Positions 1 through 48,446 of a stretch of DNA of 48,446 bases are shown one piece after another. The DNA lies in contig PAHR01000047.1 of assembly GCA_002705265.1 (NCBI GenBank), forward strand, positions 1 through 48,446, given 5' to 3'. Source of the DNA: Pelagibacteraceae bacterium (GTDB lineage: Bacteria > Pseudomonadota > Alphaproteobacteria > HIMB59). Below the pieces are notes generated by a model. That model saw nothing but the letters and a program-made list of their open reading frames with translations, was not told the DNA's origin and made no database searches. Position 1 is the stretch's first letter. Each line of letters opens with the position of its first letter. A program made the position numbers and the translations under genes.

Positions 1-71
1 ATACAATATACATAAATGAAGATAAAATTGAGATTCTAACTGAATCTCCAAAAGGAGTTTTTTATAATTGA
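1..71 (+). CDS. 3' end of an upstream gene (partial, unknown)
   Basis: An open frame whose codons begin at base 3 runs without a stop to a TGA at 69-71, giving 22 residues that end in PKGVFYN. Its stop overlaps the TTG start of purB (68-70), the tight coupling seen throughout this window. The piece is too short to name. It could be chance read-through, so this call rests on the overlap and on the lack of any other explanation for the first 67 bases. Confidence 0.4.
   Translation, partial: TIYINEDKIEILTESPKGVFYN
53..57 (+). promoter_or_regulatory. Ribosome binding site fixing the purB TTG start
   Basis: AGGAG lies ten bases before TTG at 68. No ATG exists at the conserved N-terminus (MIPRYSR), so this site decides the start. 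Many other genes in the window show no such motif. Confidence 0.6.
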
Positions 72-1360
72 TACCTCGATACTCAAGAAAAATTTTAAAA
101 GATATTTGGGAAGATAATAATAAATTTCAAATCTGGCTTGATCTAGAAATTTTAGCTTGTGAAGCTATGGAAAAATATGGATATATTCCCAAGGGAACAA
201 CTTCTAAAATTAAGAAAAAGGCAAAATTTAATGTTAAAGAAATTGAAAAGATAGAAAAAATAACAAAACACGATGTTATTGCATTTCTGACCAATGTAGC
301 TAAATATGTAGGCGATGAGTCGAGATTTATTCATAAGGGATTAACTTCAAGTGATATTTTAGATTCCTCATTTTCTATTCAACTAAGTCAGTCTTCTAAT
401 ATTATTTTGCTAGGACTTAAAAACCTCAATCAATCGCTTTTAAAAATTTCAAAAAAATATCGCCACACACTTTGTATTGGAAGAAGTCATGGTATTCACG
501 CAGAAACTACAACTTTTGGATTAAAAATGCTCGGATATTATGAGGAAAATAAAAGAAATATTCAAAGACTTCAATCATCTATCAAGCAAATTGAAACAGT
601 TCAAATGTCAGGACCCGTAGGAACTTACTCAAATATTGACCCAAAAATTGAAAAATATGTTGCTCAAAAACTTAAATTTAAAATAGAAAATGTTTCAACA
701 CAGATTATACCAAGAGATAGACATGCGGACTTATTTTGTTCTTTCTCAATTATTGCTAGTTCACTTGATAGACTAGCTACTGAAATTAGACATTTACAAA
801 GAACAGAGGTGTTAGAAGTAGAGGAAGGCTTTAGTAAAGGACAAAAAGGCAGTTCAGCCATGCCTCATAAAAAAAATCCAATCTTATCAGAAAATATATC
901 TGGCTTAACTAGAGTGGTTCGATCTCTTGTAATCCCTGCTCTAGAAAATATAACTTCTTGGCATGAAAGAGATATTAGTCATTCAAGCGTTGAGAGAATC
1001 AATGCACCAAATGCTACAATTACATTAGACTTTGCTGTTCAAAGAATGATTAATATTATAGACAACTTAGTGATACACAAAGTTAATATGCTTAATAATT
1101 TAAATCAATTAAAGGGGCTTCCTTATTCACAAAATATATTGATATTTTTGGTCGATAATAAAGTTTCAAGAGAAGATGCTTATAAAATAGTTCAAAAATG
1201 CGCCTTAGAAACTTGGCATGGAAATAAAAGCTTTAAAGAAAATTTATTACAAGATAGCCAATTAAAAAAACTAAATCTATCTTCTAAAATTGATAAGGTT
1301 TTTTCAAATAAAAATTTAACCAAAAATATAGATTTGATATTTAAAAGAAGTTTGAACTAA
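68..1360 (+). CDS. purB: Adenylosuccinate lyase
   Basis: Fumarase/aspartase-superfamily lyase acting twice in purine metabolism: it removes fumarate from SAICAR and from adenylosuccinate. The protein has 430 residues, normal for bacterial PurB, and opens with MIPRYSR, the usual PurB N-terminus, which supports the TTG start at 68. An AGGAG ribosome binding site lies at 53-57, ten bases upstream. The superfamily signature GSSAMPHKKNP is at about residues 261-271, and the catalytic-region RSHGIHAE occurs near residue 140. It is the first of five purine genes read in the same direction, and purC follows directly. In many Alphaproteobacteria a DUF1476 gene sits between purB and purC; it is absent here. 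Confidence 0.95.
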   Translation: MIPRYSRKILKDIWEDNNKFQIWLDLEILACEAMEKYGYIPKGTTSKIKKKAKFNVKEIEKIEKITKHDVIAFLTNVAKYVGDESRFIHKGLTSSDILDSSFSIQLSQSSNIILLGLKNLNQSLLKISKKYRHTLCIGRSHGIHAETTTFGLKMLGYYEENKRNIQRLQSSIKQIETVQMSGPVGTYSNIDPKIEKYVAQKLKFKIENVSTQIIPRDRHADLFCSFSIIASSLDRLATEIRHLQRTEVLEVEEGFSKGQKGSSAMPHKKNPILSENISGLTRVVRSLVIPALENITSWHERDISHSSVERINAPNATITLDFAVQRMINIIDNLVIHKVNMLNNLNQLKGLPYSQNILIFLVDNKVSREDAYKIVQKCALETWHGNKSFKENLLQDSQLKKLNLSSKIDKVFSNKNLTKNIDLIFKRSLN

Positions 1361-2076
1361 ATGAAAAAAAATTAAAAAAACTATATGAGGGAAAAGCAAA
1401 AATTATATATGAAAAAAATTCTAAAGAAGTCCAAGCGTATTATAAAAACGATGCAACGGCTTTTAATAATTTAAAAAAAGGATCTATAAAAGACAAAGGT
1501 AAAATTAATAACACTATTTGCTGTCATCTTTATGAAATTTTAAATAACTGCGATATTCCAACTCATTTTATTAAAAAAATTGATAAGAATACCCAACTTT
1601 TAGAAAAAGTTGAAATAGTTCCAATTGAGGTTTTGGTTAGAAATTATTTTGCTGGTTCTCTTTCAAAAAAATTTGGTATCAAAGAAGGAGAAAAACTTCC
1701 AGATACATTAATTGAATATTGCCTAAAGTCTGATGAACTAGGTGACCCTCATATTAGTAGTGATCATATTTTAACAATGGAATTATGCTCTGAAGAAACC
1801 CTAGAACTAATTGATGAATATTCATTAAGAATTAATGACATTCTTCGATCGGTATTTTATGTTGCTGGTTTGAACTTAGTTGATTTCAAACTTGAATTTG
1901 GCTTTAGTAAGAAAGATAAATCTCTTGTATTAGCTGATGAAATCTCCCCTGATACATGCAGACTTTGGGATATCAAATCAAATGAAAAACTTGATAAAGA
2001 TAGATTTAGAAGAGATCTGGGAAAAGTTGAAGAGGCATACTTGGAAGTTATGACTAGACTTGGTCTTAAACTATGA
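1361..2076 (+). CDS. purC: SAICAR synthetase, frame broken in a poly-A run near the start
   Basis: Phosphoribosylaminoimidazole-succinocarboxamide synthase, which ligates aspartate to CAIR. From 1375 the translation is unmistakable PurC: KKLYEGKAKI at the start, then IEVLVRNYFAGSL and the DEISPDTCR motif near residue 200. No ATG, GTG or TTG exists in this frame between the stop at 1342-1344 and the conserved LYEGKAK. An ATG at 1361, directly after the purB stop, reads MKKN and hits TAA. One extra A in the eight-A run at 1364-1371 joins this ATG to the body as MKKKLKKLYEG, giving 238 residues, the normal family length. So either the sequence lacks one A or the cell corrects the frame by slippage. 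A start at the internal GTG/ATG near 1633 would remove the ATP-binding lobe and is not credible. The stop overlaps purS by ATGA. Confidence 0.88.
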
Positions 2077-2303
2077 GAGCAAAAATACTTATTAGATTAA
2101 AAAAGCAAATATTAGAACCACAAGGAAAAAATATAGAGGAATCTCTTAATAACTTAGGATTTGATAAATGTTCTAATATTCGTCAAGGAAAGCTAATTGA
2201 ATTAGACTTACCTGAAAACTTAGAAGATAGAGACTCCTACATTAAAGACATTTGTAATAAGCTTCTAGTCAATAGCATCATAGAAGAATACGAAGTTCTT
2301 TAA
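2073..2303 (+). CDS. purS: FGAM synthase subunit PurS
   Basis: Small subunit of the three-part phosphoribosylformylglycinamidine synthase, which bridges PurL and the glutaminase PurQ. The 76 residues show the family pattern: a strand beginning RAKILIRLKKQILEPQGKNI, then a GFDKCSNIRQGKLIELDL core, as in PurS proteins (usually 76-85 residues). The start ATG overlaps the purC stop (ATGA at 2073-2076) and the stop TAA shares a base with the purQ ATG, so translational coupling is likely. Presence of a separate PurS agrees with the short type of PurL downstream. Confidence 0.93.
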   Translation: MRAKILIRLKKQILEPQGKNIEESLNNLGFDKCSNIRQGKLIELDLPENLEDRDSYIKDICNKLLVNSIIEEYEVL

Positions 2304-2986
2304 TGTCACTAAGTTCTGCTGTTATTACATTTCCAGGATCAAATTGTGATAGAGACGCTCAAACCTATTTAGAGATACTTACTAACCAAGATACACATAA
2401 AATTTGGCATAAAGATGTCTTACTTCCAAAAGTAGATTTACTAATCATTCCAGGTGGGTTTAGTTTTGGTGATTATTTGCGCTCAGGTGCTATGGCTGCA
2501 AAGAGCCCTATCATTGATGATGTTTTAAAACATGCAGAACGTGGAGGATATATCATTGGTATCTGTAATGGTTTTCAAATTTTAACTGAAATTGGTCTTT
2601 TAGACGGGGCTTTAAATAGAAATGTAAAATTAAAATTTTTAGCAAAAAACTGTTTTATTAAAAAAAATCATGAAAATAATTTCAATAAAAAAATTTCACA
2701 AGATCAATGTCTTTCTATACCAGTCGCTCATAACGAAGGAAGTTACTATAACTCAGAAGAAGGATTAAAATTACTACAAGATAATGAACAAATATCTTTT
2801 TTATATTGCGACGAAGAAGGTAATACAACTGATAGTTCTAATCTCAATGGTTCTTTAAATCACATAGCAGGAATTACTAATAAGAAAAAAAATGTTCTTG
2901 GTTTAATGCCTCATCCTGAAAGAGCTTTTCAAGATTTCCATACATCGCAAGATGGACAATTAATATTAGAGTCTCTCTTAGGATGA
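2303..2986 (+). CDS. purQ: FGAM synthase glutaminase subunit PurQ
   Basis: Class I glutamine amidotransferase that supplies ammonia to PurL. Visible features in the 227-residue protein: N-terminal FPGSNCDRD, oxyanion region PGGFSFGDYLRSGA at about 50-63, nucleophile elbow GICNGFQ with catalytic Cys88, and the His204/Glu206 pair in MPHPERA. Length is typical. A Lys/Asn-rich stretch at about 117-133 (FIKKNHENNFNKKIS) lies in a loop that varies in the family. The gene overlaps purS by one base and purL by four, so the three subunits are likely made in step. Confidence 0.95.
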   Translation: MSLSSAVITFPGSNCDRDAQTYLEILTNQDTHKIWHKDVLLPKVDLLIIPGGFSFGDYLRSGAMAAKSPIIDDVLKHAERGGYIIGICNGFQILTEIGLLDGALNRNVKLKFLAKNCFIKKNHENNFNKKISQDQCLSIPVAHNEGSYYNSEEGLKLLQDNEQISFLYCDEEGNTTDSSNLNGSLNHIAGITNKKKNVLGLMPHPERAFQDFHTSQDGQLILESLLG

Positions 2987-5151
2987 ATACTGAATTAATC
3001 TTAAAACACGGACTAACATTGGATGAATATGAAGTAATTAATAATTATCTAAAAAGAGAATTAACCATGGAAGAGCTAGGAATATTCTCAGCTATGTGGA
3101 ATGAACACTGTTGCTACAAAACTTCAAAAAAATGGTTAAAAAAATTGCCAACTTCAAACGATATTGTCATTCAAGGCCCAGGAGAGAATGCTGGTATTAT
3201 TGATGTCCAAGATGATGACGCTATCGCTTTTAAGATTGAGAGTCATAATCATCCAAGTTATATCGAACCTTTTAACGGTTCTGCAACAGGGGTTGGCGGT
3301 ATACTAAGAGATATTTTTACTATGGGCGCAAGACCCATAGCAACACTTGACTCAATCCGTTTTGGAGATTTGTCAAACTTTAAAACAAAATATTTAGTTA
3401 ACGGTGTTGTGAAGGGAATTGGTCACTACGGTAACTGCATAGGTATTCCAAACATTGGTGGTGAATGTGAGTTTGATCATTCTTATAATTATAACAATCT
3501 TGTTAATGCAATGGCAATCGGCCATGTAAAAAAAGACTCTATTTTTTATTCTGAACCTAAAACTATTGGTGGTTTAATTGTTTATATTGGCTCTAAAACT
3601 GGTAAAGACGGAATTCACGGTGCAAGCATGGCTTCAGATGTTTTCTCAGAAGATGATGAGGATAGCAAAAGACCTTCCGTTCAAGTTGGAGATCCTTTTA
3701 TGGAAAAACTTCTTATGGAGGGGTGCTTGGAACTTATGAATGCGAAACTTATAGAGTCAATGCAAGATATGGGTGCTGCAGGCATAACTTCTTCTAGTGT
3801 AGAAATGGCCTCAAAGGGAAATTTAGGAGTAGAAATCAATTTAGACAAAATACCTTTAAGAGAACCTCTTACTCCATACGAAATTTTACTTTCAGAGAGT
3901 CAAGAAAGAATGTTAGCAGTTATACTTGAGGAAAATAATGAAAAAGTAAAAAATATTTTAAAGAAGTGGGAAATCGATTATGAGGTAATCGGCAAAGTCA
4001 CAGATACAAAAAAAGTCATTTTTAAATCAAAAGATAAAATTGTCGTCAATCTTCCAGTAGATATTATTGTTGATTTAGCCCCAGAATACGACAGACCTTT
4101 TAACCTTCCCTTAAAACGCAAAGTTCAAAACTATGATTTTAGTGAATTAAATTTAAAAATATGCTTAGATAATATTTTAAAAAATATTAATTATTCTCAT
4201 AAGAGTTGGGTTTATGATCAATATGACTCCACGGTTATGGGTGATACAATTTTTGAACCAGGTGGTTCAAGTGGTGTTGTAAAAATTCATAATTCAAAAA
4301 AAGCTATAGGAGCAACAACTGATTGTAGTCCTTTATATATTAGAATAAACCCAGAAAAAGGAATGGCTCATACAGTACTTGAGTCTTATAGAAATTTAAT
4401 TTCTTCTAATATCAAACCTATGGCAATCACTAATAACTTAAATTTTGCAAGCCCTCTCGATCAAAATATTATGGGAGAACTTGTTTTGTCTATTAGTGGA
4501 TTAAAGAAAACTGCGGAATATTTTAACACCCCTATAGTTTCAGGTAATGTCTCATTATACAATCAAACTAATGAAGAGCCAATTAAACCAACACCAGTAA
4601 TAGGATGTGTTGGTCTTAATGAAAATTACAAAACACTCGTCCCCAGCTGTTTTAAAAGTGAAAATGATAAAATATTTATGAATGGCCAAATGCTTGAAAA
4701 AAAAAATAGCCCTTATTTTCTTCAGGACCATTTAAATATAAAGCAAATCAATCAATTTAATGACTTGGTAAATGAAGATTTTGAATTAGAAAAAATACAT
4801 CAAAAATTTATTTTTAATATGTTTAAAAAAGAATTAATTCAATCAGCTAATGATATATCTAGGGGTGGTGTTATTTATAGTCTGATCAAAATGATAAAGT
4901 CAAAATTAGGATTTTCCATTAAAACTCAAAATGAATTGGATTTATTCGTAGAATGCTTAGCTGGTTATATTTTGGTTGTAAATCAGCAAAACTGTCAAAA
5001 TTTCACTAAAGAAGCTAATATAGCTAACATCAAATTAATAGAACTAGGTATAGTTAAAAAAGAAATTATTGAAATTAATCAATCTAAACTTAATTTTAAT
5101 AGTATATATAATAGTTACATGAATAATTTTGCTGATAAAATTAATAATTAA
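2983..5151 (+). CDS. purL: FGAM synthase large subunit PurL (short type)
   Basis: Catalytic subunit of phosphoribosylformylglycinamidine synthase, converting FGAR, ATP and ammonia to FGAM. At 722 residues it is the short PurL that works with separate PurS and PurQ, not the ~1300-residue fused form. Visible motifs are ESHNHPSYIEPFNGSATGVG near residue 87, GGILRDIFTMGARPIA, and two AIRS-like halves; the second half contains VVSGNVSLYN. The start is ATG in an ATGA overlap with purQ. It ends two bases before the BolA-family gene, so the iron-sulfur pair may share the purine transcript. Confidence 0.95.
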   Translation: MNTELILKHGLTLDEYEVINNYLKRELTMEELGIFSAMWNEHCCYKTSKKWLKKLPTSNDIVIQGPGENAGIIDVQDDDAIAFKIESHNHPSYIEPFNGSATGVGGILRDIFTMGARPIATLDSIRFGDLSNFKTKYLVNGVVKGIGHYGNCIGIPNIGGECEFDHSYNYNNLVNAMAIGHVKKDSIFYSEPKTIGGLIVYIGSKTGKDGIHGASMASDVFSEDDEDSKRPSVQVGDPFMEKLLMEGCLELMNAKLIESMQDMGAAGITSSSVEMASKGNLGVEINLDKIPLREPLTPYEILLSESQERMLAVILEENNEKVKNILKKWEIDYEVIGKVTDTKKVIFKSKDKIVVNLPVDIIVDLAPEYDRPFNLPLKRKVQNYDFSELNLKICLDNILKNINYSHKSWVYDQYDSTVMGDTIFEPGGSSGVVKIHNSKKAIGATTDCSPLYIRINPEKGMAHTVLESYRNLISSNIKPMAITNNLNFASPLDQNIMGELVLSISGLKKTAEYFNTPIVSGNVSLYNQTNEEPIKPTPVIGCVGLNENYKTLVPSCFKSENDKIFMNGQMLEKKNSPYFLQDHLNIKQINQFNDLVNEDFELEKIHQKFIFNMFKKELIQSANDISRGGVIYSLIKMIKSKLGFSIKTQNELDLFVECLAGYILVVNQQNCQNFTKEANIANIKLIELGIVKKEIIEINQSKLNFNSIYNSYMNNFADKINN

Positions 5152-5153
5152 TT

Positions 5154-5384
5154 ATGACTATAGAACAATCACAACTAGAGAATCTACTAAAGAGAAAATT
5201 TCCTGATGCTAAAATCAAAGTTGAAGACTTAGCTGGAGATAATAATCATTATTCAGTTTTCATCGAGTCTCAAGTTTTTAATGACTTAAACAGAGTACAA
5301 CAACATCAGCTAGTTTATAAATCTCTTGATGGTTTAATGGACAAAGAATTACATGCTATGCAACTTCAAACGAAAGGAAAATAA
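5154..5384 (+). CDS. BolA family protein (BolA2/IbaG type)
   Basis: Small BolA-fold protein of 76 residues. It starts as a short helix (IEQSQLENLLKRKFPDAKI), continues with GDNNHYSVFIES, and has the family helix FNDLNRVQQHQLVYKSLDGLM followed by ELHAMQLQT. BolA2-type proteins form Fe-S-bridged heterodimers with monothiol glutaredoxins and take part in cluster delivery and iron sensing. The very next gene is that glutaredoxin, starting one base after this stop, which strongly supports a working pair. The spacer from purL is two bases. Confidence 0.88.
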   Translation: MTIEQSQLENLLKRKFPDAKIKVEDLAGDNNHYSVFIESQVFNDLNRVQQHQLVYKSLDGLMDKELHAMQLQTKGK

Positions 5385-5385
5385 T

Positions 5386-5727
5386 ATGAGCTTAGAAATA
5401 GGACTAAAAACTAAAATAGAAGATTTAATTAATTCTAAAGACGTGTTTTTATTTATGAAAGGTAATCCGGATTTCCCTATGTGTGGTTTTTCTTCAACTG
5501 CTAGCGCTATACTGAAAAAATGTGGTGTTGAATTTGGTCACTGTAATGTTTTAGATAATGAGGATGTTCGTGAAGGTATTAAGTTATATTCGAATTGGCC
5601 TACTATCCCACAACTATACATAAAAAAAGAATTTATTGGTGGATGTGATATTATGAAAGAAATGGCAGAATCAGGAGAATTACTAGAATTACTTACTACA
5701 AGAGGTATTGCCACAAAAATAACTTAA
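5386..5727 (+). CDS. grxD: Monothiol CGFS glutaredoxin
   Basis: Grx4/Grx5-type glutaredoxin that carries and transfers [2Fe-2S] clusters with glutathione. The 113-residue protein has the diagnostic CGFS site (Cys33), the WPTIPQLY segment with its cis-proline, and the FIGGCDIMKEM glutathione-contacting region. I chose the ATG at 5386 because an AAAGGA site at 5373-5378 lies seven bases upstream and the homologous N-terminus begins there. An upstream in-frame ATG at 5353 would add eleven residues inside the BolA gene and has no support. Confidence 0.94.
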   Translation: MSLEIGLKTKIEDLINSKDVFLFMKGNPDFPMCGFSSTASAILKKCGVEFGHCNVLDNEDVREGIKLYSNWPTIPQLYIKKEFIGGCDIMKEMAESGELLELLTTRGIATKIT

Positions 5728-5762
5728 TAATTAATAAAATTGATAATATTTAAGTTTTTTAA

Positions 5763-6806
5763 ATGAGAAGAAGAAGTTTTTTAAAAAAATTTTTAATTAG
5801 CTTTCTAGGTTTATTAGCTTTATCAAATAAAACTTTTTCATCACAAATTATTAAAATGACAAACTTTAAAAATGGTATTTTTGTAAATAACTATATCGAA
5901 CCTGGATTAAGTTCATTTAAAGATTTTTGGAAATGGAGAAAAGAAAGCAAAGATTCCAAACCAAATCCCGTTACGTTCCCTTTAGTAAAAAATAATCCTG
6001 ATTTTCTTAAAAGAAATAAAAAAGAAAGAACTCTTACTTGGATAGGTCATGCTTCTTTTCTATTTCAAATTAATGGACTCAGTATATTGACGGATCCTCA
6101 CTTAACAAAAAGGGCATCTCCTTTAAGTTTTGCAGGGCCGTTAAGAACTACACCTCCAGGATTAAGTTTTGAAGATTTGCCAACAATAGATGTAATTTTA
6201 ATTACTCATAATCACTATGATCACTTAGATAAAAAAACAATTAAGAAAATTATTGGTTCTCAAAAAAAACAGCCTCTTATACTAGTCCCACTAAAACTTA
6301 GTAAACTCATACAAAAATGGGGAGCAACAAAAGTTAAAGAATTGAATTGGTGGGAAACAACAAGTTTTAATGATTTAAACTTTCATTCTGTTCCAGTTCA
6401 ACATTGGAGTAAAAGAACTTTAAGAGACACTAATAAAACTTTATGGTGTGGTTGGGTAATTGAGGAAAAAAACTACCGTTTTTTCTTTTGTGGCGACACT
6501 GGATATTCAAAAGACTTTAAGGATATTCAAAAAAGATTTAAATTTATGGATACTTCTTTAATTCCAATTGGGGCATATGCTCCAAGATGGTTTATGAAAA
6601 ATCATCACTGTAATGTAAATGAAGCCATTCAAATACATAAAGATATTAAATCAAAGAAATCAATAGGTATGCACTGGGGAACATTTATATTAACTGACGA
6701 ACCAATGAAGGAACCCAAAGAACTTTTACAAAAAATGATAAAAGAAATGAAAATGCCTGATTCAGAATTTTCTGTAATGAATCACGGTGAAACTAGAAAA
6801 ATATAA
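5763..6806 (+). CDS. Metallo-beta-lactamase-fold hydrolase with Tat-type signal (NAPE-PLD/RomA-like)
   Basis: A 347-residue member of the UlaG/NAPE-PLD-like branch of the metallo-beta-lactamase fold. Metal ligands are visible: HNHYDH with His149, His151, Asp153 and His154, later HW in VPVQHWSKRT, the bridging aspartate in CGDTGYS, and the final His in GMHWGTF. The N-terminus reads MRRRSFLKKF followed by a hydrophobic stretch ending near TFSS, matching the twin-arginine consensus (RRxFLK), so export of a folded metalloprotein is likely. Relatives act on N-acyl phospholipids or unknown substrates, so the substrate here cannot be stated. It lies 35 bases after grxD and points at rpsD across a 26-base gap. 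Confidence 0.82.
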   Translation: MRRRSFLKKFLISFLGLLALSNKTFSSQIIKMTNFKNGIFVNNYIEPGLSSFKDFWKWRKESKDSKPNPVTFPLVKNNPDFLKRNKKERTLTWIGHASFLFQINGLSILTDPHLTKRASPLSFAGPLRTTPPGLSFEDLPTIDVILITHNHYDHLDKKTIKKIIGSQKKQPLILVPLKLSKLIQKWGATKVKELNWWETTSFNDLNFHSVPVQHWSKRTLRDTNKTLWCGWVIEEKNYRFFFCGDTGYSKDFKDIQKRFKFMDTSLIPIGAYAPRWFMKNHHCNVNEAIQIHKDIKSKKSIGMHWGTFILTDEPMKEPKELLQKMIKEMKMPDSEFSVMNHGETRKI

Positions 6807-6832
6807 ATATCTTTAATTATAAAATTAATTTA

Positions 6833-7450
6833 TTACCTTGAATAGAATTCAATAACTAAGTTTGGTTCCATTTGAACAGGGTAAGGAACATCTGACAACT
6901 GAGGTCCTCTAATAAATTTACCAGAGCATTTAGCTAGTTCTAGTTGAAGATATTCTGGAACGTCTCTTTCATTTGAACTTAATGTTTGAATAATCATAGG
7001 GATATTTTGACTTTCACCTTTTAAGGAAACTTCATCGCCATCTTTAACTTGATAAGACTTTTTATCTAAAATTTTACCATTAACAAGAATATGACCATGA
7101 TTTACAAGTTGTCTTGCAGCAAATACTGTTGGAGCAAATTTCAATCTAAATACAACAGCATCTAATCTTCTTTCTAATAGTTCGATTAATATTTGACTTG
7201 TATCTCCTCTTAATCTTTCAGCTTCTACAAAGACTTTTTTAAACTGTTTTTCTGTTATGTCGCCATAGTATTTCTTGAGTTGTTGTTTTGCTTTTAACTG
7301 TATTCCAAAATCTGATAGCTTTCTTTTTCTAGCTTGTCCATGTTGACCAGGACCATAAGGTCTTCTATTAAATGGACTTTTAGGTCTGCCCCATAAATTT
7401 AATCCTAATCTTCTATCAATTTTATGCTTAGATGCTACTCTTTTGGTCAT
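6833..7450 (-). CDS. rpsD: 30S ribosomal protein S4
   Basis: Primary 16S rRNA-binding protein of the small subunit body, and in many bacteria a translational repressor. The 205 residues are collinear with bacterial S4: KHKIDRRLG and PYGPGQHGQ at the N-terminus, the S4 RNA-binding domain at about 95-160 ([28 protein letters not shown]), and the C-terminus LVIEFYSR. No zinc-cysteine knuckle is present, as in most non-zinc S4 proteins. It is the last gene of the minus-strand run. The 40 bases before its start show no clear ribosome binding site. Confidence 0.97.
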
Positions 7451-7490
7451 GAATTGGTGTTTTATATAGAATACATCATTGAAGTCAATT

Positions 7491-8177
7491 CTAATTTGCT
7501 AGAAATTTCGTAATTCCATATATGCTTTTTAGATTACTTTTGTCTAAATTAGCTGTTTTTAGATAATTTCTTATATTTATCTCAAGTTTAATCCTTTTTG
7601 ATTTCACTGTCGTAAAATTTTTATTATCTAGTTGCTGAAATAAAAAACTAATAAAAGCTTCGATTTCATTAGATTTTAACTCATTTTTATTAATATTTTT
7701 ATTAGTTTTAATGCTTTTAACTCGTGAAAGAGAATACGCAGTAATTGCTATGGAGTGGGACAAATTCAATGATTGAGAATTTGAAGTTGGGATCGTGGTT
7801 ATAAAATTAGCATGAGATATTTCTTCATTATTTAGTCCATTATTTTCTTGGCCAAAAAGTATACTTAGTTTTTTAAATTGCAAATTTTGAATCTCATTAA
7901 TTTTAATTTCTGGCAAATTGAAATCTCTTTTTCTAACAGTAGTAGCGATAACAATGTCTGAATTTTTAATAGCTTCAGGAATTGAGTTAAATACTTTAGT
8001 TTTTTTTACAATAGATGAAAAATGTTTAGCCGCATTCAAACCTTCTTTATTTGGCCAAGAGTGTCTTGGACTTATAATTGAAAAGTTTTTAAAACCAAAA
8101 CAACCAATGGCTCTTATAGACATACCTATATTAGCTCCTAGTTGAGGTTTATTTATAATAAATTCTATTTTACTCAA
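7491..8177 (-). CDS. trmJ: TrmJ-type tRNA 2'-O-methyltransferase (SpoU family)
   Basis: Knotted SPOUT methyltransferase that probably modifies the ribose of tRNA position 32. The 228-residue protein shows the three SpoU motifs: [17 protein letters not shown] near residue 12, [14 protein letters not shown] in the middle, and the SAM-binding knot [15 protein letters not shown]. The alpha-helical C-terminal extension fits the TrmJ subgroup rather than TrmL. The start overlaps the cimA stop by four bases. Assignment to TrmJ over other SpoU members is by length and motif spacing. Confidence 0.82.
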
Positions 8178-9766
8178 TTAGATTTAATTAATTTGTATAT
8201 CAAACCTTCTCGAAGTGCGTTATAGGAAGCATCAATTATATTTGTAGAAACACCTACTGTAGTCCAAATCTGACTATCTTCATCCTTTGTTTCTATAATT
8301 ACTCTAACTATTGCATCTGTTCCCTTTTCAGAAGATAAAATTCTAACTTTAAAGTCAGTTAGCTCTAATTTTTGTAAAGAGGGATAAAAGTTAACTAGAG
8401 TTTTTCTTAAAGCTTTATCTAAAGCATTCACAGGACCATTTCCGATTTCTACATTCATAAATTCTTGGTCTTTGACTTTAATTCTTACCGTAGCTTCGGA
8501 CTCGGTTACTAACTCTCCTCTTGCGTTCCAACGTCTATCATCGATTACTTTAAATCTTATAAGTTCAAAAAAGTCCGGAATACCAAATAAAGTTTTTCTA
8601 GCAAGTATTTCAAAACTTGCTAAAGCTTCATCAAATGAATGACCTTGATATTCTTTATTTTTTACTTCTTGAAGAAGATGGTCTAACTTATTTTTGTGTT
8701 CTTCTGGGGAAATACCCACTGTGTTAAGCATTGATATAATATTTGATTTTCCAGACTGATCTGAAACAACAATTTTCCTTTTATTTCCAACGATTTTTGG
8801 ATCAATATGCTCGTAGGTTTTTGGATCTTTATTAATAGCTGATACATGAAGGCCTCCTTTATGAGCAAAAGCATTTTCCCCTACATAAGCTTGATGGGAG
8901 TTTGGCTGACGATTAAGTAAGTCATTTAACAAAAGAGATGTTTTTTTTAGTAAAACAAGATTATCTTCTTTTATATTACAATCATATTTTGTTTTGAGAA
9001 TTATATTAGGAATAACTGAAACCAAGTTAGCATTACCACATCTCTCGCCTAATCCATTAATGGTACCTTGGACTTGCCTTGCGCCTGCTTCTACAGCAGC
9101 TAATGAATTAGCAACAGCGTTTTCAGTATCATTATGAGCATGAATGCCAAGATTTTTTGAAGGTATATGCTTTGCTACTTCCTTAACTATATCGTATACC
9201 TCATTAGGTAAAGTTCCACCATTTGTATCACATAAAACTATCCATCGAGCTCCTGCCTTGAGAGCTACTTGCAAACATTGAAGGGCATATTCTGGATCAA
9301 TTTTGTAACCATCAAAAAAGTGCTCTGCATCATACATAGCTTCAATTTTTTTAGATACTAAATGCGCTATACTATCAGATATCATTTTAAGATTATCCTC
9401 TTTGGAAATTTCTAATGCTTTTTCAACTTGATAAGAAGAAGATTTTCCAACGATACAAATATTTTTTAAATTAGTATTAATTAAAGTATTTAGACCAGGG
9501 TCATTTTGAACACTAGTAGAGGGTCTTCTTGTCATGCCAAAAGCTACAAGCTTAGACTTACTAAAATTTTGTGGCATATTAAAAAATGCGTCATCAGTTG
9601 GATTAGAGCCAGGCCAACCTCCTTCAATATAATCGATACCTATTTCGTTTAGGGCATGAGAGAATTTAATTTTATTTTCAACTGTAAAATCAACTCCTGT
9701 AGTTTGTTGACCATCACGAAGAGTTGTATCGAAAAAAAATATTTTATTATCTAAATCTGTTTCCAT
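8174..9766 (-). CDS. cimA: (R)-citramalate synthase
   Basis: DRE-TIM metallolyase-family enzyme condensing pyruvate and acetyl-CoA to citramalate, the threonine-independent entry to isoleucine. The 530-residue protein has FDTTLRDGQQTTGVDF at the N-terminus, a metal-binding HAHNDTENAVANS segment, GLGERCGNANLVS, and a C-terminal LeuA-like regulatory domain from about residue 400. Length and the GGWPGSNPTDDAFF motif fit the CimA group rather than isopropylmalate or homocitrate synthase. It overlaps cysS by 16 bases, so the two are probably co-transcribed. Confidence 0.9.
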   Translation of the reverse strand: METDLDNKIFFFDTTLRDGQQTTGVDFTVENKIKFSHALNEIGIDYIEGGWPGSNPTDDAFFNMPQNFSKSKLVAFGMTRRPSTSVQNDPGLNTLINTNLKNICIVGKSSSYQVEKALEISKEDNLKMISDSIAHLVSKKIEAMYDAEHFFDGYKIDPEYALQCLQVALKAGARWIVLCDTNGGTLPNEVYDIVKEVAKHIPSKNLGIHAHNDTENAVANSLAAVEAGARQVQGTINGLGERCGNANLVSVIPNIILKTKYDCNIKEDNLVLLKKTSLLLNDLLNRQPNSHQAYVGENAFAHKGGLHVSAINKDPKTYEHIDPKIVGNKRKIVVSDQSGKSNIISMLNTVGISPEEHKNKLDHLLQEVKNKEYQGHSFDEALASFEILARKTLFGIPDFFELIRFKVIDDRRWNARGELVTESEATVRIKVKDQEFMNVEIGNGPVNALDKALRKTLVNFYPSLQKLELTDFKVRILSSEKGTDAIVRVIIETKDEDSQIWTTVGVSTNIIDASYNALREGLIYKLIKSN

Positions 9767-11091
9767 TTTGTTCCACCTGGCGTGTCCTCCAGTACTATCC
9801 CTTGATTTTGCAGTTCATCTCTTATCTGATCTGCCCGATCAAAGTTTCTAGACTCTTTAGCCAAAGAACGCTCAGATATCATATTTTCGATGTAGTTAAC
9901 ATCTATTTTTAATTCTTTTTTTGTATCTTTTGGGTCAATTCCTAATAATTTCAATCCGTTAATAAAATGAGCCCTTAATTCATTGTTTTCTGGATCTTTT
10001 TTAATGAGATTAAATATTGTCTGTAGTCGCATCAATGCCGCCGGAGTATTGAGATCATCCATGAGATAATCTATAAATTGTTGGTCGTAGCCATTTATAG
10101 TCTGGATATTCCAATTTTTTGAGTCACTCCATTTATCTAAAATTAATTGTGAAGAACGTAATAAAGCATCTGAAAACTCAAGGGGCTGCCTATAATGAGC
10201 ATTAAGTAGAGAATATTTTATAACGTCACCTGTATAATTTTTTAATAAATCATTAACTGTAGCGATATTACCTAATGATTTTGACATTTTTTCTCCAGAA
10301 AAATTAACAAAGCCGTTATGCATCCATATTTGAGCTGTTTGCTCGCCATGCCAACAGGTAGATTGTGCAATTTCATTTTCATGATGTGGAAAAATAAGAT
10401 CAATTCCTCCACCATGAATGTCAAAATTGGAACCAAGTAGTTCATGAGACATAGCGGAGCATTCAATATGCCATCCAGGTCTCCCTTTGCCCCAAGGACT
10501 ATCCCAAAATGGCTCATTGTTTTTTGAAGGTTTCCAAAGAACAAAATCCTCAGGATTTTTTTTATATCCCGCTACTTCAACTCTTGCTCCAGCTATAATA
10601 TCTTTTAACGATAACCGGGACAACTTTCCATAATCTTTAAATTTATTAGTTTCAAATAAAACATGATTTTCAGATTCATAAGCAAATCCTGTTTTGACTA
10701 AATCTTTAATCATTAAAATCATCTTATCAATGTAATCAGTTGCTGATGGCTCTTTAGTTGGGGGCAGTATATTTAAGTCTAATAAATCTTTTTGAAAAGT
10801 TTTTTTATAAACACTAACAAGCTCTTCAGTTGATTGTGAAAGTTCCTTGCTTTTATTTATAATTTTATCATCAATATCTGTAATATTTCTTACGTATGTT
10901 ACTTTATTTTCATTATAAATATCTTTTAATAACCTAAATAAAACATCAAATATAACAATTGGTCTGAAATTACCAACGTGGGGATTGTTGTATAACGTAG
11001 GGCCACAAACATACATTCTTACGTCATCTTCTCTTATAGGTTTAAATAGTTCTTTTTCTTTTGAAATAGTATTGAAAAGTTTAAGAGGCAT
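9751..11091 (-). CDS. cysS: Cysteinyl-tRNA synthetase
   Basis: Class I aminoacyl-tRNA synthetase charging tRNA-Cys. The 446 residues show the adenylation signature as PHVGNFR (the HIGH motif in its HxGN variant), KMSKS in GEKMSKSLGN, and zinc-ligand regions around YVCGPTLY, WHIECSAM and HHENEIAQS. The C-terminal helical anticodon domain ends with GIVLEDTPGGTKWK, standard for CysRS. The gene overlaps gltX by 11 bases and cimA by 16, placing it inside a tightly packed operon. Confidence 0.96.
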   Translation of the reverse strand: MPLKLFNTISKEKELFKPIREDDVRMYVCGPTLYNNPHVGNFRPIVIFDVLFRLLKDIYNENKVTYVRNITDIDDKIINKSKELSQSTEELVSVYKKTFQKDLLDLNILPPTKEPSATDYIDKMILMIKDLVKTGFAYESENHVLFETNKFKDYGKLSRLSLKDIIAGARVEVAGYKKNPEDFVLWKPSKNNEPFWDSPWGKGRPGWHIECSAMSHELLGSNFDIHGGGIDLIFPHHENEIAQSTCWHGEQTAQIWMHNGFVNFSGEKMSKSLGNIATVNDLLKNYTGDVIKYSLLNAHYRQPLEFSDALLRSSQLILDKWSDSKNWNIQTINGYDQQFIDYLMDDLNTPAALMRLQTIFNLIKKDPENNELRAHFINGLKLLGIDPKDTKKELKIDVNYIENMISERSLAKESRNFDRADQIRDELQNQGIVLEDTPGGTKWKQI

Positions 11092-12415
11092 TAGCTTTAT
11101 TTATTAAGTTCTTTATTCCAAAGAAATTAAATAAATCTTTTACAGAAGGTCCATTTTGATTGCCTGTTAGTAATAATCGGGTATTCACAAATATCTCTTT
11201 TTTATTAAATTTGTCTGATTTCTCTTTTATCATAACAGTATAGTCTTCAAACGAAATATTTTTATCAAGATTAGTAAAGGTTTCTTTTAATAATAAAACA
11301 AAGTCTTTATTAGGTTTTATTTCATTTTTTTGACCTCGAATAATTTGAATAAAAATAGAAATATCAGCTAAATTTTCAATATTATTTTTAATTAACTCCC
11401 ATTCTGGTTCTAAAATTTTTAAATTTGATAAATGATCAAAATGTAGGTTTAAATCACTTAAAGTCATTGATCTAAGTGATAACTTTTGAAAATAATCAAT
11501 TTTATTAATATCAAGCTTTGGTAAATTTTGAGATATTTTATTTAGTTCAAAATTATTAAAGATGCCTTTTTTTATCTCTTCAAAATTAATTTCATAATTT
11601 AACCCAATTGAATGTAAGTAAGCCAAAAGACTATATTTAATGTAATGGTTCTCTCTAAATTTTTTTATAGATATTGATTCAAAATTCCTTTTACTTAGTT
11701 TTGTTCCATCTTCATTGAGCATAAGTGGATTATGACCAAATCTAGGATGCTTGGCATTTAAAGCTTGAAAAATTTCAATATGGATAGCTGTATTTGTTAA
11801 ATGGTCCTCTCCTCTAACTATATCTGTAATACCCATTTCAATATCATCTACGACACTTGGAAAATGATATAAAAAACTACCATCAGCTCTTTTTAAAACT
11901 GGATCAGATTGAGAGGATAAATCTACCTCCACTTTTCCTTTAATAAGATCATTCCAATGAATTTTGTTTCTAGAGAGTTTAAATCTCCAATATGGCTGTT
12001 GACCTTTGTTATATAATTCTTCAGTTTGAGATTTTGATAAATTTAAAGCTGAACGATCATAAATAGGAGGTTGTCCAGATTTTGATTGTAATTTTTTTTT
12101 GATTTCTAGTTCTTCATTCGATTCAAAGCATGGATAAACAAGCTTATCTTCCAAAAGTTTTTCAAATCCCTTGTTATAGTTCTCCATTCTTTCACTTTGG
12201 TTATAATTTTCTTGGTAATCCATACCAAGCCAAGCTAAATCAGATTTGATAGCTTCTATATAAATTTGTTCACTTCTATCTTGGTCTGTATCATCAAGTC
12301 TAAGAATAAAATTACCCTTTTGATTTTTAGCTAATAGCCAATTTAAAAAACACGACCTGATATTACCTAAATGCAAATATCCTGTTGGACTTGGAGCGAA
12401 ACGGGTTTTGATCAT
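11081..12415 (-). CDS. gltX: Glutamyl-tRNA synthetase
   Basis: Class I synthetase for tRNA-Glu, possibly also tRNA-Gln when GatCAB is present. The 444-residue protein has the signature APSPTGYLHLGNIRS at the N-terminus, LRLDDTDQDRS, the Rossmann-fold VRGEDHLTNTAIH segment and KLSKRN (the KMSKS equivalent). The C-terminal anticodon-binding part is strongly diverged and shorter than in E. coli (471 residues). Alphaproteobacteria often carry two GltX copies with split roles; only one lies here, so its tRNA specificity is open. It overlaps the next gene by four bases. Confidence 0.94.
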   Translation of the reverse strand: MIKTRFAPSPTGYLHLGNIRSCFLNWLLAKNQKGNFILRLDDTDQDRSEQIYIEAIKSDLAWLGMDYQENYNQSERMENYNKGFEKLLEDKLVYPCFESNEELEIKKKLQSKSGQPPIYDRSALNLSKSQTEELYNKGQQPYWRFKLSRNKIHWNDLIKGKVEVDLSSQSDPVLKRADGSFLYHFPSVVDDIEMGITDIVRGEDHLTNTAIHIEIFQALNAKHPRFGHNPLMLNEDGTKLSKRNFESISIKKFRENHYIKYSLLAYLHSIGLNYEINFEEIKKGIFNNFELNKISQNLPKLDINKIDYFQKLSLRSMTLSDLNLHFDHLSNLKILEPEWELIKNNIENLADISIFIQIIRGQKNEIKPNKDFVLLLKETFTNLDKNISFEDYTVMIKEKSDKFNKKEIFVNTRLLLTGNQNGPSVKDLFNFFGIKNLINKANAS

Positions 12416-13539
12416 TTAATTTTTTTTAATAAATACTCTCTGCTTACTTTAACTCTTTTTTGTGAGCCATACTTAATAATATCAGCTGTAGCGTATGTTT
12501 CAGACCATTTTTCAGGGAGAAAACTGCCAGAACCAATTATATCTATTGGGGTATTAGCCAAAGACATAGCTTTACATTTATTGTTTGTGAATCCGCTTGA
12601 AGCAATAATTTTTACCTTATCAAACCCTTCCTCGTTTAACTTACTTCTTAAAAACCAAATAGAAGCAGCTGAAACTCCAGGTCCAACAAGATATTTTAAT
12701 TCTTCTTCAGACCTATACTCACTAATAGATTCAGGGGCAAATTTTTCTAAAACATTATAAGATTTTGCTAAATCCAATCCTTCTACATACCTACCACTTG
12801 GGGTATCAAGTCTTACCATGATTTTTCCTTTCTTTACAAGACTAGGGTATTCATTACAGACAAGGATTGAATCTGTTATCTCTTTACCAAAATAATCTGG
12901 CAAAATTACAATATCTTCTTTAGGAAAAGTTGCATGAAACATTCTGACAGATTCAAGAGTTGATCCTGCATATCCAATTAGAGCATGAGGCATAGTACCA
13001 ATTCCTTTATTTAAATTAAAAAATTTTGCGGAAGAAGAAACAGAGGTGCCTAAGAATCCTTTTGCCTTTTTCTTTTTTGCTGCTTTTGAGCCAACTGAAG
13101 CTGCGTAGGACATCATATCTGACATATCAATGCCTGCACAATGTCTAGCTTCCATAGCAATAAAGAATGTTTTAGGAAGATCAAAGCACATTTGATAAGC
13201 ATTTGCCGCAGCAATACAAGAAGGGCCGATTTTTTGAAGAAAAATAGTTTCTAAATCTACTAAATGTTTCATGGATCCAGATATAAAAATAATTGGTTCG
13301 CCAGCTCCAAACCAATCTCCTTCTTTATAGGGAGACTTTACTGAGATTTTAATTTTTCTTTTTGCAGCGACAAATTTAATCCAGTCAACTGCCATTTTAA
13401 TCGCTAATATTCCTGGCCTTCTTAGAAAAACAGCATATGTAACATTAGTATCGCCAAACTTATTGAGAATTTTTTTAGTTTTTAGAAAATAATTATCTGT
13501 ATTCGAATTTATTTTTTCATAATCATCTTTATTAGCCAT
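12412..13539 (-). CDS. Nicotinate phosphoribosyltransferase (archaeal-type)
   Basis: Likely first step of the Preiss-Handler NAD salvage route, joining nicotinate to PRPP. The 375-residue protein resembles the short NAPRTase group: TDNYFLKTKKIL near the N-terminus, GTSVSSSAKFF, the core GIGTMPHALIGYAG, VRLDTPSGR in the barrel and the phosphate-binding IGSGSFLPEKW. It lacks the zinc-knuckle tail seen in the Thermoplasma enzyme. It directly abuts aroG and overlaps gltX by four bases. The phosphoribosyltransferase fold is clear; nicotinate as the base is inferred from family similarity. Confidence 0.8.
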   Translation of the reverse strand: MANKDDYEKINSNTDNYFLKTKKILNKFGDTNVTYAVFLRRPGILAIKMAVDWIKFVAAKRKIKISVKSPYKEGDWFGAGEPIIFISGSMKHLVDLETIFLQKIGPSCIAAANAYQMCFDLPKTFFIAMEARHCAGIDMSDMMSYAASVGSKAAKKKKAKGFLGTSVSSSAKFFNLNKGIGTMPHALIGYAGSTLESVRMFHATFPKEDIVILPDYFGKEITDSILVCNEYPSLVKKGKIMVRLDTPSGRYVEGLDLAKSYNVLEKFAPESISEYRSEEELKYLVGPGVSAASIWFLRSKLNEEGFDKVKIIASSGFTNNKCKAMSLANTPIDIIGSGSFLPEKWSETYATADIIKYGSQKRVKVSREYLLKKIK

Positions 13540-14892
13540 CTACCTTGATAGATTGCCATTAGAAAATAAATCCGCAAGCAAAAAACAAAGTTCTAATGAT
13601 TGATTAACGTTTAATCTAGGGTCGCAAAAAGTATGATATCTATCTCCTAGATTTTCGTCTTTAATATCCTCAGGTCCTCCGACACATTCAGTGACATTTA
13701 ATCCTGTTAGCTCTAAATGAACTCCTCCTGCTATTGTTCCCTGAGACTTATGAATTTCAAAAAAGTTTTTAATTTCAGATAAAACGTTACTTGTATTTCT
13801 AGTTTTGTAACCGCTATTGCTAGATACTGTATTTCCATGCATAGGATCACAAATCCAAGTTAAATTTTTGCCTAAAGAGTTAGTTTCTTTAAGTAAATTA
13901 GGGAATGCCTCTTTAATTTTTTCAGCACCCATTCTAACTATTAAAGTAAGTCTACCTTCTTCGTTTTCAGGGTTTAAAATATCTATATTTTTTTTAAGTT
14001 CATCAATGTTTGTAGAAGGGCCTACTTTTAATCCAAGTGGATTTTTAATTCCACTTAAATAATGTATGTGAGCTCCATCTGGATCTCGAGTCCTATCTCC
14101 TACCCATAAAAAATGAGAACTAACATTATACCAATCTCCAGTTGTACTATCTATTCTTGTAAAAGCTTCTTCATAAGGAAGTAGTAATGCCTCATGACTT
14201 GTGTAGAAATCTGTCTCTCTCAATTCTCTTGTATTAGTTTCATTGATCCCACAGGCATTCATAAATTTAATTGATTCCTGTATTTTCTTTGAAATTTCAG
14301 AATATTTTTTCATCGATTCAAAATTTTCTGCGAAATCTAAATTCCATTTACTTAATTGTGTAAGGCTTGCGAAGCCACCTTGTGCGAATGCGCGAAGTAA
14401 GTTAAGAGTTGAAGCAGAGTGGTTATAGGCAGTAATCATCCTACTAGGATCAGGATCTCTTGATTCCTTTGAAAATTCATAGGAATTAATAATATCTCCT
14501 CTATAGCTAGGGAGTTTTTCTCCATTTTTTTCTTCTATATCTGAACTTCGTGGTTTAGCAAATTGGCCAGCTATCCTTCCAAGCTTTACAACAGGTGAAT
14601 TAGTTGCATATGTTAAAACAACTGACATTTGTAATAAAAGCTTAAAAGTATCCCTTATAGTATTTGGATTAAATTCCTGAAAACTTTCAGCACAATCCCC
14701 ACCCTGTAAGTAAAATGCATTACCTTGCTGGACTTCGGCTATTTTTTTTTTCAAAGATCTTGTTTCACCAGCAAAAATTAGAGGCGGATACTTTGATAAT
14801 TCTTCGGTTACTTTATTGAGTTTTTCTTTATCATTATAAGTTGGCATTTGTTTACCAACATAAGATTTCCAACTATTTACTTTCCAGTTCAT
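13540..14892 (-). CDS. aroG: Class II 3-deoxy-7-phosphoheptulonate (DAHP) synthase
   Basis: First enzyme of the shikimate pathway, condensing phosphoenolpyruvate and erythrose 4-phosphate. The 450 residues match the plant-like class II family: WKVNSWKSYVGKQMPTY at the N-terminus, FLLQGGDCAESF-type motif as FYLQGGDCAESF near residue 78, VGRIAGQFAKPRS, LWVGDRTRD and the PMHGNT metal/substrate motif. No class I features are present. The name aroG is by function, as many annotators use for class II enzymes in Alphaproteobacteria. It sits 44 bases after the unknown 421-residue gene and abuts the phosphoribosyltransferase gene. Confidence 0.95.
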   Translation of the reverse strand: MNWKVNSWKSYVGKQMPTYNDKEKLNKVTEELSKYPPLIFAGETRSLKKKIAEVQQGNAFYLQGGDCAESFQEFNPNTIRDTFKLLLQMSVVLTYATNSPVVKLGRIAGQFAKPRSSDIEEKNGEKLPSYRGDIINSYEFSKESRDPDPSRMITAYNHSASTLNLLRAFAQGGFASLTQLSKWNLDFAENFESMKKYSEISKKIQESIKFMNACGINETNTRELRETDFYTSHEALLLPYEEAFTRIDSTTGDWYNVSSHFLWVGDRTRDPDGAHIHYLSGIKNPLGLKVGPSTNIDELKKNIDILNPENEEGRLTLIVRMGAEKIKEAFPNLLKETNSLGKNLTWICDPMHGNTVSSNSGYKTRNTSNVLSEIKNFFEIHKSQGTIAGGVHLELTGLNVTECVGGPEDIKDENLGDRYHTFCDPRLNVNQSLELCFLLADLFSNGNLSR

Positions 14893-14936
14893 GAGGTCGA
14901 GATTATAGATTTTTAAATTAAAGATTAAAAGATTAT

Positions 14937-16202
14937 TTAAGGTTTTTTAAATAACTTTAAGGGGTTAGATATCTTAATTTTGGGTAAATTAGGTAACTTT
15001 GGCTGAAATTGACTAACTTCAAAATCATCTATGAGAGACTGCTTAACTTCAAAGTAAATTTCGGGTTCTTTTTTAATTGATAAAAAAGGATCAATAAGAT
15101 CATTTGAAAATATCTCTAATATTAAACCGGTATTTGAAACTAGATAAGTAAATTTTTCTAAGTTTAAAAAGTCATAAACATGTGCTCTCAAGGAGTAGTT
15201 ATCTTTATCTATTACAACTTTATTAATATCATTATGATTATTGATACTAATAGACGAGGTTAAAATATTTTTTTCTGCAGTGAAAATATCTTCAAAACTA
15301 AATGTTTTATTATTTTTATTTAAACTAAAATTTATGATCTTTGAACCTTTTCCTAATGTTAGATTATTTTGCAAACCTTCGTCAGAATAAATAAAGTTAT
15401 CTGAAGTAATAAAATAATTTAATCCTAATAATTGTTTACAAAAAATATAACTACCTGTATCTCTTTGTAAAAATCTTAACAAATATGGAACAATAAAGCT
15501 TGGCATAAAATTAAATCCAAGGATAAATATAGTTGTCATAAAATTAACTTTATTACTAGAAGGAACAAATAAATCTTTCGAAGAAAGATTATGAATTATT
15601 ATATCAGCTAATTTACAACTTATTTCTAAAAATGATTCCTCACTAATTTGAATATTTTTAATTTTATTTTTTGATTGTTTTAACTCAATTTTAGTTGGAA
15701 TTTGAATTTTTTTATATTCAAATTGATTGATATTATTGCTGTCAAAGATTTTTTTATATTTTTTTAACTTACCTACACTTTTTGAAATAATAACAATTTG
15801 GTTATCAGTTGGAAAAATAACAGTCGTAGATTTATCAAGATCTTGTGTGAAGAAAATAGATCCTAAATATTTATGATTTATTTCATTTAATTGAATTGAG
15901 TAAAAAATATTTTTTTTAATACTGTTAATGGAAACTGTTTCATTGCTTTCAAATTTTTTTATTTGAGATAAATCTTCACTAGAAAAAAATTTCAAATTAG
16001 ATAGTAAAATTGGCTCTCTAAATAAAAGTTTATTCGACTTCAAAATTCCATAAGAATTTATGTCAATAAAATTTTCTTGTGTTTTCTGTTCATTTAATAT
16101 GATGAAATTATTTTGAAATTCTACTTTCTTACTAAAAGAAGAGTTAAATCCTAGTGCGGAAACTAAGTCATTAAGATATTGGTTATTAGTCTCAATATTC
16201 AT
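14937..16202 (-). CDS. Unrecognised 421-residue protein with one hydrophobic segment
   Basis: I do not recognise this protein. It has no signal peptide at the N-terminus (MNIETNNQYLNDLVSAL). One hydrophobic stretch at about residues 221-247 (from MTTIFILGFNFMPSF) could be a membrane helix or a buried core. A mostly beta-rich, Asn/Ser/Lys-rich body surrounds it. The C-terminus is proline- and lysine-rich (PKLPNLPKI, then LKLFKKP) and looks like an extended basic tail. Several Gly/Asp motifs occur (DTGSYIFCKQLLGLNYF, TLGKGSKI) but match no family I can name. It lies between glmS and aroG on the same strand, 115 bases after glmS and 44 before aroG. Base use resembles its neighbours, so recent transfer is not indicated. 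Confidence 0.75.
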   Translation of the reverse strand: MNIETNNQYLNDLVSALGFNSSFSKKVEFQNNFIILNEQKTQENFIDINSYGILKSNKLLFREPILLSNLKFFSSEDLSQIKKFESNETVSINSIKKNIFYSIQLNEINHKYLGSIFFTQDLDKSTTVIFPTDNQIVIISKSVGKLKKYKKIFDSNNINQFEYKKIQIPTKIELKQSKNKIKNIQISEESFLEISCKLADIIIHNLSSKDLFVPSSNKVNFMTTIFILGFNFMPSFIVPYLLRFLQRDTGSYIFCKQLLGLNYFITSDNFIYSDEGLQNNLTLGKGSKIINFSLNKNNKTFSFEDIFTAEKNILTSSISINNHNDINKVVIDKDNYSLRAHVYDFLNLEKFTYLVSNTGLILEIFSNDLIDPFLSIKKEPEIYFEVKQSLIDDFEVSQFQPKLPNLPKIKISNPLKLFKKP

Positions 16203-16318
16203 AAAAATAATAGTATTATTTAAAATTCATCAAATACATAAAAATTTCATAACTAAACTGTCTATTATCGTCGCTGATTATTGTTTAAAACTTCATGATT
16301 CATAAGTAACAACAAAAA

Positions 16319-18115
16319 CTACTCAACAGTAACAGATTTAGCTAAGTTTCTTGGTTGATCTATATCTGTTCCTTCATTCAAAGCATAGTAATAGGAAATT
16401 AGTTGAAGTGGCATGGTATATATAAAAGGAGCGTCAATGTATGTTTCCTTGGGAAGTATTACTTCAAATAAATTTTTTTTGGAACCTGATGTCTTGCTAC
16501 TAAAAACAATTACTTTTCCACCTCTGGCTAGTATTTCCTCACAATTAGAATTAGATTTTTCAAATAATTCATTATTGGGATTTAGACAGATTGAGACTAC
16601 CTCCTTATCAATTAGAGCTATCGGTCCATGTTTCATTTCACCACCAGCAAATCCTTCGCTGTGCATATATGAAATTTCTTTAAGCTTTAATGAACCTTCT
16701 AAAGCTATAGGAAATACATTATTTCTAGCAATAAAGTAACAAGCTTTAGCTGAAGACAACAAATTTACAATTTTGTCCAAATAATTATCCATTTTTAAAA
16801 TTTTATTAAGCTTAGATGGAATATTCCTTAAATCTTTTTTGAGCTTTAAGTATTCTTTACTATTTAGATTTTTATTTATAACCCCAACCTCTAAACAAAG
16901 ATTTGCTAAAGCAAGAAGTTGGCACGTAAAAGCTTTAGTAGATGCTACACCTATTTCCTTCATAGCAAATGTAGGTAATGTTATGTTGGCCTCTCTAACC
17001 ATAGTGCTTTCTAATGAGTTGGTAATTACGATTGAATTAAATCCTTTGCTTTTAACATATTTTAAAGCCATTAAAGTGTCCATCGTTTCACCAGATTGAG
17101 ATATGAATATGTAAATAGCTTTACTATTCTTATTATTAATATTTTTATATCTTAGTTCTGAAGCGTACTCACAACTAACATTAATTGATGTAAATTTTTC
17201 AAAGTAATATTTTGCAGTTAAGCATGCATGATAAGCAGTACCACAACCAACAAATACAAAAGAATTACTTTCTTGAAGTAAATCCTTAAGTTTATCCCTA
17301 AAATCTACAAAATAATCCTTATCATAATATTTTTGGGTATTTTTTAAAACGATTGGCTGCTCATGTATTTCCTTAATCATAAAATGCTTAAAATCACCCT
17401 TGCTGAACTTATTAGTAGATTGTTGATATGGTAAGAATTTAACCTTGTTATTATTTAAAAAAGATACTTCTGATTTTGAAACCCTTAAAACATCTCCATC
17501 ATGTAAATGATATATTTCATAAATATATTCATCTAATGCGGAAGGATCAGATGAAAAATAAACACTATTCATTTTTTTTCCAATAGATAAAGGGCTTCCT
17601 GCCTTTAAAGCATAAGTTTCTTCTGTATCAGAGAAATAAATCAAAAATGCATAATTACCCCTAAGAATTGATTTGAGCTTTTTAATAAGTTTGTATTTAT
17701 CATTAATTTTTTTGGATAGTTCCTTTAAGACTAAAAAAACTGTTTCTACATCTGACTCAATGTTCTTTTTATAATGCGCTAAGTATTTTTTTTGTAAATC
17801 TTTATAATTTTCAATTATACCATTGCATACCAATGATATTTTTTGGTCAGAAAAAGGATGAGCATTATTTTTAGAAACTACACCATGAGTAGCCCATCTA
17901 GTATGTCCTATAACAGAATGGAAATTATCATAAGTACTAGTAAGTGATTTTGATAGCTTCGAAATTTTTCCAACTTCTGTAATAGTTTTTATCTTTTTGT
18001 TTGATAAAAATGAAACTCCCGCGGAATCATATCCTCTATATTCTAGTTTACTTAAGATGTTTAAAGACTTAACCTTTAATTCATTTGAATTTATTATGCC
18101 AACTATTCCACACAT
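16319..18115 (-). CDS. glmS: Glutamine-fructose-6-phosphate aminotransferase
   Basis: Makes glucosamine 6-phosphate from fructose 6-phosphate and glutamine, the entry to UDP-GlcNAc for peptidoglycan and lipid A. The 598-residue protein begins MCGIVGI with the N-terminal nucleophile Cys2, and the glutaminase domain (1 to about 215) contains GHTRWATHG. Two SIS sugar-isomerase domains follow, with SQSGETMDT in the first and the conserved EGFAGGEMKHGP segment. It ends in LAKSVTVE, the universal GlmS tail. The start abuts the glmU stop with no spacer, so both UDP-GlcNAc genes are in one operon. I see no glmS ribozyme sequence. Confidence 0.97.
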   Translation of the reverse strand: MCGIVGIINSNELKVKSLNILSKLEYRGYDSAGVSFLSNKKIKTITEVGKISKLSKSLTSTYDNFHSVIGHTRWATHGVVSKNNAHPFSDQKISLVCNGIIENYKDLQKKYLAHYKKNIESDVETVFLVLKELSKKINDKYKLIKKLKSILRGNYAFLIYFSDTEETYALKAGSPLSIGKKMNSVYFSSDPSALDEYIYEIYHLHDGDVLRVSKSEVSFLNNNKVKFLPYQQSTNKFSKGDFKHFMIKEIHEQPIVLKNTQKYYDKDYFVDFRDKLKDLLQESNSFVFVGCGTAYHACLTAKYYFEKFTSINVSCEYASELRYKNINNKNSKAIYIFISQSGETMDTLMALKYVKSKGFNSIVITNSLESTMVREANITLPTFAMKEIGVASTKAFTCQLLALANLCLEVGVINKNLNSKEYLKLKKDLRNIPSKLNKILKMDNYLDKIVNLLSSAKACYFIARNNVFPIALEGSLKLKEISYMHSEGFAGGEMKHGPIALIDKEVVSICLNPNNELFEKSNSNCEEILARGGKVIVFSSKTSGSKKNLFEVILPKETYIDAPFIYTMPLQLISYYYALNEGTDIDQPRNLAKSVTVE

Positions 18116-19402
18116 TTATTTTTTTATAAACTTTTGTTTTATTCTTGTTAATGAAAGAGTGTTTGCTGGTACATCTTTTGTGATAACTGAGCCAGCTCCA
18201 ATATAAGCTTTATTTAGTATCTTAACTGGGGCTACTATTGATGAATTTGAACCTATAAAACAATTATCACCAATTATGCATCTATTTTTTTTCTTTCCAT
18301 CATAATTACAAGTTATGGTGCCTGCTCCGATATTACTATTTTTTCCAACATTAGAATCCCCTATATAAGATAAGTGACCAGCCTTGACGCCCGACTTTAA
18401 ATGAGATTTTTTAATTTCAACAAAATTTCCAATTTTGACATTATTATCAATTAATGTTCCCGGTCTTATTCTCGCAAAAGGACCTATGCTGCATTCTTTT
18501 CCAATTTCGCAATCTTCGAGGTATGTGAAAGCTTTTATTAAAGTGCCTTTATTGATGAATACATTATTTTTTATTACAACATTAGATTCGATATAGACAT
18601 CTTTGTCTATTTTCGAATTCATGCTGATAAAAGTTGTAGCAGGGTTTTCAAATCTAACACCTTTTTTTGTTAATTGAATCTTAATATTACTTTGGATTTC
18701 TTGTTCTAAGCTTTGTAATTCTTCAATAGTATTAACTCCTAAAACTTTTTCATATTTATTTACAGTAAAAGAAACTTTTAACTTTTTATCTAATCCAATT
18801 TCAACCAAATCTGTTAAATAATATTCTTTTTTATTAATGTTTTTCTTAATATTTTTACTCAACAAAATAGCTTTTTTGGAGAGTAAAAAAAATCCTGTAT
18901 TTATTAAAGAAATATTTTTCTCTTCTACTGAACAATCTTTTTCCTCAATAATTTTAATTAAATTATTTTTACTCACTACTAACCTACCATATCCTTTTGG
19001 ACTAGATAGTTGTTGACCTAAAACATTTATATCTAATTTTTTCCTTATTGTTTGGTTTATAAAATCATCAATAATCTTTTTATTTATTACAGGAGTGTCT
19101 CCCAGACATATTAAATAATAATCAGACTTTAAAGGTCCCTTATTAATATACTGCTGAATTGCTCCCCCGGTACCATTAACTGGGTTTTGAATAAATGTGT
19201 TTTGAAAGCCATTTTTAGCAAAATATTTTTCAAGTTTTTTATTGGTTATAATATTGAAATCGTTTATTTTTTTATTTTGTCTAATAAGATCCACGTTAAA
19301 ATCAATTAATGGCCTTCCACATAAATTTTGAAAAACCTTTGGGGTAGAAGATTTAAACCTTGTACTATTTCCAGCTGAAAGAATAATGGCGCTAATTTTC
19401 AT
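18116..19402 (-). CDS. glmU: Bifunctional UDP-GlcNAc pyrophosphorylase / glucosamine-1-phosphate acetyltransferase
   Basis: Acetylates glucosamine 1-phosphate and then couples it to UTP. The 428 residues comprise a nucleotidyltransferase domain (1 to about 225, ILSAGNSTRFKSSTPKVF) and a left-handed beta-helix (about 245-428) with GNFVEIKKS, catalytic His343 in KAGHLSYIGD and NIGAGTITCNYDG. The family P-loop is normally GxGTRM; here it is GNSTRF, a Gly-to-Ser change. The protein is about 28 residues shorter than the E. coli enzyme, mostly at the C-terminal tail. It is the first gene of the ten-gene minus-strand run and diverges from the Sua5 gene across a 69-base promoter region. Confidence 0.94.
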   Translation of the reverse strand: MKISAIILSAGNSTRFKSSTPKVFQNLCGRPLIDFNVDLIRQNKKINDFNIITNKKLEKYFAKNGFQNTFIQNPVNGTGGAIQQYINKGPLKSDYYLICLGDTPVINKKIIDDFINQTIRKKLDINVLGQQLSSPKGYGRLVVSKNNLIKIIEEKDCSVEEKNISLINTGFFLLSKKAILLSKNIKKNINKKEYYLTDLVEIGLDKKLKVSFTVNKYEKVLGVNTIEELQSLEQEIQSNIKIQLTKKGVRFENPATTFISMNSKIDKDVYIESNVVIKNNVFINKGTLIKAFTYLEDCEIGKECSIGPFARIRPGTLIDNNVKIGNFVEIKKSHLKSGVKAGHLSYIGDSNVGKNSNIGAGTITCNYDGKKKNRCIIGDNCFIGSNSSIVAPVKILNKAYIGAGSVITKDVPANTLSLTRIKQKFIKK

Positions 19403-19432
19403 AAAATGTATAAATAACCTAGGTAAATTATT

Positions 19433-19457
19433 ATTAGATACTAAAAATATATCTAAT
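19433..19457. promoter_or_regulatory. 8-bp inverted repeat in the glmU/Sua5 divergent spacer
   Basis: ATTAGATA at 19433-19440 is mirrored by TATCTAAT at 19450-19457 with a nine-base centre. It lies in the 69-base gap between two divergent starts, where both promoters must be. It could be an operator or chance in AT-rich DNA. No convincing -35/-10 pair could be fixed. Confidence 0.3.
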
Positions 19458-19471
19458 TATGTAAAGACTTA

Positions 19472-20410
19472 ATGATATCAATAATAAAAGAAAAGAATAG
19501 CAAGGTTTTGTACAAAGCTATTGCTCAAAAAATCAATAATAATGAACTAGTAGTCCTACCAACAGAAACCGTATACGGATTAGCTGGGAATAGCTTATCA
19601 ATTAAATCAATCAGATCTATTTATAAGATAAAAAATAGACCTATTAAAAAAAAATTAATTGTTCATTGCTCTTCAATAGAAATGGTAGGTAATTATTTTA
19701 AATTAGATAATCATAATTTAAAAATTGCTAAAAAATTTTGGCCTGGACCGTTAACATTAATTCTAAAAAGAAAAAATAAAATAATACCTGATCTATTATG
19801 TCAAAGAGGATATTGTGCTGTTAGGATACCTAGTAATAATTTTATAATTAAGCTAATCAAAGAAATAAATAAACCATTAGTTATGCCAAGTGCTAATAAA
19901 TTTAAGCAATTAAGTCCTGTAAATGCAAAAATGGCAAGCGAGAATTTTAAATCAAGTAGTTTAACAATCATTGATGGTGGTAGATGCAAAATAGGAATTG
20001 AATCTACAATTTTAAAAATATCTAATAATAATATTGAAGTGATTAGATATGGATTGATTGATGTATTTGATATTTTAAAAATTTCATCAGATCTTAAACT
20101 TAGAAAAACTAATAATCAATTTTTTCCAGGAACTAGTAAAAAACACTACTCACCTTCTAAACCAATTTTTATTAATGTGATTAAACCTAAATTAGGAAGT
20201 GGTTATATAAATTTTGGAAAGATAAGAAGAAAAGAATTTAAAAATTTAAGTACTAAAGAAAATTTAAAAGAAGCGGCAAGTAAACTTTATTACTATATTT
20301 ATTTAGCAGATAATCATTATAAATTTAAATCAATTTCAATTGCTCCAATTCCTTCTGTGGGAATTGGGAAAGCTATAAATGATAGATTAAAAAGAGCTAG
20401 TGCAAAATAA
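19472..20410 (+). CDS. L-threonylcarbamoyladenylate synthase (Sua5 type)
   Basis: Makes threonylcarbamoyl-AMP from threonine, bicarbonate and ATP for t6A37 of tRNA. The 312-residue protein has a YrdC domain in the first two thirds: LPTETVYGLAGN near residue 31, KNRPIKKKL, WPGPLTLIL, RIPSN and PLVMPSAN. The additional C-terminal Sua5 domain includes PGTSKKHYSP (substrate-gating linker) at about residue 225. Presence of the second domain makes it Sua5/TsaC2 rather than the short TsaC. The FAD-oxidase gene starts at the next base after its stop, a pairing common in Alphaproteobacteria. Confidence 0.92.
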   Translation: MISIIKEKNSKVLYKAIAQKINNNELVVLPTETVYGLAGNSLSIKSIRSIYKIKNRPIKKKLIVHCSSIEMVGNYFKLDNHNLKIAKKFWPGPLTLILKRKNKIIPDLLCQRGYCAVRIPSNNFIIKLIKEINKPLVMPSANKFKQLSPVNAKMASENFKSSSLTIIDGGRCKIGIESTILKISNNNIEVIRYGLIDVFDILKISSDLKLRKTNNQFFPGTSKKHYSPSKPIFINVIKPKLGSGYINFGKIRRKEFKNLSTKENLKEAASKLYYYIYLADNHYKFKSISIAPIPSVGIGKAINDRLKRASAK

Positions 20411-21679
20411 ATGAAATTTAGAAAAAATTTATTCAAAAAAATAAATATAATTATAGAAAATGGCTCTACAACTTTATGCCCAAAAAATACAAAAGAAGTG
20501 TCTATTGTTCTTAAAATATGCCATATCAACAATATTGAAGTAATACCTATTGGAGGCAACACAAATAGAGTATTAGGTACTTATCAAAAAGATAAAAAAA
20601 AATCTGTGTTTTTATCTTTGAGGAATTTAAATAAAATTATAAAGCTAGATACTGAGAATTTGGTCATGGAAGTTGAAGCTGGGGCTACTTTAGCTAAAGT
20701 TCAAAAAAAGGCCTTAAATAAAAACCTACTGTTTCCAGTACATGTTGCTTCCCATAAAGAATGTAATATTGGTGGAAATATTTCAACAAATGTCGGAGGT
20801 CTTCAAGTTCTGAGATATGGAAATATAGAAAATAATATAAATGGACTAGAGTATGTACTACCAGATGGAACTATTATCAATCAACTTAGTTTTCTCAAAA
20901 AAGATAATTTTGGACCAAAGATATGGAGAGTTTTATGTGGATCAGAAGGCACATATGGGGTAATTACAAAAGCTAGTTTAAAACTAATACCTAAGAAACT
21001 AAATAATCATACATTTTTAATAGAAATTCAAAGTTTAAATAAGATATTTAAATTATTTAAACAATTAAGAGAGAAATTTTTTGATGAGTTGACTTCTTTT
21101 GAAGTTATATTTCCAAAACCTATTAATCTAATAACAAACGTAAATGAAAAAAATTTTAATATCATAATAGAATTTCAGACAAACAATAACCATAGTTATA
21201 AAATTAATTTTAAAAATTTTAAAATATTAAAATTTGAAAAAAATTCAATAAATTCTAAAATATGGCCAATTAGAAAATTAATTATTACTCAACAGGATTC
21301 ATTGTTATTTAAATATAAATACGATATTTCACTTCCTATAAACAATTGGTCATTATTTTTAAAAAAAATGGAATTGTTTCATAAAAATAATAAAGATTAT
21401 GATCCTTATTATTTTGGACACTTGGGGGATGGTAATTTGCACTGCAATTACAAGATCAATGATCCAAATAAACAAAAAATTAAGAACCTTGAAGAGCAAA
21501 TATATAAAATTGTCTTAAACCTTAAAGGCAGTCTTGCTGCTGAACATGGACTTGGTTATAGAAAAAACTATTTAGTAAAAAAGTATAAAACAAAGGAAAT
21601 TTATACTTTGTTAAATAATTTTAAGGAATTCTTTGATAAAAAGAAGTTACTCAATAGAGATAAGTTAATAAAGTCTTAG
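20411..21679 (+). CDS. FAD-linked D-2-hydroxyacid dehydrogenase (GlcD/D2HGDH-like)
   Basis: Vanillyl-alcohol-oxidase-fold flavoprotein of 422 residues. The PCMH FAD-binding domain is visible as VIPIGGNTNRVLGTY, GNISTNVGG and GSEGTYGVITKA, and the C-terminal oxidase domain as YFGHLGDGNLHCN (metal/substrate site) and LAAEHGLGYRKN. Family members oxidise D-2-hydroxyglutarate, D-lactate or glycolate and pass electrons to the respiratory chain or ETF; the substrate cannot be told from sequence. It is about 40 residues shorter than usual, the loss being in the middle. The 3' end overlaps the convergent puuB-like gene by 15 bases. Confidence 0.87.
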   Translation: MKFRKNLFKKINIIIENGSTTLCPKNTKEVSIVLKICHINNIEVIPIGGNTNRVLGTYQKDKKKSVFLSLRNLNKIIKLDTENLVMEVEAGATLAKVQKKALNKNLLFPVHVASHKECNIGGNISTNVGGLQVLRYGNIENNINGLEYVLPDGTIINQLSFLKKDNFGPKIWRVLCGSEGTYGVITKASLKLIPKKLNNHTFLIEIQSLNKIFKLFKQLREKFFDELTSFEVIFPKPINLITNVNEKNFNIIIEFQTNNNHSYKINFKNFKILKFEKNSINSKIWPIRKLIITQQDSLLFKYKYDISLPINNWSLFLKKMELFHKNNKDYDPYYFGHLGDGNLHCNYKINDPNKQKIKNLEEQIYKIVLNLKGSLAAEHGLGYRKNYLVKKYKTKEIYTLLNNFKEFFDKKKLLNRDKLIKS

Positions 21680-22966
21680 AATATCTCTAATTTTGTAATA
21701 GCTCATAGCCAAAACTAATAAAGGGGTATCAAAAATACCTGCCCCTGGAAATTTTGAATGATTTAATTTAGAAAATAAATCCAAATGCGAGCTCTGACCT
21801 TTAATTGATTGAGCAAAAGTCTTACCAACCAAAGTTGTTAAAGCCACACCATGACCGGAATAACCTTGAGCAAACAAAACATTATTATCTAATTGTCCAA
21901 TATGGGGAAGACGATTTTGAGTGATAGCAACATGCCCGCTCCAGCTACAAATAGATTTACACTTTTCCATACCTGGCATTATTTTCTTAATAATTTTTTT
22001 TAAGGACTTTTCAACATCAATTGGATCTACATTTGAATAACTAACCCTACCACCAAATATTACATTATTTTTAGAATTCAACCTAAAATAGTTTAGAACA
22101 AAAAACATATCTGAAATAGTTATCGGTTTTTCAAAAAATTCTTTTAAAACACTTTGGGGCTGTGATTCAATTGCAGTAACATAAGTTTTAACAGGCATAA
22201 TCATGGGTCTTAGTTTTTTACTTAAATTTCCTATATAAGCATTACAACTTAAAACTAAATATCTAGATTTAATTTCTATATTTTTTGATGTTTGAATAAA
22301 TACTTTTTGATTTGATTTAAAAGAGCTAACCTCCACACCTTCGTACATAGAAACATTTTTATTCTTAAGAGCTTCAGCAGCTAATCCAAGACAATAGTTA
22401 AGAGGATGAATTTGAGCACAAAAACTATCATATATAGCAGATTGATAATAAGGGCTTCTAAATTTTTTATTAAGTTCTGATTTATTTAAAAATATAGAAT
22501 TTTTATAATTATATTTTTTTTCAAGTATTTTTTGCTGCTTATAAAGAGATTTTTCATGTCGATTATTTGCGGCTGTAAGTAAAAAACCCTCAATTAAGTC
22601 ACAGTCTATATTATGTTTTTTAATATTATTTTTAACTTCATTAACCGCATCAACTGAAAAATTCCAAAGAATCTTTTCTTCCTCTACTGAAATATTTTTT
22701 TGACCAGAGAAATCATCAGAAGAATATCCATGAAGTAATTGTCCTCCATTTCTACCAGAAGCTCCCCATCCTATTTTATTTTTTTCTAAAACCACTATTT
22801 TTAATGAAGGGTCTAATAAACTTAAATAATAAGCGGTTGAAATTCCTGTTAACCCGCCTCCAACTATACAAACATCGCATTGAATAGATTCATTTAATTT
22901 GTTAGAATCTAATTTATATGTGCGGGTTCTCGAATAATAATTATCTGAATAACTCATATAATACAT
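21665..22966 (-). CDS. puuB: FAD-dependent gamma-glutamylputrescine oxidase (PuuB-like)
   Basis: DAO-family flavoenzyme predicted to oxidise gamma-glutamylputrescine to its aldehyde with release of ammonia and hydrogen peroxide. The 433-residue protein has the FAD dinucleotide motif VCIVGGGLTGISTAYYL near residue 31, IGWGASGRNGGQLLHG, which is characteristic of PuuB-like oxidases, and a C-terminal FAQGYSGHGVALT FAD contact. An alternative ATG three codons in (22957) is equally possible. It is divergent from puuA with only about 34 bases between starts, so the two promoters must overlap. The pairing is the main reason for the substrate call; relatives act on other amines and amino acids. Confidence 0.82.
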   Translation of the reverse strand: MYYMSYSDNYYSRTRTYKLDSNKLNESIQCDVCIVGGGLTGISTAYYLSLLDPSLKIVVLEKNKIGWGASGRNGGQLLHGYSSDDFSGQKNISVEEEKILWNFSVDAVNEVKNNIKKHNIDCDLIEGFLLTAANNRHEKSLYKQQKILEKKYNYKNSIFLNKSELNKKFRSPYYQSAIYDSFCAQIHPLNYCLGLAAEALKNKNVSMYEGVEVSSFKSNQKVFIQTSKNIEIKSRYLVLSCNAYIGNLSKKLRPMIMPVKTYVTAIESQPQSVLKEFFEKPITISDMFFVLNYFRLNSKNNVIFGGRVSYSNVDPIDVEKSLKKIIKKIMPGMEKCKSICSWSGHVAITQNRLPHIGQLDNNVLFAQGYSGHGVALTTLVGKTFAQSIKGQSSHLDLFSKLNHSKFPGAGIFDTPLLVLAMSYYKIRDILRLY

Positions 22967-23000
22967 AAATTATCAAATTTTTCTTAAATTAGGAATAAAT

Positions 23001-24356
23001 ATGAAAAAATATATTGATTGGTTAAAAAAAAATAAAATAACAGAAGTAGAGTGTATGATCCCAGATAACTCTGGAATCCCAAGAGGTAAAATTCTTCCAA
23101 CTGAAAAATTTTTAAATACAATAAGTAATAATGGACTTAGACTTCCTTTAGGCTTATTTAAAATGTCAATTTCTAGAAGCGTTTCATATTCTATAGATGA
23201 TAATATTTTGAACCCAACTGATGGGGATTTTATTTTAAAACCTGATTTTTCTACACTAAGAATAGTTCCTTGGTATAATGAACCTACAGCCCAAGTTATA
23301 TGTGATGCTATTGATAGCAAAGGTAAAGAAATAAGTGTTTGTTCAAGAGGAATTCTAAAAAAAATTCTTAAACTGTATAAATCTAAAGGTCTAAAACCAA
23401 TAGTTGCTCCTGAAATAGAATTTTACTTAGTTAAAAAAAATAATGACCCTGATTCTCCTTTAGAATCTCCTGCTGGTCTTTCTGGTAGAGTTGAAAAAGG
23501 GAATCAATCGTATGGAATTGATGCTGTAAATGACTTTGATCATATAATAGAAGATGTTTATGAATTTTGTGAAAAACAATTTTTAGAAGTAGAGACAATT
23601 AATCATGAAGAAGGTCCTGCTCAAATGGAAATTAACTTTAAACATGGGAATCCCCTAGACCTTGCAGATCAAGTTTTTTTATTTAAAAGAACTCTTAGGC
23701 AAGCGGCTTTGAAGCATAATCTTTTCGCTACTTTTATGGCAAAACCAATGGAAAATGCCCCGGGTAACTCGATGCATATACATCAATCAATTTTAAATAA
23801 AAAAGATAAATCATTATTTGCAAATGATAATTTAAAACCATCTAAATATTTTTATTACTACTTGGGTGGTCTGCAAAAATATACTAAATCTTTTATGCCT
23901 CTATTTGCTCCTAATATTAATTCTTTTAAAAGGTTGATGGGTTATTTCGAAGAAGGCACTCCTTTTAATCTTAACTGGGGTTTTGAAAATAGAACGTGTG
24001 GTTTTAGAATACCTTCTTACTCAAATCCAAAACAAGTAAGAGTTGAAAATAGACTTTGTGGATCAGATGTTAATCCATATTTAGCACTTTCTGCTACTCT
24101 TTTAGCAGGTTTGCTAGGAATAGAAAATAAACTTGAACCAACTACTGAAACTAAAAAAAATGCTTATAATGTTCACTTATCCCTACCAGAAAATCTAAAT
24201 AGTTCATTGGATTTATTTTCTAGATCAAATGAAATAAAAGAAATATTTGGTGAAACTTTTGTAGATCTTTTCTGTGAAATTAAAGCACTTGAAGTAAATG
24301 AATATAATAAAATTATTACTGCTTGGGAAAGAGAATACTTACTTATTAACGTCTGA
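23001..24356 (+). CDS. puuA: Glutamine synthetase family: gamma-glutamylputrescine synthetase
   Basis: ATP-dependent ligase expected to attach glutamate to putrescine. The 451-residue protein has the GS beta-grasp N-terminus (WLKKNKITEVECMIPDNSG) and the GS catalytic domain with APEIEFYLV, PAQMEINF, the ATP-site HIHQS, and NRTCGFRIPS. It lacks the adenylylation-site tail of true GlnA and is of PuuA/GlnT type. An AGGAA site at 22990-22994 precedes the ATG. The surrounding importer, PuuB and agmatine genes support putrescine as the substrate. Its 3' end overlaps potC by 18 bases on the opposite strand. Confidence 0.87.
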   Translation: MKKYIDWLKKNKITEVECMIPDNSGIPRGKILPTEKFLNTISNNGLRLPLGLFKMSISRSVSYSIDDNILNPTDGDFILKPDFSTLRIVPWYNEPTAQVICDAIDSKGKEISVCSRGILKKILKLYKSKGLKPIVAPEIEFYLVKKNNDPDSPLESPAGLSGRVEKGNQSYGIDAVNDFDHIIEDVYEFCEKQFLEVETINHEEGPAQMEINFKHGNPLDLADQVFLFKRTLRQAALKHNLFATFMAKPMENAPGNSMHIHQSILNKKDKSLFANDNLKPSKYFYYYLGGLQKYTKSFMPLFAPNINSFKRLMGYFEEGTPFNLNWGFENRTCGFRIPSYSNPKQVRVENRLCGSDVNPYLALSATLLAGLLGIENKLEPTTETKKNAYNVHLSLPENLNSSLDLFSRSNEIKEIFGETFVDLFCEIKALEVNEYNKIITAWEREYLLINV

Positions 24357-25142
24357 TTTATTTCTAATTTTTATGTAATAACCAACAGCAATAGTTACAA
24401 CAAATAACATTATTATTGCTGATAGGGCGTTTACCTCGGGGCTAAGGCCTAGTCTAACTTTTGAAAAAACTACAATTGGCAATGTATTGGCACCTGGGCC
24501 TGTAGTAAAACTAGCCACAACTAAATCGTCTAAAGATAGGGTAAAAGCTAATAGCCAACCTGATATAATTGCAGGCATTATGACAGGTGTGGTAATTTTC
24601 CAAATTACTGAATTTGGTTTAGCGCCTAAGTCTTGAGCTGCCTCTTCAATATTTTTATCAAAACTACTAAGTCTTGCTTGGATTATTACAGCAACAAAGG
24701 CAACTGAAAAAGTGATATGAGCAATTAAAACAGTTAGCTGTCCCTTTGAAGAAGGTAATCCAAATAAATTATTTGTGGTCACGAAAAAAAGTAGAAGTGA
24801 AAGACCTAAAATAATTTCAGGCATTACAAGAGGTGCAGTACTAAGAAATATAAAAAAAGATCGAAATGGAATTTTAGCAATCCTAGCTAAGGAAAATCCT
24901 GCCATAACTCCCAAAATTGTTGCAAAAGTTGCTGACAAAGCTGCTATTTCAATACTAGTATAAAAAGCTTCTAAAATTTGTTCATTTTTAAATAATTCTC
25001 CGTACCAACGGAAAGAAAAACCCTTCCAAACCATAACTCTTTTACTATCATTAAAAGAGTAACCTATAAGAGCTAGAATTGGAAAATACAAAAAAATAAA
25101 ACCAAAAATTAAAACTAAGTATTTAAAAAAAACTTTATTCAT
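24339..25142 (-). CDS. potC: Polyamine ABC transporter permease PotC
   Basis: Inner-membrane permease of a spermidine/putrescine-type ABC importer. The 267 residues contain about six hydrophobic helices, begin with a TM segment (YLVLIFGFIFLYFPILALI) and YSFNDSKRV as in PotC/PotI, and carry the EAA loop EEAAQDLGAKPNSVIWKIT for contact with the ATPase. The family motif SLDDLVVASFTTGPGANTLPI follows. It overlaps potB by eight bases and is the last gene of the agu-pot run. Confidence 0.94.
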   Translation of the reverse strand: MNKVFFKYLVLIFGFIFLYFPILALIGYSFNDSKRVMVWKGFSFRWYGELFKNEQILEAFYTSIEIAALSATFATILGVMAGFSLARIAKIPFRSFFIFLSTAPLVMPEIILGLSLLLFFVTTNNLFGLPSSKGQLTVLIAHITFSVAFVAVIIQARLSSFDKNIEEAAQDLGAKPNSVIWKITTPVIMPAIISGWLLAFTLSLDDLVVASFTTGPGANTLPIVVFSKVRLGLSPEVNALSAIIMLFVVTIAVGYYIKIRNKSDVNK

Positions 25143-26034
25143 TTTTTAAACCGTACTTTTGATAAGCTAATTGAAAAACCATAATTGGTATTGCTAAAAA
25201 TAAAATTCCTGACATAGCAAGAGCACTAGCTATAGGCCAATCTCTATTAACAAAAAATTCATCAAAAATCATTTTACCAAAATATAATTTATCACTCCCT
25301 CCAAGCAGTTCTGGTATGACGAACTCTCCTACCACAGGAATAAAAACCAACATAGAGCCAGCAATAATACCTGGTATTGATAAAGGTAATATAATTTTAA
25401 AAAATGTTTTAATTGGCCTTACCCCTAAATCATGAGAGGCCTCGATTAGTCTTAAATCAAATTTAACTAAGAATCCATAAAGAGGTAAAATCATGAAAGG
25501 CAGATAAGTATAAACTACACCAAGTATCACACTATAATGATTATACATCATCGATAGAGGTTCATCGATAAGATTTAAGTTTATAAGTATATTATTAATT
25601 AATCCATTACCTTGCAAAAGAACCTTCCAAGCATAAACCCTCAAAAGAAATGAAGTCCAGAAAGGAATAACTAATAAAACTAAAAATAAATTTCTAATTT
25701 TTGGTTTAGATTTAGCAACGTAAAAAGCTATTGGATAACCAATAATTAAGCATATTAAAGTTGATGTAAAAGCGAGAGATATAGAGTTTAGGTAAGACTG
25801 AAAATAATATGAGTCAGAAAATATAAAAGCATAATTGGAAAAAGTTATATTAAGATCAAAAGAACCTGTTGCCTCGTTCAAAGAAAATAATTTTTTGTAT
25901 GGAGGCATGCCCCATTCTGAGACAGATAAAGAAATTTTTAATATTATCGCTAAAGGTATAAAGAAAAATAACACAAGCCAAAAATATGGAGAAAATACAT
26001 ACCAAAACTTAAAATTTTTAAAACCATCTATCAT
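25135..26034 (-). CDS. potB: Polyamine ABC transporter permease PotB
   Basis: Partner permease of PotC; 299 residues with about six membrane helices. It carries an EAA loop (EASHDLGVRPIKTFFKI) and the PotB-type FIPVVGEFVIPELLGG motif. I set the start at the ATG at 26034, which gives MIDGFKNFKFWYVFSPY and lies five bases after the potA stop. A longer reading beginning at 26076 would run through the end of potA and adds residues foreign to the family. Gene order potA-potB-potC matches the E. coli potABCD arrangement apart from the position of the binding-protein gene. Confidence 0.93.
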   Translation of the reverse strand: MIDGFKNFKFWYVFSPYFWLVLFFFIPLAIILKISLSVSEWGMPPYKKLFSLNEATGSFDLNITFSNYAFIFSDSYYFQSYLNSISLAFTSTLICLIIGYPIAFYVAKSKPKIRNLFLVLLVIPFWTSFLLRVYAWKVLLQGNGLINNILINLNLIDEPLSMMYNHYSVILGVVYTYLPFMILPLYGFLVKFDLRLIEASHDLGVRPIKTFFKIILPLSIPGIIAGSMLVFIPVVGEFVIPELLGGSDKLYFGKMIFDEFFVNRDWPIASALAMSGILFLAIPIMVFQLAYQKYGLKNE

Positions 26035-26039
26035 TTCAA

Positions 26040-27110
26040 CTATAGTAAATAAATTGCTCCATGATCCCAGGAGCATTCAACTTCATCATCCCATTTAATG
26101 TTTAACTTTTCTGAAATAGAATTGTTTGCATGAAATACATAAAAATTACAATTATTGCTTTGAATTAAATACTTTGTATAGCTTCCTAAATAAGCTACTT
26201 CTTTAACTATACCAAAACATTTGTTTATCTCTTGAGTATTTTCTTTGATTTCATTTTTTTTAATCTTTATTTTTTCAGGTCTAATTAAGCATTGACTTTT
26301 ATCCAAAATATTTTTTGTTTGAATTTGAATATTTAAATCTGGTGAAAAATAACTCTCATTATTATTAGGGTTTTTTTCTAATTTAAATATATTTGCAGTG
26401 CCAATGAATTTTGCAATATATTCATTATTTGGTTTTTCATAAATCTCCACAGGATTGCCAATTTGTAAAACATTTCCATCTTGCATAATTGCCATTCTGT
26501 CTGACAAGGACATTGCCTCTTCTTGATCATGTGTAACAATTATGAAAGTTATACCAAGCCTATATTGCAAATTAACAAGTTCAAATTGTGTTTGTATTCT
26601 TAATTTTTTATCTAAAGCAGCTAGAGGCTCATCTAAAAGTAAAAGTTTAGGTTTCTTAACTAAGCACCTAGCCAAAGCTACTCTTTGTTGTTGACCTCCA
26701 GAGAGTTCATCTATTTTTCTATTCTCTAATCCATCGAGTTCGAGAAGTTTTAATATCTCGTCTGTCCTTTGATTTATAGTATTTGTGTCTAAACGGTCTT
26801 CTTTTAAACCAAAGGATATATTCTTAAAAACATTTAAATGGGGAAAAAGAGCGTAGCTTTGAAACATGATATTCAACGGTCTGTTATATGGTGGTAAATC
26901 TGTGATATCTTCACCATCAAGATAAATCCTACCTGAATCAGGTTTTTCAAAACCAGCTATAATTCTTAATAAAGTTGATTTTCCACAACCGGATGATCCA
27001 AGAAGACTAAATAATTCAGATTTTTTTATTTCTAAGGAAACATTTTTAAGAGCTTGAATATCATTAAAAGACTTTGAAACATTTTGAATTTTAAGGAAAC
27101 CTTCTTTCAT
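26040..27110 (-). CDS. potA: Polyamine ABC transporter ATPase PotA
   Basis: Nucleotide-binding subunit; 356 residues. Walker A is GSSGCGKST at 38-46, the signature is LSGGQQQRVALARC, Walker B is LLLLDEPLAALD, and the switch histidine is in IIVTHDQEEA. A TOBE-type regulatory domain follows from about residue 240 (IGTANIF, QCLIRPEKIKI, EVAYLGSYTKYL). The start follows a strong stem-loop that lies between potF and potA. No ribosome binding motif precedes the ATG. Confidence 0.95.
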   Translation of the reverse strand: MKEGFLKIQNVSKSFNDIQALKNVSLEIKKSELFSLLGSSGCGKSTLLRIIAGFEKPDSGRIYLDGEDITDLPPYNRPLNIMFQSYALFPHLNVFKNISFGLKEDRLDTNTINQRTDEILKLLELDGLENRKIDELSGGQQQRVALARCLVKKPKLLLLDEPLAALDKKLRIQTQFELVNLQYRLGITFIIVTHDQEEAMSLSDRMAIMQDGNVLQIGNPVEIYEKPNNEYIAKFIGTANIFKLEKNPNNNESYFSPDLNIQIQTKNILDKSQCLIRPEKIKIKKNEIKENTQEINKCFGIVKEVAYLGSYTKYLIQSNNCNFYVFHANNSISEKLNIKWDDEVECSWDHGAIYLL

Positions 27111-27120
27111 TGTAAAAGAG

Positions 27121-27158
27121 ATTAAAGCACTTCACAAATTAATGTGAAGTGCTTTAAC
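27121..27158 (-). terminator. Stem-loop between potF and potA (partial terminator or mRNA stabiliser)
   Basis: TTAAAGCACTTCAC at 27122-27135 pairs perfectly with GTGAAGTGCTTTAA at 27144-27157; one more A-T pair closes a six-base loop. On the minus strand the stem is followed by TCTCTTTT, an imperfect U-tract, then the potA start ten bases further on. Such hairpins after a binding-protein gene typically lower read-through and protect the upstream message, giving more binding protein than transporter. Confidence 0.75.
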
Positions 27159-27168
27159 ATAAATGTTT

Positions 27169-28242
27169 TTAGTTAGCTGCTTTAAAGCTATTAAATATTC
27201 TTGAAGATACTCTTGATTTTTGAGGGCTATCAGCTACGTCTGCAAATAACATTTTTAAAGTTTCTTCAGTTGGGTAAATAGCAGGGTCTTCTAAGATTTC
27301 AGCTTCTATTAAACCTTCAGTAGTATTCGCTACGAGGTTTGGATTAGAGTACCAAACATAGTTTGTAATCTCCGCTACAACTTCTGGCCTTAAAATATAG
27401 TCAATAAACTTATGAGCGTTATCAACATTTTTAGCATCAGCTGGTATTCCCATCATATCAAACCAAATAACAGTTCCTTCATTAGGGATTGAATACCAAA
27501 CAGAAACATCATCAGCGGCCTCATCAGCAGCTAGGAAAACATCTCCTGACCAACCAACAGCAAGGCAGATTTCTCCATTTGCCAGATCATCAATATACTG
27601 AGATGAGTCAAAGTATTTGATATAAGGTCTGATTTGTTTTAATAATTCTAACGCCTCATCATTAGCTTTTGAATTTTCTGTGTTTGGATCATGCCCTAAA
27701 TAATTTAATGCAATTTCAACAACTTCACTAGGAGCATCTAACATAGCAACTCCGCAGTCAGCATATTTAGCGATTTCTTCAGGGTTAAAAATTATATCCC
27801 AACTCTCGACGTCACCATCACGCTCTTCAACTGCATCCTCATTGTAGCCAATGCCAGTTGTACCATACATATAATTAACTGAATATAATCCTCCTGGATC
27901 ATGAGCTTCTGTTTTTGCTAAAACTGCTGGATCTAAATTAGATAAGTTAGATAATTTTGACTTATCAAGTTTTTGGAATACGCCAGCTTTAATTTGGTTC
28001 TCTAAAAAAGAACCTGAAGGCACAACTATGTCATAGCCACTATTTCCAGCTAATAGTTTAGCTTCTAATACTTCATTAGAATCAAAAACGTCATAGGTTA
28101 CATCTATGCCTGTTTCTTCTTCAAAATTAGCAATTGTATCTTCTGCTATATAGTCAGACCAGTTATAGATAAAAAGCTCATCTTTAGCATTGAGTGCCAA
28201 AGGAATGGTCATTCCTATAAGTAAAACAAAAAATTTTTTCAT
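27169..28242 (-). CDS. potF: Periplasmic putrescine/polyamine-binding protein (PotF/PotD family)
   Basis: Substrate-binding protein of the importer; 357 residues. A Sec signal peptide is visible (MKKFFVLLIGMTIPLALNA, cleavage near residue 19), followed by the family start DELFIYNWSDYIAEDTI. Other family stretches are FDSNEVLEAKLLAGNSGYDIVVPS and GEICLAVGWSGDVFLAADEA. PotF and PotD differ in ligand preference (putrescine versus spermidine). I favour PotF because of the adjacent agmatine-to-putrescine genes, not from specific ligand residues. A strong GAGGGG ribosome binding site precedes the start. Confidence 0.92.
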   Translation of the reverse strand: MKKFFVLLIGMTIPLALNAKDELFIYNWSDYIAEDTIANFEEETGIDVTYDVFDSNEVLEAKLLAGNSGYDIVVPSGSFLENQIKAGVFQKLDKSKLSNLSNLDPAVLAKTEAHDPGGLYSVNYMYGTTGIGYNEDAVEERDGDVESWDIIFNPEEIAKYADCGVAMLDAPSEVVEIALNYLGHDPNTENSKANDEALELLKQIRPYIKYFDSSQYIDDLANGEICLAVGWSGDVFLAADEAADDVSVWYSIPNEGTVIWFDMMGIPADAKNVDNAHKFIDYILRPEVVAEITNYVWYSNPNLVANTTEGLIEAEILEDPAIYPTEETLKMLFADVADSPQKSRVSSRIFNSFKAAN

Positions 28243-28249
28243 ATTACTT

Positions 28250-28255
28250 CCCCTC
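28250..28255 (-). promoter_or_regulatory. Strong ribosome binding site of potF
   Basis: GAGGGG on the minus strand, seven bases before the potF ATG. It is among the strongest such sites in the window and fits high expression of a periplasmic binding protein. The genes on either side, aguB and potA, show no comparable motif. Confidence 0.6.
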
Positions 28256-28289
28256 TAATAAATTTTGATTAATAGTAATCTACTTTTTT

Positions 28290-29144
28290 TTAAAAATCAC
28301 AAATTTTTTTGTATAAATCTGGTCTTCTATCTCTAAAATTTCCCCAAGACTCTCTATATTTTCTAATTTCATCAATATCAAATTCATTTATACACATACC
28401 CTCTTCTTTATCGCCCATTCTTTGCAATATTTTACCTGTATGATCAATAATTAATGAATTTCCATAGAAATCTATACTAATATCCTTTTCTACTTCTATT
28501 CCTACTCTATTTGAAGCAATAATAGGAATTTGATTAGCTGCTGCATGGCCAACCATAACATTGGCCCAGTGATCTCTTGAATTTAGATTAGGATCTTGCG
28601 GCTCTGATCCTATAGCTGTTGGATAGAAAATTAATTCAGCGCCCTGCATTGTTAAAATCCTAGCACACTCAGGAAACCATTGATCCCAACAAATACCACA
28701 ACCAATAGTACCTACGCTTGTCTTAAAAATTTTAAAACCAGTATCGCCCTTTGCAAAATAAAACTTTTCATTATAGCCAGGACCTTCAGGTATGTGAGAT
28801 TTTCTGTAGACCTCACTAAAACTCCCATCACTATCAATTACTACAAGTGAGTTAAAGTACTTATCATTATTTTTTTCAAAAAAACTTAAGGGAAGTATGA
28901 TTTTTTTTGATTTACATAAATTAGAAAAAGTTTGAAAAAAAGGATTTGTTGGAAACTCAATTGCTAAATTAAAAAATTCTTTATTCATAGTAGAACAAAA
29001 ATATTGTGTCTGAAATAATTCTTGGAATAGCAAAATATCAACTTTTTGAACAGAGGCCTGCTCAATAAGAGCAATTGCTTTATTAATATTTTCTTGAGAA
29101 TTATTTTTAATACAAGAAAATTGGGAGTTGGCTACTTTTATCAT
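28290..29144 (-). CDS. aguB: N-carbamoylputrescine amidase
   Basis: Nitrilase-superfamily enzyme that hydrolyses N-carbamoylputrescine to putrescine, CO2 and ammonia. The 284-residue protein has the Glu-Lys-Cys triad: Glu42 in LLFQELF, Lys115 in YRKSHIPEG and Cys152 in GCGICWDQWFPE. The GPGYNEKFYF and QGAELIFYPTAIGSEPQD stretches are typical of AguB. It begins directly after the aguA stop, so the two enzymes of the agmatine pathway are coupled. The 47-base gap to potF holds only the potF ribosome binding site. Confidence 0.94.
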   Translation of the reverse strand: MIKVANSQFSCIKNNSQENINKAIALIEQASVQKVDILLFQELFQTQYFCSTMNKEFFNLAIEFPTNPFFQTFSNLCKSKKIILPLSFFEKNNDKYFNSLVVIDSDGSFSEVYRKSHIPEGPGYNEKFYFAKGDTGFKIFKTSVGTIGCGICWDQWFPECARILTMQGAELIFYPTAIGSEPQDPNLNSRDHWANVMVGHAAANQIPIIASNRVGIEVEKDISIDFYGNSLIIDHTGKILQRMGDKEEGMCINEFDIDEIRKYRESWGNFRDRRPDLYKKICDF

Positions 29145-30122
29145 CTAAATTTTTGGTACATTCATTGTAACACAATGAATATTTCCACCTCCATAATTTA
29201 TTGCTTTTGTACTTATCATAATAATAGTTTTTTTAGGAAACAAGGAATTAAATATATCAAATACCTCTTCATCCTGGGGAACAGAAAATTTGGGCAAAAT
29301 GATTTTATTATTTGTAAAATAAAAATTTATATAAGATGCTACTAATTTCTTTTGATGAAATAATACGTGTTCAGGAATTGGAATTTCAATAAGATTAATA
29401 TCGTGCTTAAAACTATTATTCATGACCTCTATATTTTTTTTTAAGATGTTATAATTGGGGCTGGTTGTGTCTTTTGAAGAAGCTATTAAATAAGTTTTAT
29501 TTCCTATTGGACAAATTAAGTTATCTATATGGCCGTCAGTGTCATCTGCAACTAAACCTTCTGGGAACCAGATAATATTTTTAACGCCCAATAACTCTAT
29601 AAGTTTATTTTCAAATTCTTTTTTAGATAATTTATTTTTTCTATTTTTATTTAAAAGTGCACTTTCAGTTGTAAAAAGATTACCTTCTTCATCATAAGTT
29701 ATAGCCCCACCCTCTAAAACTATATCTGAATTAATGCTTTTAATATTAAGTTTTTGAGAAATTAAATTTCCTAACCGATTGTCATTTTTATAATTTGGAT
29801 ATTTCCCATAACCGTTAAATTCAAAACATATGGACTCTAATTTTTTATTATTTTCTAAAAAAATTGGAGCTATATCTCTCATCCATGAATCATCAAGATT
29901 GGCAATAACTAATTCTATATTTTTATTATCTATAATTTTCCGAGCTTCTGTAATATCTGATTTATTACAAAATAATAAAACTTTTTCATCTAAGCTTATT
30001 TCATTTATTACTTTGGCTAATTCCAACTTAGCGTCATATAATACTTCTCCATATAATTCTTTATTACATGGCCAAGCCACACAACAGTATTTATGAGGTA
30101 ACCATTCTGGTATTAATTTCAT
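29145..30122 (-). CDS. aguA: Agmatine deiminase
   Basis: Guanidine-group-modifying enzyme (peptidylarginine-deiminase type) that converts agmatine to N-carbamoylputrescine. The 325-residue protein shows MIPEWLPH-type start as KLIPEWLPHKYCCVAWP, DDSWMRDIAP (substrate carboxylate/guanidine site), VADDTDGHIDNL and the nucleophile Cys317 in GGGNIHCVTMN. Length is slightly below the usual 345-370 residues. It is the first gene of the agu-pot run and diverges from the short plus-strand ORF at 30187 across a 64-base AT-rich gap. Confidence 0.95.
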   Translation of the reverse strand: MKLIPEWLPHKYCCVAWPCNKELYGEVLYDAKLELAKVINEISLDEKVLLFCNKSDITEARKIIDNKNIELVIANLDDSWMRDIAPIFLENNKKLESICFEFNGYGKYPNYKNDNRLGNLISQKLNIKSINSDIVLEGGAITYDEEGNLFTTESALLNKNRKNKLSKKEFENKLIELLGVKNIIWFPEGLVADDTDGHIDNLICPIGNKTYLIASSKDTTSPNYNILKKNIEVMNNSFKHDINLIEIPIPEHVLFHQKKLVASYINFYFTNNKIILPKFSVPQDEEVFDIFNSLFPKKTIIMISTKAINYGGGNIHCVTMNVPKI

Positions 30123-30186
30123 TGTATAAATAAAGTTATTAAAGATCTGTTTAAAAAGCTAATAAATTAATTATGCTAATATTGAT

Positions 30187-30744
30187 ATGATTAAAATTTG
30201 TATATTAGCTGAAAAAAATAAAAAAAATTTTGGAGTTCCAATAATTCCGAAAGATATAAAAAAAATATGTAATAAAAATAATGATATTCAATTCTATTTT
30301 GAACCTTCAAAAAATAGAATAATTGACGATAGAGAATTTTTAAAAGCTGGTTGTAAAAAATATAAAAAGGAAAAAATAGACTTATACATTTCTATAAATT
30401 CAACACATAAATCTTTGATACATAAAGGTATGGTTTTTCTATGCTTTACAGATATATTTAAAAAAAAACCAAGGGATTTAGGTTTTTTAAAAAAAATACT
30501 AAATTATAAATCATCAATTATCGATTTAAATTTATTAAAAGATAAAAATAAAAAAAATATTTTTAAAAACATAATTAACGAGAAAGATAATTTACTTTTA
30601 TCAAAATTTATTAGTAAAAAACTTTCTTCAAACCTTAATAAAATTATTAAAAATATAAATAAAGATAGTATTGAAGAAGTTTTTATTATCAAAAAAGGAT
30701 ATTTAAATTATAGATATATTAATTTAGTTAAATACTTAATTTAA
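30187..30744 (+). CDS. Stand-alone N-terminal domain of the saccharopine/alanine dehydrogenase family
   Basis: A 185-residue protein rich in Lys, Asn and Ile. Its first ~125 residues match the AlaDH/PNT N-terminal domain as found in NAD-dependent saccharopine dehydrogenase (Lys1): FYFEPSKNRIIDDREFLKAG corresponds to the family pattern E-R-S-x-x-R-x-F-x-D-x-E-F-x-x-x-G, followed by DLYISIN, HKGMVFLCFTDI and SSIIDLNLL. The Rossmann NAD-binding domain that should follow is absent; a Lys-rich helical tail of about 60 residues takes its place. Catalysis as a dehydrogenase is therefore not expected. The stop shares a TTAA with blh on the other strand. It could be a truncated remnant or a domain with a new role. 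Family assignment is from memory of the motif pattern. Confidence 0.55.
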   Translation: MIKICILAEKNKKNFGVPIIPKDIKKICNKNNDIQFYFEPSKNRIIDDREFLKAGCKKYKKEKIDLYISINSTHKSLIHKGMVFLCFTDIFKKKPRDLGFLKKILNYKSSIIDLNLLKDKNKKNIFKNIINEKDNLLLSKFISKKLSSNLNKIIKNINKDSIEEVFIIKKGYLNYRYINLVKYLI

Positions 30745-31562
30745 TTTTTGGTCTTAGGCTTATAAAAACCATCTACAAGTATCATATGAGGCAATGTCAG
30801 AGCAGCTAATCCTATAAAAATTACTTTTAAAATAGATTCTGAGTTACCAAGATTTGGCAAAAGATATAAATAGCCAATTAAACCGAAAACCCAGGTTAAA
30901 ATTGTAAATATTATTGTGGTATAAATAATTATTTTATAATTTTTATCATTGCTAATATTTTTTATTATATCCAAAACATGCCTAGGGGTATGTATTAAAC
31001 AAAAATAAATACTAAATGTTACTAAGGGATGTAAGTAAAAAGCTAGTAATAAAATAATTGGAATTTCTATAAATTTTTTAAAATATTTTTTTTCTTTAAT
31101 GCAAATTAAAAAATAAAAACAAACAAAAATTACAATTATGTAAAAACTATTTGATATATAGCTACTAACTAAGTAGACATTGGATCCAGATAGATATTCA
31201 AAGATTATAAAAGATGTTTCTTTTTGAAAAAAAATTGTAGCACAAATTACACTACCACCATGTGATACGATAACAATAAATTTTACAATACCATTTCTAA
31301 CATTATTTGAATCGCAACTTCCAAAATGATAAATACTAATTAATAAAAATAATATTAAACTTACAACAGGAAAAAAAAACCATAGATAAATAACTCCTAT
31401 TGAAGAAATTATGTAAAAAACTAAAAATTTGAAAAAATTATATAAGCTATTAAATCCTAAATATGAAGCTATAGCTCCATCCAGAGAACCATGAGGCAGT
31501 CCTATCAACACAACAGCTGCCAATGCAATATAGGTAATTGGGTTTAAAACTATTAATTCCAT
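30741..31562 (-). CDS. blh: Beta-carotene 15,15'-dioxygenase, Brp/Blh family
   Basis: Integral-membrane iron enzyme that cleaves beta-carotene into two retinals, supplying the chromophore for proteorhodopsin. The 273 residues form multiple hydrophobic helices and carry histidine motifs expected for iron binding: GLPHGSLDGA near residue 22, YHFGSCD, and HTPRHVLDI, with TLPHMILVDGFY near the end. It is the last gene of the crt run; its start shares a base with the crtY stop. The stop overlaps the plus-strand short ORF. Confidence 0.92.
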   Translation of the reverse strand: MELIVLNPITYIALAAVVLIGLPHGSLDGAIASYLGFNSLYNFFKFLVFYIISSIGVIYLWFFFPVVSLILFLLISIYHFGSCDSNNVRNGIVKFIVIVSHGGSVICATIFFQKETSFIIFEYLSGSNVYLVSSYISNSFYIIVIFVCFYFLICIKEKKYFKKFIEIPIILLLAFYLHPLVTFSIYFCLIHTPRHVLDIIKNISNDKNYKIIIYTTIIFTILTWVFGLIGYLYLLPNLGNSESILKVIFIGLAALTLPHMILVDGFYKPKTKN

Positions 31563-32677
31563 TATTTTCCTATTAAATAGTTAAAAAATACCTTTAAAAA
31601 GGGTTTTTTAGGCATTTTTAGCATTACTTTAAGTCTTAAATACATATTTGCCTTACCTGACATAAATATCGCAAATTCATCGCCATTTAATCCTTTTGCT
31701 AAATTTATAAAAATATTAACAGCTAATTTTGGATAAGTTTCTAGTACTTTTAAAAAAATTAAATCCATCCATTTATCTATTCGTTCTTGTGAATCAAAGT
31801 ATAAAAATTTTTCTTTTTGAAAATTGATATCTTTTAAACTAAGTAGTTGTTTTTGAATAAAACTAAAAGCGTAACCACTTGATGGCTTGATAGCACCAGA
31901 TTGAATTCCTATATTTATAAAATTATTTTTCGGTCTGTTAAAAACCGTCATAGGTATAATACCTTTTTCTTCTGAAATAACCCTCCACTCATCAATATTA
32001 AAATTATTTTTTAAGTAATCATTAATAGTATTTTTATACCAAACATCATCTTCAATATTAAAGCTAAACATAGTTGATTCAACTAATGCTTTTTTATTTG
32101 TAAATGGAAGTAAGTAAATAAAATGAATTCCCTTACTTTGATCTACTCTAAAATCCATTAAAATTAATTTATCTTGATTAAAAACTTCTTTATTAGTTTC
32201 AATAAGATGACCTAAAAAATGTTGTTTTAATATTTTTTTTTCAATTTTAATTGTTCTAGAATTAATAATCTCTTCTGCTTTGAATATTTCTTTATTATCT
32301 AAAGTTAATTCAAATCCATCTTTTGTTTTGGCAATATTTTCAACATAATTTTCTTTTATTTTTATTTTTTCTTTTTCCTTTAAACATTCATCCTTCCATA
32401 TATTTAACTCTAAAGCCGTATAAGGATGTTTTTTTGAAGTGTGCTCTATTTCATTGCTATCATCAATAATTGACCAAGTATTCCAATATTTATTTAATTT
32501 TTTATCTACTTCTTCAGTCCATGGCATTTTCCAATAACCAAAAAAATGATTTTTTTGAGTATGTATGTTTTTATCTATAACTAGAATTTTTTTATTAGAA
32601 ATTTTATTTAGTATATGTATGCAACTTAAGCCAGCTGCTCCTGCCCCCACGACTGCATATTTAAAAATATTCTTCAT
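31562..32677 (-). CDS. crtY: Lycopene beta-cyclase
   Basis: CrtY-type flavoprotein that closes both ends of lycopene to give beta-carotene. The 371-residue protein has an N-terminal dinucleotide-binding motif (YAVVGAGAAGLSCIHIL), FGYWKMPWT, the family LILMDFRVDQ segment, and PMTVFNRP and GIQSGAIKPSSGYAFSFIQ typical of CrtY/CrtL cyclases. Its start overlaps the crtB stop by 17 bases. Cyclase rather than other carotenoid enzyme is well supported by the position between crtB and blh. Confidence 0.92.
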   Translation of the reverse strand: MKNIFKYAVVGAGAAGLSCIHILNKISNKKILVIDKNIHTQKNHFFGYWKMPWTEEVDKKLNKYWNTWSIIDDSNEIEHTSKKHPYTALELNIWKDECLKEKEKIKIKENYVENIAKTKDGFELTLDNKEIFKAEEIINSRTIKIEKKILKQHFLGHLIETNKEVFNQDKLILMDFRVDQSKGIHFIYLLPFTNKKALVESTMFSFNIEDDVWYKNTINDYLKNNFNIDEWRVISEEKGIIPMTVFNRPKNNFINIGIQSGAIKPSSGYAFSFIQKQLLSLKDINFQKEKFLYFDSQERIDKWMDLIFLKVLETYPKLAVNIFINLAKGLNGDEFAIFMSGKANMYLRLKVMLKMPKKPFLKVFFNYLIGK

Positions 32678-33692
32678 TTAATTTTTCTTTAATAGGATTA
32701 TGTAATTTATTGTCATGCTTGGGCTTTTTTAAAAATCTTTTAAACAAATGAGGGATTATTTTGAAGCTAATTATAAATTTTTCAAATGTTGAAATAACTG
32801 TTCTTTCTCCAAGCCAATTAATGTCATTTTTCCTTAATTTTTTTCCAATTTGTCTATAAACAATAGCTGCAATTCCAATAGCTATATGAGATTTAAATGG
32901 TAAATAAACAAGACCTTTCATGCCACTTTCATAATAAAATTCTGCTAAATTCAGTATTCTTAAAATACTTTGTTTGATATTAGGAGAATATTTTATTTCA
33001 TCATACCTATCATAAATATCTTCCGCCCAATTTTCATTTGTTATTTCAAATAAATCTTCATCTAATTGACGATTAAATAAGTCATTTAAATATTCAGCTG
33101 GAATATAAAGTCGATTATCTCTAAGATCTTCAAGCACATCTCTAGAGATATTAGTCAATTGCATAGCAATACCCATATCAATAGCAAACTTATTTGCATA
33201 TGAGTTGCTTGGTTTAAGAATACTACTCATCATTAACCCAACAGTACCAGCAACTTGATATGAATAAATTATAAGTTCTTGCTCATTATTTATCTGAACT
33301 TTTTCAAGTTTATTATCAAAAATAAAACCATCAATTAAATCCTTAAATATATTTACTTTAATATTATGTTTTTTTAAAAAATTAGGAATTTCAGGAATTT
33401 TATTTAAATCATTTTTTAATTTTATAAACCACTCTTTTACATCTCTAAGTTCATTATCATAGAGCAAAGAAAAATAACCTTCATCTTTTTCTGTTTCTTT
33501 TAAATCAAAATTATCTAATTCTAATGCCTTACCGTCAGCAAGATCATCTAAAATTCTACATAAAGAATAAAGTCTAACGGCCTCATTAGAAGCATCTTTT
33601 GATAAGAAAAAATCTGCCCAAGCAAATGTTTTACCATGAGCAGAAATCATTTCTCTAGCTTTTAAAATAGATCGACTCTGAATATCGTTCAT
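32661..33692 (-). CDS. crtB: Phytoene synthase
   Basis: Head-to-head prenyltransferase that joins two GGPP into phytoene. The 343 residues contain both aspartate-rich motifs: LCRILDDLADG near residue 46 and ISRDVLEDLRDNRLYIPAEYL, plus GVGLMM-like AGTVGLMMSS. A C-terminal extension of about 40 basic residues (HLFKRFLKKPKHDNKL) goes beyond the usual ~300-residue length. The start shares a base with the crtI stop. No GGPP synthase gene (crtE) accompanies it in this window. Confidence 0.94.
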   Translation of the reverse strand: MNDIQSRSILKAREMISAHGKTFAWADFFLSKDASNEAVRLYSLCRILDDLADGKALELDNFDLKETEKDEGYFSLLYDNELRDVKEWFIKLKNDLNKIPEIPNFLKKHNIKVNIFKDLIDGFIFDNKLEKVQINNEQELIIYSYQVAGTVGLMMSSILKPSNSYANKFAIDMGIAMQLTNISRDVLEDLRDNRLYIPAEYLNDLFNRQLDEDLFEITNENWAEDIYDRYDEIKYSPNIKQSILRILNLAEFYYESGMKGLVYLPFKSHIAIGIAAIVYRQIGKKLRKNDINWLGERTVISTFEKFIISFKIIPHLFKRFLKKPKHDNKLHNPIKEKLNEEYF

Positions 33693-35173
33693 TAGTTAAT
33701 TTTAAAATCCTTTTTAATTAATTTTTCAACAACTTTAGCAGAAGAAAGGACTCCAGGAATTCCTGCTCCTGGATGGGAACCAGCTGCAGCAAAATATAAA
33801 TTTTTTAATTTTGGATCCTTGTTATGGTATCTAAACCATGCTGACTGACTAAATATAGGGGCAATAGAAAAACCTGCTCCGTGCATAGATCTGTAATCTT
33901 TCTTAAAATCATTCGGATCCATCCAAAAAACCTCTTCAATTACCTTTTCTAAATTTGGCAAAATAGTTTTTGATAATTCTGAAATTATCCTATCTTTTAG
34001 TCTTTCTCCCTCTCTATCCCAGTTAATACTACCCTGTAAGTTTGGAACAGGACACAATACATAAAAACTATCACATCCCTCAGGAGCAAAAGAAGAATCT
34101 GTGGCGGTTGGACGATGTAAATAAAGTGAAAAATCATCAGAAAGAGTTTTCTTTTCAAATATATCTTTAAGTAAATCTTTAAACCTCTCGCTTAACCATA
34201 TTGTATGATGAGCTACCGCTGGATATTGTTTTTTTGTTCCAAAAAATAATACAAACAGTCCCATTGAATACTGAATCATTGGCTCTGGTTTGAATGTTCT
34301 TTGAGGAAGTTTTGTTTTTATCATTTCTTTATAAACAGTAGGGGGATCTGCATTACAAATAATTGCATCAAATAAAATTTCCTTATCATTATTTAAAACT
34401 AGTGAATGGACTTTATCTTTTAAGGTAACAATTTCAGTTACATCAGTATTTTTCATAATATGAATTCCATTTTTTAAAGCTAATGACTCTAATTCATCTA
34501 TAATTTTACCTGTGCCGCCCATACAAAAATAAACGCCCCATTTTCTTTCCAAATAATGAATTAAAGCATAAATTGAAGTAGTTGTATGAGGATCTCCTCC
34601 GACTAATAATGGATGAATAGAAAAAGCTTTTCTAATAAATGGATTTTTTAAATATTTATTTACCAATGAACTAACTGACATATAACTTTGAAGAGATATT
34701 AAAGAGGGAATTTGCTTAATCATTTCCCAAAAAGAATGGAAAGATTTATCTGAAAGCTTAAGAAAACCAACATTAAAAATTTTTTTGGAGTGGTTTATTA
34801 ACTTTCTATAACCATCTGCATCCTTTTTAGAAAAACGCTCTATCTCAAGAATTGTATCTTCTATGGAGGGTTTGTAGTCAAACTGTTGCCCGTTATGAAA
34901 GTAAAATCTGTACCAAGGATCGAGAGATTGAAAATTAAGATAGTCTTCTAATTTTTCATCAAACAATTCAAACAATTCATTAAAAAGAAAAGGTGCTGTT
35001 ATTACTGTTGGTCCAGCATCGTGTTTGTAACCATTTCTATTAAAAACTCTAGCTCTCCCCCCTAGATCTTGAAGTCTTTCGATAAGTGTTACCTCAAAAC
35101 CAAGACTCTTCATTCTAAGTGCAGAAGCTATTCCACCAAACCCACTTCCAATAACTGCTATTTTTTTATTCAA
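33692..35173 (-). CDS. crtI: Phytoene desaturase (lycopene-forming)
   Basis: CrtI-type flavoprotein carrying out the successive desaturations from phytoene to lycopene. The 493 residues begin with IAVIGSGFGGIASALRM, followed by ERLQDLGGRARVF, YKHDAGPTVITAP and, near the end, FAAAGSHPGAGIPGVL, all diagnostic. The start is a TTG (35173-35171) giving MNKKIAVIG; no ATG or GTG lies in frame nearby and no ribosome binding motif precedes it. It follows the proteorhodopsin terminator by about 27 bases, so expression probably depends on read-through or a weak local promoter. Confidence 0.95.
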   Translation of the reverse strand: MNKKIAVIGSGFGGIASALRMKSLGFEVTLIERLQDLGGRARVFNRNGYKHDAGPTVITAPFLFNELFELFDEKLEDYLNFQSLDPWYRFYFHNGQQFDYKPSIEDTILEIERFSKKDADGYRKLINHSKKIFNVGFLKLSDKSFHSFWEMIKQIPSLISLQSYMSVSSLVNKYLKNPFIRKAFSIHPLLVGGDPHTTTSIYALIHYLERKWGVYFCMGGTGKIIDELESLALKNGIHIMKNTDVTEIVTLKDKVHSLVLNNDKEILFDAIICNADPPTVYKEMIKTKLPQRTFKPEPMIQYSMGLFVLFFGTKKQYPAVAHHTIWLSERFKDLLKDIFEKKTLSDDFSLYLHRPTATDSSFAPEGCDSFYVLCPVPNLQGSINWDREGERLKDRIISELSKTILPNLEKVIEEVFWMDPNDFKKDYRSMHGAGFSIAPIFSQSAWFRYHNKDPKLKNLYFAAAGSHPGAGIPGVLSSAKVVEKLIKKDFKIN

Positions 35174-35199
35174 TATTTTAAGAATATATGATTTTGGAC

Positions 35200-35234
35200 A
35201 AAAAAAAACCAGGCAAGAATAACTTGCCTGGTTT
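35200..35234 (-). terminator. Rho-independent terminator of proteorhodopsin
   Basis: A perfect 12-bp stem (AAACCAGGCAAG at 35206-35217 with CTTGCCTGGTTT at 35223-35234, loop of five) is followed on the minus strand by an uninterrupted run of Ts (A-run 35200-35208). It begins about 20 bases after the proteorhodopsin stop and ends before crtI on the same strand. It is the best terminator in the window. Confidence 0.93.
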
Positions 35235-35255
35235 GAATTATTAACTAAAAAGCTA

Positions 35256-36020
35256 TTATGCTTTTTTTGTTGAAGCAGTTGCTGCAGCCCAAATTACTGC
35301 AACGAAAGCAATCTTATTAACAACGTCAGCAATGTTATAGATAACATTTAATGAAGTTGCATCTGCACTGCCAGTTAAATATCCTAGGAAATAACCAAGA
35401 GGATAAATAGCCCAACCTACAGTCACAATCCATCTCATTGTGTTGAAGGCTGTTTGAACAGCAGCAGGAGCTTTATCGGCAGCTGTTTTACCAGCTTCAC
35501 CAGCAAAGATCTCATATAAGATATATGCCCAACCAGCAAGACCTACAATAAATCCTGCCCAAGCATTAATCATTCCAGCTTCACCCATATATCCAGCAAC
35601 TAACATTACTAGAGTACCAATTAATAGTCTCCAGAATATACCTGCGGATACAGCAGCAACAGCTGATAAGATTATGTAAAATTCGATCATTTGAAGTGGA
35701 ACTGTGATTAACCAGTCTACATATCTGTAAACAGTTGGTGTATCACCAGTTGTTACCCAAACTTCTCTCATATAGAAATAGTGAACAGCTGCAACTAAAC
35801 ATACTAGTCCACCTATTGCTAATGATGTCTTCCACTTGCCAGAAACATTATTAGTTTCTAGAAAGAAAAAGGCTGTAGCGGCTACCATACACATTGAGAT
35901 AACCCAAAATGAAATTCCCACAAAATCCGTTGGTTGTAGATTAGCTGAAGCTGAAGCTACACCTGGCAAAATAGCCATTACAGAAGTAGGAAGAATCATT
36001 TTTTTAAAAATTTTAAACAT
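35256..36020 (-). CDS. Proteorhodopsin, blue-absorbing type proton pump
   Basis: Seven-helix retinal protein of 254 residues, a light-driven outward proton pump. A signal peptide is present (MFKIFKKMILPTSVMAILPG, cleavage near ASA at 22-26). In RYVDWLITVPLQMIEF the proton acceptor is Asp102, Thr106 and the donor Glu113 complete the DTE pump motif, and His80 pairs with Asp102. The retinal Schiff-base lysine is Lys236 in VNKIAF. Gln110 corresponds to position 105 of the EBAC31A08 protein, where Gln gives blue (about 490 nm) and Leu green absorption. An AAGGAG site (36026-36031) lies five bases before the ATG. A strong terminator follows. The gene is less AT-rich than its neighbours, as expected for high expression. 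Confidence 0.97.
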   Translation of the reverse strand: MFKIFKKMILPTSVMAILPGVASASANLQPTDFVGISFWVISMCMVAATAFFFLETNNVSGKWKTSLAIGGLVCLVAAVHYFYMREVWVTTGDTPTVYRYVDWLITVPLQMIEFYIILSAVAAVSAGIFWRLLIGTLVMLVAGYMGEAGMINAWAGFIVGLAGWAYILYEIFAGEAGKTAADKAPAAVQTAFNTMRWIVTVGWAIYPLGYFLGYLTGSADATSLNVIYNIADVVNKIAFVAVIWAAATASTKKA

Positions 36021-36043
36021 GAGTACTCCTTATTTCTTAAAAT

Positions 36044-36077
36044 AATTAGAATCCATTTCTAGAATATGATTCTAATT
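36044..36077. promoter_or_regulatory. 34-bp concentric dyad before proteorhodopsin
   Basis: AATTAGAATC (36044-36053) is exactly mirrored by GATTCTAATT (36068-36077). At the same centre (36060/36061) sits a second palindrome, TTCTAGAA (36057-36064); only three bases on each side in between do not match. It lies downstream of the predicted proteorhodopsin promoter and 12 bases upstream of its ribosome binding site. It may be an operator for a dimeric regulator or a leader-RNA hairpin. Confidence 0.6.
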
Positions 36078-36111
36078 TGTTTAACTGCGACCGATTGTGC
36101 TTAAAATCTTC

Positions 36112-36120
36112 ATTATATCA
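36112..36120 (-). promoter_or_regulatory. Extended -10 promoter of proteorhodopsin
   Basis: On the minus strand these bases read TGATATAAT, that is TGn plus a perfect TATAAT. The start of transcription would be near 36105, leaving a leader of about 85 bases. A weaker overlapping alternative uses TTGCAA and TATGCT with a 17-base spacer just upstream. Confidence 0.6.
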
Positions 36121-36165
36121 AGCATAAAAATTACTTTTTATTGTTGCAAAAATAGATAAATTATT

Positions 36166-36385
36166 ATGAATATGGACATTTCAAATAGTACAGTTTTGAT
36201 AAGCGGACTAGGATTTTTCATATTTTTAGCCATTTTTTGGTATTTATTAAAAAAAAAACGCCGAATCTAAACTAAGTTCTAGACTCAAAAGATTTTCACA
36301 ATTTACCTTATTCCTGTTGATAATTTTATTAGTTATTTTGATATTTAAAAATCATTCATCAGAATTCATTGAAATGAATACTTAA
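36166..36385 (+). CDS. Small two-helix membrane protein, frame broken in a ten-A run
   Basis: From ATG 36166 the reading is 34 residues: MNMDISNSTVLISGLGFF, a membrane helix, then LLKKKRRI and a stop at 36270. A second open stretch in the next frame, without its own start, runs from the ten-A tract (36249-36258) to a TAA at 36383-36385 and encodes NAESKLSSRLKRF followed by another membrane helix (FLLIILLVILIF). Dropping one A joins both into a 71-residue protein with two helices. Its stop would share TTAA with lysE, as other convergent pairs here do. It is divergent from proteorhodopsin. I do not recognise a family. The region 36021-36165 holds the proteorhodopsin promoter and dyad. Confidence 0.5.
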
Positions 36386-36978
36386 ATTACTAAGTAAATT
36401 CCAGTAATTATCAGTAAAAAAGCAAATAAATACTCAATAAATAACTTTATTTTAGTATTATTAATAAATTCCTTTATGGAAGCACCAAAAAGAGCCCAAA
36501 GACTAATACAAGGAAGGTTTATGAGGGAAGCAAAAATAGATAAAAAAAGAAAAGCAATAATATAATTTTCCTGACTTGGATAAAATCCAGTTGTGACCGT
36601 AAGAGCAATTGTCCATGCTTTAGGATTAACCCATTGGAACATTGAAGCTTCAATAAATTTCAAAGGTCTTCCTGATTTGGCTTCATGATTTTTAATTGAA
36701 CCAATCATTTTCCAAGCTAGATAAAAGAGATAAAGTAAACAAATCCATTTCAAATAATCTTGAATAAAAGGGTATTCATTAAATATTGCTCCCAATCCGA
36801 AACATATAATTGAAATTTGAATTGCATGACCTATGGAAATTCCAAATATATGAGGCAAAGTTTTTTTAAAACCAAATTTAATGCCAGAAATTGTGAGCAT
36901 AGTATTATTTGGTCCGGGTGTTATGAACATCACAAAATAGTATGATCCTAAAGCTAATATTAGAGGTAAATCAATCAT
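36382..36978 (-). CDS. LysE/RhtB-family amino-acid exporter
   Basis: Inner-membrane exporter of about 198 residues with five to six hydrophobic helices and the family motif FITPGPNNTMLTISG near the N-terminus, followed by GFKKTLPHIFGISIGH. The central KFIEASMFQWVNPKAW segment is also typical. I chose the ATG at 36978 because it gives the normal family N-terminus (MIDLPLILALG) and clears gpmA; the upstream ATG at 37023 would overlap gpmA by 32 bases and add a Lys-rich stretch. Substrates of such exporters (lysine, threonine, homoserine and others) cannot be told from sequence. Confidence 0.88.
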   Translation of the reverse strand: MIDLPLILALGSYYFVMFITPGPNNTMLTISGIKFGFKKTLPHIFGISIGHAIQISIICFGLGAIFNEYPFIQDYLKWICLLYLFYLAWKMIGSIKNHEAKSGRPLKFIEASMFQWVNPKAWTIALTVTTGFYPSQENYIIAFLFLSIFASLINLPCISLWALFGASIKEFINNTKIKLFIEYLFAFLLIITGIYLVI

Positions 36979-36991
36979 TAGAAATTTTTCT

Positions 36992-37615
36992 TTAGTCTTT
37001 AATTTTAAAAATAGAGTTTTCAAAAATTATGTGTAAAGGGATTCCTGTTGATAATTCCACTTTATTAATTTCATTAACTTTATAAATTTCCATGATAATC
37101 AACAGAGCTCTCAAAGAATTTCCATGAGCTGCAATTAATATATTGTTAACTGATTTGTCTTCAATTTGGACTTTTATCTTATCATGAAAATATTTTGATA
37201 CTCTGCTAACTACATCCTCAAGACTTTCACCGCCTGGCGGTCTATCACTATAACCTCTTCTCCATTTGTGGACTTGTTCATCTCCATATTTATTTGCTGT
37301 TTCCTTTTTATTAAGTCCGGTAAGTTCTCCATAATCTCTTTCGTTAAGGGCTGAGTCTGAGATAATCTTATGACTACTATTTAAATCATCTAATTGACCA
37401 ATTTTATCTAAGATAATATTAGCTGTTTTTTGAGCCCTGTTTAATACACTTGTAAAAACAATGTCAAAAGAAAGGTTTAATTGAATAAACAAATCTGCTG
37501 CTTTTTTGGCCTCCAATATGCCCTCTTCAGAAAGTTCAACATTTTTAAATCCTGTAAATAAATTCAATTTATTCCATTCACTTTGTCCATGCCTAATTAA
37601 TAAAATATTTTTCAT
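36992..37615 (-). CDS. gpmA: 2,3-bisphosphoglycerate-dependent phosphoglycerate mutase
   Basis: Interconverts 3- and 2-phosphoglycerate in glycolysis and gluconeogenesis. The 207-residue protein has the phosphohistidine motif LLIRHGQSEWN (His9), ERDYGELTG and the second histidine in AAHGNSLRAL. Also conserved is RRGYSDRPPGGESL. The length fits the short dPGM form of Alphaproteobacteria rather than the ~250-residue E. coli form. It is divergent from fumC across 28 bases. Confidence 0.93.
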   Translation of the reverse strand: MKNILLIRHGQSEWNKLNLFTGFKNVELSEEGILEAKKAADLFIQLNLSFDIVFTSVLNRAQKTANIILDKIGQLDDLNSSHKIISDSALNERDYGELTGLNKKETANKYGDEQVHKWRRGYSDRPPGGESLEDVVSRVSKYFHDKIKVQIEDKSVNNILIAAHGNSLRALLIIMEIYKVNEINKVELSTGIPLHIIFENSIFKIKD

Positions 37616-37643
37616 AAAATCTGATATATATTAAATATAAGTT

Positions 37644-39032
37644 ATGGTCAAATTTCGTATTGAAACAGATAGTTTAGGAGAAATTAAAGTGCCTTCAGAT
37701 AAGCTATGGGGCGCCCAAACACAAAGGTCTATTCAAAATTTTAAAATAGGTGTTGGTAAATTTCATTTCCAAAAAACATTTATTAGAGCTTTGGCTTACC
37801 AAAAAAAAGCAGCAGCAATAACTAACGGTCAATTAAAACTATTAAATAAAAAACAAGTAAATGCGATAATGAAAGTTTGTAATGATATTTTATCTGGAAA
37901 AATGGATGATCACTTTCCTTTAGTTGTTTGGCAAACTGGCTCAGGAACTCAAATAAATATGAATTTTAATGAAGTTATCGCAAACAAAGCGAATCAAATA
38001 TTAGGATATAAACTTCCTTCCAATAATCCTTTACATCCAAATGACCACATTAATAAATCTCAGTCTTCTAATGACACCATACCCACTGCTATGCATATTG
38101 CGGCAGTTATTGCTTTACAAGAAGATCTTTTATTGGAATTAAATTTTTTTAAAAATTCATTAAAAAAAAAGATTAAAGAATTTAAAGGTATAATAAAAAT
38201 TGGAAGAACTCATACTCAAGATGCTACACCATTAAAACTATCTGATGAATTTAGCTCATATTTATCTCAGCTAAATTATGCAGAAAAAATTATTAATCGA
38301 TGTTTTGATAAGTTATACGAAGTTGCTCAAGGAGGGACAGCAGTAGGTACGGGAATTAATGCTCCTAAAAATTTTTCAAATAAGTTTGCAATCAATCTTA
38401 AAAAACTAACTAAAAAACCATTCAAACCATCTTCAAATAAATTTGAATCTTTAGCTTCTCATGATGTATTTATTGAAGTAATGGCAGCTTTAGAAATACT
38501 ATCTTCTACTCTTTTTAAATTAGCTAACGATATAAGAGTTTTATCATCGGGGCCTAGAAGTGGTATTTCAGAATTGATATTACCTGCAAATGAACCTGGC
38601 TCATCAATTATGCCTGGAAAAATTAACCCTACCCAATGTGAAGCTCTTTCGATGGTTTGTGCAAATATAATAGGATTGAAAACTTCAGTTACATTTGCCT
38701 GTACTCAAGGTCATTTTCAACTAAATGTTTATAAGCCTCTTATTATACATAACACATTGGATGCTATTAGCTTACTAAGTGAAGCTATGAAATCTTTTAG
38801 ATTAAACTGTCTAAACGGAATTAAGGTAAATAAAAACAAAATTAGAGAATTACTTAATAATTCTCTTATGCTAGTTACTCCTTTGACTAAGGTAATTGGG
38901 TATGATCTTGCCTCTAAGGTTGCTTTAAATGCATATAATAAAAATATTTCATTAAAAAAATCATGTTTAGAAATTACAAAAATATCTTCTAAAGATTTTG
39001 ATAAACTTATAGATCCAAAAAAAATGGTTTAA
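37644..39032 (+). CDS. fumC: Class II fumarate hydratase
   Basis: Iron-independent fumarase of the TCA cycle, converting fumarate and malate. The 462 residues begin RIETDSLGEIKVPSDKLWGAQTQRS, with WQTGSGTQINMNFNEV, GRTHTQDATP and the superfamily signature GSSIMPGKINP at 319-329. The full length and all active-site regions are present. The 3' end shares TTAA with the lpxC stop on the other strand. Confidence 0.96.
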   Translation: MVKFRIETDSLGEIKVPSDKLWGAQTQRSIQNFKIGVGKFHFQKTFIRALAYQKKAAAITNGQLKLLNKKQVNAIMKVCNDILSGKMDDHFPLVVWQTGSGTQINMNFNEVIANKANQILGYKLPSNNPLHPNDHINKSQSSNDTIPTAMHIAAVIALQEDLLLELNFFKNSLKKKIKEFKGIIKIGRTHTQDATPLKLSDEFSSYLSQLNYAEKIINRCFDKLYEVAQGGTAVGTGINAPKNFSNKFAINLKKLTKKPFKPSSNKFESLASHDVFIEVMAALEILSSTLFKLANDIRVLSSGPRSGISELILPANEPGSSIMPGKINPTQCEALSMVCANIIGLKTSVTFACTQGHFQLNVYKPLIIHNTLDAISLLSEAMKSFRLNCLNGIKVNKNKIRELLNNSLMLVTPLTKVIGYDLASKVALNAYNKNISLKKSCLEITKISSKDFDKLIDPKKMV

Positions 39033-39886
39033 TTAGCTAATACTATTTTGTAATTATTTTTATCTTTAAACAACTCTTTTAATAAGTTGTATGTTATATA
39101 ATGTCCTGTTTTAAATCCATTATACTTACCAATAATTGGCAATCCTGATAAAGAAAGATCACCCACAACATCTAATACTTTATGCCTCATAAGCTCATTT
39201 TCATATCTCAGCCCCTCAGGATTTAAAGGTTTAAAGTCTTTAATTACAATAGCATTATCCAAAGACCCGCCCTTAATTAAATTTTGAGATTTTAGATACT
39301 CTATTTCATTGAAAAAACCAAAAGTTCTTGCTTTAGAAATTTTAGCAGGATAATTACCGTTAAGGTTCTCTATGTTAATATTTTGATCTTCATATTTACC
39401 TTCAAAACTGGACTGTAGAGATATATTTAAACCATGTTCACTAGAATTATTAGGAACTAGTTCAGCATAACCATAATCACAATCAAACCTTATTTTATTT
39501 GTAATTTCTAAAAATTTTTGTGTTGCTTTTTGTTTTTTTACACCAGTTTTTAAAATTTCCTCAACGAAAATTTTTGAGCTGCCATCCATAATAGGAACTT
39601 CTTCATTGTCAATTATAACTAAACAGTTTGATATATGCATGCCTGCAAAAGCACTAAGCAAGTGTTCTACTGTTTTTATATTTAAATTTTGGTCACCTAA
39701 GTTTGTTGAAAATTTAGTAGAAATTACATTCTTCCAACTTGCTTTTATTCTTTTTTTTAAATCTTTTCTGTAGAATACAATGCCTGAATTTTCATCAGAA
39801 GGTTGTAGCTCAATATTGGCTTCTAACCCTGTATGCAGCCCGATTCCTTTCAAAAATATAGATTTTGAAATTGTGCTTTGATTCAT
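39029..39886 (-). CDS. lpxC: UDP-3-O-acyl-N-acetylglucosamine deacetylase
   Basis: Zinc enzyme catalysing the committed step of lipid A synthesis. The 285-residue protein has KGIGLHTG at the N-terminus, the zinc motif TVEHLLSAFAGMHISNC, MDGSSKIFVE and the second zinc/catalytic region RHKVLDVVGDLSL with its His and Asp. Its presence shows that the organism makes an outer membrane with lipid A. It lies 81 bases after ftsZ, the usual neighbour in Proteobacteria; that spacer is AT-rich and shows no clear terminator. Confidence 0.95.
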   Translation of the reverse strand: MNQSTISKSIFLKGIGLHTGLEANIELQPSDENSGIVFYRKDLKKRIKASWKNVISTKFSTNLGDQNLNIKTVEHLLSAFAGMHISNCLVIIDNEEVPIMDGSSKIFVEEILKTGVKKQKATQKFLEITNKIRFDCDYGYAELVPNNSSEHGLNISLQSSFEGKYEDQNINIENLNGNYPAKISKARTFGFFNEIEYLKSQNLIKGGSLDNAIVIKDFKPLNPEGLRYENELMRHKVLDVVGDLSLSGLPIIGKYNGFKTGHYITYNLLKELFKDKNNYKIVLAN

Positions 39887-39967
39887 TAACTAAATTATTA
39901 TGAAATTTGCTAATAATATAAGTTTATAATTGTAAATATTTGTATTTTTAAGCAGATATAAAAATTA

Positions 39968-41443
39968 CTATATATTCCCTTTTCTCAAATAAGAAGGAAC
40001 CTCTAAATCTTCAGAATTTTCATCAATTTTTGAAACTTCTGATAAGTCTAAAACTTCTGGTTCTTGAGAGGTTTTTTCTTCATCAATAGCTTCACTAAAA
40101 AGAAATAAATTTGGGTCAGTTTTTTGTTTTGCTTTTTTCGTTTTAATTAATTTCTTTTCTTTGTCTTCATTTTTTTTTTCAATTGACATTAAGCTAGATA
40201 ATTTACTAAAAAACCCTGTTTTCTTTTTTTCTTGAAGACTCTCAAAATTAACATTTTCAGCGCTTTGATCTAGAGAAGAAGGGTTTTCATGACTTTGTTG
40301 AGTAAGTTCAAATCCTTCTTGATCAATACTTTCATCAACTATAGTTTTATTTAAATCAGTATTTTCAAAATCACTGGTTTCCTCATTATTTGGACTCAAT
40401 TCTTCTTTTTGTGATGTTAAATTCACGTTATTAAGATTATCCAATTGATTATTAGGATAAATAAGTATTTTTTCTGACTCTTCAATTCCAGTAGCAAATA
40501 TACTTATTTTTAGTTTAGATTTTAAACTTTCATCTATTAAAGATCCAAATATTATATTAGCTTCAGAGTTAACGCTTTCCCTTATAATATTAGCAGCATG
40601 ATCAACTTCCATTAAAGTCATGTCACTACCGCCAGATATATTAACAATTACTCCTTTAGCTGTATTCATATCTACATTTTCAATTAGTGGGTTTGTTAAA
40701 GCTAAATTAGAAGCTTCAACTGCCTTATTTTCACCCTCAGCAACAGCAGTGCCCATCATAGCAAATCCCATTTCCTTGATAATAGTTCTTACATCAGCAA
40801 AATCTAAATTAATTAAACCTGGCTGAGTGATTAAATCTGTTAAACCTTTCACCCCTTCAAACAAAACGTTGTCCGCTTTTTTAAAAGCATCAGCAAAAGA
40901 TGTTTGTTCATTGGAAACTTTAAATAAGTTTTGATTGGGAATTACAAGCAAAGTATCAACACTTTGTTTTAATTCATCCAATCCTTCCTTCGCCAAATTC
41001 ATTCTTTTAGTTCCTTCAAAGTTAAAAGGAGTAGATACTATTGCGACTGTTACAATTCCTAAATTTTTTGCTAAATTTGCTATAACGGGCAAAGCTCCTG
41101 TTCCTGTACCTCCACCAAGTCCAGCTGTTAAAAATAACATATTTGAATTTCTTAATTCTTCATTTAATTGTTCAAAGCTTTCTTCTGCTGCTTCTTTGCC
41201 CATTGCTGGATCAGCTCCAGCTCCTAATCCTTTAGTTTTATTTAAACCTAATTGAATTCTATTAAAACATAATGAGTTTTCTAAAGCTTGTGCGTCTGTA
41301 TTAGCAACAATGAAATCAACATTATTTAAATTTGATTGAATCATATTGTTTACAGCGTTACATCCAGCTCCGCCCACTCCCATAACTGTGATAGAAGGTT
41401 TTAAATTTTTTTGATCTATTATTGGCTCTATATCTAGTGTCAT
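39968..41443 (-). CDS. ftsZ: Cell division GTPase FtsZ
   Basis: Tubulin-like GTPase that forms the Z-ring. From the ATG at 41443 the protein has 491 residues: GTPase domain with TVMGVGGAGCNAVNNM, the tubulin signature GGGTGTGALPVIA and the T7-type NLDFADVRTIIKEMG, then a long acidic, low-complexity linker (about 325-475) and the conserved C-terminal peptide DLEVPSYLRK, which binds FtsA. An in-frame TTG at 41455 is the alternative start; I prefer ATG because GGGG lies just upstream at a suitable distance. The long linker is usual in Alphaproteobacteria. Confidence 0.95.
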   Translation of the reverse strand: MTLDIEPIIDQKNLKPSITVMGVGGAGCNAVNNMIQSNLNNVDFIVANTDAQALENSLCFNRIQLGLNKTKGLGAGADPAMGKEAAEESFEQLNEELRNSNMLFLTAGLGGGTGTGALPVIANLAKNLGIVTVAIVSTPFNFEGTKRMNLAKEGLDELKQSVDTLLVIPNQNLFKVSNEQTSFADAFKKADNVLFEGVKGLTDLITQPGLINLDFADVRTIIKEMGFAMMGTAVAEGENKAVEASNLALTNPLIENVDMNTAKGVIVNISGGSDMTLMEVDHAANIIRESVNSEANIIFGSLIDESLKSKLKISIFATGIEESEKILIYPNNQLDNLNNVNLTSQKEELSPNNEETSDFENTDLNKTIVDESIDQEGFELTQQSHENPSSLDQSAENVNFESLQEKKKTGFFSKLSSLMSIEKKNEDKEKKLIKTKKAKQKTDPNLFLFSEAIDEEKTSQEPEVLDLSEVSKIDENSEDLEVPSYLRKGNI

Positions 41444-41462
41444 TTTACCCCGCAAATTCTAC

Positions 41463-42653
41463 CTATAGTAGGTCCACGAATCTTTTGTACCATATTTTGT
41501 TAGAAAAAGAATCATTTTTTTTAAATAAATTAAATTTATCTATATAACCATTCTCAATAAGACTATTTAGGCAAAATGGCAACATAATTGAGGGATTATT
41601 CCAAAAAGTAGGTATTCCTTTAACTTGTTTTGGCTCTACCAATTCGAGCTCTATGCCAAACTTACTTTTCACATATGGTATTAAGTTTAATTGCATCGAC
41701 CCCCCACCTGTAACTAAGTAAGAATAAAAAAATTTAGATTTAGGTATAGAGGATAGAACAAGTTTAAATATTTCATCTACTCTAGCAGTAACAATAGATT
41801 GTATAAATTCATAACTTTTAGTTTGTTTTTGATTTTTACCTAATTCTTCCCAAACTGGTATTTCTACAGAACTGTGATCGTTAAGTATTAAATCTATGTT
41901 TTTAGTTTTTATTTTTTCAGCAAAATCTTTACTAATATTTAAAGTCATTAAATCATTTGTTATATTCATGCTACCTATTGGTAAAGTTTTTAATAATGAA
42001 ATTTTTTCATCTTTAATTGTTAAAATTTTAGTGGTGCTACTTCCTATATCTATAAATACAATATTTTTTTTATGTAAGTTTAATGACTTTAAATATAAAT
42101 AATAAATTATACTTGAATCATAAATAAAAATTAAGTTTAAACCTATTTTACTAAAAATGTTTTTGAATAATTTTATTTCCTCATCACTAATAATTGTGGC
42201 TATTGCATTTAAAGATAAGCTCCCACAATTGATACCAATTGGGCTATCTGTAATAATTTTGTTATCAATAACGTAATGAGATTTAAAGCAATGTGTTAGC
42301 TTAGTTTTATATTTAATTATCATAGATTTATTAAGTTGACGTAAATGATTATCTTCAATTTGAGCACCATTTAATTCGATGACTTCAGAAATCAGATGAT
42401 TTTTATTTTTAGAAGTAGGTGTAATTAATATTATGTTTTTAACTTTTGAAGAAGATTGTTTTTGAGCTTTATTTATAGAGTTTTTAATTGAATCTACAAA
42501 AGTATCAAAATTATTTATCTTGTTGCCATCAAAACCATTAGACATAGATTTATCAAAGCCGACGATTTTTGAATATTTTTCTTCTTGATCTATTACAAAT
42601 GTTTTTATGGAATTTGATCCTATATCTATAATAGCAGTATTTTTAATCATCAT
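41463..42653 (-). CDS. ftsA: Cell division protein FtsA
   Basis: Actin-fold membrane anchor for FtsZ. The 396-residue protein has NTAIIDIGSNSIKTFVID (phosphate 1), the second phosphate motif VFIDIGSSTTKILTI, and the adenosine site VTGGGSMQLNLIP. The C-terminal end (KIWYKRFVDLL) could be the amphipathic membrane-targeting helix. Sequence is diverged compared with typical alphaproteobacterial FtsA and somewhat shorter. Two ATG codons stand in tandem at the start, overlapping the ftsQ stop by four bases. Position before ftsZ makes the identity secure. Confidence 0.9.
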   Translation of the reverse strand: MMIKNTAIIDIGSNSIKTFVIDQEEKYSKIVGFDKSMSNGFDGNKINNFDTFVDSIKNSINKAQKQSSSKVKNIILITPTSKNKNHLISEVIELNGAQIEDNHLRQLNKSMIIKYKTKLTHCFKSHYVIDNKIITDSPIGINCGSLSLNAIATIISDEEIKLFKNIFSKIGLNLIFIYDSSIIYYLYLKSLNLHKKNIVFIDIGSSTTKILTIKDEKISLLKTLPIGSMNITNDLMTLNISKDFAEKIKTKNIDLILNDHSSVEIPVWEELGKNQKQTKSYEFIQSIVTARVDEIFKLVLSSIPKSKFFYSYLVTGGGSMQLNLIPYVKSKFGIELELVEPKQVKGIPTFWNNPSIMLPFCLNSLIENGYIDKFNLFKKNDSFSNKIWYKRFVDLL

Positions 42654-43294
42654 TTCATTCTTATTGAATCATAATGAAAATTTCTTAAATCTAAATAACT
42701 TGAAAAATTATTGTCATTAATAAGAAATTTAAAGTTTTTTTTCAAAAAATTTATTAACTTAAAATCTAATAACTTAGGCAACATCACTTTTCTTCCATCA
42801 TCTAAATAAAGATCATATCTTCTATCATCAATAAATTCTAAAGTATTAAAATTTATTATTGAGCGTATCTCTTTCAAAGTATTAATTGTTTCCTTTTCTA
42901 TATAAATAGGGTTTTTAGTTTTATAAACTAAATTGATGGAATTAATTAGCTTTGTGCTAAATATATCAACATTATCTAAATTACCATTTTCAAATATTAC
43001 TTTATTGTAACTATAATTTATTGCGAAAGGATTATAAATTTTTACTTCAACTATATATTTATTGTCTTTTATTATAATTTTATAATCAGAATAAAAATTA
43101 TAATTCATTAAGTATTTTTTAATTAATTTTGGTTCATTAGGAACATTAATTAGAAAATCCTCTGAAAGTTTTTCATTTTTAAAAATGGTTTCGTAGTTAT
43201 TTTGCGAATTAATATTGATGTACAAAAAGTATAAAACATAAATAAATATAAATATAAAAATTAAATAAGATAATTTTAGTAAACTAAGCTTCAT
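42650..43294 (-). CDS. ftsQ: Cell division protein FtsQ
   Basis: Bitopic membrane protein linking early and late divisome parts. The 214 residues comprise a short cytoplasmic start, one membrane helix at about 9-27 (YLIFIFIFIYVLYFLYI) and a periplasmic beta-rich region with a POTRA-like then FtsQ-type domain ending in the motif SYLDLRNFHYDSIRMK. That last feature resembles the family D-L-R-x-x-x-R-x-x-V-R end. Overall similarity is low and short for the family; I rely on topology and gene order (ddl-ftsQ-ftsA-ftsZ). Confidence 0.82.
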   Translation of the reverse strand: MKLSLLKLSYLIFIFIFIYVLYFLYININSQNNYETIFKNEKLSEDFLINVPNEPKLIKKYLMNYNFYSDYKIIIKDNKYIVEVKIYNPFAINYSYNKVIFENGNLDNVDIFSTKLINSINLVYKTKNPIYIEKETINTLKEIRSIINFNTLEFIDDRRYDLYLDDGRKVMLPKLLDFKLINFLKKNFKFLINDNNFSSYLDLRNFHYDSIRMK

Positions 43295-44198
43295 ATGCGG
43301 TATTTACAATTTTTTTAACTAAACTACCATAAGAAATATTCCTTGATTTAGCTTGTTCAGGAGCTAAAGAGATATCAGTTAATCCAGGGTGAGTATTAAT
43401 TTCAAGAAAGAAAAATTCATTTTTACTATTATTTTTTCTCATAATGAAATCAATTCTAGCAATTGATTTACAGCCAAGAATTTTAAAAATTGTTTTGGAT
43501 ATATTCATCAAGTATCTGTAATCTTTAGAATTTAAATTAGCTGGAATTATATGTTTACTAAATCCCTTGGTATATTTAGATTTATAATTATATATTTTAG
43601 AATTAAATATAATTTCAGTCACACCCAAGGATTCTATTTTTTCTTCATCTTCAATTACTGTAACTGTAAGTTCTTTATTAATATTTATTTTTTCCTCAAT
43701 AATATAATTTTTTAATAATTTTTTATTTATTTTATTAAATGAAGTAATATCTTTAATGACTTTAACACCTATGGAAGACCCACCGTAATTTGGCTTAATA
43801 ATTAAAGGAAATTGTAAATGATTATTAGATGAATATGTTTTAGGTGTACATATCTTAATAAATTTAGATAAATATTTTTTGCATAATTTTTTATCCATAC
43901 ATAATATGGATGATATTTGATTAGAGTGTGTAATTCTTATTTTATGTTTATTTGCAAAACAACTTAGACCTCCGTCTTCTCCAAATTCTCCATGGAGTGC
44001 ATTAAATATTAAATATGGCTTAAGCTTAATAATTTTATGTAAATTATTTTTTTTTAAATCAAAAAAAAATACATTAAATTTTTGTTTTCTTAAAGATTTA
44101 AAAACATTTTTACCTGACTTTAAAGATACTCTTCTCTCACTTGACCAACCTCCAGATACAACTAAAATCTTTTTATTTTTTATATGACTAGTCACCAT
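43284..44198 (-). CDS. ddlB: D-alanine-D-alanine ligase
   Basis: ATP-grasp ligase that makes the D-Ala-D-Ala dipeptide for peptidoglycan. The 304 residues show VVSGGWSSERRVSLKSG near the N-terminus, FNALHGEFGEDGG, the PNYGGSSIGVKVI ATP loop, and FFLEINTHPGLTDISL with the metal-binding Glu and Asn residues. Length is typical. It overlaps murB by 11 bases and ftsQ by 11, within the division cluster. Confidence 0.94.
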   Translation of the reverse strand: MVTSHIKNKKILVVSGGWSSERRVSLKSGKNVFKSLRKQKFNVFFFDLKKNNLHKIIKLKPYLIFNALHGEFGEDGGLSCFANKHKIRITHSNQISSILCMDKKLCKKYLSKFIKICTPKTYSSNNHLQFPLIIKPNYGGSSIGVKVIKDITSFNKINKKLLKNYIIEEKININKELTVTVIEDEEKIESLGVTEIIFNSKIYNYKSKYTKGFSKHIIPANLNSKDYRYLMNISKTIFKILGCKSIARIDFIMRKNNSKNEFFFLEINTHPGLTDISLAPEQAKSRNISYGSLVKKIVNTAYEA

Positions 44199-45075
44199 AA
44201 ATTTGTAATTCTTTTTCTAATTGAATTTTATGTTTAAAAAATACCTTTTGTTCGATTAATTTTAAAAAATTTTCAACTTTATCTGGCTGAATATAAGCAT
44301 CATTTTCAAAAAAATTACTATGTTTCTTAGATAATTTTATTGCACCGTTATAAAAAGATTTATCAACCGAGGTACTAATTAATTCCCAAGCACTTATTTT
44401 TGAAGGGTTTTTAAAGATACTTCCACAACAATTTACTTTTTGCGGTTGATTTTGCTTTCTTAAAATATCTAGCTCATTAATTTTTTTCTTAATATTCTCT
44501 TTACTAGAAAACTTTGTTTTTAAAATACACCCTAAAATAATAAAGTCTTTGTCTTGAAATCCTTTTCTGTATTGAAAATTAATATCTTTACAATCTATTT
44601 CAGAAATTTCAAAAGATTTTGTATTCAAAACTCTTACTTTTTTTATTTTATTACTGATTTCATATCCAAAACAACCAGCATTCATAAAAATATTTCCACC
44701 TATAGTACCAGGTATTGTATATAAAAATTCGTATCCGGTAATTGAATTTTCATAACAAAATATAGAAAAATTTTTATCTTGGACCGAAGATCCAACAATA
44801 ATATCATCATTTTGAAGGATAATTTTAGAATAATTGCCAGAAAGTTTAATTATCATTCCTTTAAAGCCATTGGTTCTTATTAAAGTATTAGAAAAATTTC
44901 CAATTACTAAAAAAGGTATGTTTTGTTGTCTTAAATATGAAATTAATTTAACTAAATCAATATCATTTTTTACGCTACTAAAAAATTTAGCTATACCTCC
45001 TGATTTGAGCCATGAAACTTTTGAAGTATCATAATTAGATGTAATTTTTAAATTATTTATATTTTCTTGTTTCAT
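44188..45075 (-). CDS. murB: UDP-N-acetylenolpyruvoylglucosamine reductase
   Basis: FAD enzyme that reduces UDP-GlcNAc-enolpyruvate to UDP-MurNAc. The 295-residue protein is the shorter type II MurB: SWLKSGGIAKFF, VIGNFSNTLI, FAD-binding PGTIGGNIFMNAGCFG, YRKGFQDKDFIILG, the catalytic serine in CGSIFKNP, and a C-terminal LSKKHSNFFEN segment. It overlaps murC by 23 bases, one of the longest same-strand overlaps in the window. Confidence 0.94.
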   Translation of the reverse strand: MKQENINNLKITSNYDTSKVSWLKSGGIAKFFSSVKNDIDLVKLISYLRQQNIPFLVIGNFSNTLIRTNGFKGMIIKLSGNYSKIILQNDDIIVGSSVQDKNFSIFCYENSITGYEFLYTIPGTIGGNIFMNAGCFGYEISNKIKKVRVLNTKSFEISEIDCKDINFQYRKGFQDKDFIILGCILKTKFSSKENIKKKINELDILRKQNQPQKVNCCGSIFKNPSKISAWELISTSVDKSFYNGAIKLSKKHSNFFENDAYIQPDKVENFLKLIEQKVFFKHKIQLEKELQIYGD

Positions 45076-46432
45076 AATAGTTTATTAATTCTTTCGATAT
45101 AGTTCCTGCTCCAGCACATACTAATACGCTATTTTTTTTAGATTTTATTTGCCTGTCAAAGAAATCAAATAATTCTTGATAATCACTCATATAAATTGTT
45201 TTTTTTATTTTTGAAATATTTAAATCATTAACCAAATCTTTTGAATTTTTCCATCCTTTTTTAAAAAATTCCCCCGCAGCGTATGTTTCTAACACTACAA
45301 GATTATCAACTTTTGCCAATACTTCTAAGTATTTATTATATAATAAATTTAAACGACTATATCGATGAGGTTCAATTATTAAGTATTTATTCGTTTGAGG
45401 AAACAATTTTAATGTTTCAAATAGTTTTTCTAATTCTGAAGGATGATGTGCATAATCATCAATAAATGATGTATTTTTAATTTTACCTAATAAATTCATC
45501 CTTCTATTAATGCCTTTAAAAGAAAGAAGGTCTTTTTGTTTTATATTAATCCCCAATTCATTTAGTACACTAATTACAGCTGCTACATTATATGCGTTAT
45601 GAGCACCTATTAAATTAGAACTGATATTAAGATATTTCTTATTATTAATTGAATTCATATCCAATTTTAAAAACTTATGAGAAAGTTTTAGATTATATAT
45701 ATTGTTAATATTGTTTTTTTTAAATCCAAATTTAATAACATTTTTTAATTTAATATTTTTTAGAAAATTATCATCGCCATTTAAAAAAATTTTAGTATTT
45801 TTTTTATTTAATATTTCAAGATAAGATTTAACTTTATTTTGAAGGTTTTTTAAAGTTTTATAAAAATCTAAATGCTCTGAATCTAAATTTAAATAAATTA
45901 AATAGTTCGGTCTAAGTTTAAATACCGTCCCATCGCTTTCATCAGCTTCAACAACCACAAACTCACTATCAGTCAAGTGAATATTTTGCCCATAATTTTT
46001 CATTATTCCGCCTGAAATTATTATTGGATTTAATCCTTTTTTATCAAGTATATGACCCAATAATGAAGTTGTTGTTGTTTTTCCATGAGATCCAGAAACA
46101 CAAATAACAAATTTATTTTTGCAAATTATTTGAAGTAATTTTGATCTTCCATAGTGAGGGATTTTTAATTTTTTTGCTCTTAAAACTTCTGGATTATTTT
46201 TTATGGCTGAAGAAAAGAAAATAATATCCTTGCCATTAATATTACTATATTTATGGCCAATAACTACTTTAATACCGTATTTTTTTAAAACTTTTGTATT
46301 GTAATTTTCACTTATGTCACTACCAGAAACCTTTACTCCTTTGTTTTTCAAATAAACGGCCAAGGCACTCATTCCTATTCCATTTATTCCTACAATGTGA
46401 ACTGATTTATTTATAAGATTTTTTATATCCAT
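45053..46432 (-). CDS. murC: UDP-N-acetylmuramate-L-alanine ligase
   Basis: Mur ligase adding L-Ala to UDP-MurNAc. The 459 residues begin with the NAD-like fold HIVGINGIGMSALAVYL, then the ATP loop VSGSHGKTTTTSLLGH at about 111-126, EADESDGTVFKLRP, GAHNAYNVAAVI and the C-terminal FIDDYAHHPSEL motif (MurC-specific). The start shares a base with the murG stop. Confidence 0.96.
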   Translation of the reverse strand: MDIKNLINKSVHIVGINGIGMSALAVYLKNKGVKVSGSDISENYNTKVLKKYGIKVVIGHKYSNINGKDIIFFSSAIKNNPEVLRAKKLKIPHYGRSKLLQIICKNKFVICVSGSHGKTTTTSLLGHILDKKGLNPIIISGGIMKNYGQNIHLTDSEFVVVEADESDGTVFKLRPNYLIYLNLDSEHLDFYKTLKNLQNKVKSYLEILNKKNTKIFLNGDDNFLKNIKLKNVIKFGFKKNNINNIYNLKLSHKFLKLDMNSINNKKYLNISSNLIGAHNAYNVAAVISVLNELGINIKQKDLLSFKGINRRMNLLGKIKNTSFIDDYAHHPSELEKLFETLKLFPQTNKYLIIEPHRYSRLNLLYNKYLEVLAKVDNLVVLETYAAGEFFKKGWKNSKDLVNDLNISKIKKTIYMSDYQELFDFFDRQIKSKKNSVLVCAGAGTISKELINYYETRKYK

Positions 46433-47415
46433 TAATTTTTTATAAAAGATAGTAGCTTATTTATTGAGTATGGATTAATAAATTTATTAAAATATAAATT
46501 ATTATTAATTGATAATATATCGCTACTATCTTTTAATAAACATTTGTTGTTTTTAAAAAAATTCTTATTGTATTTTTGATGTTGGTCTCTTGAATGTAAA
46601 TGGGGAACAAAAATAACCTTGTTTGTTAAATATAATATTTCAAATAAAGAACCAGATCCAGATCTAGAAAATATTAAATCGTATGATTTAAAATCTAAAT
46701 TATTGTCAAAATTAAAAAAATTAATATTTTTAACTCTTTTTTTGTATTTTTCTTTTATTAAACTTGAATTGTATTTAGGAATCTGAACAAAAAACTCATA
46801 ATTATCAATTTCCTTATCGGGAATTTCGTCTATAAATTTTAATAGAAAATCATTTAGTTCAACAGAACCTCCACTTCCGCCAATTAATAATATCTTATAT
46901 TTTGATGATTTTTGTTCTTTCAAGGAAATCTTTTTCGGCAATATATTAAAGTAATTACCAATATATATTTCTTTTTTCTTTAATTTATTTTTTGGAAAGG
47001 AAATAAAAGAATTATCGCAAAAAAAATAATTAATCTTATTTGCACTACCATAAATAATATTTTGTTCATGAATAAATATCTCATTTTTTATTAGAAATAA
47101 CCTAGATAGCCAAAAGAAAATTATAGGTGTAATAGAAATAAAACCACCAAAACCAACTATTTTTATATTACTATTTAATTTCATAAATGAAAATGAAAAG
47201 ATTAGTTGTGATAATATAAGTTTAAATTTATTTTTCTCATTGAAAACTTTAATTTTACATTTTGAATTGTTAATTAAGTTCTTATAGACTAGCCCTTCTT
47301 GATTAGTGAATAAAATTATATTTTTATTATAATTTTTAAATTTATTAATTAGACTTATTGAAGGAAGAATATGACCTCCAGAAGAACCTACTATAAATAT
47401 ATAATCAATTTTCAT
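46432..47415 (-). CDS. murG: Lipid II synthase MurG (N-acetylglucosaminyltransferase)
   Basis: GT28 glycosyltransferase on the inner face of the membrane, transferring GlcNAc to lipid I. The 327 residues show the N-terminal glycine loop GSSGGHILPSISL, IVGFGGFISITPIIF, HEQNIIYGSANKINYF, and the UDP-GlcNAc-binding LLIGGSGGSVELN and FSRSGSGSLFEI segments. It is some 30 residues shorter than most MurG and notably Lys/Asn/Ile-rich. It overlaps murC by one base and the upstream 91-residue ORF by 11. Confidence 0.92.
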   Translation of the reverse strand: MKIDYIFIVGSSGGHILPSISLINKFKNYNKNIILFTNQEGLVYKNLINNSKCKIKVFNEKNKFKLILSQLIFSFSFMKLNSNIKIVGFGGFISITPIIFFWLSRLFLIKNEIFIHEQNIIYGSANKINYFFCDNSFISFPKNKLKKKEIYIGNYFNILPKKISLKEQKSSKYKILLIGGSGGSVELNDFLLKFIDEIPDKEIDNYEFFVQIPKYNSSLIKEKYKKRVKNINFFNFDNNLDFKSYDLIFSRSGSGSLFEILYLTNKVIFVPHLHSRDQHQKYNKNFFKNNKCLLKDSSDILSINNNLYFNKFINPYSINKLLSFIKN

Positions 47416-47680
47416 TTACAATTATAGTTTTTAATTTTTTTGAATTTTTCAAATTATATATTTCAAAATATATTTTATTATTTTTTTTTGATTTAACTTG
47501 AATTTGATTATCATTAATTAACGTAAACTCACTGTGACTTATGGGGTTTTTAAAATTTATTTCATCCACCTTATTAATTTGTAATTTGGAAAAAATTACA
47601 TATATAATTACTATTATACCGATTACTATTAATAGGCCTTGAAATATGATAAGACTCAATAGTAAATTATTCTTATTCAT
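47405..47680 (-). CDS. Small single-helix membrane protein, DUF6476-like
   Basis: A 91-residue protein with one membrane helix at about 7-30 (LLLSLIIFQGLLIVIGIIVI) and a C-terminal domain reading FTLINDNQIQVKSK, then IYFEIYNLKNSKKLKTI. That pattern resembles the small DUF6476 proteins encoded beside an RluA-family gene in other Alphaproteobacteria, and an RluA gene indeed lies head-to-head ten bases away. No function is known. A GGGGT motif lies before the ATG. It overlaps murG, so it leads the division cluster here. Family assignment is tentative. Confidence 0.72.
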   Translation of the reverse strand: MNKNNLLLSLIIFQGLLIVIGIIVIIYVIFSKLQINKVDEINFKNPISHSEFTLINDNQIQVKSKKNNKIYFEIYNLKNSKKLKTIIVNEN

Positions 47681-47690
47681 TTAATACCCC

Positions 47691-48446
47691 ATGAAAACAT
47701 ACATTTATCAAAATTATAAAATAGAAATTTTATATGAGGATAATGATTTAGCAATATTAAATAAACCCTATGGCTTACTTACTCATAAAAAGAACGAAGC
47801 TGATGCTGAGCCAAACCTATGCGATTCTCTAAGATCTTATTTTACAATTGACGATAATGAGCTTTTTAAAGAGGGAATAGTTCATAGATTGGATAAAAAT
47901 ACTAGTGGAATTATAATTATTGCAAAAAATTTAAAAATAAAATTAGAATTAAAAAAATTATTCAAAGCTAGATCAATAAATAAATATTATTTAACTTATG
48001 TTTTAGGTAATTTTTTTAATAAAGATAAAAACATAATTGGAAAAATTACTAGACAAGAAAAGCAAAGAACAAAATTTAAAGTTTCTGATAATATTGGCAA
48101 AGACTCTATGACTAAAATTAAACACTTAGAGACTTTCTATGGGAGCATAAGCTTACTTGAATGTAAAATTATAACTGGAAGGACACATCAAATTAGAGTA
48201 CATCTTTCTGAAATAGGGTATCCAATAATTGGTGATAAAGATTATCATAAAAATTTAGAACAAAAGTTTGCCTTAAAAAACCTACCTGTTTCCATAAAAG
48301 AGTTTGTTAATAACTTTCCTAGACAAGCCCTTCATTCATATAAAATTAGCTTTATTCATCCTTTTTTAAATAAAATAATTGATATTACATGTAAATTACC
48401 TATTGATTTAATATTATTAGAAAAGAAACTTAGAAATGAAGAATAA
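47691..48446 (+). CDS. RluA-family 23S/tRNA pseudouridine synthase
   Basis: Pseudouridine synthase of 251 residues with motif I LYEDNDLAILNKPYGLLTH, the catalytic motif VHRLDKNTSGIIIIAKN (Asp in RLDK), and the C-terminal GRTHQIRVHL segment. It lacks the N-terminal S4 domain of RluC and RluD and so has the architecture of RluA; which uridine it modifies (23S 746/tRNA 32 or other) is open. The gene is complete, its TAA being the last three bases of the window. No ribosome binding motif is visible in the ten-base gap to the divergent neighbour. Confidence 0.92.
   Translation: MKTYIYQNYKIEILYEDNDLAILNKPYGLLTHKKNEADAEPNLCDSLRSYFTIDDNELFKEGIVHRLDKNTSGIIIIAKNLKIKLELKKLFKARSINKYYLTYVLGNFFNKDKNIIGKITRQEKQRTKFKVSDNIGKDSMTKIKHLETFYGSISLLECKIITGRTHQIRVHLSEIGYPIIGDKDYHKNLEQKFALKNLPVSIKEFVNNFPRQALHSYKISFIHPFLNKIIDITCKLPIDLILLEKKLRNEE

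Follow-up and report, generated by a model that had tools for sequence, protein, structure and literature searches.

RppH and RNase E, the enzymes of established mRNA decay, both need a single-stranded 5' end, and ompA offers an example of a 5'-terminal stem-loop that stabilises its message. The review PMC3997798, which covers 5' structures, RppH and RNase E in mRNA decay, cites work in E. coli on further stem-loops of this kind, in papA and in bla fusions. Like these stem-loops, the hairpin described here is predicted to lie at, or a few nucleotides from, the 5' end of its message and upstream of a free-standing Shine-Dalgarno sequence, and the membrane protein encoded by that message is presumably abundant. 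Unlike them, it is known from sequence comparison alone and its host is a streamlined alphaproteobacterium. The proteorhodopsin leader in which it lies also resembles the cis-regulatory leaders of Rfam and the candidate structured RNAs of marine bacteria in that its structure is conserved with covariation, but differs from the Rfam leaders in matching no family at gathering score. Neither PMC2704228 nor PMC2864571, both on marine-bacterial candidate structured RNAs, uses the term rhodopsin in its text, and there was no work on RNA structure in a proteorhodopsin leader among the literature matches listed (titles and beginnings of abstracts, with no preprints and few subscription journals covered).

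The proteorhodopsin leader and its dyad

The window (the whole stretch of DNA analysed, 48,446 nucleotides) is AT-rich and comes from a genome of 28% GC. Its proteorhodopsin gene is encoded on the minus strand together with the following features.

35206–35234, minus strand: intrinsic terminator downstream of the proteorhodopsin gene, 12 pairs followed by a T run (terminator scan)
35256–36020, minus strand: proteorhodopsin gene, 254 aa (open reading frame; Pfam PF01036, E 1.4e-45)
36026–36031, minus strand: Shine-Dalgarno sequence AAGGAG
36037–36084, minus strand: whole predicted hairpin, with outer stem TTAAA/TTTAA, core stem, bulged A, inner UAUU/AAUG and loop CUAGA
36044–36077, minus strand: hairpin core, a perfect 10-bp stem AATTAGAATC/GATTCTAATT (predicted pairing probability 0.98–0.99)
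36085–36093, minus strand: CGGTCGCAG, a G+C-rich box directly after the −10 equivalent
36094–36099, minus strand: CACAAT, the putative −10 equivalent, from alignment with 19 other leaders
36112–36120, minus strand: TGATATAAT, the extended −10 of the first-pass annotation, overlapping TTGATA (36121–36116) and shared with leader L122

Read along the minus strand from 36121 down to 36018, the leader thus runs through TTGATATAAT, 11 bases and a G, CACAAT, CGGTCGCAG, the dyad, AAGGAG and TACTC to the ATG. Beyond the terminator lie an amine-oxidase/desaturase-like gene (PF01593) and a squalene/phytoene-synthase gene (PF00494), and the other flank carries genes for a LysE-type translocator, a histidine-phosphatase-family protein and a fumarase-like protein. 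Elsewhere in the window, at 27122–27157, a strong hairpin TTAAAGCACTTCACA...TGTGAAGTGCTTTAA separates two minus-strand genes which by eye are extracellular-binding-protein-like (27169–28242) and ABC-ATPase-like (26040–27110), and it is possibly an intercistronic mRNA-processing hairpin.

On the plus strand, 36044–36077 reads AATTAGAATC-CATTTCTAGAATAT-GATTCTAATT, the arms and spacer of a 34-bp dyad with outer 10-bp arms, as the first-pass annotation had described. The inner palindrome that it reported, TTCTAGAA, is found at 36057–36064 and shares with the larger dyad the centre 36060/36061, and there are indeed 12 nt between the 34-bp dyad and AAGGAG (36031–36026 on the minus strand). A repeat search extends the dyad to 24-nt arms (36037–36060 and 36061–36084) which are 79% complementary. 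The GATTC of the dyad falls in the 3' arm of the RNA, and the outer stem TTAAA/TTTAA of the predicted hairpin has a pairing probability of 0.66–0.68.

Paired changes in the leaders of relatives

Within the family (HIMB59-like Alphaproteobacteria), 44 of 52 genomes have a proteorhodopsin of at least 74% identity; among the remaining eight, seven have a 46–48% paralog alone and one has no match, the genomes being partly incomplete. Among the 44 leaders there are 21 different sequences, compared from the −10 to a start codon which, for fetched leaders, was picked by a simple script rule. A hairpin folds between the promoter and AAGGAG in every one of these 21 leaders, with fold z values from −1.6 (L122) to −4.9 (L120). 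The margin over shuffled sequences is modest for L005, L122 and L124, whose fold is matched by 16, 18 and 11 of 300 shuffles, respectively. The sense strand is better folded than the antisense strand in 16 of the 21 leaders (mean 0.94 kcal/mol), and the antisense strand in the other five, by 1.5 kcal/mol in L124. The window and L122 (from genome G023, and the same locus as L061) share a common leader type in which the stem extends inward as far as the loop, CUAGA or CUA.

Covariation was assessed for a stem of 11 pairs on an alignment (A1) built from sequence without reference to structure, in which the register of L001, L004 and L121–L124 is imperfect. Overall, 85.7% of the stem cells are paired and six of the 11 pairs have changed on both sides. 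The covariation of the stem is 0.304 compared with 0.143 (sd 0.022) in shuffles, none of 500 of which attains the observed value, and it is at most 0.141 when the stem is slid along A1, a comparison that favours the stem over its slid controls in that the 11 pairs were derived from the main leader type in the same alignment. When arms were swapped among nine representatives, cognate combinations averaged −9.57 kcal/mol and permuted ones −5.85 kcal/mol, with none of 20,000 permutations as good, although the cognate arm is the best partner in only six of the nine. Intermediates in the 13 leaders of clean register are G-T (six cases) and never A-C; across all 231 stem cells there are 15 G-T and two A-C, plus 31 other mispairs. 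On the gene tree (18 of the 21 leaders, those with a full gene), one pair appears as A-U, G-U or G-C in scattered places, so that several separate changes preserved that pair.

The first-pass annotation had proposed looking for paired changes in close relatives and had named an absence of conservation as the outcome that would speak against the dyad. In the genus the stem is instead kept by compensation and, folding in 21 of 21 leaders with covariation reached by 0 of 500 shuffles, it behaves as a stem-loop that is stable as RNA and kept by selection. We take the conserved leader RNA to be a new element that represents a known kind of device.

Leaders of other groups, with relatives outside the family taken from a list of the best 80 of 585, were compared over a fixed stretch from −72 to −16, which misses the hairpins of L121, L123 and L124 because they lie further upstream. 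In this stretch the 21 leaders of the genus have a mean z of −2.34, with 13 below −2. The corresponding values are 0.30 and one for the sister family (34 distinct of 40 fetched leaders), −1.43 and 12 for a set drawn from other Alphaproteobacteria plus a few further sources (39 distinct of 46), and −0.51 and two for controls from the own genome (n = 16 only). A hairpin as a general property of proteorhodopsin leaders can be rejected, since the sister family is without such structure, and it follows that proteorhodopsin in general does not need the device. The second rhodopsin paralog has no counterpart either, its 20 leaders yielding no match to the covariance model, to ATCC-N5-12-GGAT or to GAATC-N6-16-GATTC.

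The same collection contains other structured or palindromic segments. At 36021–36031 (minus strand) a palindromic Shine-Dalgarno-spacer segment occurs throughout the genus, as GGAGTACTC in 18 of the 21 distinct leaders and as GGAGTAGTACTC in the other three. Type A leaders (e.g. L007, L111 and L112) have a second small hairpin, AAGTT-N4-AACTT, right before the Shine-Dalgarno sequence; it is present in 12 of the 21 distinct leaders. L111 has the G-U form GAGTT, and in L002 and L003 the loop is 5 nt long. Upstream of proteorhodopsin in six leaders (L070, L075, L076, L079, L081 and L094), a stem AATTAG/CTAATT that does not vary encloses 6–8 nt of loop and is located 7–10 nt after TATTCT, similar in place to the window hairpin and unrelated to it in sequence. 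Of the 46 leaders collected outside the family, 13 (L077, L085, L088, L091, L093, L095, L099, L103, L104, L105, L107, L108 and L109) have an invariant hairpin TCTAGC-AGTT-GCTAGA upstream of proteorhodopsin. Eight of the 46 (L069, L071, L074, L082, L087, L090, L096 and L102) contain a loop-free palindrome CGTTCTAGAACG a little before the Shine-Dalgarno sequence, of which L065 and L072 have a CTGG variant; this palindrome would be a better DNA-operator candidate than the window dyad. The palindrome CTCAACGTTGAGGAG of L066 and L083 overlaps the Shine-Dalgarno site and may form a sequestering hairpin. Lastly, GTAAGGAAACAAACTATAAGGAG precedes the start codon in 25 of the 40 sister-family leaders (L131–L170), which do not have the hairpin of the window.

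Position of the promoter and the 5' end

The first-pass annotation had assigned an extended −10 to TGATATAAT. The sequence is present on the minus strand, but it is doubtful that it serves as the −10, because the relatives place CACAAT there: in both MAFFT modes and in a further alignment, the TATAAT/TATACT of the 19 other leaders falls opposite CACAAT in the window and in L122. The sequences that follow agree with this placement. CGGTCGCA/CCGACGCA of the window/L122 aligns with the GCGTCGCA/CCGACGGA that L121, L123 and L124 have after their −10, and in L122 CCGACGCA comes directly after CACAAT. The eight bases after the aligned −10 include six G+C in all five of these leaders (the window and L121–L124), as against two to three after the TATAAT of the earlier call, and this G+C-rich box may be a discriminator of the kind found at stringently controlled promoters. 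TTGATA precedes CACAAT by 16 nt, about where a −35 would be, and TTGATA-N16-CACAAT matches at 9 of 12 positions in a promoter scan whose total is at chance level (7 compared with 6.0).

The hairpin starts 7–11 nt after the −10 in 19 of the 21 leaders, and 9 nt (window) or 15 nt (L122) after CACAAT. Measured from the TATAAT of the earlier call, it would start 27 nt (window) or 33 nt (L122) downstream. The earlier promoter call is questionable because the relatives put CACAAT (36099–36094) at the −10. Initiation may also occur upstream or in tandem, since CACAAT makes a poor −10 and TGATATAAT matches an extended −10 perfectly. With the hairpin about 7–15 nt after the −10 in every lineage, we infer that it sits at or next to the 5' end of the transcript, and for the window this 5'-terminal position would hinge on the choice of promoter.

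Function of the leader hairpin

These comparisons give a little better than an even chance that the dyad encodes an mRNA 5'-leader stem-loop, conserved in the genus, which serves as a 5'-end stabiliser and mainly as a constitutive booster of expression. From what is understood of mRNA decay, protection of the message against RppH and RNase E is its most likely function. The hairpin would be positioned at or beside the transcript 5' end and, because both enzymes require that end to be single-stranded, would hinder them there. The short single-gene message, with a terminator hairpin at its other end, would be stabilised as a result, and expression would be raised mainly in a constitutive manner. 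A 5' stem-loop combined with a terminator hairpin would be the anatomy of a stabilised transcript, and RNase E/G proteins are encoded in all five genomes checked. The hairpin probably helps the message to persist or to be translated, rather than docking a repressor.

Less probable, though the best placed of the alternatives, is a hairpin under regulation, in which a protein, a small RNA or a physical signal acts on the stem-loop and sets translation or decay. It would account for GATTC in the 3' arm, which is invariant in all 21 distinct leaders while other stem positions drift, and it is also consistent with the five leaders that have a G+C-rich box following the −10. Against it, the loop sequence varies among relatives, and the stem ends 5–33 nt short of AAGGAG, leaving the Shine-Dalgarno site outside. 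AAGGAG is predicted to be unpaired with values of 0.58–0.68 in type A leaders and L002–L004, 0.77 in L122, 0.34–0.44 in L121, L123 and L124, and 0.20 in the window, where it is predicted to pair with the coding sequence rather than with the hairpin. Known regulators give it no help: Rfam returns five matches up to E 1 in 35000–37000, none at gathering score, and CsrA is absent from five of five genomes. Two specific candidates were rejected on these grounds, namely a known RNA family and control by CsrA, and a Shine-Dalgarno-sequestering switch or thermometer is disfavoured because AAGGAG lies outside the conserved stem. A more elaborate version, in which the G+C-rich box promoter and 5' hairpin form a genus-wide cis-regulatory RNA and a partner acting in trans recognises the invariant GATTC arm, seems to us rather unlikely.

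We consider it similarly improbable that a dimeric repressor or activator reads the palindrome in double-stranded form, as its DNA operator. The first-pass annotation had left the choice between an operator and an RNA hairpin undecided; the paired changes in the genus argue for the second and, together with the searches described below, against the first. The dyad does resemble the operators of dimeric transcription factors in being an inverted repeat near a promoter, and the symmetry of the window copy would suit a dimer. What keeps the operator reading alive is a mostly constant half-site spacing, 11 nt in 16 of the 21 distinct leaders (39 of the 44 genomes). However, the remaining five have spacings of 9 (two), 10, 12 and 14, the last being the window, and this variability is only a modest argument, one that would apply mainly to the window. 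The behaviour of the arms is more telling, in that their sequence is not kept and they drift together through G-U rather than A-C intermediates, which favours an RNA stem because a dimer reading the duplex would not easily allow such drift. Half-sites conserved in both sequence and spacing were therefore not found.

Nor were further sites found at other promoters. In the own genome GAATC-N8-18-GATTC occurs nine times and the reversed control pattern eight, so the check for the dyad at other promoters proposed by the first-pass annotation showed no enrichment. A covariance model gives matches (E up to 0.1) in 42 of the 52 genomes, one in each, and all 42 sit 28–51 nt upstream of the proteorhodopsin gene; the seeds of the model match by construction, and the informative part is the absence of other matches. 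No second site was detected in the 52 genomes under filters strict enough that weak sites could be lost. Six proteins scanned around the dyad include no regulator, and a dedicated regulator with a single site may still be conceived under the single-site result.

Lower again in probability, and confined to the window, is the reading that its dyad arose by chance in an AT-rich leader and is unrelated to the hairpin of the relatives. Perfect dyads with 10-bp arms and a 3–20 nt loop number 60 in the 350,172 bases examined (the window and 20 stretches of its own genome), nine of them within 120 nt upstream of an ATG open reading frame of at least 100 aa, and the window has 12 where 5.0 (sd 2.3) are expected from 40 Markov simulations of it. 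Given these counts the dyad taken alone is only mildly unusual and not compelling. With filters off, the window copy also scores weakly against the model (16.9 bits, E 0.54) and ranks fifth within the window, and the genome-wide search with the covariance model missed both this copy and G023. On the other side, the same place is occupied by a hairpin with covariation in 21 of 21 distinct leaders, the window leader aligns with the others through CACAAT, the G+C-rich box and AAGGAGTACTC, and its 111 nt fold better as RNA than 200 of 200 shuffles (z −2.93). We accordingly base the proposed membership of the window copy on position, GATTC and leader homology, and not on model score.

It is very improbable that the leader contains a transcription attenuator or an intrinsic terminator: its hairpin is followed by an AT-only stretch, but the dyad lacks the G+C-rich stem and T run of the class (two of 10 core pairs are G-C and no T run follows the stem), and a terminator scan of 35150–36400 gives 35206–35234 only.

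To our knowledge, little is understood of what sets the expression of proteorhodopsin in streamlined ocean bacteria. The covarying RNA element provides a defined, concrete target for studying it, and the comparison among relatives yields a proposed correction of the promoter position. With a stabilising leader hairpin as the preferred reading, the question moves from which repressor binds the dyad to how the message gets protected or read. If the hairpin were in fact a cis-regulatory RNA read in trans, a streamlined marine bacterium would be setting its light-driven proton pumping after transcription.
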